64,000 nucleotides of DNA from Paludibacter sp. GTDB lineage: Bacteria > Bacteroidota > Bacteroidia > Bacteroidales > Paludibacteraceae. This document shows positions 1 through 64,000 of the stretch, piece after piece. Under the pieces are notes generated by a model that did not search any database, had not been told where the DNA came from, and worked only from the letters and a program-made list of their open reading frames with translations. A program made the position numbers and the translations under genes. Position 1 is the first letter of the stretch; each line of letters begins with the position of its first letter. The DNA lies in assembly GCF_009712605.1 (NCBI RefSeq), contig NZ_WASO01000014.1:124001-188000 (forward strand), written 5' to 3'.

Positions 1-1
1 A

Positions 2-169
2 GCCGCCTACTTTGTCATTATGGCCGTAATTTTTACCGTAATTCTTATTCTTGTCTGGATTTTTAAGGCTTCTCTGGGTGAAGATATTGCCATGCCTGCC
101 GGATTGGTGAGCATTTCCGGCATTTTAGCCGGTATTATCGGAGCTTATGTCTTTGTTAGTAAAGAATAG
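2..169 (+). CDS. C-terminal fragment of a membrane protein
   Basis: An open frame runs in from the left edge and stops with TAG at 167-169, giving 55 visible residues. They form two hydrophobic stretches (starting AAYFVIMAVIFTVILILVW, then around GLVSISGILAGIIGAYVF) joined by a short polar loop containing GED, and end in the polar tail SKE. This is the end of an integral membrane protein with at least two transmembrane helices. The family cannot be told from this fragment; the start lies outside the window. Confidence 0.6.
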   Translation, partial: AAYFVIMAVIFTVILILVWIFKASLGEDIAMPAGLVSISGILAGIIGAYVFVSKE

Positions 170-262
170 GAATGATCTTCAAAGCCTGATGTGTCGGCCA
201 GTCCGGGCAGATAAAACGCATTTAAGATTTATACAAAGAATAGACACCAAATGAGTAAAATT

Positions 263-463
263 TGCTATGCCAGATTTGGAACGGCCTTGTCCGGTGAGCC
301 AAAAAACAAGAGAGACAAGCGTGAAATTGTCCATTGTTTGAGGCTCCTGACCAAAGGAGGGAGCGAGTTTGGACAATTTAGCTTGGTGATAGCCGGTTTT
401 TTGAGCAAAGCGGGCACAGCCTTGAACTTTTTGCTTCCTTTTAGCTTCAAGGCAAAAAGGAAG
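263..463 (+). repeat. Interspersed hairpin-ended repeat, copy A (right half)
   Basis: This stretch aligns with 31189-31389 (copy B): shared blocks include CCGGTGAGCCAAAAAACAAG and a common right-end structure. The right end is a perfect 9-bp hairpin, CTTCCTTTT at 434-442 pairing with AAAAGGAAG at 455-463; copy B has TTTACTTTTTG pairing with CAAAAAGTAAA at the same place, so the stem is kept by paired changes. The left half present in copies B and C is missing here. Open frames across it (251-553 on plus, 265-450 on minus) are probably not genes. It fills most of the gap between the membrane protein and the M24 peptidase gene. Confidence 0.75.
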
Positions 464-557
464 TCGGGGTCACAGGGGCGGAAGCCCCGTATTTTAATTC
501 TAAAAGCGTTTTTCCTGCTGTCCGGATTGATGAATTTTCCTCCGAAAACATAATGAT

Positions 558-565
558 TATCTTTG
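558..565 (+). promoter_or_regulatory. -7 box (TATCTTTG) for the M24 peptidase gene
   Basis: TATCTTTG matches the Bacteroidota -7 consensus TAnnTTTG and lies 52 bases before the ATG at 618. No good -33 TTTG is seen at the usual 19-22 bp, so the assignment rests on the -7 box alone. Confidence 0.5.
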
Positions 566-617
566 CACCGAATTTTACACCGCTGTCGGAACAGGCCGCG
601 GGACTACAAAAAAGATT

Positions 618-1790
618 ATGTTTACAGAAGAAATATTACCGGAACTGAATAACCGGTGGAAGGCCATACAAAAAGAGATGGCAAAGAAAGGCGCAGATGC
701 CTGTCTGATTGCTGGCAATGTGAATTTGTTTTATGTGGCAGACAGAGTATACAGTGGATATTTTTATCTGCCCGTAAAAGGCGCTCCCTGGTTTTTTGTG
801 AAACGACCGATATCCCTGAAAGGTGAGAATGTGCACTATGTCAGAAAGCCGGAGCAAATTGCTGAAATCCTGATAAAGAAAGGCGTGGCTCTGCCTCATA
901 CGCTTATGCTGGAACTGGACGAGCTGCCATACAATGAGATTGTTCGTTTGCAATCGGTTTTTATACCCGAACAAACGTTAAATGCCACGGCAACTCTCCG
1001 TAAGGTCAGAAGTGTGAAATCGGCCTATGAAACCGCTCTGCTGCGCCATGCCGGACAACTGCATGCAGCCTGTTATGCGGAAGTGCCGCAATTGTACCGA
1101 CCGGGAATGACGGATATAGACTTCTCTATTGAAATAGAGCGATTGTTTCGTAAAAAAGGCGCACTCGGACACATCCGGGTATTCGGGCAATCGATGGAAA
1201 TTTTTATGGGGAGCGTAATTGCCGGTGATAATGCGATCAATCCGTCTCCATACGATTTTGCGTTGGGTGGTGGCGGTTTGCACAACTCTCTGCCGGTGGG
1301 AGTGAACGGAACCATACCGGAGCCGGGAACCACCATCATGGTGGATATGGGCGGAACATTTACCGGCTATATATCCGATATGACACGTGTGTTTTCTATC
1401 GGGAAAGTTGCTCCACTGGCGTATGAAGCGCATCAAACTGCTCTGGAAATTCAAAGTGACATAGAAGCCAATGCCAAACCGGGCATAGCAGCTTGCGATC
1501 TGTACAATGCGGCCATTGAGAAAGTGAAAAAAAGGAATTTGCTGCCATATTTTATGGGATATAATCAACAGGCCGGTTTTATCGGACATGGTCTCGGCAT
1601 TGAACTAAATGAATCGCCGGTGTTGGCGCCCCGTTCTAAAGATGTGTTGAAAGCGGGACATACTTTTGCGTTGGAACCGAAATTCGTAATTCCGGGAACG
1701 GGAGCTGTCGGCATTGAAAATACATTTGTGGTAAATGAAAACGGAATAGAAAAGCTTACCGTGCTGAACGAAGAAATTATTGAATTGTAA
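618..1790 (+). CDS. M24 family metallopeptidase (Xaa-Pro dipeptidase/aminopeptidase-like)
   Basis: The 390-residue product has a creatinase-type N-terminal domain (about residues 10-140) and a pita-bread M24 catalytic domain (about 150-385). All five expected metal ligands are visible: Asp near 242 (VDMGG), Asp near 253 (ISDMTR), His near 323 (GFIGHGLGIE), Glu near 352 (ALEPKF) and Glu near 366 (GIENTF). It should remove N-terminal residues preceding proline or split Xaa-Pro dipeptides with two divalent metals. There is no signal peptide, so it acts in the cytoplasm. The start follows the -7 box at 558 and a strong terminator follows at 1827-1876, so it is probably a single-gene transcript. 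The exact substrate cannot be read from sequence. Confidence 0.9.
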   Translation: MFTEEILPELNNRWKAIQKEMAKKGADACLIAGNVNLFYVADRVYSGYFYLPVKGAPWFFVKRPISLKGENVHYVRKPEQIAEILIKKGVALPHTLMLELDELPYNEIVRLQSVFIPEQTLNATATLRKVRSVKSAYETALLRHAGQLHAACYAEVPQLYRPGMTDIDFSIEIERLFRKKGALGHIRVFGQSMEIFMGSVIAGDNAINPSPYDFALGGGGLHNSLPVGVNGTIPEPGTTIMVDMGGTFTGYISDMTRVFSIGKVAPLAYEAHQTALEIQSDIEANAKPGIAACDLYNAAIEKVKKRNLLPYFMGYNQQAGFIGHGLGIELNESPVLAPRSKDVLKAGHTFALEPKFVIPGTGAVGIENTFVVNENGIEKLTVLNEEIIEL

Positions 1791-1826
1791 TAGACTGTAA
1801 AGTTCAGTGGTAATCGGCTTAATGAG

Positions 1827-1888
1827 AAGCCCCGGAAATAAGAGGTTTAATAATGACTATCTTATTTCCGGGGCTTTGCTTTTTCTAT
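1827..1888 (+). terminator. Strong intrinsic terminator after the M24 peptidase gene
   Basis: A perfect 17-bp stem (1827-1843 with 1860-1876, AAGCCCCGGAAATAAGA and its complement) encloses a 16-base loop and is followed by TGCTTTTTCTATTT. It can also serve the opposing gene that ends at 1895. Confidence 0.85.
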
Positions 1889-1894
1889 TTGAGT

Positions 1895-2239
1895 CTAAGA
1901 TCTGAAAATAGTTGTGTATTTGTTGTGTATGTTTTTAAGTCGGTTGTATTCGGCACAAAGGTACTCGTAAGTGAGATGTACTAATCTGGAGTTGTATACT
2001 TTGTGCAGAGCAATGTATTTTGTAAGGGCATCGTTAACAACGTCTTCGTCATAGTTATCGGGGAGATCAGTTACTTTTGCTACGATGCTACCGTGTTTCA
2101 ATATAAAAATACTGTCGTTCCATGTAATAACGTAGTAGTTGCACTTGTGATCCTCTTTTGCTTGTGTTACGACTTCAGTGAATTTGTGTCTAAGGTCAAG
2201 ACCTGAGATTGCTCCGAAATTAATGTTTTTCGTAATCAT
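1895..2239 (-). CDS. Small hypothetical protein, AT-rich orphan
   Basis: A 114-residue frame on the minus strand, not recognised. It has no signal peptide or membrane segment. The N-terminal half reads like a mixed alpha/beta domain (KNINFGAISGLDLRHKF, then YYVITWNDSIFILKHGSIVAKV), and the C-terminal half is Tyr/Asn/Leu-rich and probably helical (LVHLTYEYLCAEYNRLKNI). The codons are more AT-rich than in its neighbours, and about 700 bases of gene-free AT-rich DNA lie upstream, which suggests acquired DNA. A 67-codon frame on the opposite strand is judged a shadow. It ends just beyond the bidirectional hairpin at 1827-1876. Confidence 0.5.
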   Translation of the reverse strand: MITKNINFGAISGLDLRHKFTEVVTQAKEDHKCNYYVITWNDSIFILKHGSIVAKVTDLPDNYDEDVVNDALTKYIALHKVYNSRLVHLTYEYLCAEYNRLKNIHNKYTTIFRS

Positions 2240-2940
2240 TGTCGTGTACGCTTATTCTACATCAGCATTAGTTTTAAAAGTTAACGAAAGACCATGTGTT
2301 TTAGAATGAAAGAGTTGTGATGAATAGTATCAGTTGCAAGATTGATTCAAATATAACGAATTGTAATGTTAAAGTCAAGAGAGTAATGAAGCTTTCAGAG
2401 ATTACGCATTTAGAAGTTTAGCGAAGTACAACGTATTAATTTTCCAATGCTGCTAAGTCAGATTAGGAACAGCCTTATGCGGTGAACCCACCAAAGTGTA
2501 TTCCGATTGGAATGATATGTGAAAAGTCAGGATTGTTTAAGCCTGACTTTGCTGTTAATAGCATTGTAAGCGAAATTAGCAATCTGTTTTCATGTGTATG
2601 GTTATTTCAATTGAAATTTGTAGATTTGACATGATTCAAAACATCCTTTATGTTAACACGAATGGATATGTTGGATTTTGACAATAAGAAATGTTGGAGA
2701 GACTCCTGATAATAAGAATGTTTCTCTTGATAACTAATAGGTGCGGGAACTCATGCGGATTTACCTTAAATATTCGGAGAGGACAGGAAGCCAATGGGTG
2801 AATAGAGTATGTCTTTGAGGCTTGATTCTAAGAGATCTGACGTTTTGACGATTCGAAAATATCCCAAACCTCTTTTTATTTGAAATATTTGTCAATCAGT
2901 TGAAGATAAAGATTCTATTTTCATATAAAACTAATACTCA
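2240..2940. other. Gene-free AT-rich stretch
   Basis: No supported gene is seen in about 700 bases. It contains a degenerate piece of the interspersed repeat (2451-2489) and a perfect 9-bp hairpin, AAAGTCAGG at 2523-2531 with CCTGACTTT at 2542-2550 around a 10-base loop. No convincing promoter for the esterase gene at 2941 was found. Confidence 0.6.
2451..2489 (+). repeat. Degenerate remnant of the interspersed repeat
   Basis: Aligned without gaps to 263-301 of copy A, I count 31 of 39 identical bases, including CAGATT, GGAAC, GCCTT and CGGTGA. Nothing before or after is clearly homologous, so this is a short, eroded piece. Confidence 0.55.
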
Positions 2941-4488
2941 ATGAAACGCATTTTTCTTTACTGTTTAATTTTGGCTATGCCGAAGCTGCTTTCGGCTCAA
3001 AGTGTTTCGCCGTCAGCAGGTAACAACCCGATTCCGGTAACGTTTACTGCCGAGCAGGATCATGCCAACATGATGAAACAACTGGGCATAAAAAGTCTGC
3101 GGCCCGGTCCGAGTGGAGACGAAAAAGCTCCAAACCATGCTAATTATGACGAGTCGAAGGCGAATCCATGTCCACAACTTCCTGATGTTCTTACTCTTAA
3201 AAACGGAAAGAAGGTCACATCTCCTGATATGTGGTGGAAGCTTCGCCGTCCCGAAATTGTCGAAGATTTTGAACGTGAAGTCTATGGACGCTTGCCTAAA
3301 AATATCCCATCCGTTAAGTGGGAGGTAAAAATAACCGACCGGGAGTATGTCGGGCGCATTCCGGTAATTGCAAAACAACTGGTCGGCCATGTGGACAACA
3401 GTCAATGTCCGTCGATTAATGTCGATATTAATATGATGCTGGTTGTTCCGGCAAATGTGAAAGGGCCGGTGCCTGTATTGATGATGTTCGGTCGTCCTTC
3501 TTTCCCCTCTCCGGCACAGCCCTCAAACGAAGACCTGGATAAAATAAATGTGGCTTTCAAAGAGATGATGATAAAGTCAAATCCCGAAATGAAAGCGATA
3601 TTTGACAAATATCCGGCTTATCAACCGATTACTAAACTAGCCGGTGCGAACTTCTTTGCCCCGGCACCCGATGGTAAATCGGCTCCTACAGAGCAACTTT
3701 TAGCCGCAGGGTGGGGATACGTTACCATTGATCCTGCCAGCATTCAGGCAGATAATGGAGCCGGCTTAACCAGAGGTATTATTGGTCTGGTTAATAAAGG
3801 ACAACCCCGTAACCCCGAAGACTGGGGGGCTTTGCGTGCCTGGTCATGGGGTGCTGCCCGTGGTCTCGATTATCTGGAAACCGATCCGTTGGTGGATGCT
3901 AAAAAAGTAGGTATAGAAGGCGTTTCCCGTTATGGGAAAGCAGCTTTGGTGACGCTTGCTTTCGAACCTCGTTTTGCTGTCGGACTCATTGGGTCGTCGG
4001 GTAAAGGAGGTGCAGCATTGCATCGCCGTATTTTTGGTGAAGCGGTTGAAAGTCTCGGTAATAGTGGCGAGTATCACTGGATGGCGGGTAACTATATCAA
4101 ATATTCGGCTTCCGAAGCGCGTTTTGGCAGTAAAACCGGTTGCGATCTGCCTGTCGATTCTCATGAGTTGATAGCTCTTTGTGCTCCGCGCCTTACCTTT
4201 ATCAGTTACGGCATTCCGGAACAGGGCGATGCCCGTTGGCTCGATCAGCAGGGTAGTTACATGTCAACCATTGCAGCCGGTACTGTTTTCAAATTATTGG
4301 GAGCACGCGATCTGGGAGTTTCAAATGATTATATGAAAGAACAGATGCCACCGGTATTGCATGGTTTAATGGATGGCGAACTTGCCTGGCGTCAACACGA
4401 TGGCGGTCATACCGATGCTCCCAATTTTCAGGCGTTTATTCCGTGGGCCAGTAAGATGCTGAAATATACAAAAGAACCGACACGATAA
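2941..4488 (+). CDS. CE15-type glucuronoyl esterase, secreted
   Basis: The 515-residue protein starts with a signal peptide (MKRIFLYCLILAMPKLLSAQ) and is an alpha/beta hydrolase. The nucleophile elbow is GVSRYGK with Ser near 329, the G-(C/V)-S-R-x-G form typical of carbohydrate esterase family 15. The catalytic His is probably near 489 (HDGGHTDAPNF). CE15 enzymes cut the ester between 4-O-methyl-glucuronic acid of xylan and lignin alcohols. Length and signal fit periplasmic or surface bacterial CE15 proteins. It stands alone here, but fits the xylan and pectin genes at 45-64 kb. A related acetylxylan esterase role cannot be excluded. Confidence 0.85.
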   Translation: MKRIFLYCLILAMPKLLSAQSVSPSAGNNPIPVTFTAEQDHANMMKQLGIKSLRPGPSGDEKAPNHANYDESKANPCPQLPDVLTLKNGKKVTSPDMWWKLRRPEIVEDFEREVYGRLPKNIPSVKWEVKITDREYVGRIPVIAKQLVGHVDNSQCPSINVDINMMLVVPANVKGPVPVLMMFGRPSFPSPAQPSNEDLDKINVAFKEMMIKSNPEMKAIFDKYPAYQPITKLAGANFFAPAPDGKSAPTEQLLAAGWGYVTIDPASIQADNGAGLTRGIIGLVNKGQPRNPEDWGALRAWSWGAARGLDYLETDPLVDAKKVGIEGVSRYGKAALVTLAFEPRFAVGLIGSSGKGGAALHRRIFGEAVESLGNSGEYHWMAGNYIKYSASEARFGSKTGCDLPVDSHELIALCAPRLTFISYGIPEQGDARWLDQQGSYMSTIAAGTVFKLLGARDLGVSNDYMKEQMPPVLHGLMDGELAWRQHDGGHTDAPNFQAFIPWASKMLKYTKEPTR

Positions 4489-4564
4489 ATTTACGACATT
4501 ATAATTTCTGTTGGAGGGTAAGAGATAAGATGGATGGTTGTTCGACTGCTAAGGTAAAATTCAT

Positions 4565-4572
4565 TACTTTTG
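4565..4572 (+). promoter_or_regulatory. -7 box (TACTTTTG) that decides the plsC start
   Basis: TACTTTTG fits TAnnTTTG and lies 18 bases before the ATG at 4590. A TTG at 4538-4540 is 24 bp upstream, a little far for a -33 box. Because transcription would begin near 4578, the earlier in-frame ATG at 4530 cannot be used. Confidence 0.55.
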
Positions 4573-4589
4573 CATCAAATTTCAGACCA

Positions 4590-5324
4590 ATGCAAAAAAT
4601 TATCTCTTACCCTCTTTCCGTACTTGCTTACGTGTTGTTCTTCCTTGTTTTGTGTATATTTCATCCTGTTCAGTACGTGTGTTTTAATCTGTTTGGATAC
4701 AAAGCACACAAGAAGAGTGTCGATGTGCTCAATTATTGTTTGCTGCGTATTTTATGGGCGACCTTTTCCACGGCAAAAATAGAAATGAAGGCGGAGTTGC
4801 CAGAAGGAAAGCCTCTTATATTTGTGGCTAACCATCAGGGCTTGTACGATATTATCGGGATGGGTTGGTTCTTGCGCAAGTATCACCCGAAATATGTAAG
4901 CAAAGTGGAGTTAGGGAAAGGAATTCCCAGTGTCTCCTACAACCTGAATCATGGAGGATCGGTGCTGATTGACCGTAAAGACCCGAAACAGGCGTTGCCG
5001 GCATTGAAGAAGATGGCTGAGTATATTGAAGCAAACAACCGCTCTACAGTTATCTTTCCCGAGGGAACGCGTTCGAAAAATGGGAAACCGCGTAGTTTTG
5101 CATCCAACGGCTTAAAGATATTGTGCAAATATGCTCCCAATGCGTTGGTGGTGCCTGTTAGTATCAATGACTCATGGAAAGTATTCCGTTACGGGAATTT
5201 TCCTTTGGGCGTTGGCAATCACCTCACATTTACCGTCCATGCTCCCATTGAGATAAAAGGGACCGATTTCAATACTCTTTTTGAACAGGCAGAAAACGCA
5301 GTTGTCGGTGATATCCGATATTAA
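4590..5324 (+). CDS. plsC: 1-acyl-sn-glycerol-3-phosphate acyltransferase
   Basis: This 244-residue enzyme acylates lysophosphatidic acid to phosphatidic acid at the inner face of the cytoplasmic membrane. An N-terminal hydrophobic anchor (SYPLSVLAYVLFFLVLCIF) precedes the two family motifs: NHQGLYD (the HX4D catalytic pair, about residues 82-87) and FPEGTRS (about 156-162, phosphate binding). I chose the ATG at 4590 rather than 4530 because a -7 box lies between them and the membrane anchor begins directly after the later Met. The gene is apparently a single transcript between the esterase and the M61 peptidase. Confidence 0.9.
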   Translation: MQKIISYPLSVLAYVLFFLVLCIFHPVQYVCFNLFGYKAHKKSVDVLNYCLLRILWATFSTAKIEMKAELPEGKPLIFVANHQGLYDIIGMGWFLRKYHPKYVSKVELGKGIPSVSYNLNHGGSVLIDRKDPKQALPALKKMAEYIEANNRSTVIFPEGTRSKNGKPRSFASNGLKILCKYAPNALVVPVSINDSWKVFRYGNFPLGVGNHLTFTVHAPIEIKGTDFNTLFEQAENAVVGDIRY

Positions 5325-5407
5325 GCTTTTGGGAAATGATTGCCCGGATCGGCGCCTATTGTTGATTCTGACTCGTTTCATCTAATCATTAAAACACTTT
5401 TCTACGG

Positions 5408-7234
5408 ATGAAGAAATACTTTCTCTTTTTGGGATTTCTTCTGACGGTAATGGTGTTGCAGGCTCAGCCTGTTACCCGGTTTACTGTTGATTTAACTAAA
5501 GGTAAAAAAGGTAGCCTTTCGGTTACATGCGATGTGCCCGCCTATCAAAAAGAAGAACTGGTTTATCAGATTCCGAGAGCCGTGCAGGGTTCCTATTCGA
5601 TAAAGAATTTTGGTGACTATATTGATGATTTTCGGGCTTATGATCACAAGGGGAAACGGCTGAAAGTAAGTTATAACAAGCAGGAAAGCAATTTCAGAAT
5701 CTCAAACGCAAAGTCATTATCCCGCATTACATACGACGTTCATGATACATGGACCGATACGAAGAAGCAAAACTATGTGTTTCAACCCGGGGGTACTTAT
5801 TTTGAGCCCGGTACTCTCTTTTGCCTGAATACGTTTGCTCTTTTTGGTTACTTTGAGGGTTTTAAGGATTGCCCGACAGAAGTGCATATTAAAAAAGAGA
5901 CTGTATTATATTGTGCTACCTCAGCTAATATCTCAGCGTTGAGCGCTACCGACGATGTGGTGAAAGCTCCGAATTACGATGATTTGCAGGATAATCCAAT
6001 GGTCTATATGAGGCCTGATACGGTTTCTATCAAAGTCAGGAATTGTCGTTTTCATATTGCGGTATTTTCCCGCAACCATAAAATAACTTCGCGAGATATT
6101 CTTGCATCCATTAGTCCGGTTATAACCAACGCTTTTGCTTCGTTTTTCTCTGTTTTTCCTACCGATAATTATACTTTTACATTTCTTTTTCCCGGCTGGC
6201 AGGATGAGGCCTTGTTTGCAAATGGCACCATGGGAGCAATGGAACACTGCAAAAGCTCGGTTTATTTTTATCCGGAAACGGGCAACAGGGATATTCTGAA
6301 CTCATTTCTCACTCACGTTGTGGCTCATGAATTTTTGCATATTCTTACTCCTTTATCTCTCAAATCGGAGCAGATATATAATTTCGATTACCGTAATCCC
6401 GAAGCTTCCGAACATTTATGGTTGTACGAAGGCAGTGTGGAGTATTTATCAAATATCATTCTGTACAAAGATTCGCTGATCTCAGATGAGGATTTTTGGG
6501 AAACGTTTCGCCAGAAAACCCTTTACAGTGATAGATATAAAGATATTTCGATGACCGAATTTGGCAAGAAAATCTTTGATAACAGCGATATGCATTATTA
6601 TGCAAATGTTTACAACCGTGGTGCTCTTGTCTCTTTCTTGCTTGATGTAAAGATTAACGAGCTTACCGGAGGAAAGATGAATCTTAAAAAGGTGTTACTC
6701 CAACTCAATGAAAAATATAAAGGTCACTACTTTAAAGACGAGGTTTTGTTTGATGAAATTGTCAATCTGACCCATCCTGACATCCGCATCTTAATCAACG
6801 ATTACATTGTAGGAACTAAAGAGTTGCCTGTAAAAGAATATCTGCAAAAAATAGGGTATCGGTTTACTTCCGAAAAGCCGGATAGCATTTATACCTTCGG
6901 ACGGGTGAGTGTGGAATATGATGCAAAGGATAAACGGTGTGTGGTACGTGATGCTTCTCCGGGTTATAACGCGTTTGGAATAGATAAGGGAGATGTGATT
7001 GTTGCTGTCAATGACACTTTGCTGAACGAAAGCAATTACTATCATAACGTGAATTTGATCGGGAGCCCGGGAACAGATGCGGAAGTTACGGTACGGTTTT
7101 CCCGCAAAGGAAAATTGATGGAGATAAAGAATCCTCCGATAAGAGTGAAAGTAACACAGCTCAATTTTATTGAACCGGAGCGGGAAATTTCCGAGGAAGA
7201 GCGAGCGTTAAGGAAGCAGGTATTGGGGAGATAA
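5408..7234 (+). CDS. M61 family glycyl aminopeptidase-like, with PDZ domain
   Basis: The 608-residue protein has a signal peptide (MKKYFLFLGFLLTVMVLQAQ), an N-terminal beta-rich domain, a zinc-dependent catalytic domain with HEFLH near residue 307 and a downstream LWLYEGSVEY segment that carries the third ligand Glu, and a C-terminal PDZ domain (about 490-590, with KGDVIVAVNDTLL). This order of domains is that of M61 peptidases, which act on small N-terminal residues such as glycine. It probably works in the periplasm. It is followed by an intrinsic terminator at 7276-7315. Confidence 0.85.
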   Translation: MKKYFLFLGFLLTVMVLQAQPVTRFTVDLTKGKKGSLSVTCDVPAYQKEELVYQIPRAVQGSYSIKNFGDYIDDFRAYDHKGKRLKVSYNKQESNFRISNAKSLSRITYDVHDTWTDTKKQNYVFQPGGTYFEPGTLFCLNTFALFGYFEGFKDCPTEVHIKKETVLYCATSANISALSATDDVVKAPNYDDLQDNPMVYMRPDTVSIKVRNCRFHIAVFSRNHKITSRDILASISPVITNAFASFFSVFPTDNYTFTFLFPGWQDEALFANGTMGAMEHCKSSVYFYPETGNRDILNSFLTHVVAHEFLHILTPLSLKSEQIYNFDYRNPEASEHLWLYEGSVEYLSNIILYKDSLISDEDFWETFRQKTLYSDRYKDISMTEFGKKIFDNSDMHYYANVYNRGALVSFLLDVKINELTGGKMNLKKVLLQLNEKYKGHYFKDEVLFDEIVNLTHPDIRILINDYIVGTKELPVKEYLQKIGYRFTSEKPDSIYTFGRVSVEYDAKDKRCVVRDASPGYNAFGIDKGDVIVAVNDTLLNESNYYHNVNLIGSPGTDAEVTVRFSRKGKLMEIKNPPIRVKVTQLNFIEPEREISEEERALRKQVLGR

Positions 7235-7275
7235 ATGACGTTTTTCCTTATAAAGAGTACAAAAATAGCAGTCTT

Positions 7276-7315
7276 AAATGCCGAATGGGAATCAGTTTTC
7301 GTTCGGCATTTTTGT
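7276..7315 (+). terminator. Intrinsic terminator after the M61 peptidase
   Basis: AAATGCCGAA (7276-7285) pairs perfectly with TTCGGCATTT (7302-7311) and runs into TTTG. Confidence 0.75.
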
Positions 7316-7445
7316 TGTTAATGATAGAATGAAATAATTTGAAATTACAGTAAAAGAGGCTGTTTCTGCTTCTTGAATTTGGATTTTGTTTGAATGTTAA
7401 AATAACATATATTATAAAATATATATCAAAAGGTGTGATTGTATG

Positions 7446-7453
7446 TATCTTTG
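7446..7453 (+). promoter_or_regulatory. -7 box (TATCTTTG) for the beta-barrel gene
   Basis: TATCTTTG fits the phylum consensus and lies 121 bases before the ATG at 7574. No good -33 TTTG is seen. The 7235-7573 gap otherwise holds the terminator at 7276 and AT-rich leader; a frame at 7390-7632 overlaps the real gene and is rejected. Confidence 0.45.
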
Positions 7454-7573
7454 TGACAGTTTCTTCAAACAGTGGTTTGCTTAATATGCAAAGGAATATT
7501 CTGAAAATCCTGAAAAAGAGTAAGAAGCAGATGCCGAAAAGCTTTAAGAGTAGGCGACTAAAAAATTACAAGT

Positions 7574-8170
7574 ATGAGAAAAATAAGTATTCTAACAGTT
7601 GTGATGTGCCTTGCTTCCTTTGTGGCGATTAATGCACAGGTGAGAATCGGACCAAAAGTTGGTATGAATATTTCAAATATGACTCTCTCATCCTCTGGAA
7701 TTAATATGTCTATGTCGACGTTAGTTGGATTTCAGGTGGGTGTAGTTGCAGAAATACCGGTGGCAACCGATTTTGTCATCCAACCGGGATTGCTCTATTC
7801 CTCAAAGGGGACAAAAATTGACATGGCAGGTGTGAACTCGAACGAAAGACTTGATTATCTCGAATTGCCGGTTAATGCGATGTATAAGATTGAACTGGCT
7901 GGTCCGGCTAAGCTGATATTGTTTGCAGGTCCCTACCTTGGATATGGTGTGGGTGGTAAGGATAGCATGACAGGCGAGAAAATAAAGTTTACAGGTGCGA
8001 ATAAAGATTTTAAAGCTTTGGATTTAGGATTGAACTTTGGACCCGGGGTGGAAATCGGCAGTTTGCAAGTTACCTTACAGTATGGATTTAGCCTGACAAA
8101 TATTTCGCCGGAATCTTCTGTAACTGCAAAAAATAAAGTATTTAGTATTGCTCTTGCATATCTGTTCTGA
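7574..8170 (+). CDS. Outer-membrane beta-barrel protein (PorT-like family)
   Basis: The 198-residue product has a signal peptide (MRKISILTVVMCLASFVAINAQ), then an alternating aromatic and glycine pattern typical of small eight-strand barrels: VRIGPKVGMNISNM near the start, YLELPVNAMYKI and LFAGPYLGYGVGG in the middle, and an end in KVFSIALAYLF with the terminal Phe expected for outer-membrane insertion. It belongs to the broad outer-membrane beta-barrel family common in Bacteroidota. The function is unknown. It ends at a strong bidirectional terminator shared with the convergent dipeptidyl peptidase gene. Confidence 0.8.
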   Translation: MRKISILTVVMCLASFVAINAQVRIGPKVGMNISNMTLSSSGINMSMSTLVGFQVGVVAEIPVATDFVIQPGLLYSSKGTKIDMAGVNSNERLDYLELPVNAMYKIELAGPAKLILFAGPYLGYGVGGKDSMTGEKIKFTGANKDFKALDLGLNFGPGVEIGSLQVTLQYGFSLTNISPESSVTAKNKVFSIALAYLF

Positions 8171-8237
8171 TCGTGTATGCAATTTGAACAAAGCGTATTG
8201 GCAAACCACTTATAAATACGAAACTTTATTTCAAATA

Positions 8238-8277
8238 CAAATTAGCCAGGCCTGATCAATCAGGTCTGGCTAATTTG
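8238..8277. terminator. Bidirectional terminator between convergent genes
   Basis: CAAATTAGCCAG (8238-8249) pairs with CTGGCTAATTTG (8266-8277); the stem continues through a G-T pair into CCTGAT/ATCAGG, making a nearly closed palindrome of about 19 bp. Confidence 0.8.
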
Positions 8278-8294
8278 TGAAATAACGAATAAGT

Positions 8295-10352
8295 TTATTC
8301 GTTGTAAGTTGGCAGCGGTGAGAATTTACCGGAGTAGCGCAACATCTGTTCGGTGTAACCTTCCGTGTAGGAAATCTTCACGTCTTTGATATTGCCTTTA
8401 GCATCTTTCACGGCTGTAATCACCGGATTGACGAAGCCTTTGTAGGGTTTCAGTTCCAGCTTTTTGTAGCGTGCCAATACTTCGTCGTGCAGCTTTTGAT
8501 CGACTTGCACGCCGTAATCTTCTACCAGTTTCTTAGCTCCTTCAAAGTCACCTTCCGATTTCACACGCTGGATTTCGGCCAGTAACACGCCCAACAGTTT
8601 GTGCATTTTTTCGTAGTCGTTTACCACCACGAAGGTTTTTCCATCGCGTTGTTTGAATTCCACCACGTTTTCGGCTTTGCCATGTTCATATACCCAGCGG
8701 GCAATCAACTGGCGGTTCCGCATGTGGGCCTCTTCGATGTTTTTGCCCGGTTCGATACGGGTGAGCTGTGTCATCAGTCCGTTCATCATGTATTTGTAGT
8801 ACTCTGCTTTGTACGCTTCTTTGTCAGGGAGAATACCCAGTTCCACGAGTTTAGGATCGCCCACATAATAGAGACCAAACAGGTCGGCACGTGCCTCTTC
8901 GATGGTTTTACCGTAGGCTTTCAGTGCATCAGGATCAACACCCGGCAACAATTTTCCTGAACCATGGCCGAGACATTCGTGAAGGTCTGTATGGAGCACG
9001 TCGGTGAGGAAGCCGTACTTGCGGATCGACTTTAGCTCATTGTCGCTCCAGACGAACTCTTCGTTAAACCCGCTTTTTTGGGCAGCTTTGTCGTAAGCTT
9101 CCATTATGTTTTCGATGGTTACCGATTTCGACCCATAATCTTTGCGAATCCAGTTGGAGTTAGGCAGGTTGATCCCGATCGGAGTAGAGGGGTAACAATC
9201 TCCCGCTAGTTGAGCCACGGTGATCACCTTGGCGGTAACGCCTTTTACTTTTTCTTTCTTGAAACGTTTATCCACGGGTGAGTTGTCCTCAAACCACTGT
9301 GCGTTGGCGCTAATGGTTTCGGTGCGTTTGGTTGCTTCCAGATTTTTGAAGTTGACGTTCGACTCCCAGCTTCCCTTCAATCCAAGCGGATCGCCGTAGC
9401 TTTCGGTAAAGCCGTTCACAAAGTCGATTTGTGATTGAGTGTCGTGTACCCAAAGGATGGCGTAAGCGTCGAATAACTTTAGATCACCTTTTTGATAAAA
9501 CTCGATTAGCTTCTCGATGACTGCTTTTTGTTGAGGCGTTTCAGCAACGGTGCCGGCTTTTTCCAACCAGTAGATAATGCGGGTGATGGCTTGTGAGTAG
9601 AGTCCGCCAACTTTCCAAACTTTTTCCACCAACTTACCGTTCACTTTCGCCAGGCGGCTGTTGTGCCCGTAAGCAATCGGTTTCGGATCGTTCGGATCTT
9701 TCATTTTGGAGTAGAAATCTTCCACCTCTTTCTGCGAAATGTCACCTTCGTAGTAGTTGTTGGCCGAGGTTTTGATCAGATCTTCACCATGCGCCTGATT
9801 TACCTTTTTCGGCATCACCGAAGGGTCGAAAATTACCGGAGAAATTTCTGTCAGAAAAGCGTCCACCGATTGTCCTTTGCGAACAGGCACTTTCGTCTGC
9901 GGCAATGCTTTTACCTGTTTGATAAAAAAATCTTTGGAGAAGCCGGGTGCAAATTTGTCTTCTCCGTAATGGTGGTGAATGCCGTTGGCAAACCATACCC
10001 GTTTCAGGTAAACGACGAACTGTTTGTAGTCGTTACTGGTTTTATCTCCTTTGTAGTTGAGGTAGATGGCCTCGAGCGTGCGGCGGATGGCCAGATTATA
10101 GCGGCAATTCTGATCGAACAAAATGTCGCGGCCCTCGTTGGCAGCCTGAGAGAGAAAATAGATCAGTTCTTTCTGTTTGATGCTCAGTTGTTCGAAACCG
10201 GGAACCTGATAGCGCAGGATCTGCAGGTCGGCAAACTGATCGACAATGTAGTTGAACTCTTTAGGCGGAGCGCTCTTCCCGGCAGCTTCGGCGCTGCCAG
10301 CACCCGCCGTTATCGACAATGCGGTCATAGTTAAAAAAATTGTTTTTTTCAT
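8295..10352 (-). CDS. Dipeptidyl peptidase III (M49), exported
   Basis: The 685-residue zinc peptidase removes dipeptides from the N-termini of peptides. The diagnostic M49 motif HEXXGH appears as HECLGH near residue 456, and the second motif EExRAD appears as EEARAD near 484, supplying the third zinc ligand. An N-terminal export signal (MKKTIFLTMTALSITAGAGSAEAA) suggests it is periplasmic, as in other Bacteroidota. Its length fits the bacterial members. A -7 box lies at 10380-10387 on the minus strand, 28 bases before the ATG. It is convergent with the beta-barrel gene. Confidence 0.9.
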   Translation of the reverse strand: MKKTIFLTMTALSITAGAGSAEAAGKSAPPKEFNYIVDQFADLQILRYQVPGFEQLSIKQKELIYFLSQAANEGRDILFDQNCRYNLAIRRTLEAIYLNYKGDKTSNDYKQFVVYLKRVWFANGIHHHYGEDKFAPGFSKDFFIKQVKALPQTKVPVRKGQSVDAFLTEISPVIFDPSVMPKKVNQAHGEDLIKTSANNYYEGDISQKEVEDFYSKMKDPNDPKPIAYGHNSRLAKVNGKLVEKVWKVGGLYSQAITRIIYWLEKAGTVAETPQQKAVIEKLIEFYQKGDLKLFDAYAILWVHDTQSQIDFVNGFTESYGDPLGLKGSWESNVNFKNLEATKRTETISANAQWFEDNSPVDKRFKKEKVKGVTAKVITVAQLAGDCYPSTPIGINLPNSNWIRKDYGSKSVTIENIMEAYDKAAQKSGFNEEFVWSDNELKSIRKYGFLTDVLHTDLHECLGHGSGKLLPGVDPDALKAYGKTIEEARADLFGLYYVGDPKLVELGILPDKEAYKAEYYKYMMNGLMTQLTRIEPGKNIEEAHMRNRQLIARWVYEHGKAENVVEFKQRDGKTFVVVNDYEKMHKLLGVLLAEIQRVKSEGDFEGAKKLVEDYGVQVDQKLHDEVLARYKKLELKPYKGFVNPVITAVKDAKGNIKDVKISYTEGYTEQMLRYSGKFSPLPTYNE

Positions 10353-10379
10353 AATTGAAAGTGAAACTTAATTTGGTTG

Positions 10380-10387
10380 CAAAGGTA
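10380..10387 (-). promoter_or_regulatory. -7 box (TACCTTTG) for the dipeptidyl peptidase III gene
   Basis: Read on the minus strand the sequence is TACCTTTG; a TTTG lies 18 bp further upstream, slightly short of the usual spacing. Confidence 0.6.
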
Positions 10388-10460
10388 ATGGATTTTGGTC
10401 TCATGCAAATGAGGTACACGGAAAACACAGAATAAACTGAACTTCACAGCAAGCATTTTA

Positions 10461-10547
10461 TCGATGTTTCTTAGAAACCAGAGCTACGCTCCTCATGGCG
10501 TTGTCTCCATAATTTTCTACCAAGAATACAGGGCTACCGCCCCTTTA
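10461..10547. repeat. Probable interspersed repeat remnant
   Basis: Two similar GC-rich blocks, CAGAGCTACGCTCC and CAGGGCTACCGCCCC, lie about 50 bases apart and can each fold on themselves. On the minus strand they form a short frame ending ALVSKKHR that looks like a fragment recurring between genes in this phylum. No second copy is present in the window, so the assignment is from memory and tentative. Confidence 0.35.
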
Positions 10548-10608
10548 GTAGCAAGCAGTTAATCTGTGTTTTTCTGTTGCTTTCGTGTATTCTGTGTGCT
10601 ATCGTATT

Positions 10609-11565
10609 TTAGTTAACTCTCGTAATATCATCCCGTCCTTCGAAGAAGCGGATAATGTTTTGCGAAGCAAAGCGGGCAATCTCGTTGCGGGTGTCCACGG
10701 TGGCGGTGCCGTTGTGAGGAGCAAGCACTACGTTGTCCATTTCAAGCAAAGCGGGCGTAATTCGCGGCTCGAACTCGTAAACGTCCAATCCGGCGGCGGC
10801 AATCCAACCTTGTTGCAGTGCTTCCACCAGTGCTGCTTCGTCTATGACGGCTCCGCGGGCGGTGTTAACGATGATGGCCGTCCGTTTCATCATCAGCAAT
10901 TGTTCGCGACCAACCAGATGACGGGTCTCGTCGGTGAGCGGAGTGTTGAGCGAAAGTACGTCGCAGGTAGAGATGAGGTCGTCAAGATCGAGACGGGTGG
11001 CCTTATAAGTTGCTTCCAGATCGGGCGACAGACGATGGCGGTTGTAATAAACGATGTGCATACCGCAGGCCAGTGCGCGTCGTGCCAGCGCCTGACCGAT
11101 GCGTCCCATGCCGACGATACCCAGTGTTTTGCCAGTGAGCGACTGACCCAGGTTTTCCAGTACACCCCACTTCAGTCCTCCGGGAACGCGCACTTTTCGG
11201 TTGCATTCTGGAATACGACGCGCGGCGGCCAGCATCAGAGCAAGAGCCAGTTCTGCGGTCGGTTCTATCACCGGATCGGGGGTGTTGGTCACCACGATGC
11301 CCAGTTGTGCGGCATAGTCGATGTCGATATTGTTGTACCCCACGCCATAGTTGGAGATGATTTTGACCCGTTGCGAAGCAGCATCCAGCATTTCGCGATC
11401 GACGGGATAGACGAATGTGGGGATAAATGCATCGAAATCTGGTAGGAGAGCGATTAATTCATCGCGGGTAAAAGTTTCTTTTTCAGGGAATACAACCTCA
11501 AACTGCTTTTGCAGCTCAGCAAATCCTTCGGGCAGAAGGCGGGTAGAGAGTAGAACTCGTTTCAT
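10609..11565 (-). CDS. D-isomer-specific 2-hydroxyacid dehydrogenase
   Basis: This 318-residue NAD(P)-dependent enzyme reduces a 2-oxoacid such as glyoxylate or hydroxypyruvate to the D-hydroxyacid. The dinucleotide-binding motif GMGRIGQ lies near residue 152. The catalytic Arg is in NTARGAV (about 235), the Glu in DVYEFEP (about 264), and the His in APHNGT (about 283). It is cytoplasmic and preceded by a -7 box at 11592-11599. The substrate is not fixed by sequence; glyoxylate/hydroxypyruvate reductase is the closest general label. The gap to the downstream dipeptidyl peptidase gene holds a likely repeat remnant. Confidence 0.85.
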   Translation of the reverse strand: MKRVLLSTRLLPEGFAELQKQFEVVFPEKETFTRDELIALLPDFDAFIPTFVYPVDREMLDAASQRVKIISNYGVGYNNIDIDYAAQLGIVVTNTPDPVIEPTAELALALMLAAARRIPECNRKVRVPGGLKWGVLENLGQSLTGKTLGIVGMGRIGQALARRALACGMHIVYYNRHRLSPDLEATYKATRLDLDDLISTCDVLSLNTPLTDETRHLVGREQLLMMKRTAIIVNTARGAVIDEAALVEALQQGWIAAAGLDVYEFEPRITPALLEMDNVVLAPHNGTATVDTRNEIARFASQNIIRFFEGRDDITRVN

Positions 11566-11591
11566 GTTAGTCGAATTAAATAAAACATCCG

Positions 11592-11599
11592 CAAAGATA
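11592..11599 (-). promoter_or_regulatory. -7 box (TATCTTTG) for the 2-hydroxyacid dehydrogenase
   Basis: The minus-strand sequence TATCTTTG lies 26 bases before the ATG that ends at 11565. A -33 element at standard spacing is not clear. Confidence 0.55.
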
Positions 11600-11630
11600 T
11601 TTTATTTTCATTGACATGAACCAGCAACGG

Positions 11631-12773
11631 CTAAAGTTTGATATAGATTTTCTTTCGATCAAGCCAGTAGGCTACCAACCAGCAGGAAAACATCCACCAG
11701 AGAGCAAACAGTAGCGATCCGATGTATCCGCCGGCATGGGCGAAAATGTTGTTGTATATTAAGGAATACAGCGGAGTATCACCGATTGGGATCAACCACA
11801 TTAACGTTACACCAATTTCGCTTAGCACATAGATGGCAAGCGGATTTTTTCCGAAAACCTGAAAAAAATGACGGCCTTGTTTTATTTTTAGGAAATCAGT
11901 CCAATAGATAATTGCTGCCAGCAATATAAAGTCAAGCCCAACAGTCAGAACAGCATAAGAGCTCGTCCATAATTTTTTGTTGATAGGAAGAATATGGTTC
12001 CATGCATACGCAATTATGAGTAATCCCAAACCCACAAAAACAAACTCCGTGAGTGTTTGATGATTGTTGCCCTTCCTTTGAATGTACGATCCTGCTAAAT
12101 AGCCGCAAATGACATTGAATAACGCGGGTAGCGTACTGAGAATACCTTCCGGATCGAATGGAAATCCTTCTCCGGTGTAGAGGTGATTTACTCCGAATAT
12201 GAGAGAGTCGAAAGAAAGAACAGCATTTCCGGTTTTTGTATATTCCAGTCCGGGGGAGCCAAACCATACCAAAATCATCCAGTAAAATACTAATGCACCG
12301 ATGCCTGTAGCCAATATTTTTTCTCTATTGAGGGAATACACCAGTAAGGCGACGATGCTATAGCAAAGTGCTATTCGTTGCAACACCCCCATGATGCGCG
12401 TATGGGATATAGGGGAAAGTACGATATGAGAATCAGAATTTAATGAAAAGAAGGGAAACCAGTACATGAGATAACCGACAAGAAAAATTAGGCAAGTCCG
12501 TTTGGCTATTTTCAACATTACGGTTTTCGTAGACAATGACTCCCAGCGTTTGTTTGCAAAACTAAGCGCATTGCCAACTGCAAAAAGAAACGAAGGAAAT
12601 ACCAGATCTGTGGGAGTAAAACCATGCCAATCTGCATGTTTTAAGAAACCAAAAGTAGTTTCTTCATTGCCGGGAGTGTTGACAATGATCATAAAACATA
12701 TGGTCATCCCTCTGAAAATATCAAGCGCGGTGAACCTGTATTTCTCAGAAGTATGATTTTGCAGGTTATTCAT
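11631..12773 (-). CDS. HGSNAT-like membrane acyltransferase (DUF1624/DUF5009 family)
   Basis: A 380-residue multi-pass membrane protein. The opening segment (RFTALDIFRGMTICFMIIVN) and the later HADWHGFTPTDLVFPSFLFA are typical of the family related to human heparan-alpha-glucosaminide N-acetyltransferase, in which the conserved HGF/DLVFP region sits by the acetyl-transfer site. About ten hydrophobic helices are visible. These bacterial proteins probably acetylate a sugar across the cytoplasmic membrane, but the acceptor is unknown. It is apparently monocistronic on the minus strand; a TACTTTTA about 40 bases upstream of the start may be a weak -7 box. Confidence 0.8.
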   Translation of the reverse strand: MNNLQNHTSEKYRFTALDIFRGMTICFMIIVNTPGNEETTFGFLKHADWHGFTPTDLVFPSFLFAVGNALSFANKRWESLSTKTVMLKIAKRTCLIFLVGYLMYWFPFFSLNSDSHIVLSPISHTRIMGVLQRIALCYSIVALLVYSLNREKILATGIGALVFYWMILVWFGSPGLEYTKTGNAVLSFDSLIFGVNHLYTGEGFPFDPEGILSTLPALFNVICGYLAGSYIQRKGNNHQTLTEFVFVGLGLLIIAYAWNHILPINKKLWTSSYAVLTVGLDFILLAAIIYWTDFLKIKQGRHFFQVFGKNPLAIYVLSEIGVTLMWLIPIGDTPLYSLIYNNIFAHAGGYIGSLLFALWWMFSCWLVAYWLDRKKIYIKL

Positions 12774-12904
12774 GGGGATTTAACAAATGACAATTAAAGT
12801 CTGTAAAAGTAGTGGATTTCTGTGATATAATCTGACATTAATCTAAAATATTCTATATAATTAACTAAATATATAATTGAACTATTTGCTATTCGGAATG
12901 GAAT

Positions 12905-12949
12905 AAAAACAAAAAAGGCGTTGTAAGGTGGTATTGCCTTCAACGCCTT
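12905..12949 (-). terminator. Intrinsic terminator after the Dabb gene
   Basis: On the minus strand AAGGCGTTG (12949-12941) pairs with CAACGCCTT (12923-12915) and continues into TTTTTGTTTTT. Confidence 0.8.
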
Positions 12950-12969
12950 CCTGTTTGTATAAAGGTAAT

Positions 12970-13272
12970 TTAAATTTCGTAATCCACGCAGGCACGTGCA
13001 TTGACCACTTCCCTCACAAAAGATTGTACAGCCTTGTGAAGCGGGTTTTCCTGATAACCGTCCAATGCTTCTTTGCTTGTAAGCTCGGAGTAGAGAGCGA
13101 TGTCGTGGTCAGCAGGATTGCCTGTAAAATCGATGCCTACTTCCAGCTTAATCAATCCTTCGATTTGTCCGTTGAGTGCTTCCAGTTTTTCCTTTACCAG
13201 TTTTGCGTTGGTTGCTTTATCATTTCCGGCAGCCTCTTCTTTCAATTTCCAAAATACTAAATGTTTAACCAT
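12970..13272 (-). CDS. Dabb (dimeric alpha/beta barrel) stress-responsive domain protein
   Basis: The 100-residue protein is a single Dabb domain: it begins MVKHLVFWKLKEEA, carries the central GLIKLEVGIDF strand and the HDIALYSELTSKEAL segment, and ends with VVNARACVDYEI. Such domains form dimeric ferredoxin-like barrels; the function in bacteria is unclear. The longer open frame begins at 13440, but the start at 13272 matches the family and a -7 box (13311-13318, minus strand) lies between the two. It is divergent from AMP nucleosidase. Confidence 0.85.
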   Translation of the reverse strand: MVKHLVFWKLKEEAAGNDKATNAKLVKEKLEALNGQIEGLIKLEVGIDFTGNPADHDIALYSELTSKEALDGYQENPLHKAVQSFVREVVNARACVDYEI

Positions 13273-13310
13273 GTCTATGTGAATTTTATATGTTGAATTG
13301 TAATTACCTG

Positions 13311-13341
13311 CAAAGCTACCAAAATTCAGCGTGATGACAAT
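13311..13341 (-). promoter_or_regulatory. Promoter of the Dabb gene
   Basis: On the minus strand TAGCTTTG (13318-13311) is preceded by TTG 19 bp upstream, a good phylum-type promoter. It sets the start at 13272. Confidence 0.65.
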
Positions 13342-13384
13342 AAATTTAGATTCAAAGGTGATGCTTTTGGGCATCTTTATTGTA

Positions 13385-13418
13385 TTTGCGGGGTTGCCGC
13401 CGAAAATTTGTATCTTTG
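13385..13418 (+). promoter_or_regulatory. Promoter of AMP nucleosidase
   Basis: TTTG at 13385-13388, a 22-bp spacer, and TATCTTTG at 13411-13418. The ATG at 13439 follows 20 bases later. Confidence 0.7.
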
Positions 13419-13438
13419 AACGCAAAATAATTTTTCGC

Positions 13439-14209
13439 ATGAAGACAAAGAAAGAGATAGTTGAAAACTGGTTGGTTCGTTACACCAAAAGACAATTGGA
13501 AGATTTTGACCAATACATTTTGCTGACGAATTTCAACAATTATGTGGAGATGTTTGCAGAACGTTTCGGCGTTCCCGTCTATAACGAAGGAAATATGGTC
13601 AACGCTTCGGCCAATGGTATTACCATCATCAATTTCGGAATGGGTAGTCCCAATGCTGCGTTGATTATGGACTTACTTACAGCCATACAGCCTAAAGCCG
13701 TTCTTTTCCTTGGGAAATGTGGCGGCTTGAAAGATAAAAACCGTAATGGTGATTATATCCTTCCAATTGCAGCCATTCGCGGTGAAGGTACGTCAAATGA
13801 TTATTTTCCTCCTGAAATTCCGGCTCTACCGGCATTTATGTTGCAGCGTGCCGTTTCTTCCAATATCCGTGACTTTGGTAAGGATTATTGGACTGGTACT
13901 GTTTATACGACCAACCGTCGCGTGTGGGAACATGATGAAGAATTCAAAGAATATCTGCACAATACCCGTGCTCAGGCCGTAGATATGGAAACTGCCACCT
14001 TGTTTTCTGTAGGTTTCTTCAATAGTATTCCTACAGGAGCGTTGTTGCTCGTTTCAGATATGCCGATGCGCCCGGATGGGGTAAAAACCGAGGCCAGCGA
14101 TAATAATGTGACTGCGAATTTTGTGGAAGAGCATTTACGTATTGGAGTGAAAGCCTTGAGTTCGATCATGAATAACAGTAGTACAATCAAGCATTTGCGT
14201 TTCGAGTAA
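13439..14209 (+). CDS. amn: AMP nucleosidase
   Basis: This 256-residue phosphorylase-fold enzyme splits AMP into adenine and ribose 5-phosphate. Visible family features are FGMGSPNAAL near the N-terminal third, FLGKCGGLK (phosphate/ribose site) and the purine-site segment QAVDMETATLFSVG, with the SDMPMRPDGVKT stretch typical of the Bacteroidota form. The open frame extends up to 13331, but the -7 box at 13411 places the start at 13439. Its stop codon overlaps the holA start by one base (TAATG), so the two are translationally linked. Confidence 0.88.
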   Translation: MKTKKEIVENWLVRYTKRQLEDFDQYILLTNFNNYVEMFAERFGVPVYNEGNMVNASANGITIINFGMGSPNAALIMDLLTAIQPKAVLFLGKCGGLKDKNRNGDYILPIAAIRGEGTSNDYFPPEIPALPAFMLQRAVSSNIRDFGKDYWTGTVYTTNRRVWEHDEEFKEYLHNTRAQAVDMETATLFSVGFFNSIPTGALLLVSDMPMRPDGVKTEASDNNVTANFVEEHLRIGVKALSSIMNNSSTIKHLRFE

Positions 14210-15225
14210 TGGCTAAAAAATCAGATTCATACGAACAGATTCTCGACAAACTCAAGCGAAAGGAGTATGCCCCGGTGTACTACTTTATGGGAGAGGAACC
14301 TTACTACATTGATTTGCTCGCCGATTACATCGAAGAAAACGTGCTGGACGAGATGGAAAAATCGTTCAACCAAACAGTGCTGTATGGTAAAGATACTGAT
14401 ATTCGTACGGTGATTAATGCTGCCAAACGTTTCCCGATGGGATCGCAATATCAGGTGGTCATCGTCAAAGAGGCGCAGCAGTTGAAGGCGATCGACGAAC
14501 TGTCGTTCTATCTGCAAAAACCGCTTGCATCCACCATTCTTGTATTTTGCCATAAATACGGTACGCTCGACAAACGGAAAAAGGTAACCTCGGAGATTGA
14601 AAAAAACGGGGTGTTGTTTGTTTCTGAGAAGTTGCGCGACTACCAGATTCCGCCCTGGATTGTAAAATATCTGGCCGATCGGAAGGTGAAAATCTCCGAG
14701 AAGGCGGCTCTTATGCTCACCGAATTTCTGGGAACCGATTTGAGCAAGGTGGCCAACGAGCTCGACAAACTCCTTATTACCAAACCTGCTTCCGAACCCA
14801 CGATCACTCCAGAGCTGATTGAGAAGAACATTGGCATCAGTAAGGATTTTAATAACTTCGAATTGCAAAGTGCCATCGTGGCCGGCGACGTGTTGAAAGT
14901 GAATCGCATTGTCCGCTATTTTGCCGATAATCCCAAGAATAATCCGATTATTGTCACCCTCTCCGTTCTGTTCAATTTTTTCAGCAACCTGATGGTGTAT
15001 CACTATTTGCAGGACAAAAGTCAGGCAAATGTGGCTCGTGAATTGGGCGTTAATCCCTATTTTGTGAAGGATTTTCAGGCGGCAGCCAAACGCTTCTCAG
15101 CAGCCAAAACACTGCGGATTATTGCCTGGTTGCGCGAATGTGATGCCCACTCCAAAGGAATCGAGAATGTGTCGACTGATGCGGGAGATCTCCTGAAAGA
15201 ATTAGTCTATAAAATGTTACATTAA
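14209..15225 (+). CDS. holA: DNA polymerase III subunit delta
   Basis: The 338-residue product is the clamp-loader delta subunit, which opens the beta sliding clamp. The N-terminal domain contains YYFMGEEPYYIDLLADYI and the AAA+-like fold without a Walker A motif, as expected for delta. The middle reads LTEFLGTDLSKVANELDKLL, a family signature, and the C-terminal collar domain ends DAGDLLKELVYKMLH. Its ATG overlaps the amn stop by one base, and the next gene begins three bases after its stop, so amn-holA-methyltransferase is probably one operon. Confidence 0.9.
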   Translation: MAKKSDSYEQILDKLKRKEYAPVYYFMGEEPYYIDLLADYIEENVLDEMEKSFNQTVLYGKDTDIRTVINAAKRFPMGSQYQVVIVKEAQQLKAIDELSFYLQKPLASTILVFCHKYGTLDKRKKVTSEIEKNGVLFVSEKLRDYQIPPWIVKYLADRKVKISEKAALMLTEFLGTDLSKVANELDKLLITKPASEPTITPELIEKNIGISKDFNNFELQSAIVAGDVLKVNRIVRYFADNPKNNPIIVTLSVLFNFFSNLMVYHYLQDKSQANVARELGVNPYFVKDFQAAAKRFSAAKTLRIIAWLRECDAHSKGIENVSTDAGDLLKELVYKMLH

Positions 15226-15228
15226 ATA

Positions 15229-16011
15229 ATGAAGAAGCTTATCCGGTTCGTGCTGAACCATATTCCCCGAAAGTATCTGCAACTTTTCGCTCATGTGGCT
15301 GTAAGAGCCAGTTCCGTTTTCTATGTGGGTAGTAAATATGAATGCCCGGTGTGTCATCACCGTTTCCGCAAATTGTTGCCTTATGGCTATGTCAATTCCC
15401 GTGAAAATGCGCTTTGCCCTTCGTGCTTGTCGTTGGAACGGCACCGTCAGATTTGGCTCTTTTTGCAGGCCAAAACCGAATTTTTTACCAAACAGAGCGT
15501 GATGTTGCACATTGCTCCCGAATACTGTTTTATCAAACGTTTTGGTGCTATGTCGAATATCGATTACTATTCGGCTGATTTGGAATCGCCGTTGGCACGT
15601 GTCAAGATGGATATTCAGTCTATTCCGTTCGAAGAAAATAAATTTGATGTTATCTTTTGCAACCACATCCTCGAACACGTGGACGATGATTTGCTGGCCA
15701 TGCGAGAACTCTATCGCGTGATGAAACCCGGCGGATGGGGCATCGTTCAGTCTCCGGTCAATCTGGATCGTGCCGTGACTTACGAAGATAAAACGATCAC
15801 TGCGCCCGAAGAACGCTTGAAACACTTCGGACAGAAAGATCACGTGCGTGAGTATGGTCGCGATTATGCCGACCGGATGCGCTCTGTTGGTTTTAAGGTG
15901 GAAGAGGTCAATTTGCCGGAATATGTTTCCGACGATAAAATCCTCTATCATGCGCTTACTCCAAGCGTTGAGGCTGCCAAAGACACCATCATTTATTACG
16001 TAAGTAAATAA
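15229..16011 (+). CDS. Class I SAM-dependent methyltransferase with zinc ribbon
   Basis: A 260-residue methyltransferase. The N-terminal part holds a zinc-ribbon-like CPVC...CPSC pair (about residues 42-45 and 63-66), followed by a type-11 methyltransferase fold: MLHIAPE at motif I position, IDYYSADLESP, and the FDVIFCNHILEHVDDD post-motif typical of small-molecule or lipid methyltransferases, then LYRVMKPGGWG. The substrate is unknown. It starts three bases after holA and is 17 bases ahead of the GHL10 gene, so it is co-transcribed with them. Confidence 0.8.
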   Translation: MKKLIRFVLNHIPRKYLQLFAHVAVRASSVFYVGSKYECPVCHHRFRKLLPYGYVNSRENALCPSCLSLERHRQIWLFLQAKTEFFTKQSVMLHIAPEYCFIKRFGAMSNIDYYSADLESPLARVKMDIQSIPFEENKFDVIFCNHILEHVDDDLLAMRELYRVMKPGGWGIVQSPVNLDRAVTYEDKTITAPEERLKHFGQKDHVREYGRDYADRMRSVGFKVEEVNLPEYVSDDKILYHALTPSVEAAKDTIIYYVSK

Positions 16012-16028
16012 TCAATCCAGAATTTATA

Positions 16029-17537
16029 ATGATTTTCAAGAATATCAGAGCTGTTCTGACATTAGCATTAGCTTTCCTGATTTCGCTTTCGGTTTATTCG
16101 GAAGTAGTTCCTAAACGTGAGTTTCGTGGTGTGTGGATCCACACGGTCGGCAACTGGAAATATCGCACTATGAAAGCAGAAGCCATTCAGAAAGAGTGGA
16201 CAAATATGCTCGACAGTTTTCAGAAGGCTGGTATGAATGCCGTTATCTTTCAGGTTCGTCCGCAGGCCGACGCGTTTTATGAGTCCAAACTGGAACCCTG
16301 GAGTCGTTATCTGACCGGCGAACAGGGCAAAGCGCCTAATCCGATGTGGGATCCGCTTGCCTTTATGATTGAGGAGTGTCACAAACGTGGTATGCAGCTC
16401 CATGCGTGGCTGAATCCTTACCGTGTAACCAGCAGTGAGTCGGAAGTGTTATCGAAGATGAACAAGAAACACTCGAAACTCTTTATCCATTACGGAAAGC
16501 AGTTGTATTTCGATCCGGGTCAGCCCGAATCGCGTAAGATTGTCAACAAGGTGGTGGAAGATATCGTGGAACGTTATGATGTTGACGGTATTCATTTTGA
16601 CGACTATTTCTACCCGTATCCTATCAAAGGCGAAGAGTTCAATGATGCAAAATCGTTCAAAAAATACGCAAAAAAGCAAGGCTTTGGAAAAGACGATCGT
16701 GCTAACTGGCGCAGGAATAATGTAGACCAGCTTATTAAAGAGGTGAACGAAACCGTGCATCACGAAAAACCCTGGGTGGTGTTTGGCGTGAGTCCGTTTG
16801 GTATTTGGCGTAATGTGGGTAGCACTCCTGACGGTAGCAAAACAAATGGCCTTTCCAATTATGACGATCTGTATGCCGATGTGTTGCTTTGGCAGAAAAA
16901 TCATTGGGTCGATTATGTGGCTCCACAGCTTTACTGGAAAATTGGTCACAAGGCGGCTGATTATGCAACGCTGGTTGACTGGTGGAGCAAGAATAGCTAT
17001 GGAACCAACGTCTATGTTGGTCAAAGCATCACCACTTTCAACGAAAAAGATTTGAAAGATCCGAATAAGACGCAGTTCGCCGAAAAAATGCGATTGACAC
17101 GTGAAACTCCCAATATTCAGGGGAATATCTGGTGGTCGGGCTATCAGATGCGCGAAAATCCTTTCGGATCGCTCGATACGCTGGCGCAACACTATCAACG
17201 CATTCCGTCCTTGATTCCGGTATATCCTGCGATGGAAAAAGTGACTCCGGCTCCTATATCGGGTCTGCGATTTACGATCGATAATTGCAAGCTGAAAGTG
17301 ATTTGGCAAGGTGCTCAGGCGAAAAAAGAGTTAGAGCAATCGGCCTATTACTGTATTTACCGTTTTGGCTTGGATGAAAATATCGATTTGAACAACGGAG
17401 CAAAGATTGTGAAGATTGTGCGTGATCCGTACTACATTGTTCCCGATCCGAAGGAAAAGGCGAAATATGTCATTACCTCTCTCAATCGACTGCATCAAGA
17501 GAGCGCAGCATCAGAGCCTGTTTATGTAGGAGAATAA
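16029..17537 (+). CDS. GHL10-type glycosyl hydrolase-like protein (DUF187)
   Basis: The 502-residue exported protein (signal MIFKNIRAVLTLALAFLISL, cleaved about residue 24) begins its catalytic TIM barrel with REFRGVWIHTVGNW and contains GMNAVIFQVRPQADAFY, LHAWLNPYRV, DGIHFDDYFYP and VSPFGIWRN, the hallmarks of the glycosyl hydrolase-like 10 family. A short C-terminal beta domain follows (about 415-502). Members are thought to act on cell-surface or peptidoglycan sugars; activity here is inferred. It is the last gene of the amn-holA run and ends at a strong terminator. Confidence 0.82.
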   Translation: MIFKNIRAVLTLALAFLISLSVYSEVVPKREFRGVWIHTVGNWKYRTMKAEAIQKEWTNMLDSFQKAGMNAVIFQVRPQADAFYESKLEPWSRYLTGEQGKAPNPMWDPLAFMIEECHKRGMQLHAWLNPYRVTSSESEVLSKMNKKHSKLFIHYGKQLYFDPGQPESRKIVNKVVEDIVERYDVDGIHFDDYFYPYPIKGEEFNDAKSFKKYAKKQGFGKDDRANWRRNNVDQLIKEVNETVHHEKPWVVFGVSPFGIWRNVGSTPDGSKTNGLSNYDDLYADVLLWQKNHWVDYVAPQLYWKIGHKAADYATLVDWWSKNSYGTNVYVGQSITTFNEKDLKDPNKTQFAEKMRLTRETPNIQGNIWWSGYQMRENPFGSLDTLAQHYQRIPSLIPVYPAMEKVTPAPISGLRFTIDNCKLKVIWQGAQAKKELEQSAYYCIYRFGLDENIDLNNGAKIVKIVRDPYYIVPDPKEKAKYVITSLNRLHQESAASEPVYVGE

Positions 17538-17570
17538 ATAAAATTTCAGGATTTAGGATTCCAAAATTTC

Positions 17571-17613
17571 AAAAGAGAGCCGACTAAGGATTGAACTTAG
17601 TCGGCTCTCTTTT
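17571..17613. terminator. Bidirectional terminator between the GHL10 gene and xseA
   Basis: An 18-bp perfect stem (17571-17588 with 17596-17613) around GATTGAA, flanked by A and T runs; it serves both convergent genes, and the xseA stop codon sits at its edge. Confidence 0.88.
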
Positions 17614-18911
17614 TATTCTGCAATACTTTCTATATTTCCATCCTTAAATGCTGTCGTGATGCGATCGCCGGATTGCACATTAGCAACGCTGGTTACCCGT
17701 TTCCCGTTGGCATAAGTCATGGTATACCCTTTTTCGAGGATGGTTAGTGGATTAATGTATTTCAATTGCAGCTCTTTTTGTTCGAGTCGGTGTTGTTGTT
17801 CCTTGATTATGCGGTTAGCCAGTCCGGAGAGAGGTTGACTGTAGCCGGATAATTTCTGATTTTGAGTGACGATAATTGCTTTCGAAGCCTGTTTTAGTTG
17901 TAGCTTGTAGCGTTCCAACAGCATTTTATGTTCAGTAGTTCTCCCGAGCAAAAGCTGTGGCAATTTGCGTGTGAGCTCTTTCAAACGATTGGAATGCTTT
18001 TCGCTGATCTCATTAACGAACTGAACCAGATTTTCTTGTTGTTCTTCCAGTAAACCGAAAGCTTCCTGCATTCGGTTAATCAGAAATTCAGCAACGGCTG
18101 TGGGCGTTTTCAAACAAGCATACGCTACCATATCGAGAATGGTATTGTCACGTTGATGCCCGATGCCGGTCAGAACAGGCAAAGGGAACTGCGCTGTGTG
18201 TGCTGCCAGCGAATAGCGGTCAAAACAGCTTAGATCAGCCGAGGCGCCACCTCCCCTGATAATCACCACCGCATCAAATTTATCGATGTGCTGATAGACG
18301 TTGTCCAACGCTTCTATTAACGATTGTTCGGAGCGATCTCCCTGCATGATGGCCGGAAAAAGGTGCGGATAAAACTGAAAACCAAAGCTATTGCCCTGCA
18401 ATTGGTCGAGAAAATCTCCATATCCGGCGGCGGTTGCCGAAGATATTACAGCAATGCGCTGGGGAGCAACAGCTAATTCCATCTCTTTATTCATATCGGC
18501 AATGCCTTCTTCCTGTAGCTGATTGATGATTTGTTGGCGTCGGAGAGCAACTTCACCAAGTGTATAGGTTGGATCAATGTCAGAGATGTTGAGACTTAAT
18601 CCGTAAAGTTCGTGGTATTCTACCGTGCAAGCAATCAGAATTTTTACGCCGGCGTGTAGCTGTTCTCCGGTGGCTGATTCAAAGTAGGGTTTCAGCATTC
18701 GGTAAGTAAACGACCAGATGGTAGCTTTATTTCGTACCGTAATACGGTCGCTTTTTGCGTCTTTCTCGATTAGTTCGAGGTAACAATGTCCGTTTGCATT
18801 TTCGCGTATCTCGCTGATCTCGGCTTTTACCCATAATGGCTGAGAAAATGAAACGGCAATCGCATCTTTGATCCGTTCATTCAGTTCATATAGCGTGCAG
18901 GCTTCGGGCAT
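17613..18911 (-). CDS. xseA: Exodeoxyribonuclease VII large subunit
   Basis: The 432-residue subunit has the N-terminal OB fold (about 1-105, VKAEISEIRENANGHCYLEL), the catalytic core (about 130-330, with AVISSATAAGYGDF, VVIIRGGGASADLSCFD and TGIGHQRDNTILD), a long helical segment and the C-terminal LEKGYTMTYANGKRVTS motif. With XseB it degrades single-stranded DNA to oligonucleotides. No xseB is adjacent: the downstream side is occupied by a terminator and a convergent gene. It lies 84 bases downstream of metF on the same strand, with a hairpin between. Confidence 0.92.
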   Translation of the reverse strand: MPEACTLYELNERIKDAIAVSFSQPLWVKAEISEIRENANGHCYLELIEKDAKSDRITVRNKATIWSFTYRMLKPYFESATGEQLHAGVKILIACTVEYHELYGLSLNISDIDPTYTLGEVALRRQQIINQLQEEGIADMNKEMELAVAPQRIAVISSATAAGYGDFLDQLQGNSFGFQFYPHLFPAIMQGDRSEQSLIEALDNVYQHIDKFDAVVIIRGGGASADLSCFDRYSLAAHTAQFPLPVLTGIGHQRDNTILDMVAYACLKTPTAVAEFLINRMQEAFGLLEEQQENLVQFVNEISEKHSNRLKELTRKLPQLLLGRTTEHKMLLERYKLQLKQASKAIIVTQNQKLSGYSQPLSGLANRIIKEQQHRLEQKELQLKYINPLTILEKGYTMTYANGKRVTSVANVQSGDRITTAFKDGNIESIAE

Positions 18912-18933
18912 TTTAGAATAAAGATAAAAGAAT

Positions 18934-18979
18934 AAAGAGTAAAGACTTCAGAGACGGCGGTCTTTGTTCTTTACTCTTT
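18934..18979. repeat. Hairpin AAAGAGTAAAG...CTTTACTCTTT between metF and xseA
   Basis: Perfect 11-bp arms (18934-18944 and 18969-18979) enclose 24 bases. A very similar hairpin with a different loop occurs at 21609-21636. It may be a terminator or processing site for metF. Confidence 0.6.
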
Positions 18980-18995
18980 GTCCTATGTTCTGGAT

Positions 18996-19949
18996 TTAAT
19001 ATACTTTCTCGGCTACGCGTTTAACGCTTTGTGTGGCCATCATTGTATAAAAGTGGATGCTGGGTACTCCGTGTAGTTTTAAGTCCTGAGCCTGCATTGT
19101 ACACCATTCTACGCCTGCTTCGAGCGCTTCGGCATCAGTTTTGCATTTGGCCAGTTCGGTGGCTAAAGGTTCAGGAATGTCCACGTGGAAAATTTTTGGC
19201 AAAACAGTCAACTGATTCATTAGAGTTATCGGTTTTAAGCCCGGAATGATAGGCACTGTGATTCCTTCTTTACGGCAACGTTCCACGAATGCATAATACT
19301 TTTCATTGTCGAAAAACATTTGGGTAACCACATATTCAGCTCCCAAACGCACCTTTTCTTTCAGCCAGTGGATGTCAGAGTCCAGGTTGGGTGCCTCGTC
19401 ATGCTTTTCAGGGTAACCTGCAACGCCGTATGAGAAGGTTGAAACCGGTTGTTTGATGATTGATCCGTCCATGAACTTTCCGCTGTTGAAATCGTTGATT
19501 TGCTGTTGCAGATCGATTGCATGGGCGTGTCCTTCTTCGCCCGGAATAAAAGCTTTGTCGTGTTTGGCTTTGTCGCCGCGCAGAACCAGTAGGTCAGTAA
19601 TCCCCAGAAATTGAAGGTCGATCAATGCATATTCGGTTTCGCTTTTTGAAAAACCGCTGCAAATAATGTGGGGGACAACATTGACTTTGTATTTGTTTTG
19701 AATAGCCGCTGCAATGGCTACTGTGCCGGGACGATGCCGTTCGGCAACACGCTGAAAAAGATTTGGACCGGTCTCTTTGTATACGATTTCGCTCCGGTGT
19801 GTGGTGATGTTTATATATTTTGGATCGAAAGGTCGCAGTAAATCAATGGTTTTGTAAACTAAATCGATACTATTTCCTTTGAGTGGTGGCAGGATTTCGA
19901 ACGAAAATGCAGTCGTTTTACTGTTGTTTATCAGGTCGATAACTCTCAT
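18996..19949 (-). CDS. metF: Methylenetetrahydrofolate reductase [NAD(P)H]
   Basis: The 317-residue flavoenzyme reduces 5,10-methylene-THF to 5-methyl-THF for methionine synthesis. The TIM barrel starts with FSFEILPPLKGNS (catalytic Glu near 19). Family segments include NITTHRSE, DLLVLRGDK, FSYGVAGYPEKH, EYVVTQMFFDN and VPIIPGLKPI. Length matches the single-domain bacterial form. No consensus -7 box is obvious. It is followed by a hairpin and xseA on the same strand. Confidence 0.93.
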   Translation of the reverse strand: MRVIDLINNSKTTAFSFEILPPLKGNSIDLVYKTIDLLRPFDPKYINITTHRSEIVYKETGPNLFQRVAERHRPGTVAIAAAIQNKYKVNVVPHIICSGFSKSETEYALIDLQFLGITDLLVLRGDKAKHDKAFIPGEEGHAHAIDLQQQINDFNSGKFMDGSIIKQPVSTFSYGVAGYPEKHDEAPNLDSDIHWLKEKVRLGAEYVVTQMFFDNEKYYAFVERCRKEGITVPIIPGLKPITLMNQLTVLPKIFHVDIPEPLATELAKCKTDAEALEAGVEWCTMQAQDLKLHGVPSIHFYTMMATQSVKRVAEKVY

Positions 19950-20038
19950 AGATAAAAAAATATGTAATGCAGTTATGTGTCAGACGAATAACACTGCAAG
20001 TTACACATTTTTCGACTATCAGTCAAATTCTGCGAGGC

Positions 20039-20833
20039 CTATTTTATGCCGGATGCACCAGTTAATTCAACGTTCACTTCGCCAATCTTGAGTTTTGAAG
20101 TGACTTTAACCGGTATTTTGGCAGAATCGAGGCTCATCCAAATCGAAATTTTCTCATTTCCTTTGAAAATGGTTCCGGGGACAGTGCTTGCTGCAAACTT
20201 TGCGCACATGTATGACTTGTTGTTGTTGTCTTTGCAGGTCTCGTTTCCTACATACTGAATTTCAATCGGATATATTTTTCCGTTTATGATGGTATTTACA
20301 CGGATTTTTTGATTGAGTTTTAGCTTGGAAAAATCATATTCGCGCATGTAGTAGGCGGCCGACAACATGTCGAAATATCCGTCAGCCTTTTCTATTTTAC
20401 CGGCATTTTTAGTTTTTCCTTCGTTTACAGAAATGTTATAATCGATGGTATTGGCCGAGTCGTTGAAACGATAGTGTTCCTGAGCAGAATAGGATCCTTC
20501 AACTGCATTGCGTCTCGCTTCAATTGGCAATAACGTATTTTTGAATATGGTTGATTCAAAATTTTCACGAACTTTAAAAAAGAGGTCGTACCGTTTGAAA
20601 CTTATTCCGTTTGCTTTGATGGTCAGAAAATTTGGATTTTCGTTTGGTAATACTTTGAGTGTAATGCTGGCTGCCGGTAGCCAGAGGACTCCCCAGTGGT
20701 AATAAGCCTTATACGTTAATACTTCTCCCGGTGCGAAAGATTTCTGGGAAAAGGCTGTGTTTGCAAATGTGATGAAAAAGCACAGAAGAATGAGTTTGCT
20801 GAAGAATGAATATCGTGGCATCGTGTGTGACAT
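20039..20833 (-). CDS. DUF3108 domain-containing exported protein
   Basis: The 264-residue protein has a signal peptide ending near AFSQ and then the DUF3108 fold: FAPGEVLTYKAYYHWGVLW at the start, the RRNAVEGSYSAQEHYRF strand in the middle, and ISIWMSLDSAKIPVKV toward the end. Function is unknown; DUF3108 proteins are periplasmic beta-rich proteins. The open frame goes up to 20854 through a TTG, but that TTG lies inside the -7 box at 20852-20859, so the ATG at 20833 is chosen. It is the protein gene just downstream, on the same strand, of the small-RNA array. Confidence 0.78.
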   Translation of the reverse strand: MSHTMPRYSFFSKLILLCFFITFANTAFSQKSFAPGEVLTYKAYYHWGVLWLPAASITLKVLPNENPNFLTIKANGISFKRYDLFFKVRENFESTIFKNTLLPIEARRNAVEGSYSAQEHYRFNDSANTIDYNISVNEGKTKNAGKIEKADGYFDMLSAAYYMREYDFSKLKLNQKIRVNTIINGKIYPIEIQYVGNETCKDNNNKSYMCAKFAASTVPGTIFKGNEKISIWMSLDSAKIPVKVTSKLKIGEVNVELTGASGIK

Positions 20834-20851
20834 AATACAATTAAATTGATG

Positions 20852-20859
20852 CAAAGATA
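20852..20859 (-). promoter_or_regulatory. -7 box (TATCTTTG) of the DUF3108 gene
   Basis: On the minus strand TATCTTTG lies 18 bases before the ATG at 20833 and overlaps the upstream TTG, which excludes the longer start. Confidence 0.6.
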
Positions 20860-20956
20860 ACGGAATAAACGTGCGAATGTTGCATTCGGGAGAGTTTCCT
20901 TTGTTTTGCCGTGAAGTTTTATATGAAGCGTCTAAGATGTGTTATAATACGGGTGT

Positions 20957-21031
20957 ATTTAAAAAAAGAAAGGGTTGTCTCCCGACAACCACAATCAATT
21001 ATTAACCTTAAATCTAATACCATGAAAAACA
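20957..21031 (-). ncRNA. Putative small RNA, array copy 1
   Basis: Read on the minus strand: -33 TTTG (21069-21066), a 21-bp spacer, -7 TATCTTTG (21044-21037), then about 75 transcribed bases ending in a perfect 7-bp hairpin (GGTTGTC with GACAACC, 20990-20973, loop GGGA) followed by CCTTTCTTTTTTT. Start is estimated at 6 bases after the -7 box. The first 42 or so bases match the other copies. No reading frame is kept between copies. The variable segment before the hairpin is the 15-base form, as in copy 2. Confidence 0.7.
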
Positions 21032-21202
21032 CAGTGCAAAGATAAGCGTAAAACGGTTGGTAAACCAAATTTTTTGCACTTTTTTTGTATTGATTAATAG
21101 ACTTTTAATGGAAGATGAATTGGTCGATTGTTTAAGTCGTTGATATGTAGTGTGTTTGGTGTTTTGGGGAAGGAGAGGGAGATTGTGCTTTTTAGTAAGT
21201 AT

Positions 21203-21275
21203 TTAAAAAAGAAAGGGTTGTCTCCCGACAACCACAATCAATTATTAACCTTAAAATCTAATACCATGAAAAACA
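21203..21275 (-). ncRNA. Putative small RNA, array copy 2
   Basis: Minus strand: -33 TTTG (21313-21310), 21-bp spacer, -7 TACCTTTG (21288-21281), about 73 bases, then the same 7-bp hairpin (21233-21216) and CCTTTCTTTTTT. The sequence upstream of the -7 box, TTTGGTTGACC, resembles that of copy 1 (TTTGGTTTACC), so promoters of these two are also related. It has one extra base in the constant region (AAAA instead of AAA at 21253-21256). Confidence 0.7.
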
Positions 21276-21446
21276 CAGTGCAAAGGTAATGGATTTTGAA
21301 CTGGTCAACCAAAATAATTTATATAAATTAATTGATTTTAATTTTCATTTATGTTTTGGATTTCTTGTATTTTGCGTAATGAGCAGATATTTAGTGGGAT
21401 ATTGTGTTTTGTGCTCGTGAGGTAGTGGTATACCAATTTGAGTTTG

Positions 21447-21519
21447 TTTAAAAAAGAAAAGGGTTGTCTCCCGACAACCACAATCCTCATTAACCTTAAA
21501 TCTAATACCATGAAAAACA
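21447..21519 (-). ncRNA. Putative small RNA, array copy 3
   Basis: Minus strand: -33 TTTG (21557-21554), 21-bp spacer, -7 TACCTTTG (21532-21525), about 73 bases, the 7-bp hairpin (21479-21462) and CCTTTTCTTTTTT. The variable segment is one base shorter than in copies 1 and 2, which shifts any reading frame. Overlapping frames at 21338-21556 and 21345-21527 are therefore not believed. Confidence 0.7.
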
Positions 21520-21608
21520 CAGTGCAAAGGTAAGGAGTGGAAAGCACTGTCTCCAAATAATTTGAGGTTTTTTCAAATTAATTTATGTATATTTATGCCA
21601 AATAAAAA

Positions 21609-21636
21609 AGAGTAAAGAATTTGATCTCTTTACTCT
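21609..21636. terminator. Extra hairpin between array copies 3 and 4
   Basis: AGAGTAAAGA (21609-21618) pairs with TCTTTACTCT (21627-21636); T-rich tracts flank it on both strands, so it can end transcripts in either direction. It resembles the hairpin at 18934-18979. Confidence 0.6.
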
Positions 21637-21685
21637 CTTGTTTTTTATTGGAAAGCCAATTTGGCTTGTGGAATAAAATCGAATT

Positions 21686-21755
21686 TAAAATAGAAAGGGT
21701 TGTCTCCCGACAACCACAATCCTTGTTAACCTTAAATCTAATACCATGAAAAACA
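21686..21755 (-). ncRNA. Putative small RNA, array copy 4
   Basis: Minus strand: a CTTG at 21792-21789, a 20-bp spacer, -7 TACCTTTG (21768-21761), about 70 bases, the 7-bp hairpin (21715-21698) and CCTTTCTATTTT. It has one base change in the otherwise constant 5' segment (at 21759 in the plus-strand ACAATG, ACAGTG elsewhere). The poorer -33 box and interrupted T tract make it the weakest copy. Confidence 0.62.
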
Positions 21756-21885
21756 CAATGCAAAGGTACAGTGTATTTTTACGTTTTCCAAGTGGTATGA
21801 ACAAGAACTGTTGGTTATTAACGTAATTTATAGTGAATAAATTTTCTTAACAGATTTATATCGTTGATAATCAGTGGTATTTTGG

Positions 21886-23067
21886 TTATTCAACATATAG
21901 AACAAGTCCCTTTAAATATTCACCTTCAGCATGATATATGTTGATAGGGTGATCCGCCGGCTGGGTTAACTGATGCAGAATTCTTACATTTCGGCCGGAT
22001 TGTGCAGCGGCTGAAAAGACGGCCAGCCTGAATTGTTCCTTTGAAACAACCTGTGAACAGGAGAATGTAAACAGAATTCCGTTAGGTTTGATCTGTTCAA
22101 ATGCTTTCGCATTTAGTTTTCTATAACCCTGTAATGCGTTGCTCAGAACATTCTTGTGTTTTGCGAAAGCCGGTGGATCTAATATGATGAGATCGTATTT
22201 GTCTTTTGCCTGTTCGAGAAACTTGAAAGCATCCTCGGCATAGGCTTCATGTCTTGTCTCGTCGGGGAAATTCAGTGCTACATTTTTGTTGGTGAGTTCT
22301 ATTGCTTTTGCAGAACTGTCAACCGAATGAACAAGCTGTGCTCCCCCTCTCAGAGCATAGAATGAAAAGCCGCCGGTGTAACAAAACATATTGAGAACAG
22401 AACGTCCTTTAGCATATTTTTCAAGTAAAAGACGGTTTTCGCGTTGATCCACGAAAAAACCTGTTTTTTGGCCGCGTAACCAGTCTGCATGAAACCGAAG
22501 TCCATGTTCCATAGCAATGCAATCGGTTTCCTGACCCACCAAATAGGTGTTTTCTGGAGTTACGTCTGCTTTGAATGGTAAAGTTCCTTCTGATTTGTAA
22601 TAAACATTTTCAAGGCCTTTTACGGTTTGCATTAATGCGGAAGCAATGGTGTGACGAACATTGTGTATCGCAACGGTATGCGCCTGTACAACAGCTGTCG
22701 TGTCGTATACATCGATCACAAGTCCCGGAAGATTATCCCCTTCGCCATGTACAAGCCGGTATGTCGTGTTTTGTGGGTTCTGAGCCAGTCCGAGCGTTAC
22801 TCTTATGTTGTAAGCGTTCTGAATTTTTGCCAGCCAGAACTGATCGTTAATTTCCAAGGGTTTGAAGGACAGAATACGAACAGAAATACTTCCGATTTGG
22901 TAGTAGCCTATTGCAATCCATTGTTGTTGTGCGGTGTAAATTTCTACAATGTCACCTTCCTGCGGATTTCCTTCTATGCGATGAATAGCTCCGGAAAAAA
23001 TCCAGGGGTGAAAACGTAAAAGAGCTTCTTCTTTTCCTCTTTTTAGCGTTATTTTCGGTAAAATCAT
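21886..23067 (-). CDS. rlmI: 23S rRNA (cytosine-C5) methyltransferase, RlmI type
   Basis: The 393-residue enzyme has an N-terminal PUA domain (KRGKEEALLRFHPWIFSGAI) and a Rossmann methyltransferase domain with VLNMFCYTGGFSFYAL (SAM binding, about 220), LIILDPPAFAKHK (about 297) and the catalytic Cys in FTFSCSQVV (about 338). Length and domain order match RlmI, which makes m5C1962 in 23S rRNA. Its start overlaps the end of the upstream exonuclease gene by four bases (minus strand), so the two are co-translated. Confidence 0.88.
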   Translation of the reverse strand: MILPKITLKRGKEEALLRFHPWIFSGAIHRIEGNPQEGDIVEIYTAQQQWIAIGYYQIGSISVRILSFKPLEINDQFWLAKIQNAYNIRVTLGLAQNPQNTTYRLVHGEGDNLPGLVIDVYDTTAVVQAHTVAIHNVRHTIASALMQTVKGLENVYYKSEGTLPFKADVTPENTYLVGQETDCIAMEHGLRFHADWLRGQKTGFFVDQRENRLLLEKYAKGRSVLNMFCYTGGFSFYALRGGAQLVHSVDSSAKAIELTNKNVALNFPDETRHEAYAEDAFKFLEQAKDKYDLIILDPPAFAKHKNVLSNALQGYRKLNAKAFEQIKPNGILFTFSCSQVVSKEQFRLAVFSAAAQSGRNVRILHQLTQPADHPINIYHAEGEYLKGLVLYVE

Positions 23068-23660
23068 ACGTCTTGTTTGAGTTTTTGGTAAATTTGGTGG
23101 CAGGCCCAGGCATCGGTAGCTGCGTATAGTTGTTGTGCCGGAGTTAATTCCGATGCCTCCCAGTTTGATAAGCGTTGGGATTTAGATATACGTTTGCCAA
23201 AAAGAATGGCGTAGATCTTTTGCAGGCTCTGATCTTTTATGCCATATTCATGCACAACATTCTGCAGATCGACAAAACTGTCTGGGTAAATATGTGCGCG
23301 TTTGCTTAATGCTTTGAAATCGTCACGAAGGGAAAGTCCGACCTTTTTTACATCAATGTTATTCAGAAGCTCCACTAAAACCTGCGGAAAACCAATTTCA
23401 TTCAGGCGGATCAAAAAGCAAATTTCATCGGTTGATAGCTGTAAGAGAGCGACCTTGTGGCTTTGTCCCCGTGAAAATGAAGGTTTGGTTTCTGTATCAA
23501 AGCCAATAAGTTTGTGTTCTGATAAGTACGCTATAGCATACTCCAGTTCTTCAACAGAATGCACTACAATTATTTTGCCATCAAAGGCGGCTGTAGGCAG
23601 TCCTGCTATAGATTCTTTGCTTATTGATGCTTGATAAGTCATTATTTGGTTTCTGTTCAA
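23064..23660 (-). CDS. 3'-5' exonuclease, RNase D/DEDD type
   Basis: The 198-residue protein is a lone DEDD exonuclease domain: Exo I in IGFDTETKPSF (Asp and Glu), Exo II around VGLSLRDDFKAL, and Exo III in YAATDAWACHQIYQKL (the DEDDy-type Tyr/Asp). It lacks the HRDC domains of RNase D, as in the short ribonuclease D-like proteins of Bacteroidota. It probably trims RNA or DNA 3' ends. It lies five bases downstream of the DUF5063 gene and overlaps rlmI, forming a three-gene minus-strand operon. Confidence 0.85.
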   Translation of the reverse strand: MNRNQIMTYQASISKESIAGLPTAAFDGKIIVVHSVEELEYAIAYLSEHKLIGFDTETKPSFSRGQSHKVALLQLSTDEICFLIRLNEIGFPQVLVELLNNIDVKKVGLSLRDDFKALSKRAHIYPDSFVDLQNVVHEYGIKDQSLQKIYAILFGKRISKSQRLSNWEASELTPAQQLYAATDAWACHQIYQKLKQDV

Positions 23661-23665
23661 AAAGG

Positions 23666-24256
23666 TTACTCTCTGCGTTGATATTTTAGAAATGGAATAT
23701 CACGCTCATCGTCCGCAGGAGTTGAGGTTGTGTCAATATCTTCTTCGTTATTGTCGTTGTAAAAAGCCTGGTGCAATGGACGCATGGCGTTTAACAGCTT
23801 GCGTCCCCAATGATCTTTGAATGCCGAAAGACAATATGTTAAGGCATCCTGCATGGCTTCGTCGCTCCCGATCTGACAATTATACAGAAAATCTTTGAGT
23901 TCCTGATAAATGTCAGCTAAATCTTCCGAAATTGTCGCCGCAATCGGTGTGTCGGAGTATTGCATGTCTGGGTGAAATACTTCCAGATAGTTATCATCCA
24001 TTCCCATCAGTGATGCAATATTCCCCCTTACAAGTTCATAGTCTGTTTCTGTCACGATGCGTTCGGGTTCTGCTTCGTAATTATCGCTATTGAAGGGCAA
24101 TAGGGATGTTTTCAGATAGACAAGCGGCAGGTATTTTATAGCGCGGTTTAGAAATTGTTTCTTGTCGATTTCAGGAAGTTGTTCTAAAAACAGACAAAAT
24201 TCAGCAGCTACAGTTATAAATTCCAGGTTTTCTTTTGAATGTAAGGATGATGACAT
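23666..24256 (-). CDS. DUF5063 domain-containing protein
   Basis: The 196-residue protein is acidic and mostly helical, without signal or membrane segment. FCLFLEQLPEIDKKQFL near the start, LVYLKTSLLP and the C-terminal LSAFKDHWGRKLLNAMRPLHQAF are typical of DUF5063, a family of unknown function. The frame opens at a TTG at 24271, but the ATG at 24256 is preferred because a -7 box (TAATTTTG, minus strand, 24289-24282) lies just upstream. It heads an operon with the exonuclease and rlmI. Confidence 0.78.
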   Translation of the reverse strand: MSSSLHSKENLEFITVAAEFCLFLEQLPEIDKKQFLNRAIKYLPLVYLKTSLLPFNSDNYEAEPERIVTETDYELVRGNIASLMGMDDNYLEVFHPDMQYSDTPIAATISEDLADIYQELKDFLYNCQIGSDEAMQDALTYCLSAFKDHWGRKLLNAMRPLHQAFYNDNNEEDIDTTSTPADDERDIPFLKYQRRE

Positions 24257-24281
24257 ACAACGCAGTAACAAAATTTGTTTG

Positions 24282-24352
24282 CAAAATTACAAAAATTGTT
24301 GCTATCAAGCGCATGTTTCTTTTCAAATTTACAAATGAAGGTGGTAACTTTG
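24282..24352. promoter_or_regulatory. Divergent promoters for DUF5063 and HsdR_N genes
   Basis: A minus-strand TAATTTTG (24289-24282) and a plus-strand TAACTTTG (24345-24352) lie about 55 bases apart in the divergent intergenic region. Confidence 0.5.
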
Positions 24353-24430
24353 TCATTTTGAAACACAGGGAGGCTTTAATCTCAATGTTTGGGGAGTATC
24401 TGTGTGTTAAGTATGTTTTATTTTGAAGCA

Positions 24431-24892
24431 ATGTTACCACTGAATTTACCGTTATATTCGTTTCGTTTTAAGGAAAAAGATGGCAAACGTCTTGTTTTTG
24501 ATCGTTTACGCAAGAAATATGTGATGCTAACTCCGGAGGAATGGGTTCGTCAGAACGTTATCGAATTTTTGGTAAACGAAAAAGGTTTTCCTGCTGCAAG
24601 GATTGGAAATGAAATTTCGTTGCGCCAAAACGGTTTGATCAGAAGGTGTGATTCGGTGGTGTATGACACTTTTGGAATGCCTTTGCTTATTGCAGAATAC
24701 AAAGCGCCTGCAGTTGAAATAACGCAGAGTGTATTTGATCAGATAGCGCGTTACGTTTGGGAACTGAAGGTCGAATATCTGTTGGTGAGTAACGGGATGA
24801 AGCATTTTTGTTGTCATTTGGACTACGAATCGATGCAAATGAGTTATTTGAGAGAAATCCCTGTTTATAAGGATATTTGTTGTATTGACTAA
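24431..24892 (+). CDS. HsdR_N-type PD-(D/E)XK domain protein, stand-alone
   Basis: The 153-residue protein is a single type I restriction enzyme R-protein N-terminal domain. The catalytic core is visible as RRCDSVVYD (Asp) followed by LLIAEYKAP (E-x-K), and Gln in VFDQIARYVW completes the pattern. No HsdR helicase, HsdM or HsdS gene is nearby, so it is not part of a restriction system here. This small form is common in Bacteroidota and its role is unknown; nuclease activity is inferred from the intact motif. Start chosen at the ATG 24431 after the -7 box at 24345. cinA follows 12 bases later. Confidence 0.8.
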   Translation: MLPLNLPLYSFRFKEKDGKRLVFDRLRKKYVMLTPEEWVRQNVIEFLVNEKGFPAARIGNEISLRQNGLIRRCDSVVYDTFGMPLLIAEYKAPAVEITQSVFDQIARYVWELKVEYLLVSNGMKHFCCHLDYESMQMSYLREIPVYKDICCID

Positions 24893-24904
24893 AACTGCGA
24901 AATT

Positions 24905-26143
24905 ATGAATGTCGAAATAATTACGATTGGAGATGAATTGCTTTTGGGTCAGGTTGTCGATACTAATTCGGCATGGATGGGGGCGGAGCTCGCAAAAGAA
25001 GGATTTAGGGTAAGGGGTATTACATCTATTGGTGATGACGCCGATGAAATTAAAGACACAATCGGAAGATTGTTGGAGAAAACGGACATTGTCTTGGTAA
25101 CAGGCGGATTAGGTCCCACCAAAGATGATATTACCTTGCGAACATTGTGTGAGTTCTTTGAAACGAAAATGGTGTTTAGCGAAAGAATTTATAAAAATAT
25201 TGAAGCCTTCCTAGCCGGACGCCCCGGAGCAATGAATGAGCTGAACCGAATGCAGGCAATGGTTCCTGAAAAGGCAACCGTGATTTCCAACACTGTCGGC
25301 ACAGCACCCATCACGTGGTTTGAACGGGACGGTAAAATACTGGTTTCGATGCCGGGTGTGCCGGTGGAAATGAAAACGGTGATGAATAACGAGATTATTC
25401 CACGCTTGAAACAATATTTCAGGGTACCTTCAATACAACATCGCCATATAATTGTGGGTGGTTATTCTGAGTCAGCGCTGGCTATTAAACTTGAGGAGTG
25501 GGAAAATAACCTGCCTGATTTTGTCAAACTCGCGTATTTGCCTCAAATAGGATTGATGCGTCTCCGGCTGACAGCTTCAATGAATGATCCGCAGGAATTG
25601 TCGCGTGTGCTGGATGCGCAAATAGAGAAAGTAAAACCTATTCTGGGTGATGCAATTCTTGCACTTGAAGATATTACTCCGGAGGTGGTTGTGGGAAACT
25701 TGTTGCGACAGAAGAAAATGACCATGGCTACTGCTGAAAGTTGTACCGGTGGAAATATAGCGCACTTAATCACTTCGGTTTCGGGTAGCTCCGATTATTA
25801 TAAAGGTAGCGTTGTTGCTTATGCAAATGAAATAAAACATAACATTCTGGGCGTGTCTGAGTCGGATTTGAATACCTACGGAGCTGTGAGCCAACAGGTG
25901 GTAGAACAGATGGTGCGTGGCGTACAATCGAGATTCAAGACGGATGTTGCAGTGGCTACTTCTGGAGTTGCCGGCCCGAACGGAGGAACTCCGGAAAAAC
26001 CCGTTGGAATGGTTTGGATTGCTGTAGCTGTTCGTGATAAGGTAGTGAGCGAGTGTTTTCAGTTTGGAAAACTCAGAGACAGAAATATTACCCGCGCCAC
26101 CATAGAAGCTTTGGTTTTGCTGAAAAAAGAGCTTGAGAAATAA
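24905..26143 (+). CDS. cinA: CinA-family nicotinamide-nucleotide amidohydrolase
   Basis: The 412-residue protein has the N-terminal molybdopterin-binding-like domain (IITIGDELLLGQVVDTNSAW; LVTGGLGPTKDD) and the C-terminal NMN deamidase domain (from about residue 255, TAESCTGGNIAHLITSVSGS, and ATSGVAGPNGGTPEKPVG). It recycles NMN to nicotinic acid mononucleotide. The active-site Ser in AESCTGG is present. It starts 12 bases after the HsdR_N gene and ends nine bases from the convergent flavodoxin gene, with no clear terminator between. Confidence 0.92.
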   Translation: MNVEIITIGDELLLGQVVDTNSAWMGAELAKEGFRVRGITSIGDDADEIKDTIGRLLEKTDIVLVTGGLGPTKDDITLRTLCEFFETKMVFSERIYKNIEAFLAGRPGAMNELNRMQAMVPEKATVISNTVGTAPITWFERDGKILVSMPGVPVEMKTVMNNEIIPRLKQYFRVPSIQHRHIIVGGYSESALAIKLEEWENNLPDFVKLAYLPQIGLMRLRLTASMNDPQELSRVLDAQIEKVKPILGDAILALEDITPEVVVGNLLRQKKMTMATAESCTGGNIAHLITSVSGSSDYYKGSVVAYANEIKHNILGVSESDLNTYGAVSQQVVEQMVRGVQSRFKTDVAVATSGVAGPNGGTPEKPVGMVWIAVAVRDKVVSECFQFGKLRDRNITRATIEALVLLKKELEK

Positions 26144-26152
26144 AAAGGACAA

Positions 26153-26668
26153 TTAATGAGGCGTATTTAATTGTGCTGCAATATTTTTTGCCCATTCTTC
26201 AATTACATCCCATTCTCTGAAATCTCCGACCGGAGCCTTAATTTTGCTGATAATGAAGCGTTCAACAACGTTCATTTTGTCGAGGCTAAGCTGACCGTGA
26301 AACAAAGCTATATCGTGCGGCTTAATTGCCGACATCACCAATTGAAGGGTGGGGGGGTACTTCCATCCTTTCATTATTTCTACAGGATTTCCTTTGCCTG
26401 TCGGACCACTCGAAAATAGCCAGACATCCTTGTCCGCGAGTTCGTGTTTGTTTTTTCGCAGGAATTTTATTGCGGGGCGGTGCCATTGACCGAAATAGAC
26501 CGCACAGCCCATCACTATCGCCTGATATGGTTCCAGTGAGGCGGTGTCGTATACGGGAAGCACATCAACCAATAAACCACTTTGGCTAAGAATTAATCCG
26601 ATTCTTTCTGCAATTTCTTCAGTAGCCCCGTATTTAGAGGCATAAGCAACTAAAACTTTTTTTTGCAT
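26153..26668 (-). CDS. Flavodoxin domain protein (HemG-like)
   Basis: A 171-residue flavodoxin-fold protein with the FMN phosphate loop ASKYGATEEIAE near the N-terminus and the second loop SSGPTGKGNP. The overall pattern (VMGCAVYFGQWHRPAIKFL) resembles menaquinone-dependent protoporphyrinogen oxidase HemG and flavodoxin domains used in heme synthesis, but the activity is not certain. It is cytoplasmic. It lies 79 bases downstream of the rsmF-like gene on the same strand. Confidence 0.75.
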   Translation of the reverse strand: MQKKVLVAYASKYGATEEIAERIGLILSQSGLLVDVLPVYDTASLEPYQAIVMGCAVYFGQWHRPAIKFLRKNKHELADKDVWLFSSGPTGKGNPVEIMKGWKYPPTLQLVMSAIKPHDIALFHGQLSLDKMNVVERFIISKIKAPVGDFREWDVIEEWAKNIAAQLNTPH

Positions 26669-26747
26669 GACGGTTCAGGTAACAAGGAACTGTGTTAGTG
26701 TATTTGTTGGTCGAGACAAATATACATAAAATATATCGCAAAATATG

Positions 26748-28127
26748 TTACAAGTTGTTTTCTGTGAGAGGGCTTTTGTGTGGAGTGTTCAGGTCGATGT
26801 TCATACGGATGCGCCATTCGGAAGGGTAAAGATTGTTGGCTCTGTTACCCAGGTTTTTAACCCATCCTAATGGTGTATTGTTGTAGGCAATTACAACATA
26901 TCCCTTTGGAGAATCAGGGAGCATGATTGCTTCCCTCCTGAGGTAAGATATGGCCGTTTGCCAATCTACGTTGGCGACCGCAAGGTTGTTTCTGGCCAAA
27001 ACTTTCGAAAGAGCCAATGCCGTGTGAGGAATGAAATCAGCTCCTTTTTGTTCGCCCATTTGTATTCCGGCAAACAAAGGATTCAGATGGGTATTTATTG
27101 CAGTGACAATCTCTTCAAATTGTTTTTGGTACGCAAATATTCCGTTTTTACCCAGTCGGAATATCCAGTTGTCTCCGCTAAGATAAGAAACGAAAGCATC
27201 ACGTTTCAATAAAGATTGCCTGTTTTTAGCGTCGTTGTTTTTGCTTTTTCTGAAAGAGGTTGCAGAGGAAGATGTTTTCTGCAAAACAGCAATGAAAAAT
27301 CCTTCGCTTTGTGTCTTATGCGGATAAAAATGATAGCCGGATTCACTTTGGGTAATGCCCCATGCTTCATCCACGTTGACCGGAAGAACTTTTGCCCCAA
27401 GGGTTTCTACAATCCAGTCGATATTATTTTCATCTTCGCTTCTGTTGTAAGTGCAGGTGCTGTAAACCAAAATACCGTCTTCTTTCAGGGATGGCCATAC
27501 ATCGTTGATGATGGATTGCTGTCGTGTGGCGCAAAGCTCTACATTGGCAGGTGACCACTCGTTGATCGAAGCCGGATCTTTGCGAAACATGCCTTCTCCC
27601 GAACAGGGAACATCGGTAACAATGACGTCGAAGAGCGATTGAAGTTTACTAAAATCAGCTGCAGAATTGTTTGTGACTGCTACATTGGGGTTGCCCCATT
27701 TTTGCATGTTTTCGGCCAGAATATTTGCTCGTTGACGTACAGTTTCGTTCGAGATCAGGAAACTTCCTTCTGGCAACAGATTAGATAAGTGAGTTGATTT
27801 GCCTCCGGGTGCGGCACAGAGGTCAAGCGCATGAACCGGTTGGTGAACGTGTTGTTTGATAGCCTGTTCCAAAAACATCGACCCGGCTTCCTGAACATAA
27901 TAAGTTCCGGCGTGAAGCAAGGGATCGGCGGTAAAGAGCGGGCGTTCGGGCAGGTAATAACCGGTTGAACACCAGGAAACTTTCTCGTAGGAGAGTTTCT
28001 GGTTTATCTTATCGTTCAGGCGAATGCTTACAGGCGCGTCACTTTGCAAGGCCTCTTCAAATGCTTCCCACTCTGTACCTAAAAGATCTTTGGTTTGTTC
28101 TATAAATGGCAGTGGAAATGTAAGCAT
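26748..28127 (-). CDS. rsmF: rRNA cytosine-C5 methyltransferase, RsmF/NOL1 type
   Basis: The 459-residue enzyme contains the NOL1/NOP2/Sun core: LDLCAAPGGKSTHL (SAM loop), TDVPCSGEGMFRKDP (motif IV Cys) and YSTCTYNRSEDENN (motif VI catalytic Cys). A C-terminal PUA-like extension (about 300-459) is as in RsmF, which modifies 16S rRNA. The open frame begins at 28139 through a TTG; the ATG at 28127 starts the family sequence MLTFPLPFIEQTKDLLG. It lies 38 bases downstream of udk, so the two are probably one transcript. Confidence 0.85.
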   Translation of the reverse strand: MLTFPLPFIEQTKDLLGTEWEAFEEALQSDAPVSIRLNDKINQKLSYEKVSWCSTGYYLPERPLFTADPLLHAGTYYVQEAGSMFLEQAIKQHVHQPVHALDLCAAPGGKSTHLSNLLPEGSFLISNETVRQRANILAENMQKWGNPNVAVTNNSAADFSKLQSLFDVIVTDVPCSGEGMFRKDPASINEWSPANVELCATRQQSIINDVWPSLKEDGILVYSTCTYNRSEDENNIDWIVETLGAKVLPVNVDEAWGITQSESGYHFYPHKTQSEGFFIAVLQKTSSSATSFRKSKNNDAKNRQSLLKRDAFVSYLSGDNWIFRLGKNGIFAYQKQFEEIVTAINTHLNPLFAGIQMGEQKGADFIPHTALALSKVLARNNLAVANVDWQTAISYLRREAIMLPDSPKGYVVIAYNNTPLGWVKNLGNRANNLYPSEWRIRMNIDLNTPHKSPLTENNL

Positions 28128-28165
28128 CGCAGAATACAAAGGTTATGTTTGAAATGAAAATGAAA

Positions 28166-28789
28166 TTATTTTTTTACCTCAACACCAAGGTTTTGTTCGA
28201 TATACATTGTGAGAATATCGATGGCGATTTCGTTGTCGCCTCCCTGCGGAACAATGAGGTCTGCAAATCGTTTGGTCGGTTCGATAAATTGCAGATGCAT
28301 TGGTTTTACGGTGGTTTGATAACGTTCCATCACTGTTGTGGCAGAACGTCCGCGTTCCAGAATATCGCGGTTGATGACACGAATGAGGCGATCGTCGGGA
28401 TCAGTATCCACAAATACTTTCAGATCCATCAGGTCACGCAATTCAGGATGAGTGAGCACCAGAATGCCTTCAATGATTACAACGTCGCGGGGAGAAATGG
28501 AGACGGTTTCTTCCGCTCTTGTACACGTAAGATATGAGTAAATAGGCTGTTCTATGGAATTGCCTTTTTTGAGTTCTTTTACATGATCAACAAGCAAATC
28601 GAACTCAATGGAATTCGGATGGTCGAAGTTAATGTCAAAACGTTCTTCGAGAGGGATATGTGAACTGTCTCTATAATATGAGTCCTGAGGTAAAACAACC
28701 ACCTCATCGGCCGGAAGACGGTCGATAATTTTACGAACTACTGTGGTTTTTCCGGAGCCTGTACCCCCTGCTATGCCGATTACTAACAT
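28166..28789 (-). CDS. udk: Uridine kinase
   Basis: The 207-residue P-loop kinase phosphorylates uridine and cytidine in pyrimidine salvage. Walker A is GIAGGTGSGKTT at the N-terminus; FDINFDHPNSIEFDLL, YSYLTCTRAEETVSI, VIIEGILVL and DRLIRVINRDILERGRS are family signatures. Length matches Udk. A good promoter lies upstream (28826-28855). Confidence 0.93.
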   Translation of the reverse strand: MLVIGIAGGTGSGKTTVVRKIIDRLPADEVVVLPQDSYYRDSSHIPLEERFDINFDHPNSIEFDLLVDHVKELKKGNSIEQPIYSYLTCTRAEETVSISPRDVVIIEGILVLTHPELRDLMDLKVFVDTDPDDRLIRVINRDILERGRSATTVMERYQTTVKPMHLQFIEPTKRFADLIVPQGGDNEIAIDILTMYIEQNLGVEVKK

Positions 28790-28825
28790 CTTATGCTTGA
28801 TTTTTCTGTTTATGATTTGCGGCTA

Positions 28826-28855
28826 CAAAAGTAGAACTTTTCAAAGACAATGGCA
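28826..28855 (-). promoter_or_regulatory. Promoter of udk
   Basis: On the minus strand TACTTTTG (28833-28826) is preceded by a TTG about 20 bp upstream; the ATG follows 36 bases later. Confidence 0.6.
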
Positions 28856-28890
28856 ACCTGTTCGTTTTGCCCTTCCTGCATACTTTTGTT

Positions 28891-30033
28891 CTATTCTTCG
28901 CTTTTAATCACATATACCTGTCCGGCTTCGTATCGCGTAACTTTAATCGCAGTGCCTTGTTCTATAAAACCATGTTCGGAAACAGCGTCATAAAAATTGC
29001 TTTCAACCATGACTTTACCTGAAGGGCGCAAAACAGTTGCTGCAATGCCAATTTTGCCGACTATTTGCTGGGGTTCGGTGGGAACACCCACAAATCCCTG
29101 AGCGATTTCCTGCTCTGCTTCGAGTGCTACTCTTCTGAAAATACCTTTTTGGCCAATTTTGTTGGAGAGATAAATGGAGAGGCCGAATGCGACAGCAATG
29201 CTGATAAGAACCGTAAACAGTGCGATGGCGATTTCTCCACCGGGCACTCTGCTGAAATCGAGGTTGATGTTGTCTATCATACTTAAAGTTAATCCGCAAA
29301 TTATTAATATGATGCCCGAAATGCCTGCAATGCCGAATCCGGAGGGTTTGTAAACTTTCAAATCATAATCTTTGATCCCCATTTGTTTGGAGATAATGTC
29401 ATCGACCGATTCGGCTTTCCCCTCGCAATAACGGTTTTTAATGGCTTCGTTGGTGGTGAAAGTCAGTGTTCGTCCTGAATCGACCACATTGGGAATAATA
29501 ATCCGGTTGTCGACCATGGCCTCTGCAATGTGCGGGTCGCGTTTCCATCGGATAATAGTATCCTTTCCGGTTATAATCGTATCTTTTCCGTGAGCTTCGG
29601 CGGTAGAGCGTATGGTGGCGCGCATGTACGACTGGTATTTATCGGGTAATTGTCCTCCGGTTTGGTCCACAACAGTTGCCGCACCGAAACTTGCGCCTGT
29701 CCGCATGTATATTTTGTCGCAGGCTATGGCAATTAATGCACCGGCAGAAGCTGCGTTGTTGTCTATAAATGCAATGACGGGAATTTTGCTGTTTAGTATA
29801 CGCGTACGCATTGAATCGGCGTAAACTACTTCGCCACCGTAAGTATTGAGGCGTATTACAATTACTTTGGCTCCTGATTTATTGGCTTCCGCAAATCCTT
29901 TCTTCAGATAAAGCCAGGTGGTGGCGCCGATGTCTTTTCGGATATCAATCTGATAGATTAACGGTTTGGTCTCTCCTTTTGCTAAAAGCAATGTGTAGCA
30001 AAAGGTTAACAATATCATCATGACTTTACGCAT
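28891..30033 (-). CDS. NfeD-family membrane serine protease
   Basis: The 380-residue protein has a signal peptide, a ClpP-like serine protease domain with NTYGGEV, Ser in NNAASAGALIAIAC (about 95) and Lys in PDKYQSYMRA (about 135) as the Ser-Lys pair, then transmembrane helices (about 225-290) and a C-terminal beta-barrel NfeD domain (GKIGIAATVLRPSGKVMVES). Such proteases process stomatin/slipin partners. The slipin gene here is 23 kb away (52331), not adjacent as in many genomes. No consensus promoter was identified. Confidence 0.85.
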   Translation of the reverse strand: MRKVMMILLTFCYTLLLAKGETKPLIYQIDIRKDIGATTWLYLKKGFAEANKSGAKVIVIRLNTYGGEVVYADSMRTRILNSKIPVIAFIDNNAASAGALIAIACDKIYMRTGASFGAATVVDQTGGQLPDKYQSYMRATIRSTAEAHGKDTIITGKDTIIRWKRDPHIAEAMVDNRIIIPNVVDSGRTLTFTTNEAIKNRYCEGKAESVDDIISKQMGIKDYDLKVYKPSGFGIAGISGIILIICGLTLSMIDNINLDFSRVPGGEIAIALFTVLISIAVAFGLSIYLSNKIGQKGIFRRVALEAEQEIAQGFVGVPTEPQQIVGKIGIAATVLRPSGKVMVESNFYDAVSEHGFIEQGTAIKVTRYEAGQVYVIKSEE

Positions 30034-30169
30034 GCAGTAATGTTTTTGAGTAATTGATTGAGCAATAATGGTATTTCTGATTTGATGAGAAATGTATACA
30101 AAAATACGTTATTTCTGCTATTTTCCTGTGGATCGCCTAAAAATCACCTCTAATAGCAATAAAAATGTG

Positions 30170-30177
30170 TACCTTTG
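30170..30177 (+). promoter_or_regulatory. -7 box (TACCTTTG) of the DUF4290 gene
   Basis: TACCTTTG lies 47 bases before the ATG at 30225 and sets the start there rather than at 30165. Confidence 0.55.
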
Positions 30178-30224
30178 CAAAAACTTTATCAATAAAGCCT
30201 CTGTGCCGGAGGGGAATCTGTGAT

Positions 30225-30821
30225 ATGGAATACGCTAAAAGACAAACATTGATACTACCAGAATACGGTCGCAACATTCAGCGAATGGTGCAACACGCCG
30301 TCAACATTGAAGACCCCAAGGAGAGAGCGCGCTGTGCTCAGACTATTATTTCGATAATGGGAAATTTGTTTCCTTATTTACGGGACATCAACAACTTTAA
30401 GCATAAATTGTGGGATCACCTTGCAATAATGTCTGATTTTAAGTTGGATATTGACTATCCTTGTGAAGTGCTGAAAAAGGAAAACCTTTACACGCATCCC
30501 GATAAAATTCCGTTTACCAGTAAAACGATGCGTTATCCCCATTACGGTCGCGTTTTACAACAGATGATCGAGAAGGCGGTCGATTATCCGGAAGGTGAAC
30601 AAAAAGATCAGCTTCTATTATTGATTGCCAACCATATGAAAAAATGCTACCTGACGTGGAACAAAGAGGTGGTGGAAGACCGGAAAATATTTGATGACCT
30701 TAGGGAACTGTCGAGGGGACGGCTCAATATTAATCCGGATTTTCTTAAGTTGATGGAGTCCAAGGAAATTCTCAACAAAAAGAATAAGCCCAACAATCAA
30801 AACAAAAAAGCGACCAAATAG
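30225..30821 (+). CDS. DUF4290 domain-containing protein
   Basis: A 198-residue cytoplasmic helical protein. RQTLILPEYGRNIQRMVQHA, NLFPYLRDINNFKHKLWDHL and YGRVLQQMIEKAV are hallmarks of DUF4290, restricted to Bacteroidota and of unknown function. The C-terminus is a Lys/Asn-rich tail. The ATG at 30225 follows the -7 box at 30170. The stop codon TAG (30819-30821) runs into the loop and first base of the right arm of its own terminator, so translation and termination signals overlap. Confidence 0.85.
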   Translation: MEYAKRQTLILPEYGRNIQRMVQHAVNIEDPKERARCAQTIISIMGNLFPYLRDINNFKHKLWDHLAIMSDFKLDIDYPCEVLKKENLYTHPDKIPFTSKTMRYPHYGRVLQQMIEKAVDYPEGEQKDQLLLLIANHMKKCYLTWNKEVVEDRKIFDDLRELSRGRLNINPDFLKLMESKEILNKKNKPNNQNKKATK

Positions 30822-30834
30822 GTCGCTTTTTTGT
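30802..30834 (+). terminator. Terminator containing the DUF4290 stop codon
   Basis: ACAAAAAAGCGACC (30802-30815) pairs perfectly with GGTCGCTTTTTTGT (30821-30834) around a 5-base loop AAATA. Confidence 0.85.
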
Positions 30835-30970
30835 TTTAATACAAGGAGTCTGAGACTGAAAATGAATCTTGAAATGAGGCCGGAGAACCAAACATTGTGA
30901 TTCTGCTTGTGTAGAGGGAATGCCTTCTTGGGATAATAGGCAGATATTTCAGCTTAATGTTATCATTCTT

Positions 30971-31389
30971 TGCCTGCGGCAGGCCTTACTTTTTGACGCA
31001 AAAAGTAAGCAAAAACAGTGACGGAAAGAACTCGTTCGTTCGGCCATGAAACATTTACTTTTTAACAAACTTCTGTAGTTGGCCTACTCACTCAAACAGC
31101 TTTCCGTCGGTTTGGTATTTTTGTTTATCCTTCGGATCTGGTTTTATTACTGATTTTAAAAACAATTCTGTTCTATTCTTATGTATCTTGCTCGTGCAGA
31201 TTGGGGTGGCATTGTCCGGTGAGCCAAAAAACAAGTGAAGCGACGCAAAAATCGTCCTTGTTTGAAGTTATTGACGTTAGGAGATAACAAGTTTGGACGA
31301 TTTTCGTCGATGAACGCCAGTTTTTGGAGCGAAGTGGGCATAGCCTTGAATTTTTTGTTTACTTTTTGTTTCAAGACAAAAAGTAAAAG
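30971..31389 (+). repeat. Interspersed hairpin repeat, copy B (complete)
   Basis: It begins with GCCTG-CGG-CAGGC (30972-30984), then a perfect 10-bp hairpin (30985-31009). Inside are paired arms GACGGAAAG (31020-31028) with CTTTCCGTC (31100-31108), GGCCA (31042) with TGGCC (31080), and a small hairpin ATCC-TTC-GGAT (31127-31137). The right half matches copy A and ends in an 11-bp hairpin (31358-31387). It fills most of the 30822-31504 gap. A minus-strand frame (31156-31374) resembles that of copy A but is probably not a gene. Confidence 0.8.
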
Positions 31390-31504
31390 AAGATATGGAA
31401 CTTAGCTCTTATGTAAAAAAACAATGTAATAAATATACTGTCAGTGTTTTATGCATGAGATTGCTCGCTGATAAGTTATTTTAAGCTTGAGAAAGTTGAA
31501 CAAC

Positions 31505-32599
31505 TTAATCAATATAATCTCTGTTATACTGAATTTCTTTCAGGGTAAATTTTCCGTAAACGAATTTTCCATCGGGATAATGCCACACCGCGTCGCCTTT
31601 CGAAATAAGATTGTACCCATTGATGTTTTTGTATTCAGTTACCGGGGTGGAGAATGGAAACTCTTTCATATAAGCTATTGCAGTGCGGTCATTGGATGTG
31701 AAATTTACCAACTGTCCTTCTGTATTGAAATAGAGTATGGCGGAAATGGAGATGTTCTCGTTGGTGAATATGGCTTTTGTCATGGAGTCGTTGATTGGCT
31801 GCCATTCAATTCTTGTGTCAATCAATGAGGCCGGAGCCAGAAGGCACATGTCGTTAAAGAGTGTAACGGTTTCGGTTTGGTCCATTACCGGACCGGATTT
31901 TCGGATAACAGGAAAGAGGCCGAATAGCCTTATATCCATGCGGGCTTTCGCGTTGGCATATTTGTGATAGCCGGGAACTTCGATGCCAAACATTTTTCCT
32001 TTCATAAAGAATAAGCGCGCCGGATTGGCCAAAAAGTTGTATTGTTCAGCTACGAACGGAAAGAAATCTTTGCCTTTATCGCGCATTTCTCCTTCAAAGA
32101 CGACTCTGAAATTTTTGATTTTAGGCTTATTTACAACGCCGACATATCTGAGGTATCGTTTCACTGGTTCGGGAAGATGATGCATGTCTTTTTCTGTGAG
32201 GAGATCACTTGTTGGAGGGAAGTTGTTCTTTAAGTTTTTGCGTACGTCATGCCTGAATATTGCTTCAAAGCAGGCACTTCCTCCCGCGAGAACGGAAACA
32301 AACAGGATGATTGCATTGGCAATTGTTCCGAAACGGGCATCCTGCCAAATGGAAGCAATCAGCATCTGGGAACTGGTTACCGCAATGACAGCAACTATCC
32401 ACCAACTTTTTTTCTTTGCCATGAATAACCATGAGGCCGCAAGAAAAAGTAGTCCGCTGATTAGCCAGGCATACCCGGCAGACGTTGAAATATAAACGGG
32501 CTGGTTGACGAAAGCATAACCGAATGCTTTGGCAAAGCCCATGGAGTGTATGAGACCATGAATAAAAAGCAGTAGAGCGAAAAGAATTCTAAGTATCAT
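31505..32599 (-). CDS. Membrane protein with DUF6544-like domain
   Basis: The 364-residue protein has about four N-terminal transmembrane helices (residues 1-110, RILFALLLFIHGLIHSMGFA then GYAWLISGLLFLAASWLF) and a soluble C-terminal domain of about 240 residues containing LPEPVKRYLRYVGV, NFRVVFEGEMRDKGKDFFP and FTSNDRTAIAYM, which I associate with DUF6544. Function is unknown. The frame opens at a TTG at 32653; the ATG at 32599 begins at the membrane segment and is preferred. Confidence 0.72.
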   Translation of the reverse strand: MILRILFALLLFIHGLIHSMGFAKAFGYAFVNQPVYISTSAGYAWLISGLLFLAASWLFMAKKKSWWIVAVIAVTSSQMLIASIWQDARFGTIANAIILFVSVLAGGSACFEAIFRHDVRKNLKNNFPPTSDLLTEKDMHHLPEPVKRYLRYVGVVNKPKIKNFRVVFEGEMRDKGKDFFPFVAEQYNFLANPARLFFMKGKMFGIEVPGYHKYANAKARMDIRLFGLFPVIRKSGPVMDQTETVTLFNDMCLLAPASLIDTRIEWQPINDSMTKAIFTNENISISAILYFNTEGQLVNFTSNDRTAIAYMKEFPFSTPVTEYKNINGYNLISKGDAVWHYPDGKFVYGKFTLKEIQYNRDYID

Positions 32600-32688
32600 A
32601 ATCTTAGTGGTTAAGCGATGAATGATAAGAAAATTGCATCGTTTGACAAACAAAAATACAAAATCAACTCGGAAATTCCTCCAGTAAA

Positions 32689-33465
32689 CTATAGAGACTC
32701 TAAAAACGTTTTAATGTCATCGACGTATTGTTGAGGATGTTCGTCGTGAATCACATGACCGCACCCGGGATATTCTATAAAATGTACGTTGGGTTTGCCT
32801 TCGCACATTGCTGTGGCATTGTCTGACTGGAAAGCCCAGCTTTTCTCGCCATGCATTAAAAGAGTAGGGCAGGTAACTTTATCCCAATCATGGGTGTGAT
32901 TGCCGTTGAGTTGTTGCTGTGAACGTACAATATCCTCGTAATCGAATCGAAAACCCCATCCGTCTTCAAATTCGGTGATACTTTCCATAAAATAAGTATT
33001 GTCGCCCATTTTGTTCTTGCGGAAATGGAGTTTTAACGACCTGATGGAGTCGAAGCGGCGCGGCCATAGTAAAAACGAACGCATGTCGCCATTTACAATG
33101 GTACCAATGTCTTCAATGATCAAAGCTTTGACGTATTGCGGGTAACGGGAAGCAAACTGATACGCGTTGACCCCTCCCAGAGAATGCCCTACTATGATTA
33201 TATCTTTCAAATGGAGAGCCTCAGCGATGGCACGCACATCGTCTATGTAGGCCTCGCGGGAATAGTCGTCGCTGTGATCGCTCCAGCCGTGACCTCTCTG
33301 GTCGATCAGGATTGTGCGATACCCGTCCAGTTCTTTTGCTATATGCTTAAAAGTGCTTGCGCAACTAAAATGCCCATGAAGAAAAAGGATTGGTGTGGCA
33401 TCTTTCCCGTTGTCGTAATAGGCAAGACGGGTGTTTTTGTTTTGAGTGTAGTGACGTGCCTGCAT
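32689..33465 (-). CDS. Alpha/beta hydrolase
   Basis: A 258-residue alpha/beta hydrolase without signal peptide. HGHFSCAST near residue 30 forms the oxyanion region, IDQRGHGWSD is the usual second-strand motif, the nucleophile elbow is GHSLGG (about 92-97) and the His is in GCGHVIHDEHP near the end. It could be an esterase, lipase or haloperoxidase-like enzyme; the substrate is not identifiable. It is upstream, on the same strand, of the DUF6544-like gene by 89 bases. Confidence 0.82.
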   Translation of the reverse strand: MQARHYTQNKNTRLAYYDNGKDATPILFLHGHFSCASTFKHIAKELDGYRTILIDQRGHGWSDHSDDYSREAYIDDVRAIAEALHLKDIIIVGHSLGGVNAYQFASRYPQYVKALIIEDIGTIVNGDMRSFLLWPRRFDSIRSLKLHFRKNKMGDNTYFMESITEFEDGWGFRFDYEDIVRSQQQLNGNHTHDWDKVTCPTLLMHGEKSWAFQSDNATAMCEGKPNVHFIEYPGCGHVIHDEHPQQYVDDIKTFLESL

Positions 33466-33508
33466 GGTAACATTGAGGTTAAATAGTTAAAGAACAATAT
33501 AAAACAAC

Positions 33509-33539
33509 AAATCCCTGCAAAAATAATTTACAGGGATTT
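33509..33539 (-). terminator. Terminator of the tRNA transcript
   Basis: AAATCCCTG (33509-33517) pairs with CAGGGATTT (33531-33539); on the minus strand it follows tRNA-Gln and leads into TTGTTGTTTT. Confidence 0.7.
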
Positions 33540-33546
33540 TTCAGTG

Positions 33547-33617
33547 TTGTTCTGCTAGGACTCGAACCCAGACGAGCAGAACCAGAATCTGCTGTGCTAC
33601 CATTACACCACAGAACA
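33547..33617 (-). tRNA. tRNA-Gln (anticodon CTG)
   Basis: On the minus strand a full cloverleaf is seen: acceptor TGTTCTG with CAGAACA, a D arm with TGGTGTAATGGTAGCA, anticodon stem GCAGA/TCTGC around the loop TTCTGGT (CTG), and a T arm with GGTTCGAGTCC. CCA is not encoded. It lies 116 bases downstream of tRNA-Ser on the same strand. Confidence 0.93.
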
Positions 33618-33733
33618 ATTTGATGATGCAAAGTTATTAGTTTGTCTTGAGAAATACAAGAAAAAACTGAGCTTTTTCGACTATTTCTGAACTTTTCAAA
33701 GAAATTTACCGGTTTTCTGGTAACCATAAAAAG

Positions 33734-33821
33734 CGGAGAGGACGAGATTCGAACTCGTGAAACCCTTTAGGGGTTTACACGCTTTCCAGGCGTGCCTCTT
33801 CAACCACTCGAGCACCTCTCC
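33734..33821 (-). tRNA. tRNA-Ser (anticodon GGA)
   Basis: An 88-base class II tRNA: acceptor GGAGAGG with CCTCTCC, anticodon stem CACGC/GCGTG around the loop CTGGAAA (GGA), a long variable arm (AACCCCTAAAGGGTT) and the T arm GAGTTCGAATCTC. Discriminator base G as expected for Ser. Confidence 0.94.
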
Positions 33822-34058
33822 TTTGGCTGAAAGCGGATGCAAAAGTAGGGATTTATTCTGATTGCACCAATAGCCAGTTGAAGAAAAATAATGTCGGCGT
33901 TGAATCATTCTGTTGAAATCTATTGTGACTTACAACAGTTGTCGTTAAATGGTTTTTCAATGATTTTATTCTGCTTAAATCAAATTATTTTGAGTAAGTT
34001 TACGAGGTAGATAGTAAACAGCTATTTGCTTGATTATTAAATAAAACAGATTCAAAAA

Positions 34059-34406
34059 ATGCAACTCACGGCTAAATTAGTAGAATTACTGCCATTACAA
34101 ACCGGTACAAGCTCAAAAGGTGAATGGAGAAAACAAAACATTGTTGTAGAGACTGAAGAACAGTATCCTAAAAAGATATGTATCTCTGTCTGGGGTGATA
34201 AGATTGACGCTAAACTACAACCCGGTAATAAACTGAAGATTGATTTCGATATTGAAAGTCGTGAGTACAATCAAAGATGGTATACTGACGTGAAAGCATG
34301 GAAAATAGAACTGGCTAATGCGAGTGCTCCGGGCGAATCTGCGCCGCCAATTGATCCTTCTTTCGATCCGGGTCCGGCTGAAATGCCCGGTGATATGCCA
34401 TTCTAA
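34059..34406 (+). CDS. DUF3127 domain-containing protein (OB-fold)
   Basis: The 115-residue protein begins with a DUF3127 domain: LLPLQTGTSSKGEWRKQNIVV, then ICISVWGDKI and FDIESREYNQRWYTDVKAWK. The pattern is that of a small OB fold related to single-strand-binding proteins, with a Pro/Gly-rich acidic tail ending DMPF, similar to the tail by which SSB recruits partners. A single-stranded nucleic acid role is inferred. It is a single gene followed by a strong terminator. Confidence 0.87.
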   Translation: MQLTAKLVELLPLQTGTSSKGEWRKQNIVVETEEQYPKKICISVWGDKIDAKLQPGNKLKIDFDIESREYNQRWYTDVKAWKIELANASAPGESAPPIDPSFDPGPAEMPGDMPF

Positions 34407-34455
34407 ATAAATAGCTTCGAAAATAACAGGTAGTCATCTACCGAAATGAAATTAA

Positions 34456-34506
34456 AGAGCGTTGTTCTGAAATCTATTGAAGAAATCGGAACAACGCTCT
34501 GTTGTT
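34456..34506 (+). terminator. Terminator after the DUF3127 gene
   Basis: AGAGCGTTGTTC (34456-34467) pairs perfectly with GAACAACGCTCT (34489-34500), followed by GTTGTTTT. Confidence 0.8.
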
Positions 34507-34558
34507 TTAGAGGTCAGAAAATCACTGCTTTTGATGTGCTGGAACTAATTTGTTTATT

Positions 34559-34885
34559 GCCTGCCGCAAGCCTTACTTTTTGGCGCAAAAAGTAAGCAAA
34601 AACAGAGACGGAAAGAACTCGTTCGCTCGGCCATGAAACATTTGCACATTAACAAACTCTGTAGTTGGCCTACTCACTCAAACAGCTTTCCGTCGGTTCG
34701 GTATTTTTTGTTTACCCTTCGGGTCTGGTCTTACCAAAGATCATAAAAGTAACCCAGTTCTATTTTTATGTGTCTTGCTCATGCAGATTGGAGCTCCCTT
34801 ATCCTGTGGTCAATAAGCTGTCAGCGAAAGCTAAAAAACAAACGAAGCAACGCAAAAATTGTCTTTGTTTGAAGTTATCGACGAA
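34559..34885 (+). repeat. Interspersed hairpin repeat, copy C (right end lost)
   Basis: The left half is nearly the same as copy B: a 10-bp hairpin at 34572-34596, GACGGAAAG (34607-34615) with CTTTCCGTC (34686-34694), GGCCA (34629) with TGGCC (34666). The small hairpin is ACCC-TTC-GGGT (34714-34724) where copy B has ATCC-TTC-GGAT, a compensating pair change. Similarity fades near 34885, next to the tatD stop codon, so the right terminal hairpin is absent. The frame 34665-34889 is a shadow. Confidence 0.8.
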
Positions 34886-34901
34886 TTGAAAATTGAGTGA
34901 T

Positions 34902-35669
34902 TTACAAACTGAACAATTTTGTAGCATTCTTTCCTGTTATCTCAATAATCTCATTCACAGGTTGCTGATATATTTCAGCCAATTTTTGAGCTACAAGCCT
35001 CACGTAAGCACTTTCGTTACGTTTCCCGCGGTGAGGAGCGGGAGTGAGGTAGGGAGCATCGGTTTCCAGTACCAGATATTCGGGAGAGAGTTGTTCCAGT
35101 ACGTGACTGAGCTTCGAATTCTTGAAGGTTACCACGCCGTTGATGCCAAGATAAAAGCCGCCCAAAGATAAAATGCGCTGAGCTTCTTCTAATGAGCCAC
35201 CGAAACTGTGGAAAACACCTCTGAGTTTGGAACAATTATATTTCTCCACGCAGGCAATGGTGTCCTCAAAAGCATCGCGTTGGTGAATGATGACCGGTAA
35301 GTCGTAGTCTATAGCCCATTGTAGTTGTTGTTCGAAAGCAATGATTTGTTCCTCGCGGAATGTTTTGTCCCAGTACAAATCAATACCCACTTCTCCAATC
35401 GCGCAATAGGGACGACGTGCCAGTTTATTTTTGACCCATTCTAACTCTTTTTTGTATTCGGCATCCACACTGGTAGGATGAAGTCCAATAGTTGCACTGA
35501 AAAACTTCGTATCGGTGGCTTCAAGCGCCCACATCGGTTCCAGTGTCTCTTTATCCACGTTCGGAAGTATGATATGAGCAACCCCGGCCGCTTTCGCGCG
35601 ATTGACTACTTCCGCACGGTCTTCGTCAAACTCAGAAAGGTAAATGTGTGAATGGGTATCTATTAACAT
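34902..35669 (-). CDS. tatD: TatD family metal-dependent hydrolase (DNase)
   Basis: The 255-residue TIM-barrel enzyme starts with the metal-binding IDTHSHIYLSEFD (HxH), then GLHPTSVDAEY, the Glu in GEVGIDLYWD, VIIHQRDA, FHSFGGS and LETDAPYLTP with the Asp ligand near 205. These are the full set of TatD ligands. TatD proteins are 3'-5' DNases. Its 3' end abuts repeat copy C. It is downstream, same strand, of the four-helix-bundle element. Confidence 0.9.
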   Translation of the reverse strand: MLIDTHSHIYLSEFDEDRAEVVNRAKAAGVAHIILPNVDKETLEPMWALEATDTKFFSATIGLHPTSVDAEYKKELEWVKNKLARRPYCAIGEVGIDLYWDKTFREEQIIAFEQQLQWAIDYDLPVIIHQRDAFEDTIACVEKYNCSKLRGVFHSFGGSLEEAQRILSLGGFYLGINGVVTFKNSKLSHVLEQLSPEYLVLETDAPYLTPAPHRGKRNESAYVRLVAQKLAEIYQQPVNEIIEITGKNATKLFSL

Positions 35670-35677
35670 CTTTGTTG

Positions 35678-36252
35678 AATCGTTGAAATGTGTAATTGTT
35701 CAATCGTTCAATCGTTGAACCATTGATTTGTTTAAGCGTAATCTGTAATGTTATCTGGATTGAAAACTTCTATTGAGAGCATTCAATTTGTTTGCAATTT
35801 TGTCGATGTCGGCTTTTGTATCTGCGAATTGTTGTCCAGAGATATATTCCAGATCAAACGCTATATAGAGTTGCGACAAGACCTCCATCAATGAACCGAA
35901 AGAGATTTCTATAAAGCGGCATTTCTCTTTGACGGTACTGCGGGAAACTCCTTCGGCTATATTTGACATGACAGATACTGTCGCTCGTTGTATTTGAGCC
36001 GACAGACCAAAACGTTCTTCAACAGGAAACTGCTTTGTCAGAAGATAAATCTTTTTTACAAACAGGCGAGCATCTTGCCAAACTTCAAGTTTTTCAAAGC
36101 TGTACAGGTACATGGTATTTATCTCTTGTTGGTTAATAGAAAAAATCGTTGAACTGTTATGTCGACTCAACGATTAAACAATTCAACGATCTCTTATTTT
36201 TATTGGGTAGTCAAACGAATAACCGCTTCAACAATTACACATTTCAACGATT
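35678..36252. mobile_element. Inverted-repeat-bounded segment carrying a four-helix-bundle gene
   Basis: A perfect 23-base inverted repeat brackets the segment: left arm 35678-35700, right arm 36230-36252 (complementary). Inside the ends the core AATCGTTGA recurs: GTTCAATC twice at 35699-35714, ATCGTTGAA at 35712, and a 9-bp hairpin AATCGTTGA (36144-36152) with TCAACGATT (36167-36175). The only gene inside is the intervening-sequence-type protein at 35751-36113. That the whole is mobile is an inference. Confidence 0.5.
35751..36113 (-). CDS. Four-helix-bundle protein (23S rRNA intervening-sequence family)
   Basis: The 120-residue protein reads FEKLEVWQDARLFVKKIYLL, then FPVEERFGLSAQIQRATVSVMSNIAEG (short stretches of the family signature), and FIEISFGSLMEVLSQLYIA. 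This is the S23/IVP family, small pentameric helix bundles first seen in sequences inserted in 23S rRNA genes and related in fold to the Avd accessory protein of diversity-generating retroelements. Here it is between tatD and guaA, not in rRNA, and no reverse transcriptase is near. The start at 36113 (MYLYSFEKLEVW) is preferred over 36170. It lies inside a 23-bp inverted repeat. Confidence 0.85.
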   Translation of the reverse strand: MYLYSFEKLEVWQDARLFVKKIYLLTKQFPVEERFGLSAQIQRATVSVMSNIAEGVSRSTVKEKCRFIEISFGSLMEVLSQLYIAFDLEYISGQQFADTKADIDKIANKLNALNRSFQSR

Positions 36253-36266
36253 AAACACGTAGTTCA

Positions 36267-37796
36267 TCATTCCCACTCAATAGTTGCGGGTGGTTTTGAG
36301 CTGATATCGTACACGACGCGGTTTACACCACGTACTTTGTTGATGATGTCGTTCGAAATCTGAGCCATAAAATCATAAGGAAGATGCACCCAGTCGGCGG
36401 TCATACCGTCGGTAGAGTGAACGGCACGAAGGGCGATGGTGTTTTCGTAGGTACGTTCATCGCCCATTACGCCTACCGATTTTACCGGAAGCAGAATGGT
36501 TCCTGCCTGCCAGATGGAATCATACAAACCCCATGTTTTCAGACCTTCTATAAAGATATGGTCGGCGTCTTGGAGAATGCGAACTTTTTCGGCAGTAACA
36601 TCTCCCAGAATACGTACGCCCAGACCTGGACCCGGGAAAGGATGACGACCCAGCAAATCTTGCGAAATGCCAAGGCTTTTACCTACGCGGCGAACTTCGT
36701 CTTTGAAAAGCAGGCGCAAAGGTTCCACCACTTTCAGTTTCATTGTTTCGGGCAAACCACCCACGTTGTGGTGCGATTTGATGGTAGCTGACGGACCGTT
36801 TACCGAAACCGATTCGATAACGTCGGGATAAATAGTTCCCTGAGCCAGCCATTTTACGTCTTCTATTTTGTGTGCTTCTTTGTCGAATACTTCGATAAAG
36901 TCGCGGCCAATGATTTTGCGTTTCTTTTCCGGTTCACGAACACCTTTCAGGTCGTTCAGGAAATGTTCGGTAGCATCTACTCCGATCACGTTCAGTTTCA
37001 TGCCTTTGTACTGATCGAGTACGCTCTCGAATTCGTTTTTACGTAACAAACCGTTGTTTACAAAGATACAGGTAAGGTTGTCGCCGATGGCACGTTGCAG
37101 CAATACGCCTGCTACGGTAGAATCGACGCCTCCTGAAAGTCCGAGTACAACTTTATCGTTGCCTAACTGTACTTTCAGTTCTTTTACGGTACTTTCGATA
37201 AATGAATCGGGAGTCCAGTCCTGTGAGCAACCGCAAATATCCACCACAAAGTTTTTCAACATTTGAGTTCCTTCGGTTGTATGATAAACTTCTGGATGGA
37301 ACTGGATGCCGAATGTATTTTCTCCGCTGATTTTGAAAGCGGCATTTTTTACGGTTTCAGTGGAAGCAATCAGTTCGAAATTAGCCGGAATTTCGGTGAT
37401 GGTATCACCATGAGACATCCAAACCTGAGAACGTTCGCTTACTCCTGCAAAAAGAGGAGAGTGTGATGCAGCGACATTCAACATGGCACGGCCATATTCG
37501 CGTGTGTCGGAAGGTTCTACCTTACCGCCGTTGCTGTGGCAAAGATACTGAGCTCCGTAGCAAACGCCCAAAATTGGCATTTTTCCTTCAAACGGAGTGA
37601 GGTCGGGAATCAGCGCATTGTCCTGATGAACAGAGAACGGACTACCTGAGAGAATTACACCCTTCACAGAGGCATCGAGAGCCGGATAGTGATTGTAAGG
37701 ATGAATTTCACAGTAAACATTGAGTTCGCGGATGCGACGACCGATAAGCTGGGTGTATTGCGACCCGAAATCGAGGATTAGGATTTTGTTGGTCAT
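36267..37796 (-). CDS. guaA: GMP synthase (glutamine-hydrolysing)
   Basis: The 509-residue enzyme converts XMP to GMP. The class I glutamine amidotransferase domain carries the Cys in GVCYGAQYL (about 78) and the His-Glu in [12 protein letters not shown] (about 165); the ATP-pyrophosphatase loop is [11 protein letters not shown] (about 220), and the dimerisation domain ends PPATIEWE. The frame is open to 37916, but the family start [16 protein letters not shown] is at 37796, downstream of a -7 box at 37819-37826. It is divergent from fabI. Confidence 0.96.
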
Positions 37797-37811
37797 GCTG
37801 GTGTGAAGAAT

Positions 37812-37845
37812 TTTGCTGCAAAGATACGTTTTTTTGCTAACTTTG
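37812..37845 (+). promoter_or_regulatory. Promoter toward fabI, overlapping the guaA promoter
   Basis: TTTG at 37812-37815, a 22-bp spacer, and TAACTTTG at 37838-37845. The fabI ATG is 168 bases further on. Confidence 0.6.
37819..37826 (-). promoter_or_regulatory. -7 box (TATCTTTG) of guaA
   Basis: On the minus strand TATCTTTG lies 22 bases before the guaA ATG. It sits inside the spacer of the plus-strand promoter toward fabI. Confidence 0.6.
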
Positions 37846-38013
37846 CACCGTTTTTTATCAAGATAAATTGGTCGGATAAGACGTTGTTGATAATGTTTTG
37901 TCTTGCTAATAAGCAAATTAGGTAGTTTTTATTGTAGTTTTGCTCCGTGTGCGATCCCGACATTGATTGTACTCAGGAGAATAGGTATCTAGTATTTATT
38001 AATTTGTAACAGT

Positions 38014-38874
38014 ATGTCAAACAATTTATTAAAAGGAAAAAGAGGAATTGTCTTCGGTGCTTTAAACGACATGTCCATTGCATGGAAAGTTGCTGAACGC
38101 GCCGTAGAAGAAGGAGCTTCAATCACATTGACCAATACCGAGTTAGCAATTCGTATGGGAACAATCGACGAATTGGCAAAGAAACTCAATGCCGAAGTGA
38201 TTCCTGCCGATGCAACCAGTGTAGAAGATCTGGAAAAGGTTTTTGCAAAATCTCAGGAAGTTCTGGGTGGCAAAATCGACTTCGTTTTGCACTCCATCGG
38301 TATGTCTCCTAACGTACGTAAAAAACGTACTTATGATGATCTGGACTACGATTTATTGAGCAAAACTCTTGATATTTCAGCTGTATCATTCCATAAAATG
38401 ATTCAGGTGGCGAAAAAGATGGATGCTATTAGCGAAGGTGGCTCTATTCTGGCGCTTTCGTATGTAGCTGCTCAACGTACTTTGTTCGGTTACAACGACA
38501 TGGCTGACGCAAAAGCAATGCTTGAATCCATTGCACGCAGCTTCGGTTATATCTACGGTCGCGAAAAAGGTGTGAGAATTAACACCATCTCGCAATCACC
38601 GACAATGACCACTGCCGGTAGCGGTATCAAAGGCTTCGACGGTCTGGTAGACTTCTCCAATCGCATGTCGCCGCTGGGCAATGCTTCTGCCAGCGAATGT
38701 GCTGACTATTGCATCGTGATGTTCTCCGACCTGACCAAGAAGGTGACTATGCAGAACCTTTATCACGACGGTGGTTTCTCAAGTATGGGTATGAGTCTGC
38801 GGGCTATGACTCAGTATAACAAGAGTTTTGAAAACGATTTCAAAGACGAGAACGGAAATATCATTTACGGATAA
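38014..38874 (+). CDS. fabI: Enoyl-[acyl-carrier-protein] reductase (NADH)
   Basis: The 286-residue short-chain dehydrogenase reduces enoyl-ACP in the last step of fatty-acid elongation. The FabI cofactor motif is GIVFGALNDMSIAW, with the typical gap; the active-site Tyr and Lys are in FGYNDMADAKAML (Y-x6-K), preceded by LSYVAAQR. ISQSPTMTTAGSGI is the substrate-loop region. The length and YNDM pattern suit the FabI form in Bacteroidota. Expressed from its own promoter, which overlaps that of guaA. Confidence 0.93.
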   Translation: MSNNLLKGKRGIVFGALNDMSIAWKVAERAVEEGASITLTNTELAIRMGTIDELAKKLNAEVIPADATSVEDLEKVFAKSQEVLGGKIDFVLHSIGMSPNVRKKRTYDDLDYDLLSKTLDISAVSFHKMIQVAKKMDAISEGGSILALSYVAAQRTLFGYNDMADAKAMLESIARSFGYIYGREKGVRINTISQSPTMTTAGSGIKGFDGLVDFSNRMSPLGNASASECADYCIVMFSDLTKKVTMQNLYHDGGFSSMGMSLRAMTQYNKSFENDFKDENGNIIYG

Positions 38875-38904
38875 TTTACGGACTCGATAAACTGATGGTA
38901 ATTG

Positions 38905-38928
38905 GCGGCTATCTTTGCAGGTAGCCGC
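38905..38928 (+). terminator. Hairpin after fabI
   Basis: GCGGCTA (38905-38911) pairs with TAGCCGC (38922-38928). The following T run is short, so it may be a weak terminator; a TATCTTTG (38910-38917) inside it could be a -7 box for lspA. Confidence 0.45.
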
Positions 38929-38971
38929 TATTTACAATTTAAATTGTACCTTATAATTTATTTCAACCATT

Positions 38972-39616
38972 ATGCAACTCTCAAAAACAGCAAAAATTTC
39001 TATCCTTACAGTTTTACTGATTCTGTTGTGCGACCAAACGCTGAAACTTTTTATTAAATCGCATTTCGAGCTTGGACATGACATACAGATATTCAGTTGG
39101 TTTCATATCTATTTTATAGAAAACAACGGGATGGCTTTCGGTATGGAACTGATCGGAAAGTTGTTTTTGAGTCTTTTCCGCATAGGTGCAGGCATCTTCC
39201 TGATTTATTACCTGCGTAAAATCATACAACGACAACTGCCGACAGGATACATAATCAGCATTTCATTGATTCTGGCCGGTGCAATCGGTAATTTGTTCGA
39301 CTGTATGTTCTATGGCCTGTTATTTTCTGACAGTATGGGACATGTAGCCCAGTTTATGCCCGAAAGCGGCGGTTATGCTCCTCTCTTTTACGGTCGTGTT
39401 GTCGACATGTTGTATTTTCCTCTGATAGAAGGCAACTTCCCCGATTGGTTCCCGATATGGGGAGGTCAGGATTTTATATTTTTCCGCCCGGTATTCAATA
39501 TCGCCGATAGCGCGGTGAGTGTCGGTGTGATATTGATATTGTTGTTCTATCGTCGTTATCTTTCCGATAATGAAGTGAAAAAGCCGGTTGACACACAGTC
39601 TGATACACAAGCATAA
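38972..39616 (+). CDS. lspA: Lipoprotein signal peptidase (signal peptidase II)
   Basis: The 214-residue inner-membrane protease cleaves prolipoprotein signal peptides. Four transmembrane helices are visible. The catalytic Asp pair is in GRVVDMLYFPL (about 147) and FNIADSAVSVGV (about 180), and ENNGMAFGM is the usual N-terminal motif. It carries the longer loop (about 105-140) common to Bacteroidota LspA. A DUF4296 lipoprotein gene follows, separated by a conserved hairpin. Confidence 0.92.
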   Translation: MQLSKTAKISILTVLLILLCDQTLKLFIKSHFELGHDIQIFSWFHIYFIENNGMAFGMELIGKLFLSLFRIGAGIFLIYYLRKIIQRQLPTGYIISISLILAGAIGNLFDCMFYGLLFSDSMGHVAQFMPESGGYAPLFYGRVVDMLYFPLIEGNFPDWFPIWGGQDFIFFRPVFNIADSAVSVGVILILLFYRRYLSDNEVKKPVDTQSDTQA

Positions 39617-39622
39617 AATGAA

Positions 39623-39672
39623 TATGTTGCTTTACAATGCCAACCGTAATGGAGCCAATTTGTAGCAACATA
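39623..39672 (+). repeat. Hairpin element, 9-bp stem with 32-base loop, copy 1
   Basis: TATGTTGCT (39623-39631) pairs with AGCAACATA (39664-39672). A second copy with the same stem length and the same loop length lies at 41568-41617. Confidence 0.7.
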
Positions 39673-39709
39673 GAATTACATGTGACCATTAAAAAATAAA
39701 TTGTTTCAC

Positions 39710-40513
39710 ATGAAAACAATAATCGTATACTTTGCAGCTATTCTGCTGCTGTTTTCCTGTAGCACTACACCTAAAGGCGTGCTCCCGGAAAGGAAAACGG
39801 CTGACGTACTTTATGACATGTATTTGGCGGATGCCTGTAATATGGTAAAGAATTACGGAGCCAATCTTGATAGCACAAAGCGTCAGTCCTATCGTTATAT
39901 TTTGCATAAATACGACGTGTCGGTTGCTGACTTTGACAGCTCTATGGTTTGGTACTCCGCACACCCTGATAAGCAGGAACATTTATATGACCGGTTGACT
40001 CTTCAGTTGCAAAAACTGCAGAAAGATGTGAATGCGCATAAATACAAACAAATAATTCCTGTACTTGCGGAAAACGATACGGTGGATGTGTGGCAAATGC
40101 CCCGTCGGTTTGACTTTACCACAGGATTTATTCACAATAAGGTCAATTTCCACTTTGACCGGAATCTATTTCATAAAGGGAATGGGTTCTTGTTGACATA
40201 CAGACTGAAACTCAATAAAGAGGATCAGGCTGAAGGAAATAAATTTCTTCTTAAAGTGGCATATCCCGGCAAAACGGACAGTTTGGTGTCTTACGCGAAG
40301 AAAGACGGACAATGGCGTAGTTATCGTGTTTTTATGCCGCTATCAGCTAAAACTGAGGTTATGACCATTGACGGCGGGCTTCTGGAATGCAAAGGAAACA
40401 ATATGCATCAGTCTGCTATTATTGCCGATGTGCATTGTTACCGTATTACGTATGCTACTCATAAAGGAGGAAAAACATCCCGCAGCTGGTGGCAGAAAAT
40501 CTTCTCAAAATAA
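39710..40513 (+). CDS. DUF4296 domain lipoprotein
   Basis: The 267-residue protein has a lipoprotein signal ending LLFSC (lipobox, Cys near 17). The N-terminal part, PERKTADVLYDMYLADACN and SYRYILHKYDVSVADFDSSMVWYS, is DUF4296, a Bacteroidota-specific domain of unknown function. The rest (about 130-267) is beta-rich. The frame opens with TTG at 39701; the ATG at 39710 begins the signal. It is directly downstream of lspA, the enzyme that would process it, and 40 bases before manA. Confidence 0.82.
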   Translation: MKTIIVYFAAILLLFSCSTTPKGVLPERKTADVLYDMYLADACNMVKNYGANLDSTKRQSYRYILHKYDVSVADFDSSMVWYSAHPDKQEHLYDRLTLQLQKLQKDVNAHKYKQIIPVLAENDTVDVWQMPRRFDFTTGFIHNKVNFHFDRNLFHKGNGFLLTYRLKLNKEDQAEGNKFLLKVAYPGKTDSLVSYAKKDGQWRSYRVFMPLSAKTEVMTIDGGLLECKGNNMHQSAIIADVHCYRITYATHKGGKTSRSWWQKIFSK

Positions 40514-40553
40514 AAGGACTTATTCATCATCAAGTACACTTACAAACAAAACT

Positions 40554-41525
40554 ATGACACTATATCCCTTAAAATTCAGCCCTATTTATAAAACCCGAAT
40601 TTGGGGTGGACACAAATTAGAACAATTCGGAAAACATTCCGATATGCTTCCAAATATTGGCGAAAGCTGGGAACTTTCCGGGGTTCCGGGCGATGAGTCT
40701 GTCGTATCAAACGGCTTTCTGGCTGGAAATTCACTTCCTGAACTGGTAGAGGTTTACATGGATGAGCTGGTCGGAAAAAAGGTTTTCGAAGCTTACGGTG
40801 AAACATTTCCTTTGCTGATTAAGCTGATCGACGCTAATGACGACCTATCCATTCAGGTGCATCCTGATGACGAACTTGCCGCTGAACGCCACAACTCTTT
40901 CGGGAAAACCGAAATGTGGTATGCTTTGCCGGGAGATAAAGAGGCTACTCTAATTTCAGGCTTTCTTCCCGGAGTGGACAAGGAGCTTTATCTGAAACAC
41001 CTTGCAGAAGGAACTCTGGAGCAAGTAATGGATAAGCATCCGGTGGAAAAGGGAGATGTTTTCTTTATTCCTGCAGGACGTGTTCATGCTATTGGCAAGG
41101 GTTGCCTTGTTGCTGAAATTCAGCAGACTTCAGACGTTACATACCGATTGTTCGATTTTAACCGTGTGGACGACAAGGGAAATGCCCGTGAATTGCATAC
41201 GGAACAGGCACTCGATGTCATTGACTTTACCTATGTGAAGGATGCAAAAAAACATCCGGTAGCGAAAGATAATGTTCCCTGCGAACTGGCTTCGTGCAAC
41301 TATTTTACAACCAACCTGATTAAACTGACGGATAAACTTGACCGCGATTACTATCATCTCGATTCGTTCGTTATTTACATGTGTACGGAGGGCTCTGTGG
41401 AGCTGAAGTATGATGGCGGTAGCGAGACAATGGTAAAAGGTGAAACCGTATTGTTGCCGGCTTCCCTAAGTAGCGTTACTCTGGTACCGCAACGTTCGTC
41501 GGAGATTCTTGAAGTTTACGTTTAG
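40554..41525 (+). CDS. manA: Mannose-6-phosphate isomerase, class I
   Basis: The 323-residue cupin enzyme interconverts mannose 6-phosphate and fructose 6-phosphate. The zinc site is QVHPDDELA (Gln and His), Glu in GKTEMWYAL and His in PAGRVHAIGKG, all present. The length fits the short bacterial type. The open frame extends to 40368 inside the DUF4296 gene, but MTLYPLKFSPIYKTRIWGG at 40554 is the family start. It is probably co-transcribed with the lipoprotein gene and is followed by the second 9-bp-stem hairpin element. Confidence 0.92.
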   Translation: MTLYPLKFSPIYKTRIWGGHKLEQFGKHSDMLPNIGESWELSGVPGDESVVSNGFLAGNSLPELVEVYMDELVGKKVFEAYGETFPLLIKLIDANDDLSIQVHPDDELAAERHNSFGKTEMWYALPGDKEATLISGFLPGVDKELYLKHLAEGTLEQVMDKHPVEKGDVFFIPAGRVHAIGKGCLVAEIQQTSDVTYRLFDFNRVDDKGNARELHTEQALDVIDFTYVKDAKKHPVAKDNVPCELASCNYFTTNLIKLTDKLDRDYYHLDSFVIYMCTEGSVELKYDGGSETMVKGETVLLPASLSSVTLVPQRSSEILEVYV

Positions 41526-41567
41526 TCGCAAGAGTTGGGTCACTTGGCTCTACGAATATGAAACGAA

Positions 41568-41617
41568 CATGTTGCTTCACAACACCCAAGAATAATATAA
41601 TAATTTCCAGCAACATG
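41568..41617 (+). repeat. Hairpin element, 9-bp stem with 32-base loop, copy 2
   Basis: CATGTTGCT (41568-41576) pairs with AGCAACATG (41609-41617). Compared with 39623-39672 the outer base pair changed from T-A to C-G, the loop length is the same, and ACAA, CC, A, TAAT and AATTT positions agree in the loop. Confidence 0.7.
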
Positions 41618-41655
41618 AAGTTCCATACTTCCTTAAACAAAGGAATTATTATAGT

Positions 41656-42939
41656 ATGAAAAAGCTTGCATTGTTGAGCATGATCTTGCTGTTTGCAATC
41701 AATGTAATGGCAGGAGAAAGGCGGACAGAAATCGTTTCTTACCGTTTGGATATGAAACTCGATTCTGCCGGACGATTGCTCAATGTACAGGCTCTGATTA
41801 AACTGGCAAAAGACGATAGCACAAAAATAGTGCGATTCAATTTTGCCGATATTATTCCAATCCACACAGCTTCCTGTAACGGTGATACGATCGGATATCG
41901 TCGTTCGCAGGATGGCTTACTCCTTCAATTGCCGGCTTTCCGGAAAGGCGAACTTCGCTTCAACTATACACTCGAAACGGATTCTTTCAAGAGCGATAGG
42001 GTAATTGCGTTGGTTCGAGCCCGTAAGTGGTTCCCTTATCTTTACGACAATGTTGCTTCTTCGGAAATAAACCTGACCGTACCTGCCGGTTATTATGCCT
42101 ATTCTTCAGGCAAACAGTCTGGTTATGAGTTTGACGGGATAAACCGGCAATATCATTTTCGCGTGAAGGTAAATGCTGGAATGCCTCTGTTTATTGCGCC
42201 GGTAGATTATTATACCGGTTTGGTGCAAAAATGGAAGGGCAGGCAACTGAATTATTTCTTTCATACAACGGATACTGCCAAAGCGAATACAGTTGCCCGT
42301 GAAAGTTTGCAAGCTTTTCGTTTTGCCAATAAATTTATAGGGAAATACAGGCCTCCTACGTTTACGTTTATCGAATTTCCGGGCTTTGATTTTTGTCAGT
42401 CGATGCCGGGCTTCGTGTTGATGGGACCCGAATATATTGCTAACGTCAACAAGCCGGATAAGCGTTACTGGGTGGGTCACGAAACATTTCATCAGTGGGT
42501 GGGGAACGGCTATTTCACACGACTTTATAACCATTCGTCCTACACGCGTTTTACAGAAGAATCGTTGACGGAATACCTGCGAATGGTGTATCTGCAAAAG
42601 AGTTGCGGCGATGATACCCTGAAAGCGATGCTTCGTGAGAATTGCCGGATTTATAATACCTATATCAAGGGCACAGCAGAGGATCTGCCTATTGCTGCCA
42701 ACCGTCCTAACTGGGTGACATATACCCTTGGTCCGGTAATATGGCATCTGGTTCGCGGAGAGATGGGCGACAAAAAATGGCAGAAATTTATTCGGAAACT
42801 CTATTCAAAATATTACGGAAAAGTGATTGATTATGCTGTTTTCAGGGAGCAATTAACTAAATTTGCATCGGAAGAAACCGTAATCAGAATGGAAAAGCGT
42901 CTCAACGAAAAAGGTATTCCTGCTGAATTTTCGGAATAA
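41656..42939 (+). CDS. Divergent M1-type (gluzincin) peptidase-like protein, exported
   Basis: A 427-residue protein with a signal peptide (MKKLALLSMILLFAINVMA), an N-terminal beta domain, and a gluzincin core: HETFHQW (about 276, the HExxH zinc motif) and FTEESLTEYL about 21 residues later, where typical M1 enzymes have 18. The GAMEN exopeptidase motif is not seen; the corresponding region reads FCQSMPGFVLM. A Tyr in TYTLGPVIW may be the catalytic one. It lacks the usual C-terminal helical domain. A zinc peptidase is likely, but not an ordinary aminopeptidase N. Confidence 0.7.
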   Translation: MKKLALLSMILLFAINVMAGERRTEIVSYRLDMKLDSAGRLLNVQALIKLAKDDSTKIVRFNFADIIPIHTASCNGDTIGYRRSQDGLLLQLPAFRKGELRFNYTLETDSFKSDRVIALVRARKWFPYLYDNVASSEINLTVPAGYYAYSSGKQSGYEFDGINRQYHFRVKVNAGMPLFIAPVDYYTGLVQKWKGRQLNYFFHTTDTAKANTVARESLQAFRFANKFIGKYRPPTFTFIEFPGFDFCQSMPGFVLMGPEYIANVNKPDKRYWVGHETFHQWVGNGYFTRLYNHSSYTRFTEESLTEYLRMVYLQKSCGDDTLKAMLRENCRIYNTYIKGTAEDLPIAANRPNWVTYTLGPVIWHLVRGEMGDKKWQKFIRKLYSKYYGKVIDYAVFREQLTKFASEETVIRMEKRLNEKGIPAEFSE

Positions 42940-42971
42940 ATCGAACATCCATTTTACCACAACTGAACCAC

Positions 42972-43901
42972 ATGCAAAAACAACGGGCACCCCGTAATCG
43001 TACTTTAACGGTCAATGATGACGAGAAGCCGTCGCTGCGGCAACATTTGTTCACCCCTGAACAACCGGTAACTGTGGCACAGGTTACTGATCGTACCATT
43101 TGGGGCGATCTGATGCAGGTGCTTGAATTTCTACCCCGTGAGTTTGCCAACCTGATCATTATTGATCCACCCTATAATCTTACCAAAGACTTTGCCGGAA
43201 ACAAATTTACCCAACTCTCGGAATCGCGCTATCTTGATTATCTTCAAAGCTGGTTTCCCCGGGTAGTGGAATGCCTTAAATCCGGAGGATCGCTTTACCT
43301 GTGTGGTGATTGGAAATGTACTTCGGCTCTGCAAACTGTAATGCAGGAGCATCTGACTGTGCTTAACCGTATTACCTGGCAGCGCGAAAAGGGCAGGGGT
43401 GCCAAAACCAACTGGAAAAATTCGATGGAAGATATCTGGTTTGGTGTGAAGGATGCAAATCAATACACTTTCAATGTAGATGCTGTAAAGGTGAAACGAA
43501 AAGTGTTGGCTCCCTACCGTCACGAAGGTAAGCCCAAAGACTGGCAGGAAACCGAAGAAGGGAAATTCCGTTTGACGCATCCTTCCAACTTCTGGGACGA
43601 TATTACGGTTCCGTACTGGTCGATGCCGGAGAATACCGACCATCCTACCCAAAAACCCGAAAAGCTGATAGCTAAACTGATTTTGGCCAGCTCTAACGAA
43701 GGTGATATAGTTTTTGATCCGTTTCTAGGTTCGGGCACAACTTCGGTGGTAGCCCGAAAACTGAACCGTCGTTTTTGTGGGGTGGAAATGAACGAAGATT
43801 ATTGCCTGTTGGCCGAAAAACGCCTCCAGATGGCACAAACAGACAAAACCATTCAGGGCTATGTCGATGGCGTATTTTGGGAACGGAATACCTTGAAGTA
43901 A
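42972..43901 (+). CDS. Solitary beta-class DNA methyltransferase (N6-adenine or N4-cytosine)
   Basis: The 309-residue enzyme has motif IV DPPYNLTK (about 69) before motif I FDPFLGSGTTSVV (about 256), the order of beta-class amino-methyltransferases. HPTQKPEKLI is the usual segment before motif I, and the target-recognition region lies between (about 120-230). No restriction endonuclease, specificity subunit or helicase gene is adjacent, so it looks solitary and may be regulatory or protective. The target sequence cannot be predicted. The preceding M1-like gene ends 32 bases upstream on the same strand. Confidence 0.88.
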   Translation: MQKQRAPRNRTLTVNDDEKPSLRQHLFTPEQPVTVAQVTDRTIWGDLMQVLEFLPREFANLIIIDPPYNLTKDFAGNKFTQLSESRYLDYLQSWFPRVVECLKSGGSLYLCGDWKCTSALQTVMQEHLTVLNRITWQREKGRGAKTNWKNSMEDIWFGVKDANQYTFNVDAVKVKRKVLAPYRHEGKPKDWQETEEGKFRLTHPSNFWDDITVPYWSMPENTDHPTQKPEKLIAKLILASSNEGDIVFDPFLGSGTTSVVARKLNRRFCGVEMNEDYCLLAEKRLQMAQTDKTIQGYVDGVFWERNTLK

Positions 43902-44282
43902 CCGGATTTACATCCTTTTTTCTTATCTGGGTAGCATTATCCCATAATCATTGACCATGTTGATTATATCAATGGAACCATAATACATTGTGGTTCTATT
44001 GCTTACATATTTGCATTGTAATTTGTTGTTTTATTTTATTTCACTAATAAAAATAAATATGCATTTTGAAATTTGAGATAAAATATAGAACTTTGAATGC
44101 AAGATATTACTCCTAAGGAGCATTTATTAAGCCTCGGAGAAGCGATATTATGGTAGAAATTGTTAATTAGTGTTTTTTGAGAGCTTCATAGGAGCGAAAT
44201 TACATTGTTTTATAAAAGTCAAGATGACTTCATTATAAATGCAGAGTCTTTACACTCTTGTAGGGGTAACAAATATAAATAG
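43902..44282. other. Gene-free AT-rich stretch
   Basis: About 380 bases without a supported gene. A short inverted repeat AACCA/TGGTT (43976-43996 area) is present. No consensus -7 box is seen before 44283. The base composition is clearly more AT-rich than in the flanking housekeeping genes. Confidence 0.5.
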
Positions 44283-44756
44283 ATGGTGATGAATAAAACC
44301 GATTATATTAATCAGCATATTGGGACAGGAGAAACTATTAAAATAGTTTACAATGGAGGCACTCAACCATTTACGGCAAGAGAAATTTGTCCGATTAATT
44401 ATATCGGGAAAGATAAGATAAATGCTTTTTGTATATCATCTGGAAAGGAAAAGTTTTTTTTCATTGATAAAATTAAAATCCTCACAGATGCAGAATTTGA
44501 GAAATGGGAAAAATATGAGATAGAAAACAATATCGTCGATATAAGTTATGGCGATGAAGCGATGAAATTATGCAGAGAAGGTAAATACTTAGAAGCTGTT
44601 AAATACTACAAAGAAAAAACAGGTGAAAGTCTAAAGGAGGCGAAAGAGCATGTTGATTTTATGATGCAGCAGAATGGAATAAAAAAGTCAAATGGAAAAG
44701 GATGCCTTATAATTGGATTGTCGGTTCTAATTTTAATAATAATCATTTTGATATGA
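44283..44756 (+). CDS. Small WYL-like / L12-like protein with C-terminal anchor
   Basis: The 157-residue protein has three parts. Residues about 15-70 (ETIKIVYNGGTQPFTAREI, then FFFIDKIKIL) resemble a minimal WYL-type ligand-sensing domain. Residues about 97-127 (LCREGKYLEAVKYYKEKTG, SLKEAKEHV) resemble the C-terminal domain of ribosomal protein bL12. A single transmembrane helix closes the protein (CLIIGLSVLILIIIILI), making it tail-anchored. The role is unknown. AT-rich codons and gene-free flanks suggest acquired DNA. Its stop overlaps the ATG of the pseudogene that follows. Confidence 0.65.
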   Translation: MVMNKTDYINQHIGTGETIKIVYNGGTQPFTAREICPINYIGKDKINAFCISSGKEKFFFIDKIKILTDAEFEKWEKYEIENNIVDISYGDEAMKLCREGKYLEAVKYYKEKTGESLKEAKEHVDFMMQQNGIKKSNGKGCLIIGLSVLILIIIILI

Positions 44757-44953
44757 AAAAATTACTATTTGTAGCATTATTATTTTGAGGCTTTGTCTCT
44801 TTTGCTCAAGAACATGCTCTGAACATAGTAAAAAAAGCAGTTAAAATAACTACTGGAGGTTTGTCGGATGCTTTAAACGCAAAATAAAAAACGACTATAA
44901 CCGATCTTACTGTAATTGGTTCAAGCTATACTGAATTTTTGAATGGTAAATAA
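44753..44953 (+). pseudogene. Decayed leucine-rich-repeat surface-protein gene (N-terminal piece)
   Basis: Starting at ATG 44753 the frame reads a signal peptide MKKLLFVALLF, a TGA stop, then GFVSFAQEHALNIVKKAVKI, GGLSDALNAK, a TAA stop, and TTITDLTVIGS before a final TAA. The GGLSDAL...TTITDLTVIGS pattern is how the N-termini of BspA-like leucine-rich-repeat proteins of Bacteroidota usually begin. Two in-frame stops and the missing repeats mark it as a remnant. Assignment to that family is from memory of the pattern. Confidence 0.65.
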
Positions 44954-44983
44954 AATCCGATATATCAATTTTTTAATCCATCA

Positions 44984-46585
44984 ATGAAAAACAAAAATCT
45001 CTTTCTCACAGCTGTCTTGCTTGGCAGCATGTCGTTCGGTAATGTCTTTGCCGGTAAATCCAAACCAAAAGTTACGACAGAACCTCAGCGGGTGATCGCA
45101 GTCGATTACAATCAGGTGAAAGGTCCGTTAAACACCCAGTTCAAAGAGTGTATCGGTGCCGGACGCGCCAACGAAGGCCTGCGTGCTGACTGGCAGCAGC
45201 AACTTGCCCTCGTTAAGAAAGAATGCGGCTTCAAATATATCCGTATGCACGGTTTGCTGACTGATGATATGGGCTTGTATCGCGAAGATAAAAAAGGTAA
45301 CCCCGAGTATAATTATCAATACATCGACGTGTTGTTCGATTACCTGTTGAGCATTGGCATGAAACCGTTCGTGGAACTGGGATTCATGCCCGAAGCTCTG
45401 GCAAGCGGCAAACAGACTATCTTCTGGTGGCACGGAAATGTAACTCCGCCGAAGGATTACAATAAATGGGAAGCTCTTATTCGTAATATGGCGCAGCACT
45501 TTACTGAACGTTACGGCGAAAACGAAGTGAAGAGCTGGTGCTTTGAGGTGTGGAATGAGCCTAACCTGAAAGGCGGATTCTGGACCGGCACGCAGGAAGA
45601 ATACTTCAAGTTGTATCAATATGCGGTGAATGGTATTAAGTCGGTTAATAAAGCCTATAGAGTGGGCGGACCAGCCACAGCCGGTGCTGCCTGGGTGCCC
45701 GAAATGATCGAGTTTTGCCATAAAAATTCTTTGCCACTCGATTTTATCAGCACTCACACTTATGGTGTAAAACAAGGCTATCTTGATGAATATGGAAACT
45801 CAGGAACTGTACTCAGCAAAGATCCGATGGCCGTAAGTGGCGATATTCTCAATTCCCGCAAACAAATTCAGAATTCGGCCATGCCGGGTCTCGAATTACA
45901 CTATACCGAGTGGAGCGCATCTTACACACCGTCTGATCCAATTCACGACAGCTATCACGAGGCTGCCTATATTCTCCAAAAAATCAAACAGGTGGGCGAT
46001 GCTGCTACTTCTATGTCGTACTGGGTGTTTACCGATATTTTCGAAGAAGCGGGGCCACGCTTTACTCCGTTTCACGGTGGTTTCGGTTTGCTCAACTATC
46101 AGTGCATCAAAAAGCCGGCCTACTATGCCTTTACGTTCCTGAACAAACTGGGCGAAACCGAGCTGACTAACAACGATAGCGAGTCGTATGCCTGCAAGAA
46201 CAGCAAAGGCGATGTTCAGCTGCTTTTATGGGATTTCACCAACACCCATCCGGGCGATTCGGTCAATAATCAGGTTTATTACGTTCGCGATTTACCCTCT
46301 AAGAGCAAAGGGAAAGTAGTGGTTTCGTTGTCTGGTATTCCGCAAGGGAACTACACGATGGAGTTGTATAAGGTTGGCTACAAAGTGAACGACGCGTATG
46401 CTACCTATCTTTCGATAAACAAGCCCGCTCAGTTGACCAAACAGCAGGTGGAAGAGATCAAAAAGGCCAACGACGGATCGCCGGTGGCCAAAGAAGAGAT
46501 TCAGATTGCTGCCGACGGCAAATTCTCCAAAGCGCTTGATTTGCGGGAGAACGATGTCTATTTCGTCAATCTGGTAAAGCGATAA
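44984..46585 (+). CDS. GH39 family beta-xylosidase-like glycoside hydrolase, secreted
   Basis: The 533-residue protein has a signal peptide (to about residue 23, ending FGNVFAG) and a GH39 TIM barrel. The acid/base Glu is in FEVWNEPNLKGGFW (about 190) and the nucleophile Glu in LHYTEWSASY (about 302). Other family segments are FKYIRMHGLL, PFVELGFMP and DFISTHTYG. A beta-sandwich domain follows. GH39 enzymes of this type release xylose from xylo-oligosaccharides. It fits the plant cell-wall genes downstream. Confidence 0.88.
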   Translation: MKNKNLFLTAVLLGSMSFGNVFAGKSKPKVTTEPQRVIAVDYNQVKGPLNTQFKECIGAGRANEGLRADWQQQLALVKKECGFKYIRMHGLLTDDMGLYREDKKGNPEYNYQYIDVLFDYLLSIGMKPFVELGFMPEALASGKQTIFWWHGNVTPPKDYNKWEALIRNMAQHFTERYGENEVKSWCFEVWNEPNLKGGFWTGTQEEYFKLYQYAVNGIKSVNKAYRVGGPATAGAAWVPEMIEFCHKNSLPLDFISTHTYGVKQGYLDEYGNSGTVLSKDPMAVSGDILNSRKQIQNSAMPGLELHYTEWSASYTPSDPIHDSYHEAAYILQKIKQVGDAATSMSYWVFTDIFEEAGPRFTPFHGGFGLLNYQCIKKPAYYAFTFLNKLGETELTNNDSESYACKNSKGDVQLLLWDFTNTHPGDSVNNQVYYVRDLPSKSKGKVVVSLSGIPQGNYTMELYKVGYKVNDAYATYLSINKPAQLTKQQVEEIKKANDGSPVAKEEIQIAADGKFSKALDLRENDVYFVNLVKR

Positions 46586-46599
46586 TAACTGATATATCT

Positions 46600-46669
46600 C
46601 GCAAAGAAGACGCCAAGGCGCAAAAGAACTGTTTATATGCAGATTTCTTAGCGGCTTGGCGTCTTTGCG
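46600..46669. repeat. Imperfect inverted repeat between GH39 and nitroreductase genes
   Basis: Left arm 46600-46628 (CGCAAAGAAGACGCCAAGG...) and right arm 46644-46669 (...GCTTGGCGTCTTTGCG) pair over about 25 bases with a 3-base bulge. It sits between convergent genes and may act as a terminator. I believe similar sequences recur between genes in this phylum, but no second copy is in the window. Confidence 0.55.
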
Positions 46670-46677
46670 TACTTCAT

Positions 46678-47277
46678 TTATTTGAAAATTTTGATGCGTT
46701 CTTCCAACGGTTGAAACTGTTTGGCATCGGGCTGAAAAGTTGGTTTGCCGAAAGGCATTTGGGCAATCAGTTTCCATGATGCAGGCACGTTCCACTCTTT
46801 CTTAACCTCTTCTTCAATCAGTTCGTTGTAGTGTTGCAATGAAGCACCGAAGCCTTCGACTTCCAGTGCAGTCCAAATCACAAACTGGTGCATTCCGTTC
46901 GATTGTTGTGACCAAACCGGGAAATTGTTGGCATAGAGAGCAAACTGCTTTTGTAACGCGTCTATCACGGCGTTATCTTCAAAAAACAGAACCGTTCCGT
47001 ATCCGCTCTTGAAAGAATCTATCTTCGCTTCGGTGGCTCCGAAATTTTCAGCAGGAACAATCTTGCGCAACGCTTCTTTGGTGATGTCCCATAGTTTGTC
47101 GTGCTGAGCGCCCAGCAACAAGATCAACCTCGCACTTTGAGAGTTGAATGACGACGGGGTATACTTGACGGCATGTTCAATCACTTCCTGAATCTTTTGA
47201 TCAGAAACGACGGTTTCTTTACTAATCCCATAAAAGGAACGTCTTGCTTCTACTGCTGAATAAAAATCTTTTGCCAT
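46678..47277 (-). CDS. Nitroreductase family protein
   Basis: The 199-residue FMN-dependent oxidoreductase begins FYSAVEARRSFYGISKE, continues with KYTPSSFNSQSARLILL, and has VIWTALEVEGFGASLQHYN, typical of the nitroreductase-like subgroup with a short form. It is likely to reduce nitro compounds or quinones with NAD(P)H; the natural substrate is unknown. The ATG at 47277 is preferred over 47403 because a -7 box lies at 47307-47314. It is convergent with the GH39 gene and divergent from amrS. Confidence 0.85.
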   Translation of the reverse strand: MAKDFYSAVEARRSFYGISKETVVSDQKIQEVIEHAVKYTPSSFNSQSARLILLLGAQHDKLWDITKEALRKIVPAENFGATEAKIDSFKSGYGTVLFFEDNAVIDALQKQFALYANNFPVWSQQSNGMHQFVIWTALEVEGFGASLQHYNELIEEEVKKEWNVPASWKLIAQMPFGKPTFQPDAKQFQPLEERIKIFK

Positions 47278-47306
47278 AATCGTATTTTTATTAGGTTTTT
47301 CTATTG

Positions 47307-47314
47307 CAAATGTA
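47307..47314 (-). promoter_or_regulatory. -7 box (TACATTTG) of the nitroreductase gene
   Basis: On the minus strand TACATTTG lies 29 bases before the ATG at 47277. No clear -33 element at usual spacing. Confidence 0.5.
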
Positions 47315-47444
47315 ATATCTGATTTCGCGTTTTGTGTTACAATTTCGGGAAAGGATGTGGTACATTTCGGAAGAGAGCAGAAAAAGGAGGGAGAAAGATT
47401 CAAAAGGTGATTAATTGTAGTAATTTTGAAGTTGAATCACAGCC

Positions 47445-48479
47445 ATGGAAGCTTACGAACCCGATAAGTGGAGCCGTCCGGCAATGTGGCAGGAGCAATT
47501 GCCGGAGATGAAAGTGCAGTGTCATCTCTGCCCTCACGAATGTGTTTTGCATCCGGGTCAAACAGGAATATGCCGCACCCGCATCAATCATAATGGCGTT
47601 TTGCACACACAGGCTTATGGTAATCCCTGCTCCATTAGCATTGACCCGATTGAAAAGAAGCCTCTGTTCCATTTCTTCCCCGGCAGTGGCATTTACTCTC
47701 TTGCTACGGCCGGCTGTAATTTCCGATGCCTCAATTGCCAAAACTGGCAGATTTCGCAAGTGTCACCCCACATATTACAACATTTTGACCTTACTCCTTC
47801 TGAAGTAGTGCAACAAGCTCTTCGACACGATACAGACAGTATTGCATTTACGTATACCGAACCAACGGTGTTTTACGAATATCTTCTTGATACGGCATCT
47901 ATTGCTAAAGAAAAAGGGTTGAAAACCGTCTTTATTTCCAATGGATTTATAAATAAAAAACCGCTTGCAGGTTTGCTGCCCTGGCTTGATGCAGCCAATA
48001 TTGACCTGAAGTGTTTTGATGATGAAATATATCGTCACCTTGACGGAGGAAAACTGCAACCGGTGCTGGATACGCTGAAGATGCTGAAAGCTGGCGGCGT
48101 TTGGCTGGAAATTACCAATTTGCTCGTTCCGGGATATACCGATAGTCCGGAAATGATACTCGTTATGTGCGAATGGCTGGTTGCGAATGGCTTTGCAGAT
48201 ACTCCGCTTCATTTCAGCCGTTTCTTTCCTACTTACAGGCTGAAAGATATCCCGGCAACAGCCGAAACGGTACTTATTCATGCCAAAGCTATTGCCGAAA
48301 AATGCGGTATGAAATTCGTTTATATAGGCAATGTACCGGACTTACACGGTGAAAATACTACTTGTCCGGTTTGCCGGCAATTATTGATAGAACGGGTAGG
48401 GTACAGGGTAAAATCGAACTATATCCATCACGGTCGTTGCGTCTTTTGCGGCGAACCTATTCCCGGTGTTTGGCAATAA
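47445..48479 (+). CDS. amrS: AmmeMemoRadiSam system radical SAM enzyme
   Basis: The 344-residue radical SAM protein has the 4Fe-4S motif CNFRCLNCQ (about 86-94), an N-terminal cysteine motif CHLCPHEC (about 26-33) and a C-terminal CPVC...CVFC pair. The N-terminal motif and general layout are those of the AmmeMemoRadiSam radical SAM protein. The partner Memo-AMMECR1 fusion gene lies 2.4 kb away at 50866 on the other strand, with the GH3 gene in between. The reaction of the system is unknown. Confidence 0.87.
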   Translation: MEAYEPDKWSRPAMWQEQLPEMKVQCHLCPHECVLHPGQTGICRTRINHNGVLHTQAYGNPCSISIDPIEKKPLFHFFPGSGIYSLATAGCNFRCLNCQNWQISQVSPHILQHFDLTPSEVVQQALRHDTDSIAFTYTEPTVFYEYLLDTASIAKEKGLKTVFISNGFINKKPLAGLLPWLDAANIDLKCFDDEIYRHLDGGKLQPVLDTLKMLKAGGVWLEITNLLVPGYTDSPEMILVMCEWLVANGFADTPLHFSRFFPTYRLKDIPATAETVLIHAKAIAEKCGMKFVYIGNVPDLHGENTTCPVCRQLLIERVGYRVKSNYIHHGRCVFCGEPIPGVWQ

Positions 48480-48542
48480 ACCCCTTTACTTTTTCAATCA
48501 GAGATTATACTATCGGTTAACTATTTGATCGTGTTATAAAAG

Positions 48543-48566
48543 AAGAGCGAGCAGCTCTTTTTTTGT
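48543..48566 (+). terminator. Terminator after amrS
   Basis: AAGAGC (48543-48548) pairs with GCTCTT (48554-48559) around GAGCA, followed by TTTTTG. The A run before it can extend the stem. Confidence 0.7.
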
Positions 48567-48624
48567 TATAATTTTTATAAATTCGGACATTATTTCAAAC
48601 AACACTTATTTTAAAATCAAACCT

Positions 48625-50856
48625 ATGAAGAAACTATTATTAGCCTCCTTTTTGCTGACGATTCCGCTGCTTGCCGTCAGTCAGAATGGAGAGAAATTTG
48701 TAAACGAATTATTGTCGAAAATGACCCTCGATGAAAAAATCGGGCAGTTAAACCAGTATACAAGCGATGGGGCAGCTACCGGTAAGGTGACCGTAGATGC
48801 GGAGAAAGAAAAACAGATCAGAGAGGGTAAAGTGGGTTCCATGCTCAATGTAATGGGTGTGGATAAAACCCGTGCATTGCAGGAAATTGCCATCCAGTCG
48901 CGTTTGCACATTCCTCTGTTGTTCGGTCTGGACGTAATTCATGGCCTTCGTACTACGTTTCCGATACCTCTGGGAGAAGCTGCCAGTTGGGATCTATCGC
49001 TGATGGAGAAATCGGCTCGTATTGCAGCCATTGAGGCTTCGGCTTACGGTATTCACTGGACGTTTGCCCCGATGGTGGATGTTGCCCGCGATCCTCGCTG
49101 GGGTCGTGTGATGGAAGGAGCAGGTGAAGATACCTATTTCGGTTGTCAGGCTGCCCGTGCCCGTGTTAAAGGTTTTCAGGGTGCAGGATTGGGCAACACC
49201 GATGCTATAATGGCGTGTGCAAAACATTTTGCGGCCTATGGCGCTGCTGTGGGTGGACGTGACTACAATTCGGTGGATATGAGTCTTCGCCAGTTGAATG
49301 AGACCTACCTACCTCCATTTCGGGCTGCAGTGGAAAGCGGCGTGGCTACACTGATGAACTCGTTTAACGATATCAACGGGATTCCAGCTACGGCAAATAG
49401 CTATATTTTGCGGGATAAGTTGAAAAAAGAGTGGAATTTTAAGGGATTTGTTGTCAGTGACTGGGGGAGTATCGGCGAGATGATTCCGCACGGATATGCC
49501 AAAGATAGCTACGATGCTGCAAAGAAAGCTATTTTGGCCGGCAGTGATATGGATATGGAAAGCCGTTGCTACCGCGATAACCTGAAACAACTGGTAGCAG
49601 ATGGCAAGGTGCCGGTATCGGTTATTGACGACGCCGTAAAGCGTATTTTGCTGAAGAAATATGAATTAGGACTATTCAAAGATCCGTTTCGCTTTTGCAA
49701 TGAACAACGTCAGCAACAACAAACAAATAATGCCGATAACCGGAAAGCAGCTCGCGAAATCGGTGAACGTAGCATTGTATTGCTTGAAAATAAAGCAGTA
49801 AACGGAAAATCGCTGTTACCGCTGTCAAAGAAAAATACGGCCATTGCTCTTATCGGTCCTTTTGCCAAGGCAACGGTCGAAAATCATGGTTTTTGGTCGG
49901 TTGCTTTTCCTGATGATGCACAACGAATTGTTTCGCTTTATGACGGTATTTCTGCACAACTAGACAAAAGCTCGACATTGCTTTATACCAAAGGTTGCAA
50001 CGTGAAGGACGAGGATACTTCTAATTTCGGCGCAGCGGTCGATCTTGCCAACAAGGCCGACGTGGTGATTCTCTCTCTGGGAGAAGCTCCCGATATGAGT
50101 GGTGAAGCCAAAAGCCGGAGTTCTATACGCCTGCCGGGTGTGCAGGAAGAGTTATTGAAAACCGTCTGTGCAACGGGTAAGCCGGTTGTTTTACTCATCA
50201 GTGCCGGACGACCACTTGTTTTCAACTGGGCGGCCGATAATGTTCCGGCTATTCTCTATACCTGGTGGTTGGGCACCGAAGCCGGAAATTCCATTGCCGA
50301 TGTTCTTTTCGGAGATTACAACCCTGCCGGAAAATTACCCATGTCTTTTCCTCGTACCGAAGGGCAGATCCCCATTTATTACAACCATTACAGCACGGGA
50401 CGCCCGGCTAAAAACGACGATGATAAGAATTATGTTTCTGCATATATTGACTTGCAAAACAGTCCGCGTTATGCGTTTGGGTACGGTTTAAGCTATACTT
50501 CGTTCGACATTACCAACCTGAAACTGTCTTCCGATAAGATGAAAATAAAAGGTGATAAACTAAAGGTAACTGTCGATGTAAAAAATATAGGTAATTATGA
50601 TGGAGAAGAAGTGGTGCAGTTGTATGTGCGCGATTTGGTGGGCAGCGTAGTACGTCCTGTTCGCGAATTGAAGGGCTTTCAGAAGATCTTTCTGAAAAAA
50701 GGAGAAATGCGCAATGTTGAATTTACCCTGTCGCCCGACGATCTGAAATTTTACAATAATGACCTTCAGTATATTAATGAAGCCGGAGAATACGATCTGT
50801 TTGTGGGGAATTCGTCTCAGGCATCGTTAAAAAGCCATTTTGAGCTGACAGAGTAA
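48625..50856 (+). CDS. bglX: GH3 family beta-glucosidase (BglX type), secreted
   Basis: The 743-residue protein has a signal peptide (MKKLLLASFLLTIPLLAVSQ), the GH3 N-terminal TIM barrel with nucleophile Asp in GFVVSDWGSIGEM (about 278), the KHFAAYGA substrate motif, the C-terminal alpha/beta sandwich (from about 390), and a fibronectin-III-like domain ending the protein (from about 665, KNIGNYDGEEVVQLYVRD). This matches periplasmic BglX. It probably cleaves beta-linked glucose or xylose from oligosaccharides. It sits between the two AmmeMemoRadiSam genes. Confidence 0.9.
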   Translation: MKKLLLASFLLTIPLLAVSQNGEKFVNELLSKMTLDEKIGQLNQYTSDGAATGKVTVDAEKEKQIREGKVGSMLNVMGVDKTRALQEIAIQSRLHIPLLFGLDVIHGLRTTFPIPLGEAASWDLSLMEKSARIAAIEASAYGIHWTFAPMVDVARDPRWGRVMEGAGEDTYFGCQAARARVKGFQGAGLGNTDAIMACAKHFAAYGAAVGGRDYNSVDMSLRQLNETYLPPFRAAVESGVATLMNSFNDINGIPATANSYILRDKLKKEWNFKGFVVSDWGSIGEMIPHGYAKDSYDAAKKAILAGSDMDMESRCYRDNLKQLVADGKVPVSVIDDAVKRILLKKYELGLFKDPFRFCNEQRQQQQTNNADNRKAAREIGERSIVLLENKAVNGKSLLPLSKKNTAIALIGPFAKATVENHGFWSVAFPDDAQRIVSLYDGISAQLDKSSTLLYTKGCNVKDEDTSNFGAAVDLANKADVVILSLGEAPDMSGEAKSRSSIRLPGVQEELLKTVCATGKPVVLLISAGRPLVFNWAADNVPAILYTWWLGTEAGNSIADVLFGDYNPAGKLPMSFPRTEGQIPIYYNHYSTGRPAKNDDDKNYVSAYIDLQNSPRYAFGYGLSYTSFDITNLKLSSDKMKIKGDKLKVTVDVKNIGNYDGEEVVQLYVRDLVGSVVRPVRELKGFQKIFLKKGEMRNVEFTLSPDDLKFYNNDLQYINEAGEYDLFVGNSSQASLKSHFELTE

Positions 50857-50865
50857 ATTGAGAAG

Positions 50866-52299
50866 CTATTTGTTTACCTCTTCAGGAAAAACGGTAGCTG
50901 TAAAGACATACAGGTTGGCTTTTTTCCAGCCATCCCAATCGAGACCGGCTTTATCACGGGCGCAATGACCTAAAAATTGCTCCGTGCTCCAGCCGGTTTC
51001 TGTTGCTACCTGTGGCAGAAATACACCGGAGCGAAATCCGTCTTCGATGTAAATGCCGTGCTTACCCAGTTTTATTTCAGCAATATTGTCTATGTGGCGT
51101 AAAGGCGATAAAACCGATATCTCAATGTCGATATCGGGTAATTCTTCTTTACGGACAGGAGCGAAACGAGAATCGTGACATGCGGCGGCAACCGTCATCT
51201 CCTGTACCAACTGATAGAGCGGAATATCGCTGGTCATGCGGCCGATGCAGCCCCTTAGTTTCCCGTTTTTGTGCAGGGAAACAAAGACGCCGCAATGTTC
51301 ATGAAGCGATGACGGCAAATCCGCCGGTTCAAATTCATATATTCGTTCGTAGACACAAAACTCCTTCAGCGTGTTTTTGGAAATTTCCAGCAACATCGCT
51401 TTTTCTTCCATGGTCAGGCTGAAACCATTTTTTTCTTCCTTGTGTTCAGCTACCGCTATTCCCCAATAACCAACTACGCGGTTGCGGTCTCCATAGTATT
51501 TCGAATCGCCCGAGTTCCGGTAATCTACAGCGTAATACTTCAGGTTCTCGTTTCCGACTGTCATATAGAGCAGTGTGAGTACCGAAGTCCATCCGCAAAG
51601 GCTTGTGGCAAGATGAGGTATATGTTGAGAGATATTTTCTGCCAGGGTATTCATCAATGCCTTGGGATTATTCTCCAGGATGGCGTCTTTGGTTTTTGCA
51701 TCAATTTCCTGAGCATCTTTATAGCCCGGATAATGAGAAAAATCGGTGCTGATGATAAACAAATTTTCGGAAGATAAGTAATGCTTTAATACCGAGGCAA
51801 CTTTAGCGCAAACGGAGGGTGTCGCGGTTCCAATGAGGATAGGCACAATGCTGTAGTCATGTTTCATTACATGATGCAGGAACGGCAGTTGTACTTCAAT
51901 CGTATGTTCCTCCAGATGGTGGTTGCCATTGCATGTGAATATATCGGGATGCCTGTCGACAAGCATCTTGCAAAAAGCGGTATCAACCTTTTCAACGCCA
52001 TAGGGCATCACAAAGTTACCATCGCAATAGAGCGAGGCTTTTTCGAATGCGTCGTGGTGCGATGAGCCGATAATAAACACTCTTTTATAGTGAGCATCGG
52101 GATCTATCTGGTTGAAAGCCGAAGCCGCTACAGAGCCCGAAAACATATATCCCGCATGTGGAGCAATAATTGCTCTCACGTATTTGACCTGTTTAGGCTC
52201 TGCTCCCGCAAATAATCCTGCAACCTGCTGTTTGAGGATGTCGGGTTCTTCGGGATAAAACTTGCCTGCAACGGCTGGAAGTCTATCTTTTGAATTCAT
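50866..52299 (-). CDS. AmmeMemoRadiSam protein B-A fusion (Memo + AMMECR1)
   Basis: The 477-residue protein joins a Memo domain (about 5-280; IIAPHAGYMFSGSVAA, HHLEEHTIEVQLPFL and STDFSHYPGY, with the conserved His residues) to an AMMECR1 domain (about 295-477; GVFVSLHKNGKLRGCIGRM and FLPQVATETGWSTEQFL). It supplies both non-radical components of the AmmeMemoRadiSam system in one polypeptide; amrS is at 47445. The ATG at 52299 begins the Memo sequence; the frame's earlier TTG at 52341 would overlap the slipin gene. It ends nine bases from the convergent GH3 gene. Confidence 0.87.
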   Translation of the reverse strand: MNSKDRLPAVAGKFYPEEPDILKQQVAGLFAGAEPKQVKYVRAIIAPHAGYMFSGSVAASAFNQIDPDAHYKRVFIIGSSHHDAFEKASLYCDGNFVMPYGVEKVDTAFCKMLVDRHPDIFTCNGNHHLEEHTIEVQLPFLHHVMKHDYSIVPILIGTATPSVCAKVASVLKHYLSSENLFIISTDFSHYPGYKDAQEIDAKTKDAILENNPKALMNTLAENISQHIPHLATSLCGWTSVLTLLYMTVGNENLKYYAVDYRNSGDSKYYGDRNRVVGYWGIAVAEHKEEKNGFSLTMEEKAMLLEISKNTLKEFCVYERIYEFEPADLPSSLHEHCGVFVSLHKNGKLRGCIGRMTSDIPLYQLVQEMTVAAACHDSRFAPVRKEELPDIDIEISVLSPLRHIDNIAEIKLGKHGIYIEDGFRSGVFLPQVATETGWSTEQFLGHCARDKAGLDWDGWKKANLYVFTATVFPEEVNK

Positions 52300-52330
52300 A
52301 CTCTGTTCAAATTCAATTAAGTACTTCTTG

Positions 52331-53272
52331 TCAATAAACAATGTCGCTTAATCCACCGCTACCTTTGACGTTTTTTTCTGCTTCTTTTGCTTTGTCCTGC
52401 TGAATAGATTTGGTCAGAGCAATAGTTCCGGTAAGACCACCCAGACTCATGGTTTCGATGGCGGAACTTGGCACAACGACAATGGTAGAATTGGTTTTTA
52501 GGCCTTCGTATAACATATTCATGGCACGCAAATGGAATGCCGTCGGATTTTCCGAATAGGTTTTAGCTGCTTCTTCAAATTTGCTGGCAATCTGACGTTC
52601 CGAATCACCCAGAATAACTCTCGCCTGCCGTTCGCGCTCGGCTTGTGCCTGCATTGACATGGCAGTTTCAAGTCCTTGAGGAATAAGCACATCTTTTACT
52701 TCAACCGAAATAACATTGATGCCCCATGGTTCGGTTCGTTCGTCAATGATTCTGCGCAACAGCTCACTGATTTTTTCGCGGCCTTCCAGCATATCCGAAA
52801 GCATTGTTTTTCCGATAACATCACGTAAGGCTGTCTGAGAGGCCCAGCTGATAGCGCTGTAATAATCAGACACGTCAATTGCTGCTTTTTTAGGATCAAT
52901 AACTTTCCAGAAAAGGACAGCATCCACATCCACCGGAACGGTATCTTTGGTCAATGTTTTTTCTGCTTTGAAAGAGGTTGTTATAACACGAATGTCGATC
53001 CAGTAAGGTATGTAATCCACAATAGGGATAATAAAGAAAATGCCGGGTCCGCGAAGAGCATGAAACTTACCGAGACGAAGCACAACGGCTCTGTCCCACT
53101 GGTTGGCAACTTTTGTGGCCCATGCTACAAATATTGCTACTATGAAGCTGATTATTAAGATTACATGACTCGTTGTGTCAGTGAAGTCAGGGCTGACTAA
53201 AAGAGCGAGTCCGGTACCAATTAAAACAATTATCACAAAGAGTAACGCTGCAATAGAACCTACATTTTTCAT
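52331..53272 (-). CDS. Slipin / SPFH (band 7) membrane protein
   Basis: The 313-residue protein has two N-terminal membrane segments and an SPFH domain (from about 60, QWDRAVVLRLGKFHALRGPGIFFIIP) followed by a helical region (AMSMQAQAERERQARVILGDSE) as in stomatin/slipin. It should form oligomers in membrane microdomains. Slipins are often encoded next to NfeD proteases; the NfeD gene here is at 28891, unlinked. It is upstream of the Memo-AMMECR1 gene on the same strand, 31 bases away. Confidence 0.88.
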   Translation of the reverse strand: MKNVGSIAALLFVIIVLIGTGLALLVSPDFTDTTSHVILIISFIVAIFVAWATKVANQWDRAVVLRLGKFHALRGPGIFFIIPIVDYIPYWIDIRVITTSFKAEKTLTKDTVPVDVDAVLFWKVIDPKKAAIDVSDYYSAISWASQTALRDVIGKTMLSDMLEGREKISELLRRIIDERTEPWGINVISVEVKDVLIPQGLETAMSMQAQAERERQARVILGDSERQIASKFEEAAKTYSENPTAFHLRAMNMLYEGLKTNSTIVVVPSSAIETMSLGGLTGTIALTKSIQQDKAKEAEKNVKGSGGLSDIVY

Positions 53273-53411
53273 AATTGAAAGGTATTAAAGTTGTAGAATA
53301 TTGTTACAAATTTAAGTCGCTAATTCACGAAATGTTATTACGTGAGAAATTAATTTGAAACGCAAGTAATCGTGACAATCGTCTCTTGATTAGTCGTCAG
53401 ATAATTTTGGC

Positions 53412-53419
53412 TAAATTTG
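53412..53419 (+). promoter_or_regulatory. -7 box (TAAATTTG) of the esterase gene
   Basis: TAAATTTG lies 20 bases before the ATG at 53440, which excludes the longer frame beginning at 53386. Confidence 0.55.
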
Positions 53420-53439
53420 TAAATCAAAGAATTCAGCTC

Positions 53440-54369
53440 ATGAAAAAGCAAGCCGTAATAAAAATGAATAGATTGATTTTGTTGTTTATGGTATTAATAC
53501 CTTCTTCCTTTGTCGTTGGACAAGTTTCGCTCTCTCTTTGGCCAAAGGGAGCAATGCCCAATAGCCGGGGACTGAATATTTCTGATAGCATAGCCAATGA
53601 ACGTGTTTACAGAGTGGGGCAACCTGATGTTGAGGTGTATACTTCGTCAAAGGAGGAAAACCGCAATTTTGCCATACTTGTGATTCCCGGTGGCGGCTAT
53701 GCGCGTGAAGCCAACGTGGTGAGCGGATCGCAGATTGCCAAGTATTTCAATACGCTGGGGGCTACCGCTTTTGTACTGAAATACCGTTTGCCGCAGAGTT
53801 CCGATGTGATTCACTCCGAACTGGCGCCTTTGCAGGATGGACAACGGGCTATACGGTTGATGCATGCCCTGGCGGCAAAATATCACTATGATGCTGATAA
53901 GATCGGTGTTTTCGGAACTTCGGCAGGTGGACATCTGGCTGCTTCGTTGGGAGTTTATACCGAAGATTTTACTGAAGTGAAGGATTCTTTGTTGAACTAT
54001 TCGATTCGTCCCGATTACATGATCTTGCTTTCGCCTGTTATTTCGCTGGCCGATCCGTATGCTCATAAAGGTTCGCGCGAAAATCTGCTGGGCAAGAATG
54101 CCAGCAAAGAGCTAATCGACAAGTTTTCTCCTAACCTGCATGTGACCGAAACTACACCTCCCACTTTGCTGATGCAGGCCAACGACGATCCGGCAGTACC
54201 TTCGTTTAACAGTGCCATGATGTATATTGCGTTGCGGGAAAAGAAGGTGAATGCCTCGTTGCACATTTTTCCGCATGGCAAACACTCCATTGCACTTACA
54301 CATAATCCCATTTCTACCGACCTGTGGATGCCGATCGTGGCGGCGTGGTTAAAAGAGTTGGGATATTGA
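53440..54369 (+). CDS. Secreted alpha/beta hydrolase, acetyl-esterase-like
   Basis: The 309-residue protein has a signal peptide (MNRLILLFMVLIPSSFVVGQ, after a short charged start) and an alpha/beta hydrolase fold. The oxyanion motif is VIPGGGYAREA, the nucleophile elbow GTSAGG (about 167), Asp in QANDDPAVP and His in FPHGKHSIAL. It resembles bacterial acetylxylan esterases of the endo-1,4-beta-xylanase/esterase group. The setting between GH3 and CE8 genes supports a role in deacetylating xylan or pectin. It is followed by a short palindrome and the pectinesterase gene. Confidence 0.82.
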   Translation: MKKQAVIKMNRLILLFMVLIPSSFVVGQVSLSLWPKGAMPNSRGLNISDSIANERVYRVGQPDVEVYTSSKEENRNFAILVIPGGGYAREANVVSGSQIAKYFNTLGATAFVLKYRLPQSSDVIHSELAPLQDGQRAIRLMHALAAKYHYDADKIGVFGTSAGGHLAASLGVYTEDFTEVKDSLLNYSIRPDYMILLSPVISLADPYAHKGSRENLLGKNASKELIDKFSPNLHVTETTPPTLLMQANDDPAVPSFNSAMMYIALREKKVNASLHIFPHGKHSIALTHNPISTDLWMPIVAAWLKELGY

Positions 54370-54381
54370 AACAAATGGGTG

Positions 54382-54401
54382 GTGCGAGTTCCAACTCGCA
54401 C
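54382..54401. repeat. Short perfect palindrome
   Basis: GTGCGAGTT (54382-54390) pairs with AACTCGCAC (54393-54401) with a 2-base centre. It lies between the esterase and pectinesterase genes and has no T run after it, so it may be an intergenic repeat rather than a terminator. Confidence 0.5.
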
Positions 54402-54434
54402 TTAATATGTAATTATTCGAATATTGTAAATGAC

Positions 54435-55394
54435 ATGATGCGTAACCTAATTTTATCCGGCTTTTTGCTGTTGTGTTCCGTTGTACTGGTGGCACAAAAC
54501 AAGTACGATTTTGTGGTGACGGCCGATGGAAGCGGCGATTTTAAAACCGTGCAGGAGGCTATCAATGCCGTGCCCGATATGCGGGCCAGCCGTACCCGCG
54601 TCCTCATCAAGCCGGGCGTTTATAAAGAAAAACTGACTCTTCCGGCTACCAAAACCAATGTGTCATTTGTTGGAGAGGATGCTGCTAAAACCATTCTAAC
54701 TTTCGACGACTTTGCGCAACGTAAGAATCGTTTCGGAGAGAACATCGGCACATCCGGTTCTTCTTCGTTTTTTATTTACGGTGAAGGGTTTACAGCCGAA
54801 AATATCACCTTCGAAAATTCGGCTGGTCCTGTGGGACAGGCAGTAGCTGTTCGCATAGACGGCGATAAGGTGAGTTTCTTCAATTGCCGTTTTCTGGGCT
54901 TTCAGGATACGCTCTATCCGCATGGAGAGAAAAGCCGTCAATATTACAAGAATTGCTATATCGAAGGAACTGTCGATTATATCTTCGGTTTTTCGACGGT
55001 TCTCTTTGATAACTGCACGTTGTTCTGTAAAAAGGCAGGATATGTAACGGCCGCGTCAACACCCAAAGAGAGCGCCTATGGTTTTGTGTTCCGCAATTGC
55101 AAAATTACCGGTTCGGCTCCCGAGAGCACGTTTGCTTTGGGGCGTCCGTGGAGACCTTATGCCAAGGTTGTTTATCTGGAATGCGAGATGGATAAGGTGA
55201 TTGCTCCTGCAGGATGGAATAACTGGGGTAATGCCGAAAACGAAAAAACCGCTTTCTATGCCGAATACAAGAGTCGGGGGGCCGGTGCCAAAGTTGCTCA
55301 ACGGGTGTCCTGGAGTCATCAGCTGGCAGAAACGGAAGCAAAGCAATATACGACGGCAAACATTCTGGGTGACTGGAATCCGGAGATTCGGTAG
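54435..55394 (+). CDS. Pectinesterase (CE8), secreted
   Basis: The 319-residue protein has a signal peptide (MMRNLILSGFLLLCSVVLVAQ) and the CE8 right-handed beta-helix. Family motifs are present: GQAVAVRIDGD, FLGFQDTLYPH (catalytic Asp region), CYIEGTVDYIFGF (second Asp) and LGRPWRPYAKV (Arg and Trp). It removes methyl groups from homogalacturonan. The frame is open to 54324, but the signal peptide begins at 54435 (an ATGATG pair; 54438 is possible). It ends at a strong terminator shared with the convergent S9 peptidase. Confidence 0.92.
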   Translation: MMRNLILSGFLLLCSVVLVAQNKYDFVVTADGSGDFKTVQEAINAVPDMRASRTRVLIKPGVYKEKLTLPATKTNVSFVGEDAAKTILTFDDFAQRKNRFGENIGTSGSSSFFIYGEGFTAENITFENSAGPVGQAVAVRIDGDKVSFFNCRFLGFQDTLYPHGEKSRQYYKNCYIEGTVDYIFGFSTVLFDNCTLFCKKAGYVTAASTPKESAYGFVFRNCKITGSAPESTFALGRPWRPYAKVVYLECEMDKVIAPAGWNNWGNAENEKTAFYAEYKSRGAGAKVAQRVSWSHQLAETEAKQYTTANILGDWNPEIR

Positions 55395-55413
55395 ATTGCA
55401 ATCGGGAATAAAG

Positions 55414-55458
55414 AAGACAGGGATTAGATGGAACATATCCTTCTAATCCCTGTCTTTT
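55414..55458. terminator. Bidirectional terminator between CE8 and S9 genes
   Basis: AAGACAGGGATTAGA (55414-55428) pairs perfectly with its complement at 55442-55456, followed by TTTG. Confidence 0.85.
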
Positions 55459-55530
55459 GTTCCAAAATAAACGTTGCATTCAATAGTCAATGACAGGTTT
55501 TATTCTGTAAAATGTTTTTATTGAACAGGT

Positions 55531-57774
55531 TTACTTTTTCGATTCAACTGAAGTCCATTCGGGAGGGGTGATGCCCATCAGATTTTTGACAAAGAAATCG
55601 TAACGTTTATGTTCTCCGAAGTCGCCGCCCAGTGTGTGATTAGAGCCCGGCAACACAACCAGTTCGAAATCCTTGTTGGCCTTGATCAGTGCATTTACCA
55701 CCTGCATGGTTGACGAAGGATCTACGTTGTCGTCCATTTCACCAACAACGAGCATCAACGGGCGTTTCAGCAGGTGCGCATTTTCCACATTCGAACATGC
55801 GGCATACTCTTTGCCGATTGGATAGCTCATCCACTGCTCGTTCCACCAGATTTTATCCATGCGGTTGTCGTGGCATCCGCAGGCAGAATAGGCTGCTTTG
55901 TAATGATCAGGGTAGAAAAGTACGCCCATCATAGCCTCCTGTCCACCGGCCGAACCTCCATATATTCCGATGCGGGTCGTGTCCATGTAGCTGTATTTTT
56001 GAGCTGCTGCCCGAGTCCAGGCTAATCGATCGGGAAAGCCCGCGTCTTTCAGGTTCTTGAAAATAATTTCTTCAAAGCTTTTGGAGCGAAACGAGGTACC
56101 CATGCCGTCTAGTTGAATGACGATAAAGCCCAGTTCGGCAATCGGAGCAAGTTGATTGAGGCATGGATAAAATGATTTGGGAGTGTATTGGCTTCCGGGC
56201 CCGGCGTAAATGTATTCAAGTACCGGATATTTCTTTTTCGGATCGAAATTGGTGGGGCGGACAATAATTCCCCAGATATCGGTTTTGCCATCGCGCCCTT
56301 TAGCAACGAAGGGTTCAGGAGCCACCCAACCGGCTTTTTGCAGTTCGGTAATATCTGCTTTTTCGAGCGGTATAACTTCTTTCCCGTCAGTAGAATTTCG
56401 AAGTGTGGTCACCGGAGCTTTATTAATCAGCGAATAGGCATCTACAAAATAGCGGTTGTCGTCGGAGAACCAGGCTTGGTGCATTCCCTCTTCGGGAGTC
56501 AGGCAGGTAAGTCCGGTGCCATCGAACCGGATGCGGTAATAACGTACCAGATAGGGATCTTCGTTGGGTACCATGCCATTGGCCGAGAAGACGATCTCAC
56601 GTTTTGTCTCGTCCACCTGCACTACGTCGCGCACGTACCATTCGCCTTTGGTGATCTGATTTTTCACCTGCCCGGTGGTGCGGTCGTAGAGGTAAAGATG
56701 ATTCCAGTTATCGCGCTCGCTCATCCAGATCATTTCGGTGCCGTTTACCAGATTTTTGCGGAAATAGCGGTTGTAATTGACAAAGGTTTTGCTGGTTTCG
56801 TTTACTAAAGTGCGAACTATTCCTGTTTCAGCCGAGAGCTCTAGCACTCTGAATACCTGATGGCCGCGTTGGTTATATTCGAACATCACCGATTTACTGT
56901 CGGCGTTCCATTCGAGGCTCCGCAGCTCAAACTGGTTGTTGAACAGTTCTGTGGACGGCACTTTCGTATCACCCGAGGCAACGTCGAAAATGCGGGGCGT
57001 ACGGAAGGGCAGGGCATCACCTGGTTTCATGTATTCGCGCTTGTGGAGCTTGGGCTGCAACTGGTCGGCAGGCGACGATTCCACGAAGTAGATATACCGC
57101 TTTTCTGCCGGGCGAATCTTCATGGCGGCCACCTTTTTCGAATCGGGCGACCATTGAATATAGGCCGAATAGTATTCACCGGGAGATCCGTCGGTACTCA
57201 CGGCTTTCTCTTTGCCCGTGGCATTTTCTTTGATGTAAATATTACTGTTTTTGATAAATGCTGTCAGCTTGCCATCGGGCGAGACTACCGGATCACCTTT
57301 CCGTTCGTCGTCGGCTTCGTTCCAGTATTTTTCAACCGGTTTTTCGTATTTGCCATTGTTAATCAGCCGGTTTTGGGCTGCCAGATAGATCCATTTGGAA
57401 TCGTTGAAAATAAAGCGAAGGGTGTCGAGCCCGCTGCTCACTTCCAGCGACTGCAACGATAAGCTGGCCGGCGCAACCGCTTTCCCGCTTGCAGTGCTTA
57501 GTTCTTTTGCCAGTTTTGGATGATTGAACAAGTCGGAACGGCTCTTTTTCAGAGCATCCACCACCACATACACTTTCCCCTGCGGCGTATTGCGGATATA
57601 CCAGAACCGATCAGTCTTTCCGATCCATTTGGGTTCCACGTTTGAATAATAGACTTTGTCCTTCAAACGATCGCGCAAAGAAAAAGCCCGCTGATAATCG
57701 TCGGGGCTACCTTGCGCAAAGAGCGCACTACCCGAAAGTAGCACGCTCAGAGCAATTAAAAAAGTTCTCTTCAT
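55531..57774 (-). CDS. S9 family prolyl oligopeptidase / DPP-IV-like peptidase, exported
   Basis: The 747-residue protein has a signal peptide (MKRTFLIALSVLLSGSALFAQ), a DPP-IV-type N-terminal beta-propeller (about 60-470) and a C-terminal alpha/beta hydrolase domain with nucleophile Ser in GIYGGSAGGQ (about 613), Asp in GEMDDNVDP (about 692) and His in PGSNHTLGG (about 724). It would cleave dipeptides after proline or a related residue. The start at 57774 is the signal peptide Met. It is the last gene of the susD-GH43-GH127 run, 28 bases after the GH127 stop. Confidence 0.88.
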   Translation of the reverse strand: MKRTFLIALSVLLSGSALFAQGSPDDYQRAFSLRDRLKDKVYYSNVEPKWIGKTDRFWYIRNTPQGKVYVVVDALKKSRSDLFNHPKLAKELSTASGKAVAPASLSLQSLEVSSGLDTLRFIFNDSKWIYLAAQNRLINNGKYEKPVEKYWNEADDERKGDPVVSPDGKLTAFIKNSNIYIKENATGKEKAVSTDGSPGEYYSAYIQWSPDSKKVAAMKIRPAEKRYIYFVESSPADQLQPKLHKREYMKPGDALPFRTPRIFDVASGDTKVPSTELFNNQFELRSLEWNADSKSVMFEYNQRGHQVFRVLELSAETGIVRTLVNETSKTFVNYNRYFRKNLVNGTEMIWMSERDNWNHLYLYDRTTGQVKNQITKGEWYVRDVVQVDETKREIVFSANGMVPNEDPYLVRYYRIRFDGTGLTCLTPEEGMHQAWFSDDNRYFVDAYSLINKAPVTTLRNSTDGKEVIPLEKADITELQKAGWVAPEPFVAKGRDGKTDIWGIIVRPTNFDPKKKYPVLEYIYAGPGSQYTPKSFYPCLNQLAPIAELGFIVIQLDGMGTSFRSKSFEEIIFKNLKDAGFPDRLAWTRAAAQKYSYMDTTRIGIYGGSAGGQEAMMGVLFYPDHYKAAYSACGCHDNRMDKIWWNEQWMSYPIGKEYAACSNVENAHLLKRPLMLVVGEMDDNVDPSSTMQVVNALIKANKDFELVVLPGSNHTLGGDFGEHKRYDFFVKNLMGITPPEWTSVESKK

Positions 57775-57802
57775 TCTTTTTTGTAATGTATTTATTTGAT
57801 GC

Positions 57803-60199
57803 TTATTCCACTTCCCACTCGTAGATGCCGGCGGCATTCTTTTCCGGTAGTTGCACTTCCAGTTTCAATGCTTTGGTGACAACCGGTTTGAAAACCACTT
57901 CGTTGCCAATTCCTTTTTCTACACCATAAGGTTTCTGGTTTTCCACCGCTATCCAGGCTCCGTTCTTATCCTGATAATAGATTTTCCACGATTTGGGCAC
58001 ACGACATCCGCCCCAGGGAGCATCATCGAACCAGTAAACCGTAGAGCGGCTGATTGTTTTCTCTCCGGCAAAAGTGTAAGAAATCCACTCGGTGGTGCCT
58101 TCTTTCGGCCACCAGTGATAGTAGGGAATTGAACGGTCGTTTTCGTCTTTGGGCAATAAACCGTCGCAAATGGCCTTGATAGAGGTTGCCATGTGAGAGG
58201 CATTGATTTTGCTTTCGGAGGCCAGGGTCGGAGGCATTACCAGACGGGTAGAGCTCAGTTCGTTGGGTAGCCAAACGGCCATTTCGCCGCTACCCCGGTG
58301 AGCCCAGGCATAATAAGGAATCATGGTGAGTTTTACATCCTTTGCAACGATTTTACCCTGTAAATCGTAACTAAGTATTTGTGCATCCGTCTTGATTTGA
58401 TTGATCCCGTAAAGCAAGTCGGGTTTGTATTCGACCGAAAAAGCCGGTTTGCGGTTCATGATGACACTCAGAACACTAAAGTCGTTGTCGGGCCATTCGG
58501 CACAATAGACTAACGGACCGCATTCCACGGCCACCTTTCCTTTATCAGCTTCTACCAGCGGATGTGCTTTGACGGTGCGGGGTTCCATATCGAAATGAAT
58601 TTCTACCTTGTCACCTTTCTTCCAATCACGGTTAATGCTGAAATACCCTTTCTCGAGGGCGCTTTCTACAGTCTGTCCATTGACTTTTACAGTATAGTCC
58701 AACGATTTTTTATCAGCATAAGCATAAAGATTTCCCGGCACCACATCGCCTTTTACCCAGCCCGGAATACGGATCTTGAGGGTGAAATTCTGTTTGCTCT
58801 TAGGTGTTACGGTAAGAGAAACGTTGCCACTCCAGGGATAGTTGGTGCTTTGATCGAGCACAACTGCTTTGTTGTTGACGGTTAAATTGGAATGGTTGGA
58901 CATAAAAAGATTGACATACACGTCCTTGTCATGAACGGCGTAGATGTAGCCAGGCACGGAAGGAATGAAACGGCAAATATTGGACGGGCAACAGGCGCAT
59001 CCGAACCAGGGCTGGCGTTGGTGCTGTCCGATCGATTCCAGCGGATTGGGATAGAAGAACCCTCCACCATCGAGCGAAACACCCGAAATGAGGCCGTTGT
59101 AGAGCGTACGTTCCAGCACGTCGTAGTATTTTGCATCGCCGTGCAGCAGGAACAAGCGGTAATTGAGGTACACATTGCCGATGGCAGCGCAGGTTTCGCA
59201 ATAGGCCGACATGTTGGGCAATTCGTAATCTTTTCCGAATGCTTCGCCATTGTTTGTCGCCCCGATTCCTCCGGTGATGTACAGCTTTTTATTTACAATA
59301 TTGCTCCAAATCCGGTCAATGGCGTCGATGTAGCCCTTGTCGCCGGTGAGCGCTGCCACATCGGCCATGCCCGAGTACATGTAAGCGGCGCGTACGGCAT
59401 GACCTACCGCTTCATCCTGTTGAAGTACCGGTTTGTGTGACTGGCTGTATTCGTCGCGGTGTTCGGTGTATCCCCGTTTGTCGAGCAGGAATTTGGCCAG
59501 ATCGAGATATTTCTTTTCACCGGTAATCACGTAGAGTTTCGAGAGCGCCATTTCGGCAATCTGGTGGCCGGGAACTACCGTTATCTGTCCGGGTTTGTCG
59601 CCGATCTCGCGTACGGCGCAGTCGGCATATCGTTTGGCAATGTTCAGAAATGTGAGCTTTCCGGTAGCCTGATAGTGAGCAATGGCTCCTTCTATCATGT
59701 GGCCGAGATCGTAGAGTTCGTGGCTCAAATCCTCTTCCTTTTCCCAGCGTTTGGTTCCCGACCATTCGTGCGGATGGGCAGGATTCATGGTGCGGGCGGT
59801 ATAGAGATAGCCGTCGGGTTCCTGCGCGGCAGCAACTATCAGCAGTACGCTGTCGATGTAGCGGTCTAGCTTCTTGTATGGAAAGGTCTGCATCGAGTAA
59901 CTGGCGCCTTCGATGGTTTTATATACATCGGTGTCGTCGAAAGAGAAACCACCGACTTTGATGGTATCGCTCGGATGAGCGGCTTTAATGAAATTAGTAT
60001 ATCGTCCTGTCTCTTCGCATTTGCTGAAGGCCAGAGGAATGGTTACCTCGCGACTGGCTTTTAGGCGTTGTCCCCAGAAGGCATCGTTCACTTTTACGGC
60101 TGTAAAGGGAACCGGAGTGATGGGATAGCCTCCGCTTTTTACTTGTGCCTGAAGGCAAATGGCCAGACATAGGAGTAGTGGAATAAATATTTTTCGCAT
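57803..60199 (-). CDS. GH127 family beta-L-arabinofuranosidase-like hydrolase, secreted
   Basis: The 798-residue protein has a signal peptide (MRKIFIPLLLCLAICLQAQ) and an (alpha/alpha)6 barrel. The GH127 metal-Cys centre is visible: YCETCAAIGN (Glu and Cys, about 335) and WFGCACCPSN (about 398), whose Cys acts as nucleophile beside a zinc. A C-terminal beta domain of about 130 residues (from about 665) follows. GH127 enzymes remove beta-L-arabinofuranose from plant glycans. It is co-directed with susD and GH43. Confidence 0.9.
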   Translation of the reverse strand: MRKIFIPLLLCLAICLQAQVKSGGYPITPVPFTAVKVNDAFWGQRLKASREVTIPLAFSKCEETGRYTNFIKAAHPSDTIKVGGFSFDDTDVYKTIEGASYSMQTFPYKKLDRYIDSVLLIVAAAQEPDGYLYTARTMNPAHPHEWSGTKRWEKEEDLSHELYDLGHMIEGAIAHYQATGKLTFLNIAKRYADCAVREIGDKPGQITVVPGHQIAEMALSKLYVITGEKKYLDLAKFLLDKRGYTEHRDEYSQSHKPVLQQDEAVGHAVRAAYMYSGMADVAALTGDKGYIDAIDRIWSNIVNKKLYITGGIGATNNGEAFGKDYELPNMSAYCETCAAIGNVYLNYRLFLLHGDAKYYDVLERTLYNGLISGVSLDGGGFFYPNPLESIGQHQRQPWFGCACCPSNICRFIPSVPGYIYAVHDKDVYVNLFMSNHSNLTVNNKAVVLDQSTNYPWSGNVSLTVTPKSKQNFTLKIRIPGWVKGDVVPGNLYAYADKKSLDYTVKVNGQTVESALEKGYFSINRDWKKGDKVEIHFDMEPRTVKAHPLVEADKGKVAVECGPLVYCAEWPDNDFSVLSVIMNRKPAFSVEYKPDLLYGINQIKTDAQILSYDLQGKIVAKDVKLTMIPYYAWAHRGSGEMAVWLPNELSSTRLVMPPTLASESKINASHMATSIKAICDGLLPKDENDRSIPYYHWWPKEGTTEWISYTFAGEKTISRSTVYWFDDAPWGGCRVPKSWKIYYQDKNGAWIAVENQKPYGVEKGIGNEVVFKPVVTKALKLEVQLPEKNAAGIYEWEVE

Positions 60200-60224
60200 G
60201 GTGTTATTGTTAAGAATGAAATTT

Positions 60225-60794
60225 TTATAAAAATACGATTTTGTAACGGCATCTGTCGTCGCCTCTTATGATGGATGAAATGACGGTAGCTTTCGCTGGC
60301 ACTCCGGCAACTTTCGAAAACATTTTTTCGGCAAATCCTTCGGAACAATAACAAATATTCGAAGGATTGGATTTTCTATCGTGATTGATAATCGGACACA
60401 CGCAATAGTTTTTGCTTTCATCGGCAATCAGGGTTTTGTTCGTTTTGTCATAACTCACTTTCCAACCCCATTTATCTTCAATAAAAGCAATGAATTGTTC
60501 CAGTTTTCCAACATAAGGCGCCAACATCTCATCCATTTTTAAATGGTTATAGTGAACAATAGCACAATTTTTGACGATGGGCCGGAGTCTTTCTCCTGGA
60601 ATTTGCTCGTTAAGATTTGAAAGTAATGTTGCAGTCCACTCTTGTACAAGAACCAAATTTTTGTCGTTTGTCGACGCTGATGCTGTTTCAGCCTCTTTAT
60701 TGCCGGCAAATAAGGCAATAGAACTGAATCCGCACATGCAAACTCCCGATATGCATGCTTTTTTCAAAAAATCTTTTCTACTGATTGTCGCCAT
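60225..60794 (-). CDS. Cys-rich exported protein, twin-arginine-like signal (DUF6144-like)
   Basis: The 189-residue protein begins MATISRKDFLKKACISGVCMCG, which has an R-K pair followed by a hydrophobic stretch and looks like a Tat-type signal. The mature part has Cys pairs YCVCPI and ICYCSEGF and ends SIIRGDDRCRYKIVF, as in small cysteine-bearing domains related to the V4R or DUF6144 group; this identification is tentative. It could bind a metal or cofactor. It starts one base after the GH43 stop and ends 25 bases before the GH127 start, so it is inside the same operon. Confidence 0.6.
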   Translation of the reverse strand: MATISRKDFLKKACISGVCMCGFSSIALFAGNKEAETASASTNDKNLVLVQEWTATLLSNLNEQIPGERLRPIVKNCAIVHYNHLKMDEMLAPYVGKLEQFIAFIEDKWGWKVSYDKTNKTLIADESKNYCVCPIINHDRKSNPSNICYCSEGFAEKMFSKVAGVPAKATVISSIIRGDDRCRYKIVFL

Positions 60795-60795
60795 T

Positions 60796-62949
60796 TTAAT
60801 ATGTTTTTCCGGGTTTTGTTTTTGCAAAGAGATCTGATATTTCGTTTAATGTCATTGCTTTGTCGAATAATTGAGCATTGGCAATGTATCCGGTAAAGTT
60901 TTCCGACGGTTCGCCCGATGCTCCGATCAGGATATCCCCTTTTTCGACAAACAACGTGATTGGTTGTTGTGCGTTTAGCTTGCCGTCGACATACACATTT
61001 TCCACCACACCGTCGAAGGTAACGGCGATATGGTGCCAAACGCCTTTTTCGGGCACTTTTTTGTACGAAAGATCGACTGCTCCGTCGCCGTGAGCCACAG
61101 CTCCGTAATTGCCGGTGCCGTACATCAGAGCTGCATACGATGATTGCAGCATGTTTTCGCGGCTATTCCAGGCCATCAGGCATTCTCGCATACCAATCTC
61201 AGGATTCATTACCCACACAGAAGCGGTGAAAGGAGCGTTCCAGTCGAGCGAAGCCGGAGCTTTTGCCGACAATTTCAGATAGCTATTGCCATCTAAATAA
61301 AGGGCTTTGGTGCCTTCTGTTGAAACAATTTTTGGTTTACCGATTGCCCTGAAATGACCGCCCAAAGCACCTTTGTTGGGTATAGGTGTTTTTGGTGTTC
61401 CAAAGGTAAGATTTTCGGCCCGGAAGTCGACCAGCAAACGATCAGAAGAGGGAGTTCCGGGGGCTTCCTTGCTTTCCGGATTTTGGAACGACGGTGTTTC
61501 GAAAAGTGAGTCGTAAACCTTGATATTCCAGATGGCAGGCAACATGCCCGTCTTTTGGATTCCGGTTACGGTGAGCCTGACATATCTTGCTGCTGCATCC
61601 CGATCGTCGATCATCGGACTGCCGCAACGCCGGTTGCCGGTTTTATCGCTGAAAAGTTGCCACCGTTTTCCGTCGGTCGATACCTCGATTTTATATTGAT
61701 AGTAAAAAGTCGGATATTCGAACTGGGTCATCACCCGTTTGATGGGAACTATTTTCTTCAAATCAATGGTCAACGATTGTGGCAGACGGGCGCTAGCTGC
61801 TTTCCACAGGGTTCCATTGTTGTCGTCCACAGCGTTTTCGGCAAAATAGACGTAATCGTACTCTTTGGGATTGTAGGCTGTCGGCGCGGCAACCAGATGG
61901 TAGGAAGAGCTTGCCGTAACATTAGCCCCGAATGCCAGACTGGTGGCGCACTCTTTTTTGCCGGAAAGGAAACCGACACCGCTATGAGTCGGTTCTACTT
62001 TTTCAATTGTTTCATCATCGGAAAAAATAAGCTTGTCTGCACAAACCTGCCGGAACTCCCCATCGGTACTGTGCGGGTTGTCGTGCCGATGGTAAACGAT
62101 GTAATAGTCGTTGCCTTCTTTCAAAATAGAGTGGTGACCGGGACCGTCAACCGTGCCGTCGGCATTGCTGACCAGAATCGGACTGTTTTTGCCCGGACGA
62201 AAAGAACCTTCAGGACTATCGCTCACTGAATAGTGAACGGCATAGGAGCTGAGGCGGCAGTCGCCCGAAGAGTACATCAGGAAATATTTGCCGTTGCGTT
62301 TGATGGGGTAGGCAGCTTCGAAGGCTTTGGGTATCTGTGAAATGGGAATAAAGCTCGTTTTCAGGATCGTATGCATATCGGTCGGATCGATTTTTGCAAC
62401 GCCCATGCCACCGAACGAAGTGCACCAGGTGCCGAAATAGGCATAAACCGAACCATCATCATCGACCAGAAACTGCGCATCGAGAGCCGGAAGGTCTTTG
62501 CGGGCCGTCCCTGCGGGAATCACCGCTTCGCCTCCGTTGATCGGACGGAAAGGCCCCATGGGCGAATCGGAGACGTAGCCGTAAATATTGCATCCCTTTT
62601 CGCAATTGCCCATGAAATAGTAGAATTTGCCATCGGCAGCATGAATTACGTCAGGTGCCCAGCAGTTGTTGAGTCCTTGAGGCAGATCGATTTGCAGCAT
62701 GTAATCGTACCAATTCACAAAATCCTTGCTGATCCACACCTGCGGCGCTCCCGAAGCCAGTTTGATGCCGTCGGTAGTGGCATAAATGTAGTAAGTGTCG
62801 CCAAATTTCTTTATGGTCGGATCGGCAAAATAGCCCGGCAGTAAAGGATTCGAGGCGGCAGCCGAACAAGAGGAAAACGGTTGAGCCTGCAAATTTTGTC
62901 CGGTAAGAACGATAATCAGAGTAAGAACAAAATATTGGTAAAAAGTCAT
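60796..62949 (-). CDS. GH43 family hydrolase with discoidin and LamG-like domains
   Basis: The 717-residue secreted enzyme has a signal peptide (to about residue 22), a five-bladed GH43 propeller with catalytic residues Asp in GYFADPTIKK (about 42), Asp in PALDAQFLVDD and Glu in KAFEAAYPIKR, then a discoidin (F5/8 C) domain (about 345-480) and a LamG-like sandwich (about 545-710, FTASVWVMNPEIG and GVWHHIAVTFDG). GH43 enzymes cleave alpha-L-arabinofuranose or beta-xylose. The carbohydrate-binding-type modules suggest action on polymer. It follows susD by 93 bases. Confidence 0.88.
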   Translation of the reverse strand: MTFYQYFVLTLIIVLTGQNLQAQPFSSCSAAASNPLLPGYFADPTIKKFGDTYYIYATTDGIKLASGAPQVWISKDFVNWYDYMLQIDLPQGLNNCWAPDVIHAADGKFYYFMGNCEKGCNIYGYVSDSPMGPFRPINGGEAVIPAGTARKDLPALDAQFLVDDDGSVYAYFGTWCTSFGGMGVAKIDPTDMHTILKTSFIPISQIPKAFEAAYPIKRNGKYFLMYSSGDCRLSSYAVHYSVSDSPEGSFRPGKNSPILVSNADGTVDGPGHHSILKEGNDYYIVYHRHDNPHSTDGEFRQVCADKLIFSDDETIEKVEPTHSGVGFLSGKKECATSLAFGANVTASSSYHLVAAPTAYNPKEYDYVYFAENAVDDNNGTLWKAASARLPQSLTIDLKKIVPIKRVMTQFEYPTFYYQYKIEVSTDGKRWQLFSDKTGNRRCGSPMIDDRDAAARYVRLTVTGIQKTGMLPAIWNIKVYDSLFETPSFQNPESKEAPGTPSSDRLLVDFRAENLTFGTPKTPIPNKGALGGHFRAIGKPKIVSTEGTKALYLDGNSYLKLSAKAPASLDWNAPFTASVWVMNPEIGMRECLMAWNSRENMLQSSYAALMYGTGNYGAVAHGDGAVDLSYKKVPEKGVWHHIAVTFDGVVENVYVDGKLNAQQPITLFVEKGDILIGASGEPSENFTGYIANAQLFDKAMTLNEISDLFAKTKPGKTY

Positions 62950-62979
62950 GGAATGATTAGTCGCGTTGGTTTACTACAA

Positions 62980-63023
62980 GGGCTGACAGAAAACATCCAA
63001 ATGTACCTATTTTCTGCCAGCCC
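62980..63023 (-). terminator. Hairpin between susD and GH43 genes
   Basis: GGGCTG-A-CAGAAAA (62980-62993) pairs with TTTTCTG-C-CAGCCC (63010-63023), one mismatch. There is no long T run after it on the minus strand, so it may be an mRNA processing or attenuation site that lowers expression of the hydrolase genes relative to susD. Confidence 0.55.
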
Positions 63024-63042
63024 ATTTATAATTCTCTAAAGA

Positions 63043-64000
63043 TTAATAGCCTGGATTCTGCTTTAGATTTGAATTGGCATTCATAAAGTCTTGCGGAATA
63101 GCAAAAATCTTCATGTTGTCATCTTTCTTGGTTTTGCAGAACCATGATTTTGTGGTGTAAACGTTAAAACGGATCAAATCTTGTTTGCGGTGATGTTCTC
63201 CAACAAATTCCCATCCCAGTTCATCCAGAAAACCTCCGTACTTTATATCTGCGCCACCTTCATACGAGGTGATTTTTCCGTTAGAATAAGCACCATACTT
63301 GTATGAACTTCCGCCGGCAAGTTTTGCACCGGTTACCGTAGCTTTTGCAGGGTTGCTCTTGAAATCTCTCTGACGCACTTGCGTAACAATAGCGGCTGCT
63401 TCATCGGCTTTACCCTGACGCAGTAAACATTCAGCTTTTATCATAAGAGCATCGGTGTAACGGAATAAAGGAACGTCATTTCCTGTGGCGGCATTGGTTC
63501 CGCTTTTTATTTCATATTTAACAAGACGATACCCTTCGTTATAGTAGCAACCGTTTACATCACTCATGTAATTGATATAGTTTAATTGCTTTCCTTTGTC
63601 CGGATCTGTGTCAAGAATTAAAGGAGTCCCTGATGATGTGTATTGGGGGCCACCTAACCAAGAGTCTTTCAGTCGTGAATCATCAGGATCGTAAGTGTCA
63701 ATGAATTGAGGTATTGCACCACTTCCACCCCAGGGTTGGCCGGATAGATTATAAGTAGCCTGACTTGCGGCATACAATGTCTTGAACGGATAATAGGAGC
63801 CTGAGGCATAAATAGGATCAAAAGGAATTGAGAAAATCTGTTCTACCGAATTTGAATTGTCAAACAAGAATGGATCTCTGTAATTATCTGCAAGTTTAAA
63901 CTTGCCACTATTAATCACATCTTCTACCTGAGCCTGAGCTTCAGCCCACATCGGAGAACCAAAATAGACTTCGTGGTTAAGATACAGTTTAGCCAGTGTC
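63043..64000 (-). CDS. SusD/RagB family nutrient-binding outer-membrane lipoprotein (5' end outside)
   Basis: About 319 residues of the C-terminal part are visible; the frame is open at the right edge (KLYLNHEVYFGSPMWAEAQAQ). RYTDALMIKAECLLRQGKADEAA is the TPR segment characteristic of SusD, and the protein ends LKQNPGY, the common SusD ending. It binds oligosaccharides at the cell surface with a SusC transporter, whose gene is presumably beyond the window. It heads the visible minus-strand run of polysaccharide utilisation genes. Confidence 0.9.
   Translation of the reverse strand, partial: TLAKLYLNHEVYFGSPMWAEAQAQVEDVINSGKFKLADNYRDPFLFDNSNSVEQIFSIPFDPIYASGSYYPFKTLYAASQATYNLSGQPWGGSGAIPQFIDTYDPDDSRLKDSWLGGPQYTSSGTPLILDTDPDKGKQLNYINYMSDVNGCYYNEGYRLVKYEIKSGTNAATGNDVPLFRYTDALMIKAECLLRQGKADEAAAIVTQVRQRDFKSNPAKATVTGAKLAGGSSYKYGAYSNGKITSYEGGADIKYGGFLDELGWEFVGEHHRKQDLIRFNVYTTKSWFCKTKKDDNMKIFAIPQDFMNANSNLKQNPGY

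Follow-up and report, generated by a model that had tools for sequence, protein, structure and literature searches.

Four tandem units on the minus strand of the window (the whole 64,000-nucleotide stretch of DNA that was analyzed) are genes for FopS small RNAs, members of Rfam family RF04319. The fuller account, in which these genes serve a proposed repression of SusC leaders that is tuned by an RRM-1 protein and scaled by copy dosage, we regard as highly probable, with its steps in this organism, from transcription through pairing to repression, postulated by analogy with Bacteroides thetaiotaomicron. In that species, FopS was described in 2025 as a set of 14 paralogous small RNAs, each having a canonical promoter, a 5' seed (R1') that is single-stranded and a hairpin terminator; by pairing with mRNAs of SusC-like transporters around the start codon, the seed blocks translation, the RRM-1 protein RbpB antagonizes this repression, and FopS expression goes up with bile salts (PMC11697453). 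What is new here is modest, namely, that four genes stand in a row, that their locus is conserved, and that the family ranges more widely.

A tandem array of four FopS genes

Direct copies of about 85 nt lie at positions 20960, 21204, 21448 and 21684 of the window, at spacings of 244, 244 and 236, within a gap of about 1 kb between an open reading frame that ends at 20854 and another that starts at 21886; these positions bear out an earlier sequence-only reading that had placed four tandem direct repeats in a protein-free gap. On the minus strand, the interval from 20961 to 21756 comprises four predicted transcription units of about 72 nt each (Table 1).

When the whole window was scanned against Rfam 15, all four units matched a single known family, RF04319 (BTncRNA_FopS), over the full model (positions 1 to 71 of 71), with scores of 73.9 to 77.4 bits, 18 to 21 above the gathering cut-off of 56 bits. 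Each match, with an E value of about 1e-9, is far beyond chance, and the 28-base core of the copies is expected to have 0 chance matches in the window. The Rfam scan that the sequence-only reading had proposed thus ends the novelty that it had allowed for, and the observation holds but concerns a known kind of RNA. That reading was right in taking the units for multicopy small-RNA genes of the minus strand, each with its own promoter and terminator and with counterparts in other Bacteroidales, but wrong in suggesting the Bacteroidales-1 RNA motif as their family: a sensitive Rfam scan of the 1-kb gap found no Bacteroidales-1 match even at E values up to 1, and the likeness extends only to the general design of phylum promoter and terminator. 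Elsewhere in the window, at 7491-7526 on the plus strand, Rfam reports a cis-regulatory DUF805b RNA (RF02914; 39.6 bits, cut-off 35.6).

The anatomy of the units is that of FopS as well, in the single-stranded 5' seed, the terminator hairpin and the canonical -7/-33 promoter (PMC11697453). The -33 elements (TTTG in three copies, CTTG in copy 4), the spacers of 21, 21, 21 and 20 bp, and the -7 boxes TATCTTTG, TACCTTTG, TACCTTTG and TACCTTTG are exactly as previously read. TTTG with TAnnTTTG is the published sigma-ABfr consensus (PMC7366714), and this canonical promoter, a trait of FopS, is present in all four units and kept in relatives. A 7-bp hairpin with a T tract had been assigned to each unit, and GGUUGUC-GGGA-GACAACC indeed occurs in 4/4 copies, giving every one of them the 3' Rho-independent terminator hairpin typical of FopS. 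The 5' segment described as nearly constant over 42 bases is shorter than claimed, the constant stretch being the first 31 to 32 bases; the copies equal the Rfam consensus at positions 1 to 31, except for one inserted U in copy 2. This seed is unpaired in the predicted folds of copies 2 and 3 and weakly paired in those of copies 1 and 4. Single-copy folding z-scores are weak (-0.9 to -1.5), as expected because the RNA is mostly unpaired.

A fifth copy lies on another contig (G000:C4:199498-199570; 69.2 bits), so that the genome holds five copies and shares with FopS-bearing Bacteroides the presence of several paralogues alongside RRM-1 proteins and many SusC genes (PMC11697453). FopS as described has 12 to 15 copies, whereas four of the five found here stand in tandem as a single array, at a position that is conserved.

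Table 1. Coordinates of the FopS array and its flanking genes within the window.
Feature	Position	Strand	Basis
DUF3108 protein gene, downstream of array	20039..20854	-	PF11306; same neighbor in genus relatives
FopS sRNA copy 1	20961..21032	-	RF04319, model 1-71, 77.4 bits vs cut-off 56
Terminator hairpin, copy 1 (7 bp + 4-nt loop, then T tract)	20973..20990	-	Sequence, fold, covariation
5' seed region, copy 1, antisense to start-codon region (...CTAATACCATGAAAAACAC)	21002..21032	-	Near-invariance in 29 FopS sequences; seed definition PMC11697453
Promoter, copy 1: TTTG, 21 bp, TATCTTTG	21033..21070	-	Sequence; consensus TTTG/TAnnTTTG (PMC7366714)
FopS sRNA copy 2, with an additional T within the seed region	21204..21276	-	76.1 bits
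Promoter, copy 2: TTTG, 21 bp, TACCTTTG	21277..21314	-	Sequence
FopS sRNA copy 3	21450..21520	-	75.7 bits
Promoter, copy 3: TTTG, 21 bp, TACCTTTG	21521..21558	-	Sequence
FopS sRNA copy 4	21686..21756	-	73.9 bits
Promoter, copy 4: CTTG, 20 bp, TACCTTTG	21757..21793	-	Sequence
RlmI-like SAM-dependent RNA methyltransferase gene, upstream of array	21886..23067	-	PF10672 + PF17785; same neighbor in G002, G005, G006

Candidate targets and mode of action

Each unit would be transcribed from its own Bacteroidetes-type primary-sigma promoter and stopped at its own intrinsic terminator, yielding a transcript some 70 nt long whose 5' seed is unstructured. This seed (5'-GUGUUUUUCAUGGUAUUAGAUUUAAGGUUAA) most likely base-pairs with mRNAs of SusC-like transporters and PUL glycosidases, at start-codon regions resembling AUCUAAUACCAUGAAAAACAC, and such pairing would keep translation from initiating. 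An RbpB-like RRM-1 protein may bind the RNA and tune repression, and the several copies would provide dosage. The genome encodes 29 SusC-family matches above the cut-off and three RRM_1 proteins, one of which is a single-domain protein of 108 aa.

Leaders of SusC genes were compared with 59 other gene starts, start codons being chosen by a single rule throughout, and 1000 shuffled motifs served as controls. In-register similarity to the seed complement averages 17.6 of 31 in the SusC leaders versus 15.6 in the 59 other genes (P = 2.7e-4) and exceeds that of all 1000 shuffled motifs, an enrichment that is modest and in part a product of AT-rich leaders (70% versus 64% AT). A genome-wide search with a 22-nt core, allowing up to 3 mismatches, matched sRNA genes and no mRNA start, a target search with a 28-nt pattern likewise returned sRNA genes only, and near-matches to a 17-nt pattern were no more numerous than those to reversed-pattern controls. 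With SusC leaders enriched as a group, part of that enrichment due to AT-richness, and no near-perfect leader among them, we infer the repression of SusC-type genes in this organism on good grounds.

The units could be FopS genes whose main targets here are other mRNAs that share the common MKK/MKN start context, such as those of stand-alone glycosidases and surface proteins. Individual SusC leaders match the seed complement only partly, and the best start-codon-spanning near-matches belong to glycosidase-like and ankyrin-like genes, not to SusC; they include GH105/GH88-like, GH29-like and sialate acetylesterase-like genes, as assigned by eye. We nevertheless consider this shift in targets unlikely: taken together, the SusC leaders match the seed more closely than do the starts of other genes, and the organism has the same seed as Bacteroides, for which SusC has been tested as the target (PMC11697453).

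Selective conservation and other identities

Two other small RNAs, GibS (RF04182) and BTnc231 (RF04180), share the seed or 5' end with FopS, and the models of both match the same places weakly; apart from FopS, they gave the only matches in the sensitive scan of the 1-kb gap. Their scores of 27 to 55 bits are under the respective cut-offs of 115 and 80.4, reaching at most 55.4 bits for GibS and 55.2 for BTnc231. GibS has the R1 seed in common with the units but differs in its 142-nt model, its second seed (R2) and its PM2 promoter, as opposed to the canonical promoters found here; BTnc231, although similar at the 5' end, has a 154-nt model. That the units belong to either family is very improbable.

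Short peptide genes, on either strand, are an equally poor prospect. The plus strand does read MKNTVQR-stop in three copies, but copy 4 reads through to give a 26-residue peptide, and the minus-strand frames are disrupted by indels between copies. The frame is also shifted in relatives, in which TGTGTTTTCATGG replaces GTGTTTTTCATGG. As had been argued from the DNA alone, the copies have no common reading frame, copy 2 carrying an extra T; the peptides from either strand differ between copies, and peptide readings of both strands were rejected.

The array and its surroundings are conserved in relatives. In two close relatives (G002 and G005), 288/288 positions of the four RNAs are unchanged, whereas spacer identity is 84 to 86%; in a more distant one (G006), the RNAs are 95%, the promoter boxes 88 to 91% and the spacers 55% identical. 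These three genomes keep the order metF, DUF3108, FopS array, RlmI-like gene, and a putative 3'-5' exonuclease-like gene (named by sequence), and the FopS clusters of four further genomes (G001, G003, G004 and G007) are flanked by metF and DUF3108. When 29 distinct FopS sequences, drawn from this genome, from its family and from other families, are aligned, the first 30 bases at the 5' end (the seed) hardly vary, and all seven base pairs of the helix are intact in 29/29 sequences; two-sided changes occur at 5/7 of these pairs, compared with a mean of 0.9 after shuffling. The covariation analysis that had been advised found compensatory changes in the terminator helix, and the alignment pattern is that of a conserved seed and a structural terminator. 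Nonfunctional repeats, as remnants of mobile elements or palindromic repeats, are the least probable explanation of all: FopS copies are present on phage and plasmid records too, but the RNA changes more slowly than the spacer, which already contradicts a remnant, RNA and promoter are selectively conserved, synteny is kept, and the helix changes are compensatory.

FopS across the Bacteroidales

FopS conservation has been reported inside the Bacteroidaceae, by BLAST (PMC11697453), whereas the present host belongs to the Paludibacteraceae. Matches above the cut-off occur in 38/61 genomes of a set of relatives and in 56 of 295 genomes sampled evenly across the order, as well as in named Paludibacter, Coprobacter, Parabacteroides, Prevotella, Tannerella, Massilibacteroides, Phocaeicola and Bacteroides genomes, which agrees with the earlier impression that similar sequences exist in other Bacteroidales. 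FopS is spread through many families of the order, Paludibacteraceae included, and tandem clusters recur, with threes in genomes G008 and G064.

A second FopS subtype, with a seed that starts GATTTTTTCATAGTATTAG and with different hairpins (e.g., GGTAGTAAGGCGTTACTACC), occurs in tandem threes at a spacing of about 285 to 410 bp (loci L187 and L195 in G008 and L189 in Paludibacter sp. G064). Coprobacter secundus (G066, L192; G066:C6:33500-44500) has further FopS clusters, with one gene at most 0.4 kb from metF, which suggests that the metF neighborhood may be an old FopS locus across families.

Bacteroides phage BX-TP2, which encodes a Mor-like activator, carries a FopS-like sequence roughly 1 kb inside one end of its genome (L196 962-1040; PQ571285.1 44785-44863). 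Several more phage and "plasmid" records, some of them of similar size (e.g., B. finegoldii, 45.8 to 45.9 kb), have FopS within a few hundred bases of an end; such sequences could be cargo of the phage or else host DNA joined to a phage end.

FopS might be an order-wide regulator of the Bacteroidales and not a gut specialty of the Bacteroidaceae, deployed here as a tandem dosage array at a fixed position beside metF, with targets and signals unlike those of the B. thetaiotaomicron bile-salt/host-glycan circuit, a view that we hold only tentatively and think somewhat less probable than its opposite. Comparison across genomes, through the invariance of the seed, the compensatory changes in the terminator and the retention of promoters and synteny, lends independent support to a recently described regulatory RNA family, and that family reaches well beyond the Bacteroidaceae. 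A genome with five copies offers a simple setting for dosage tests, through removal of one four-gene array.
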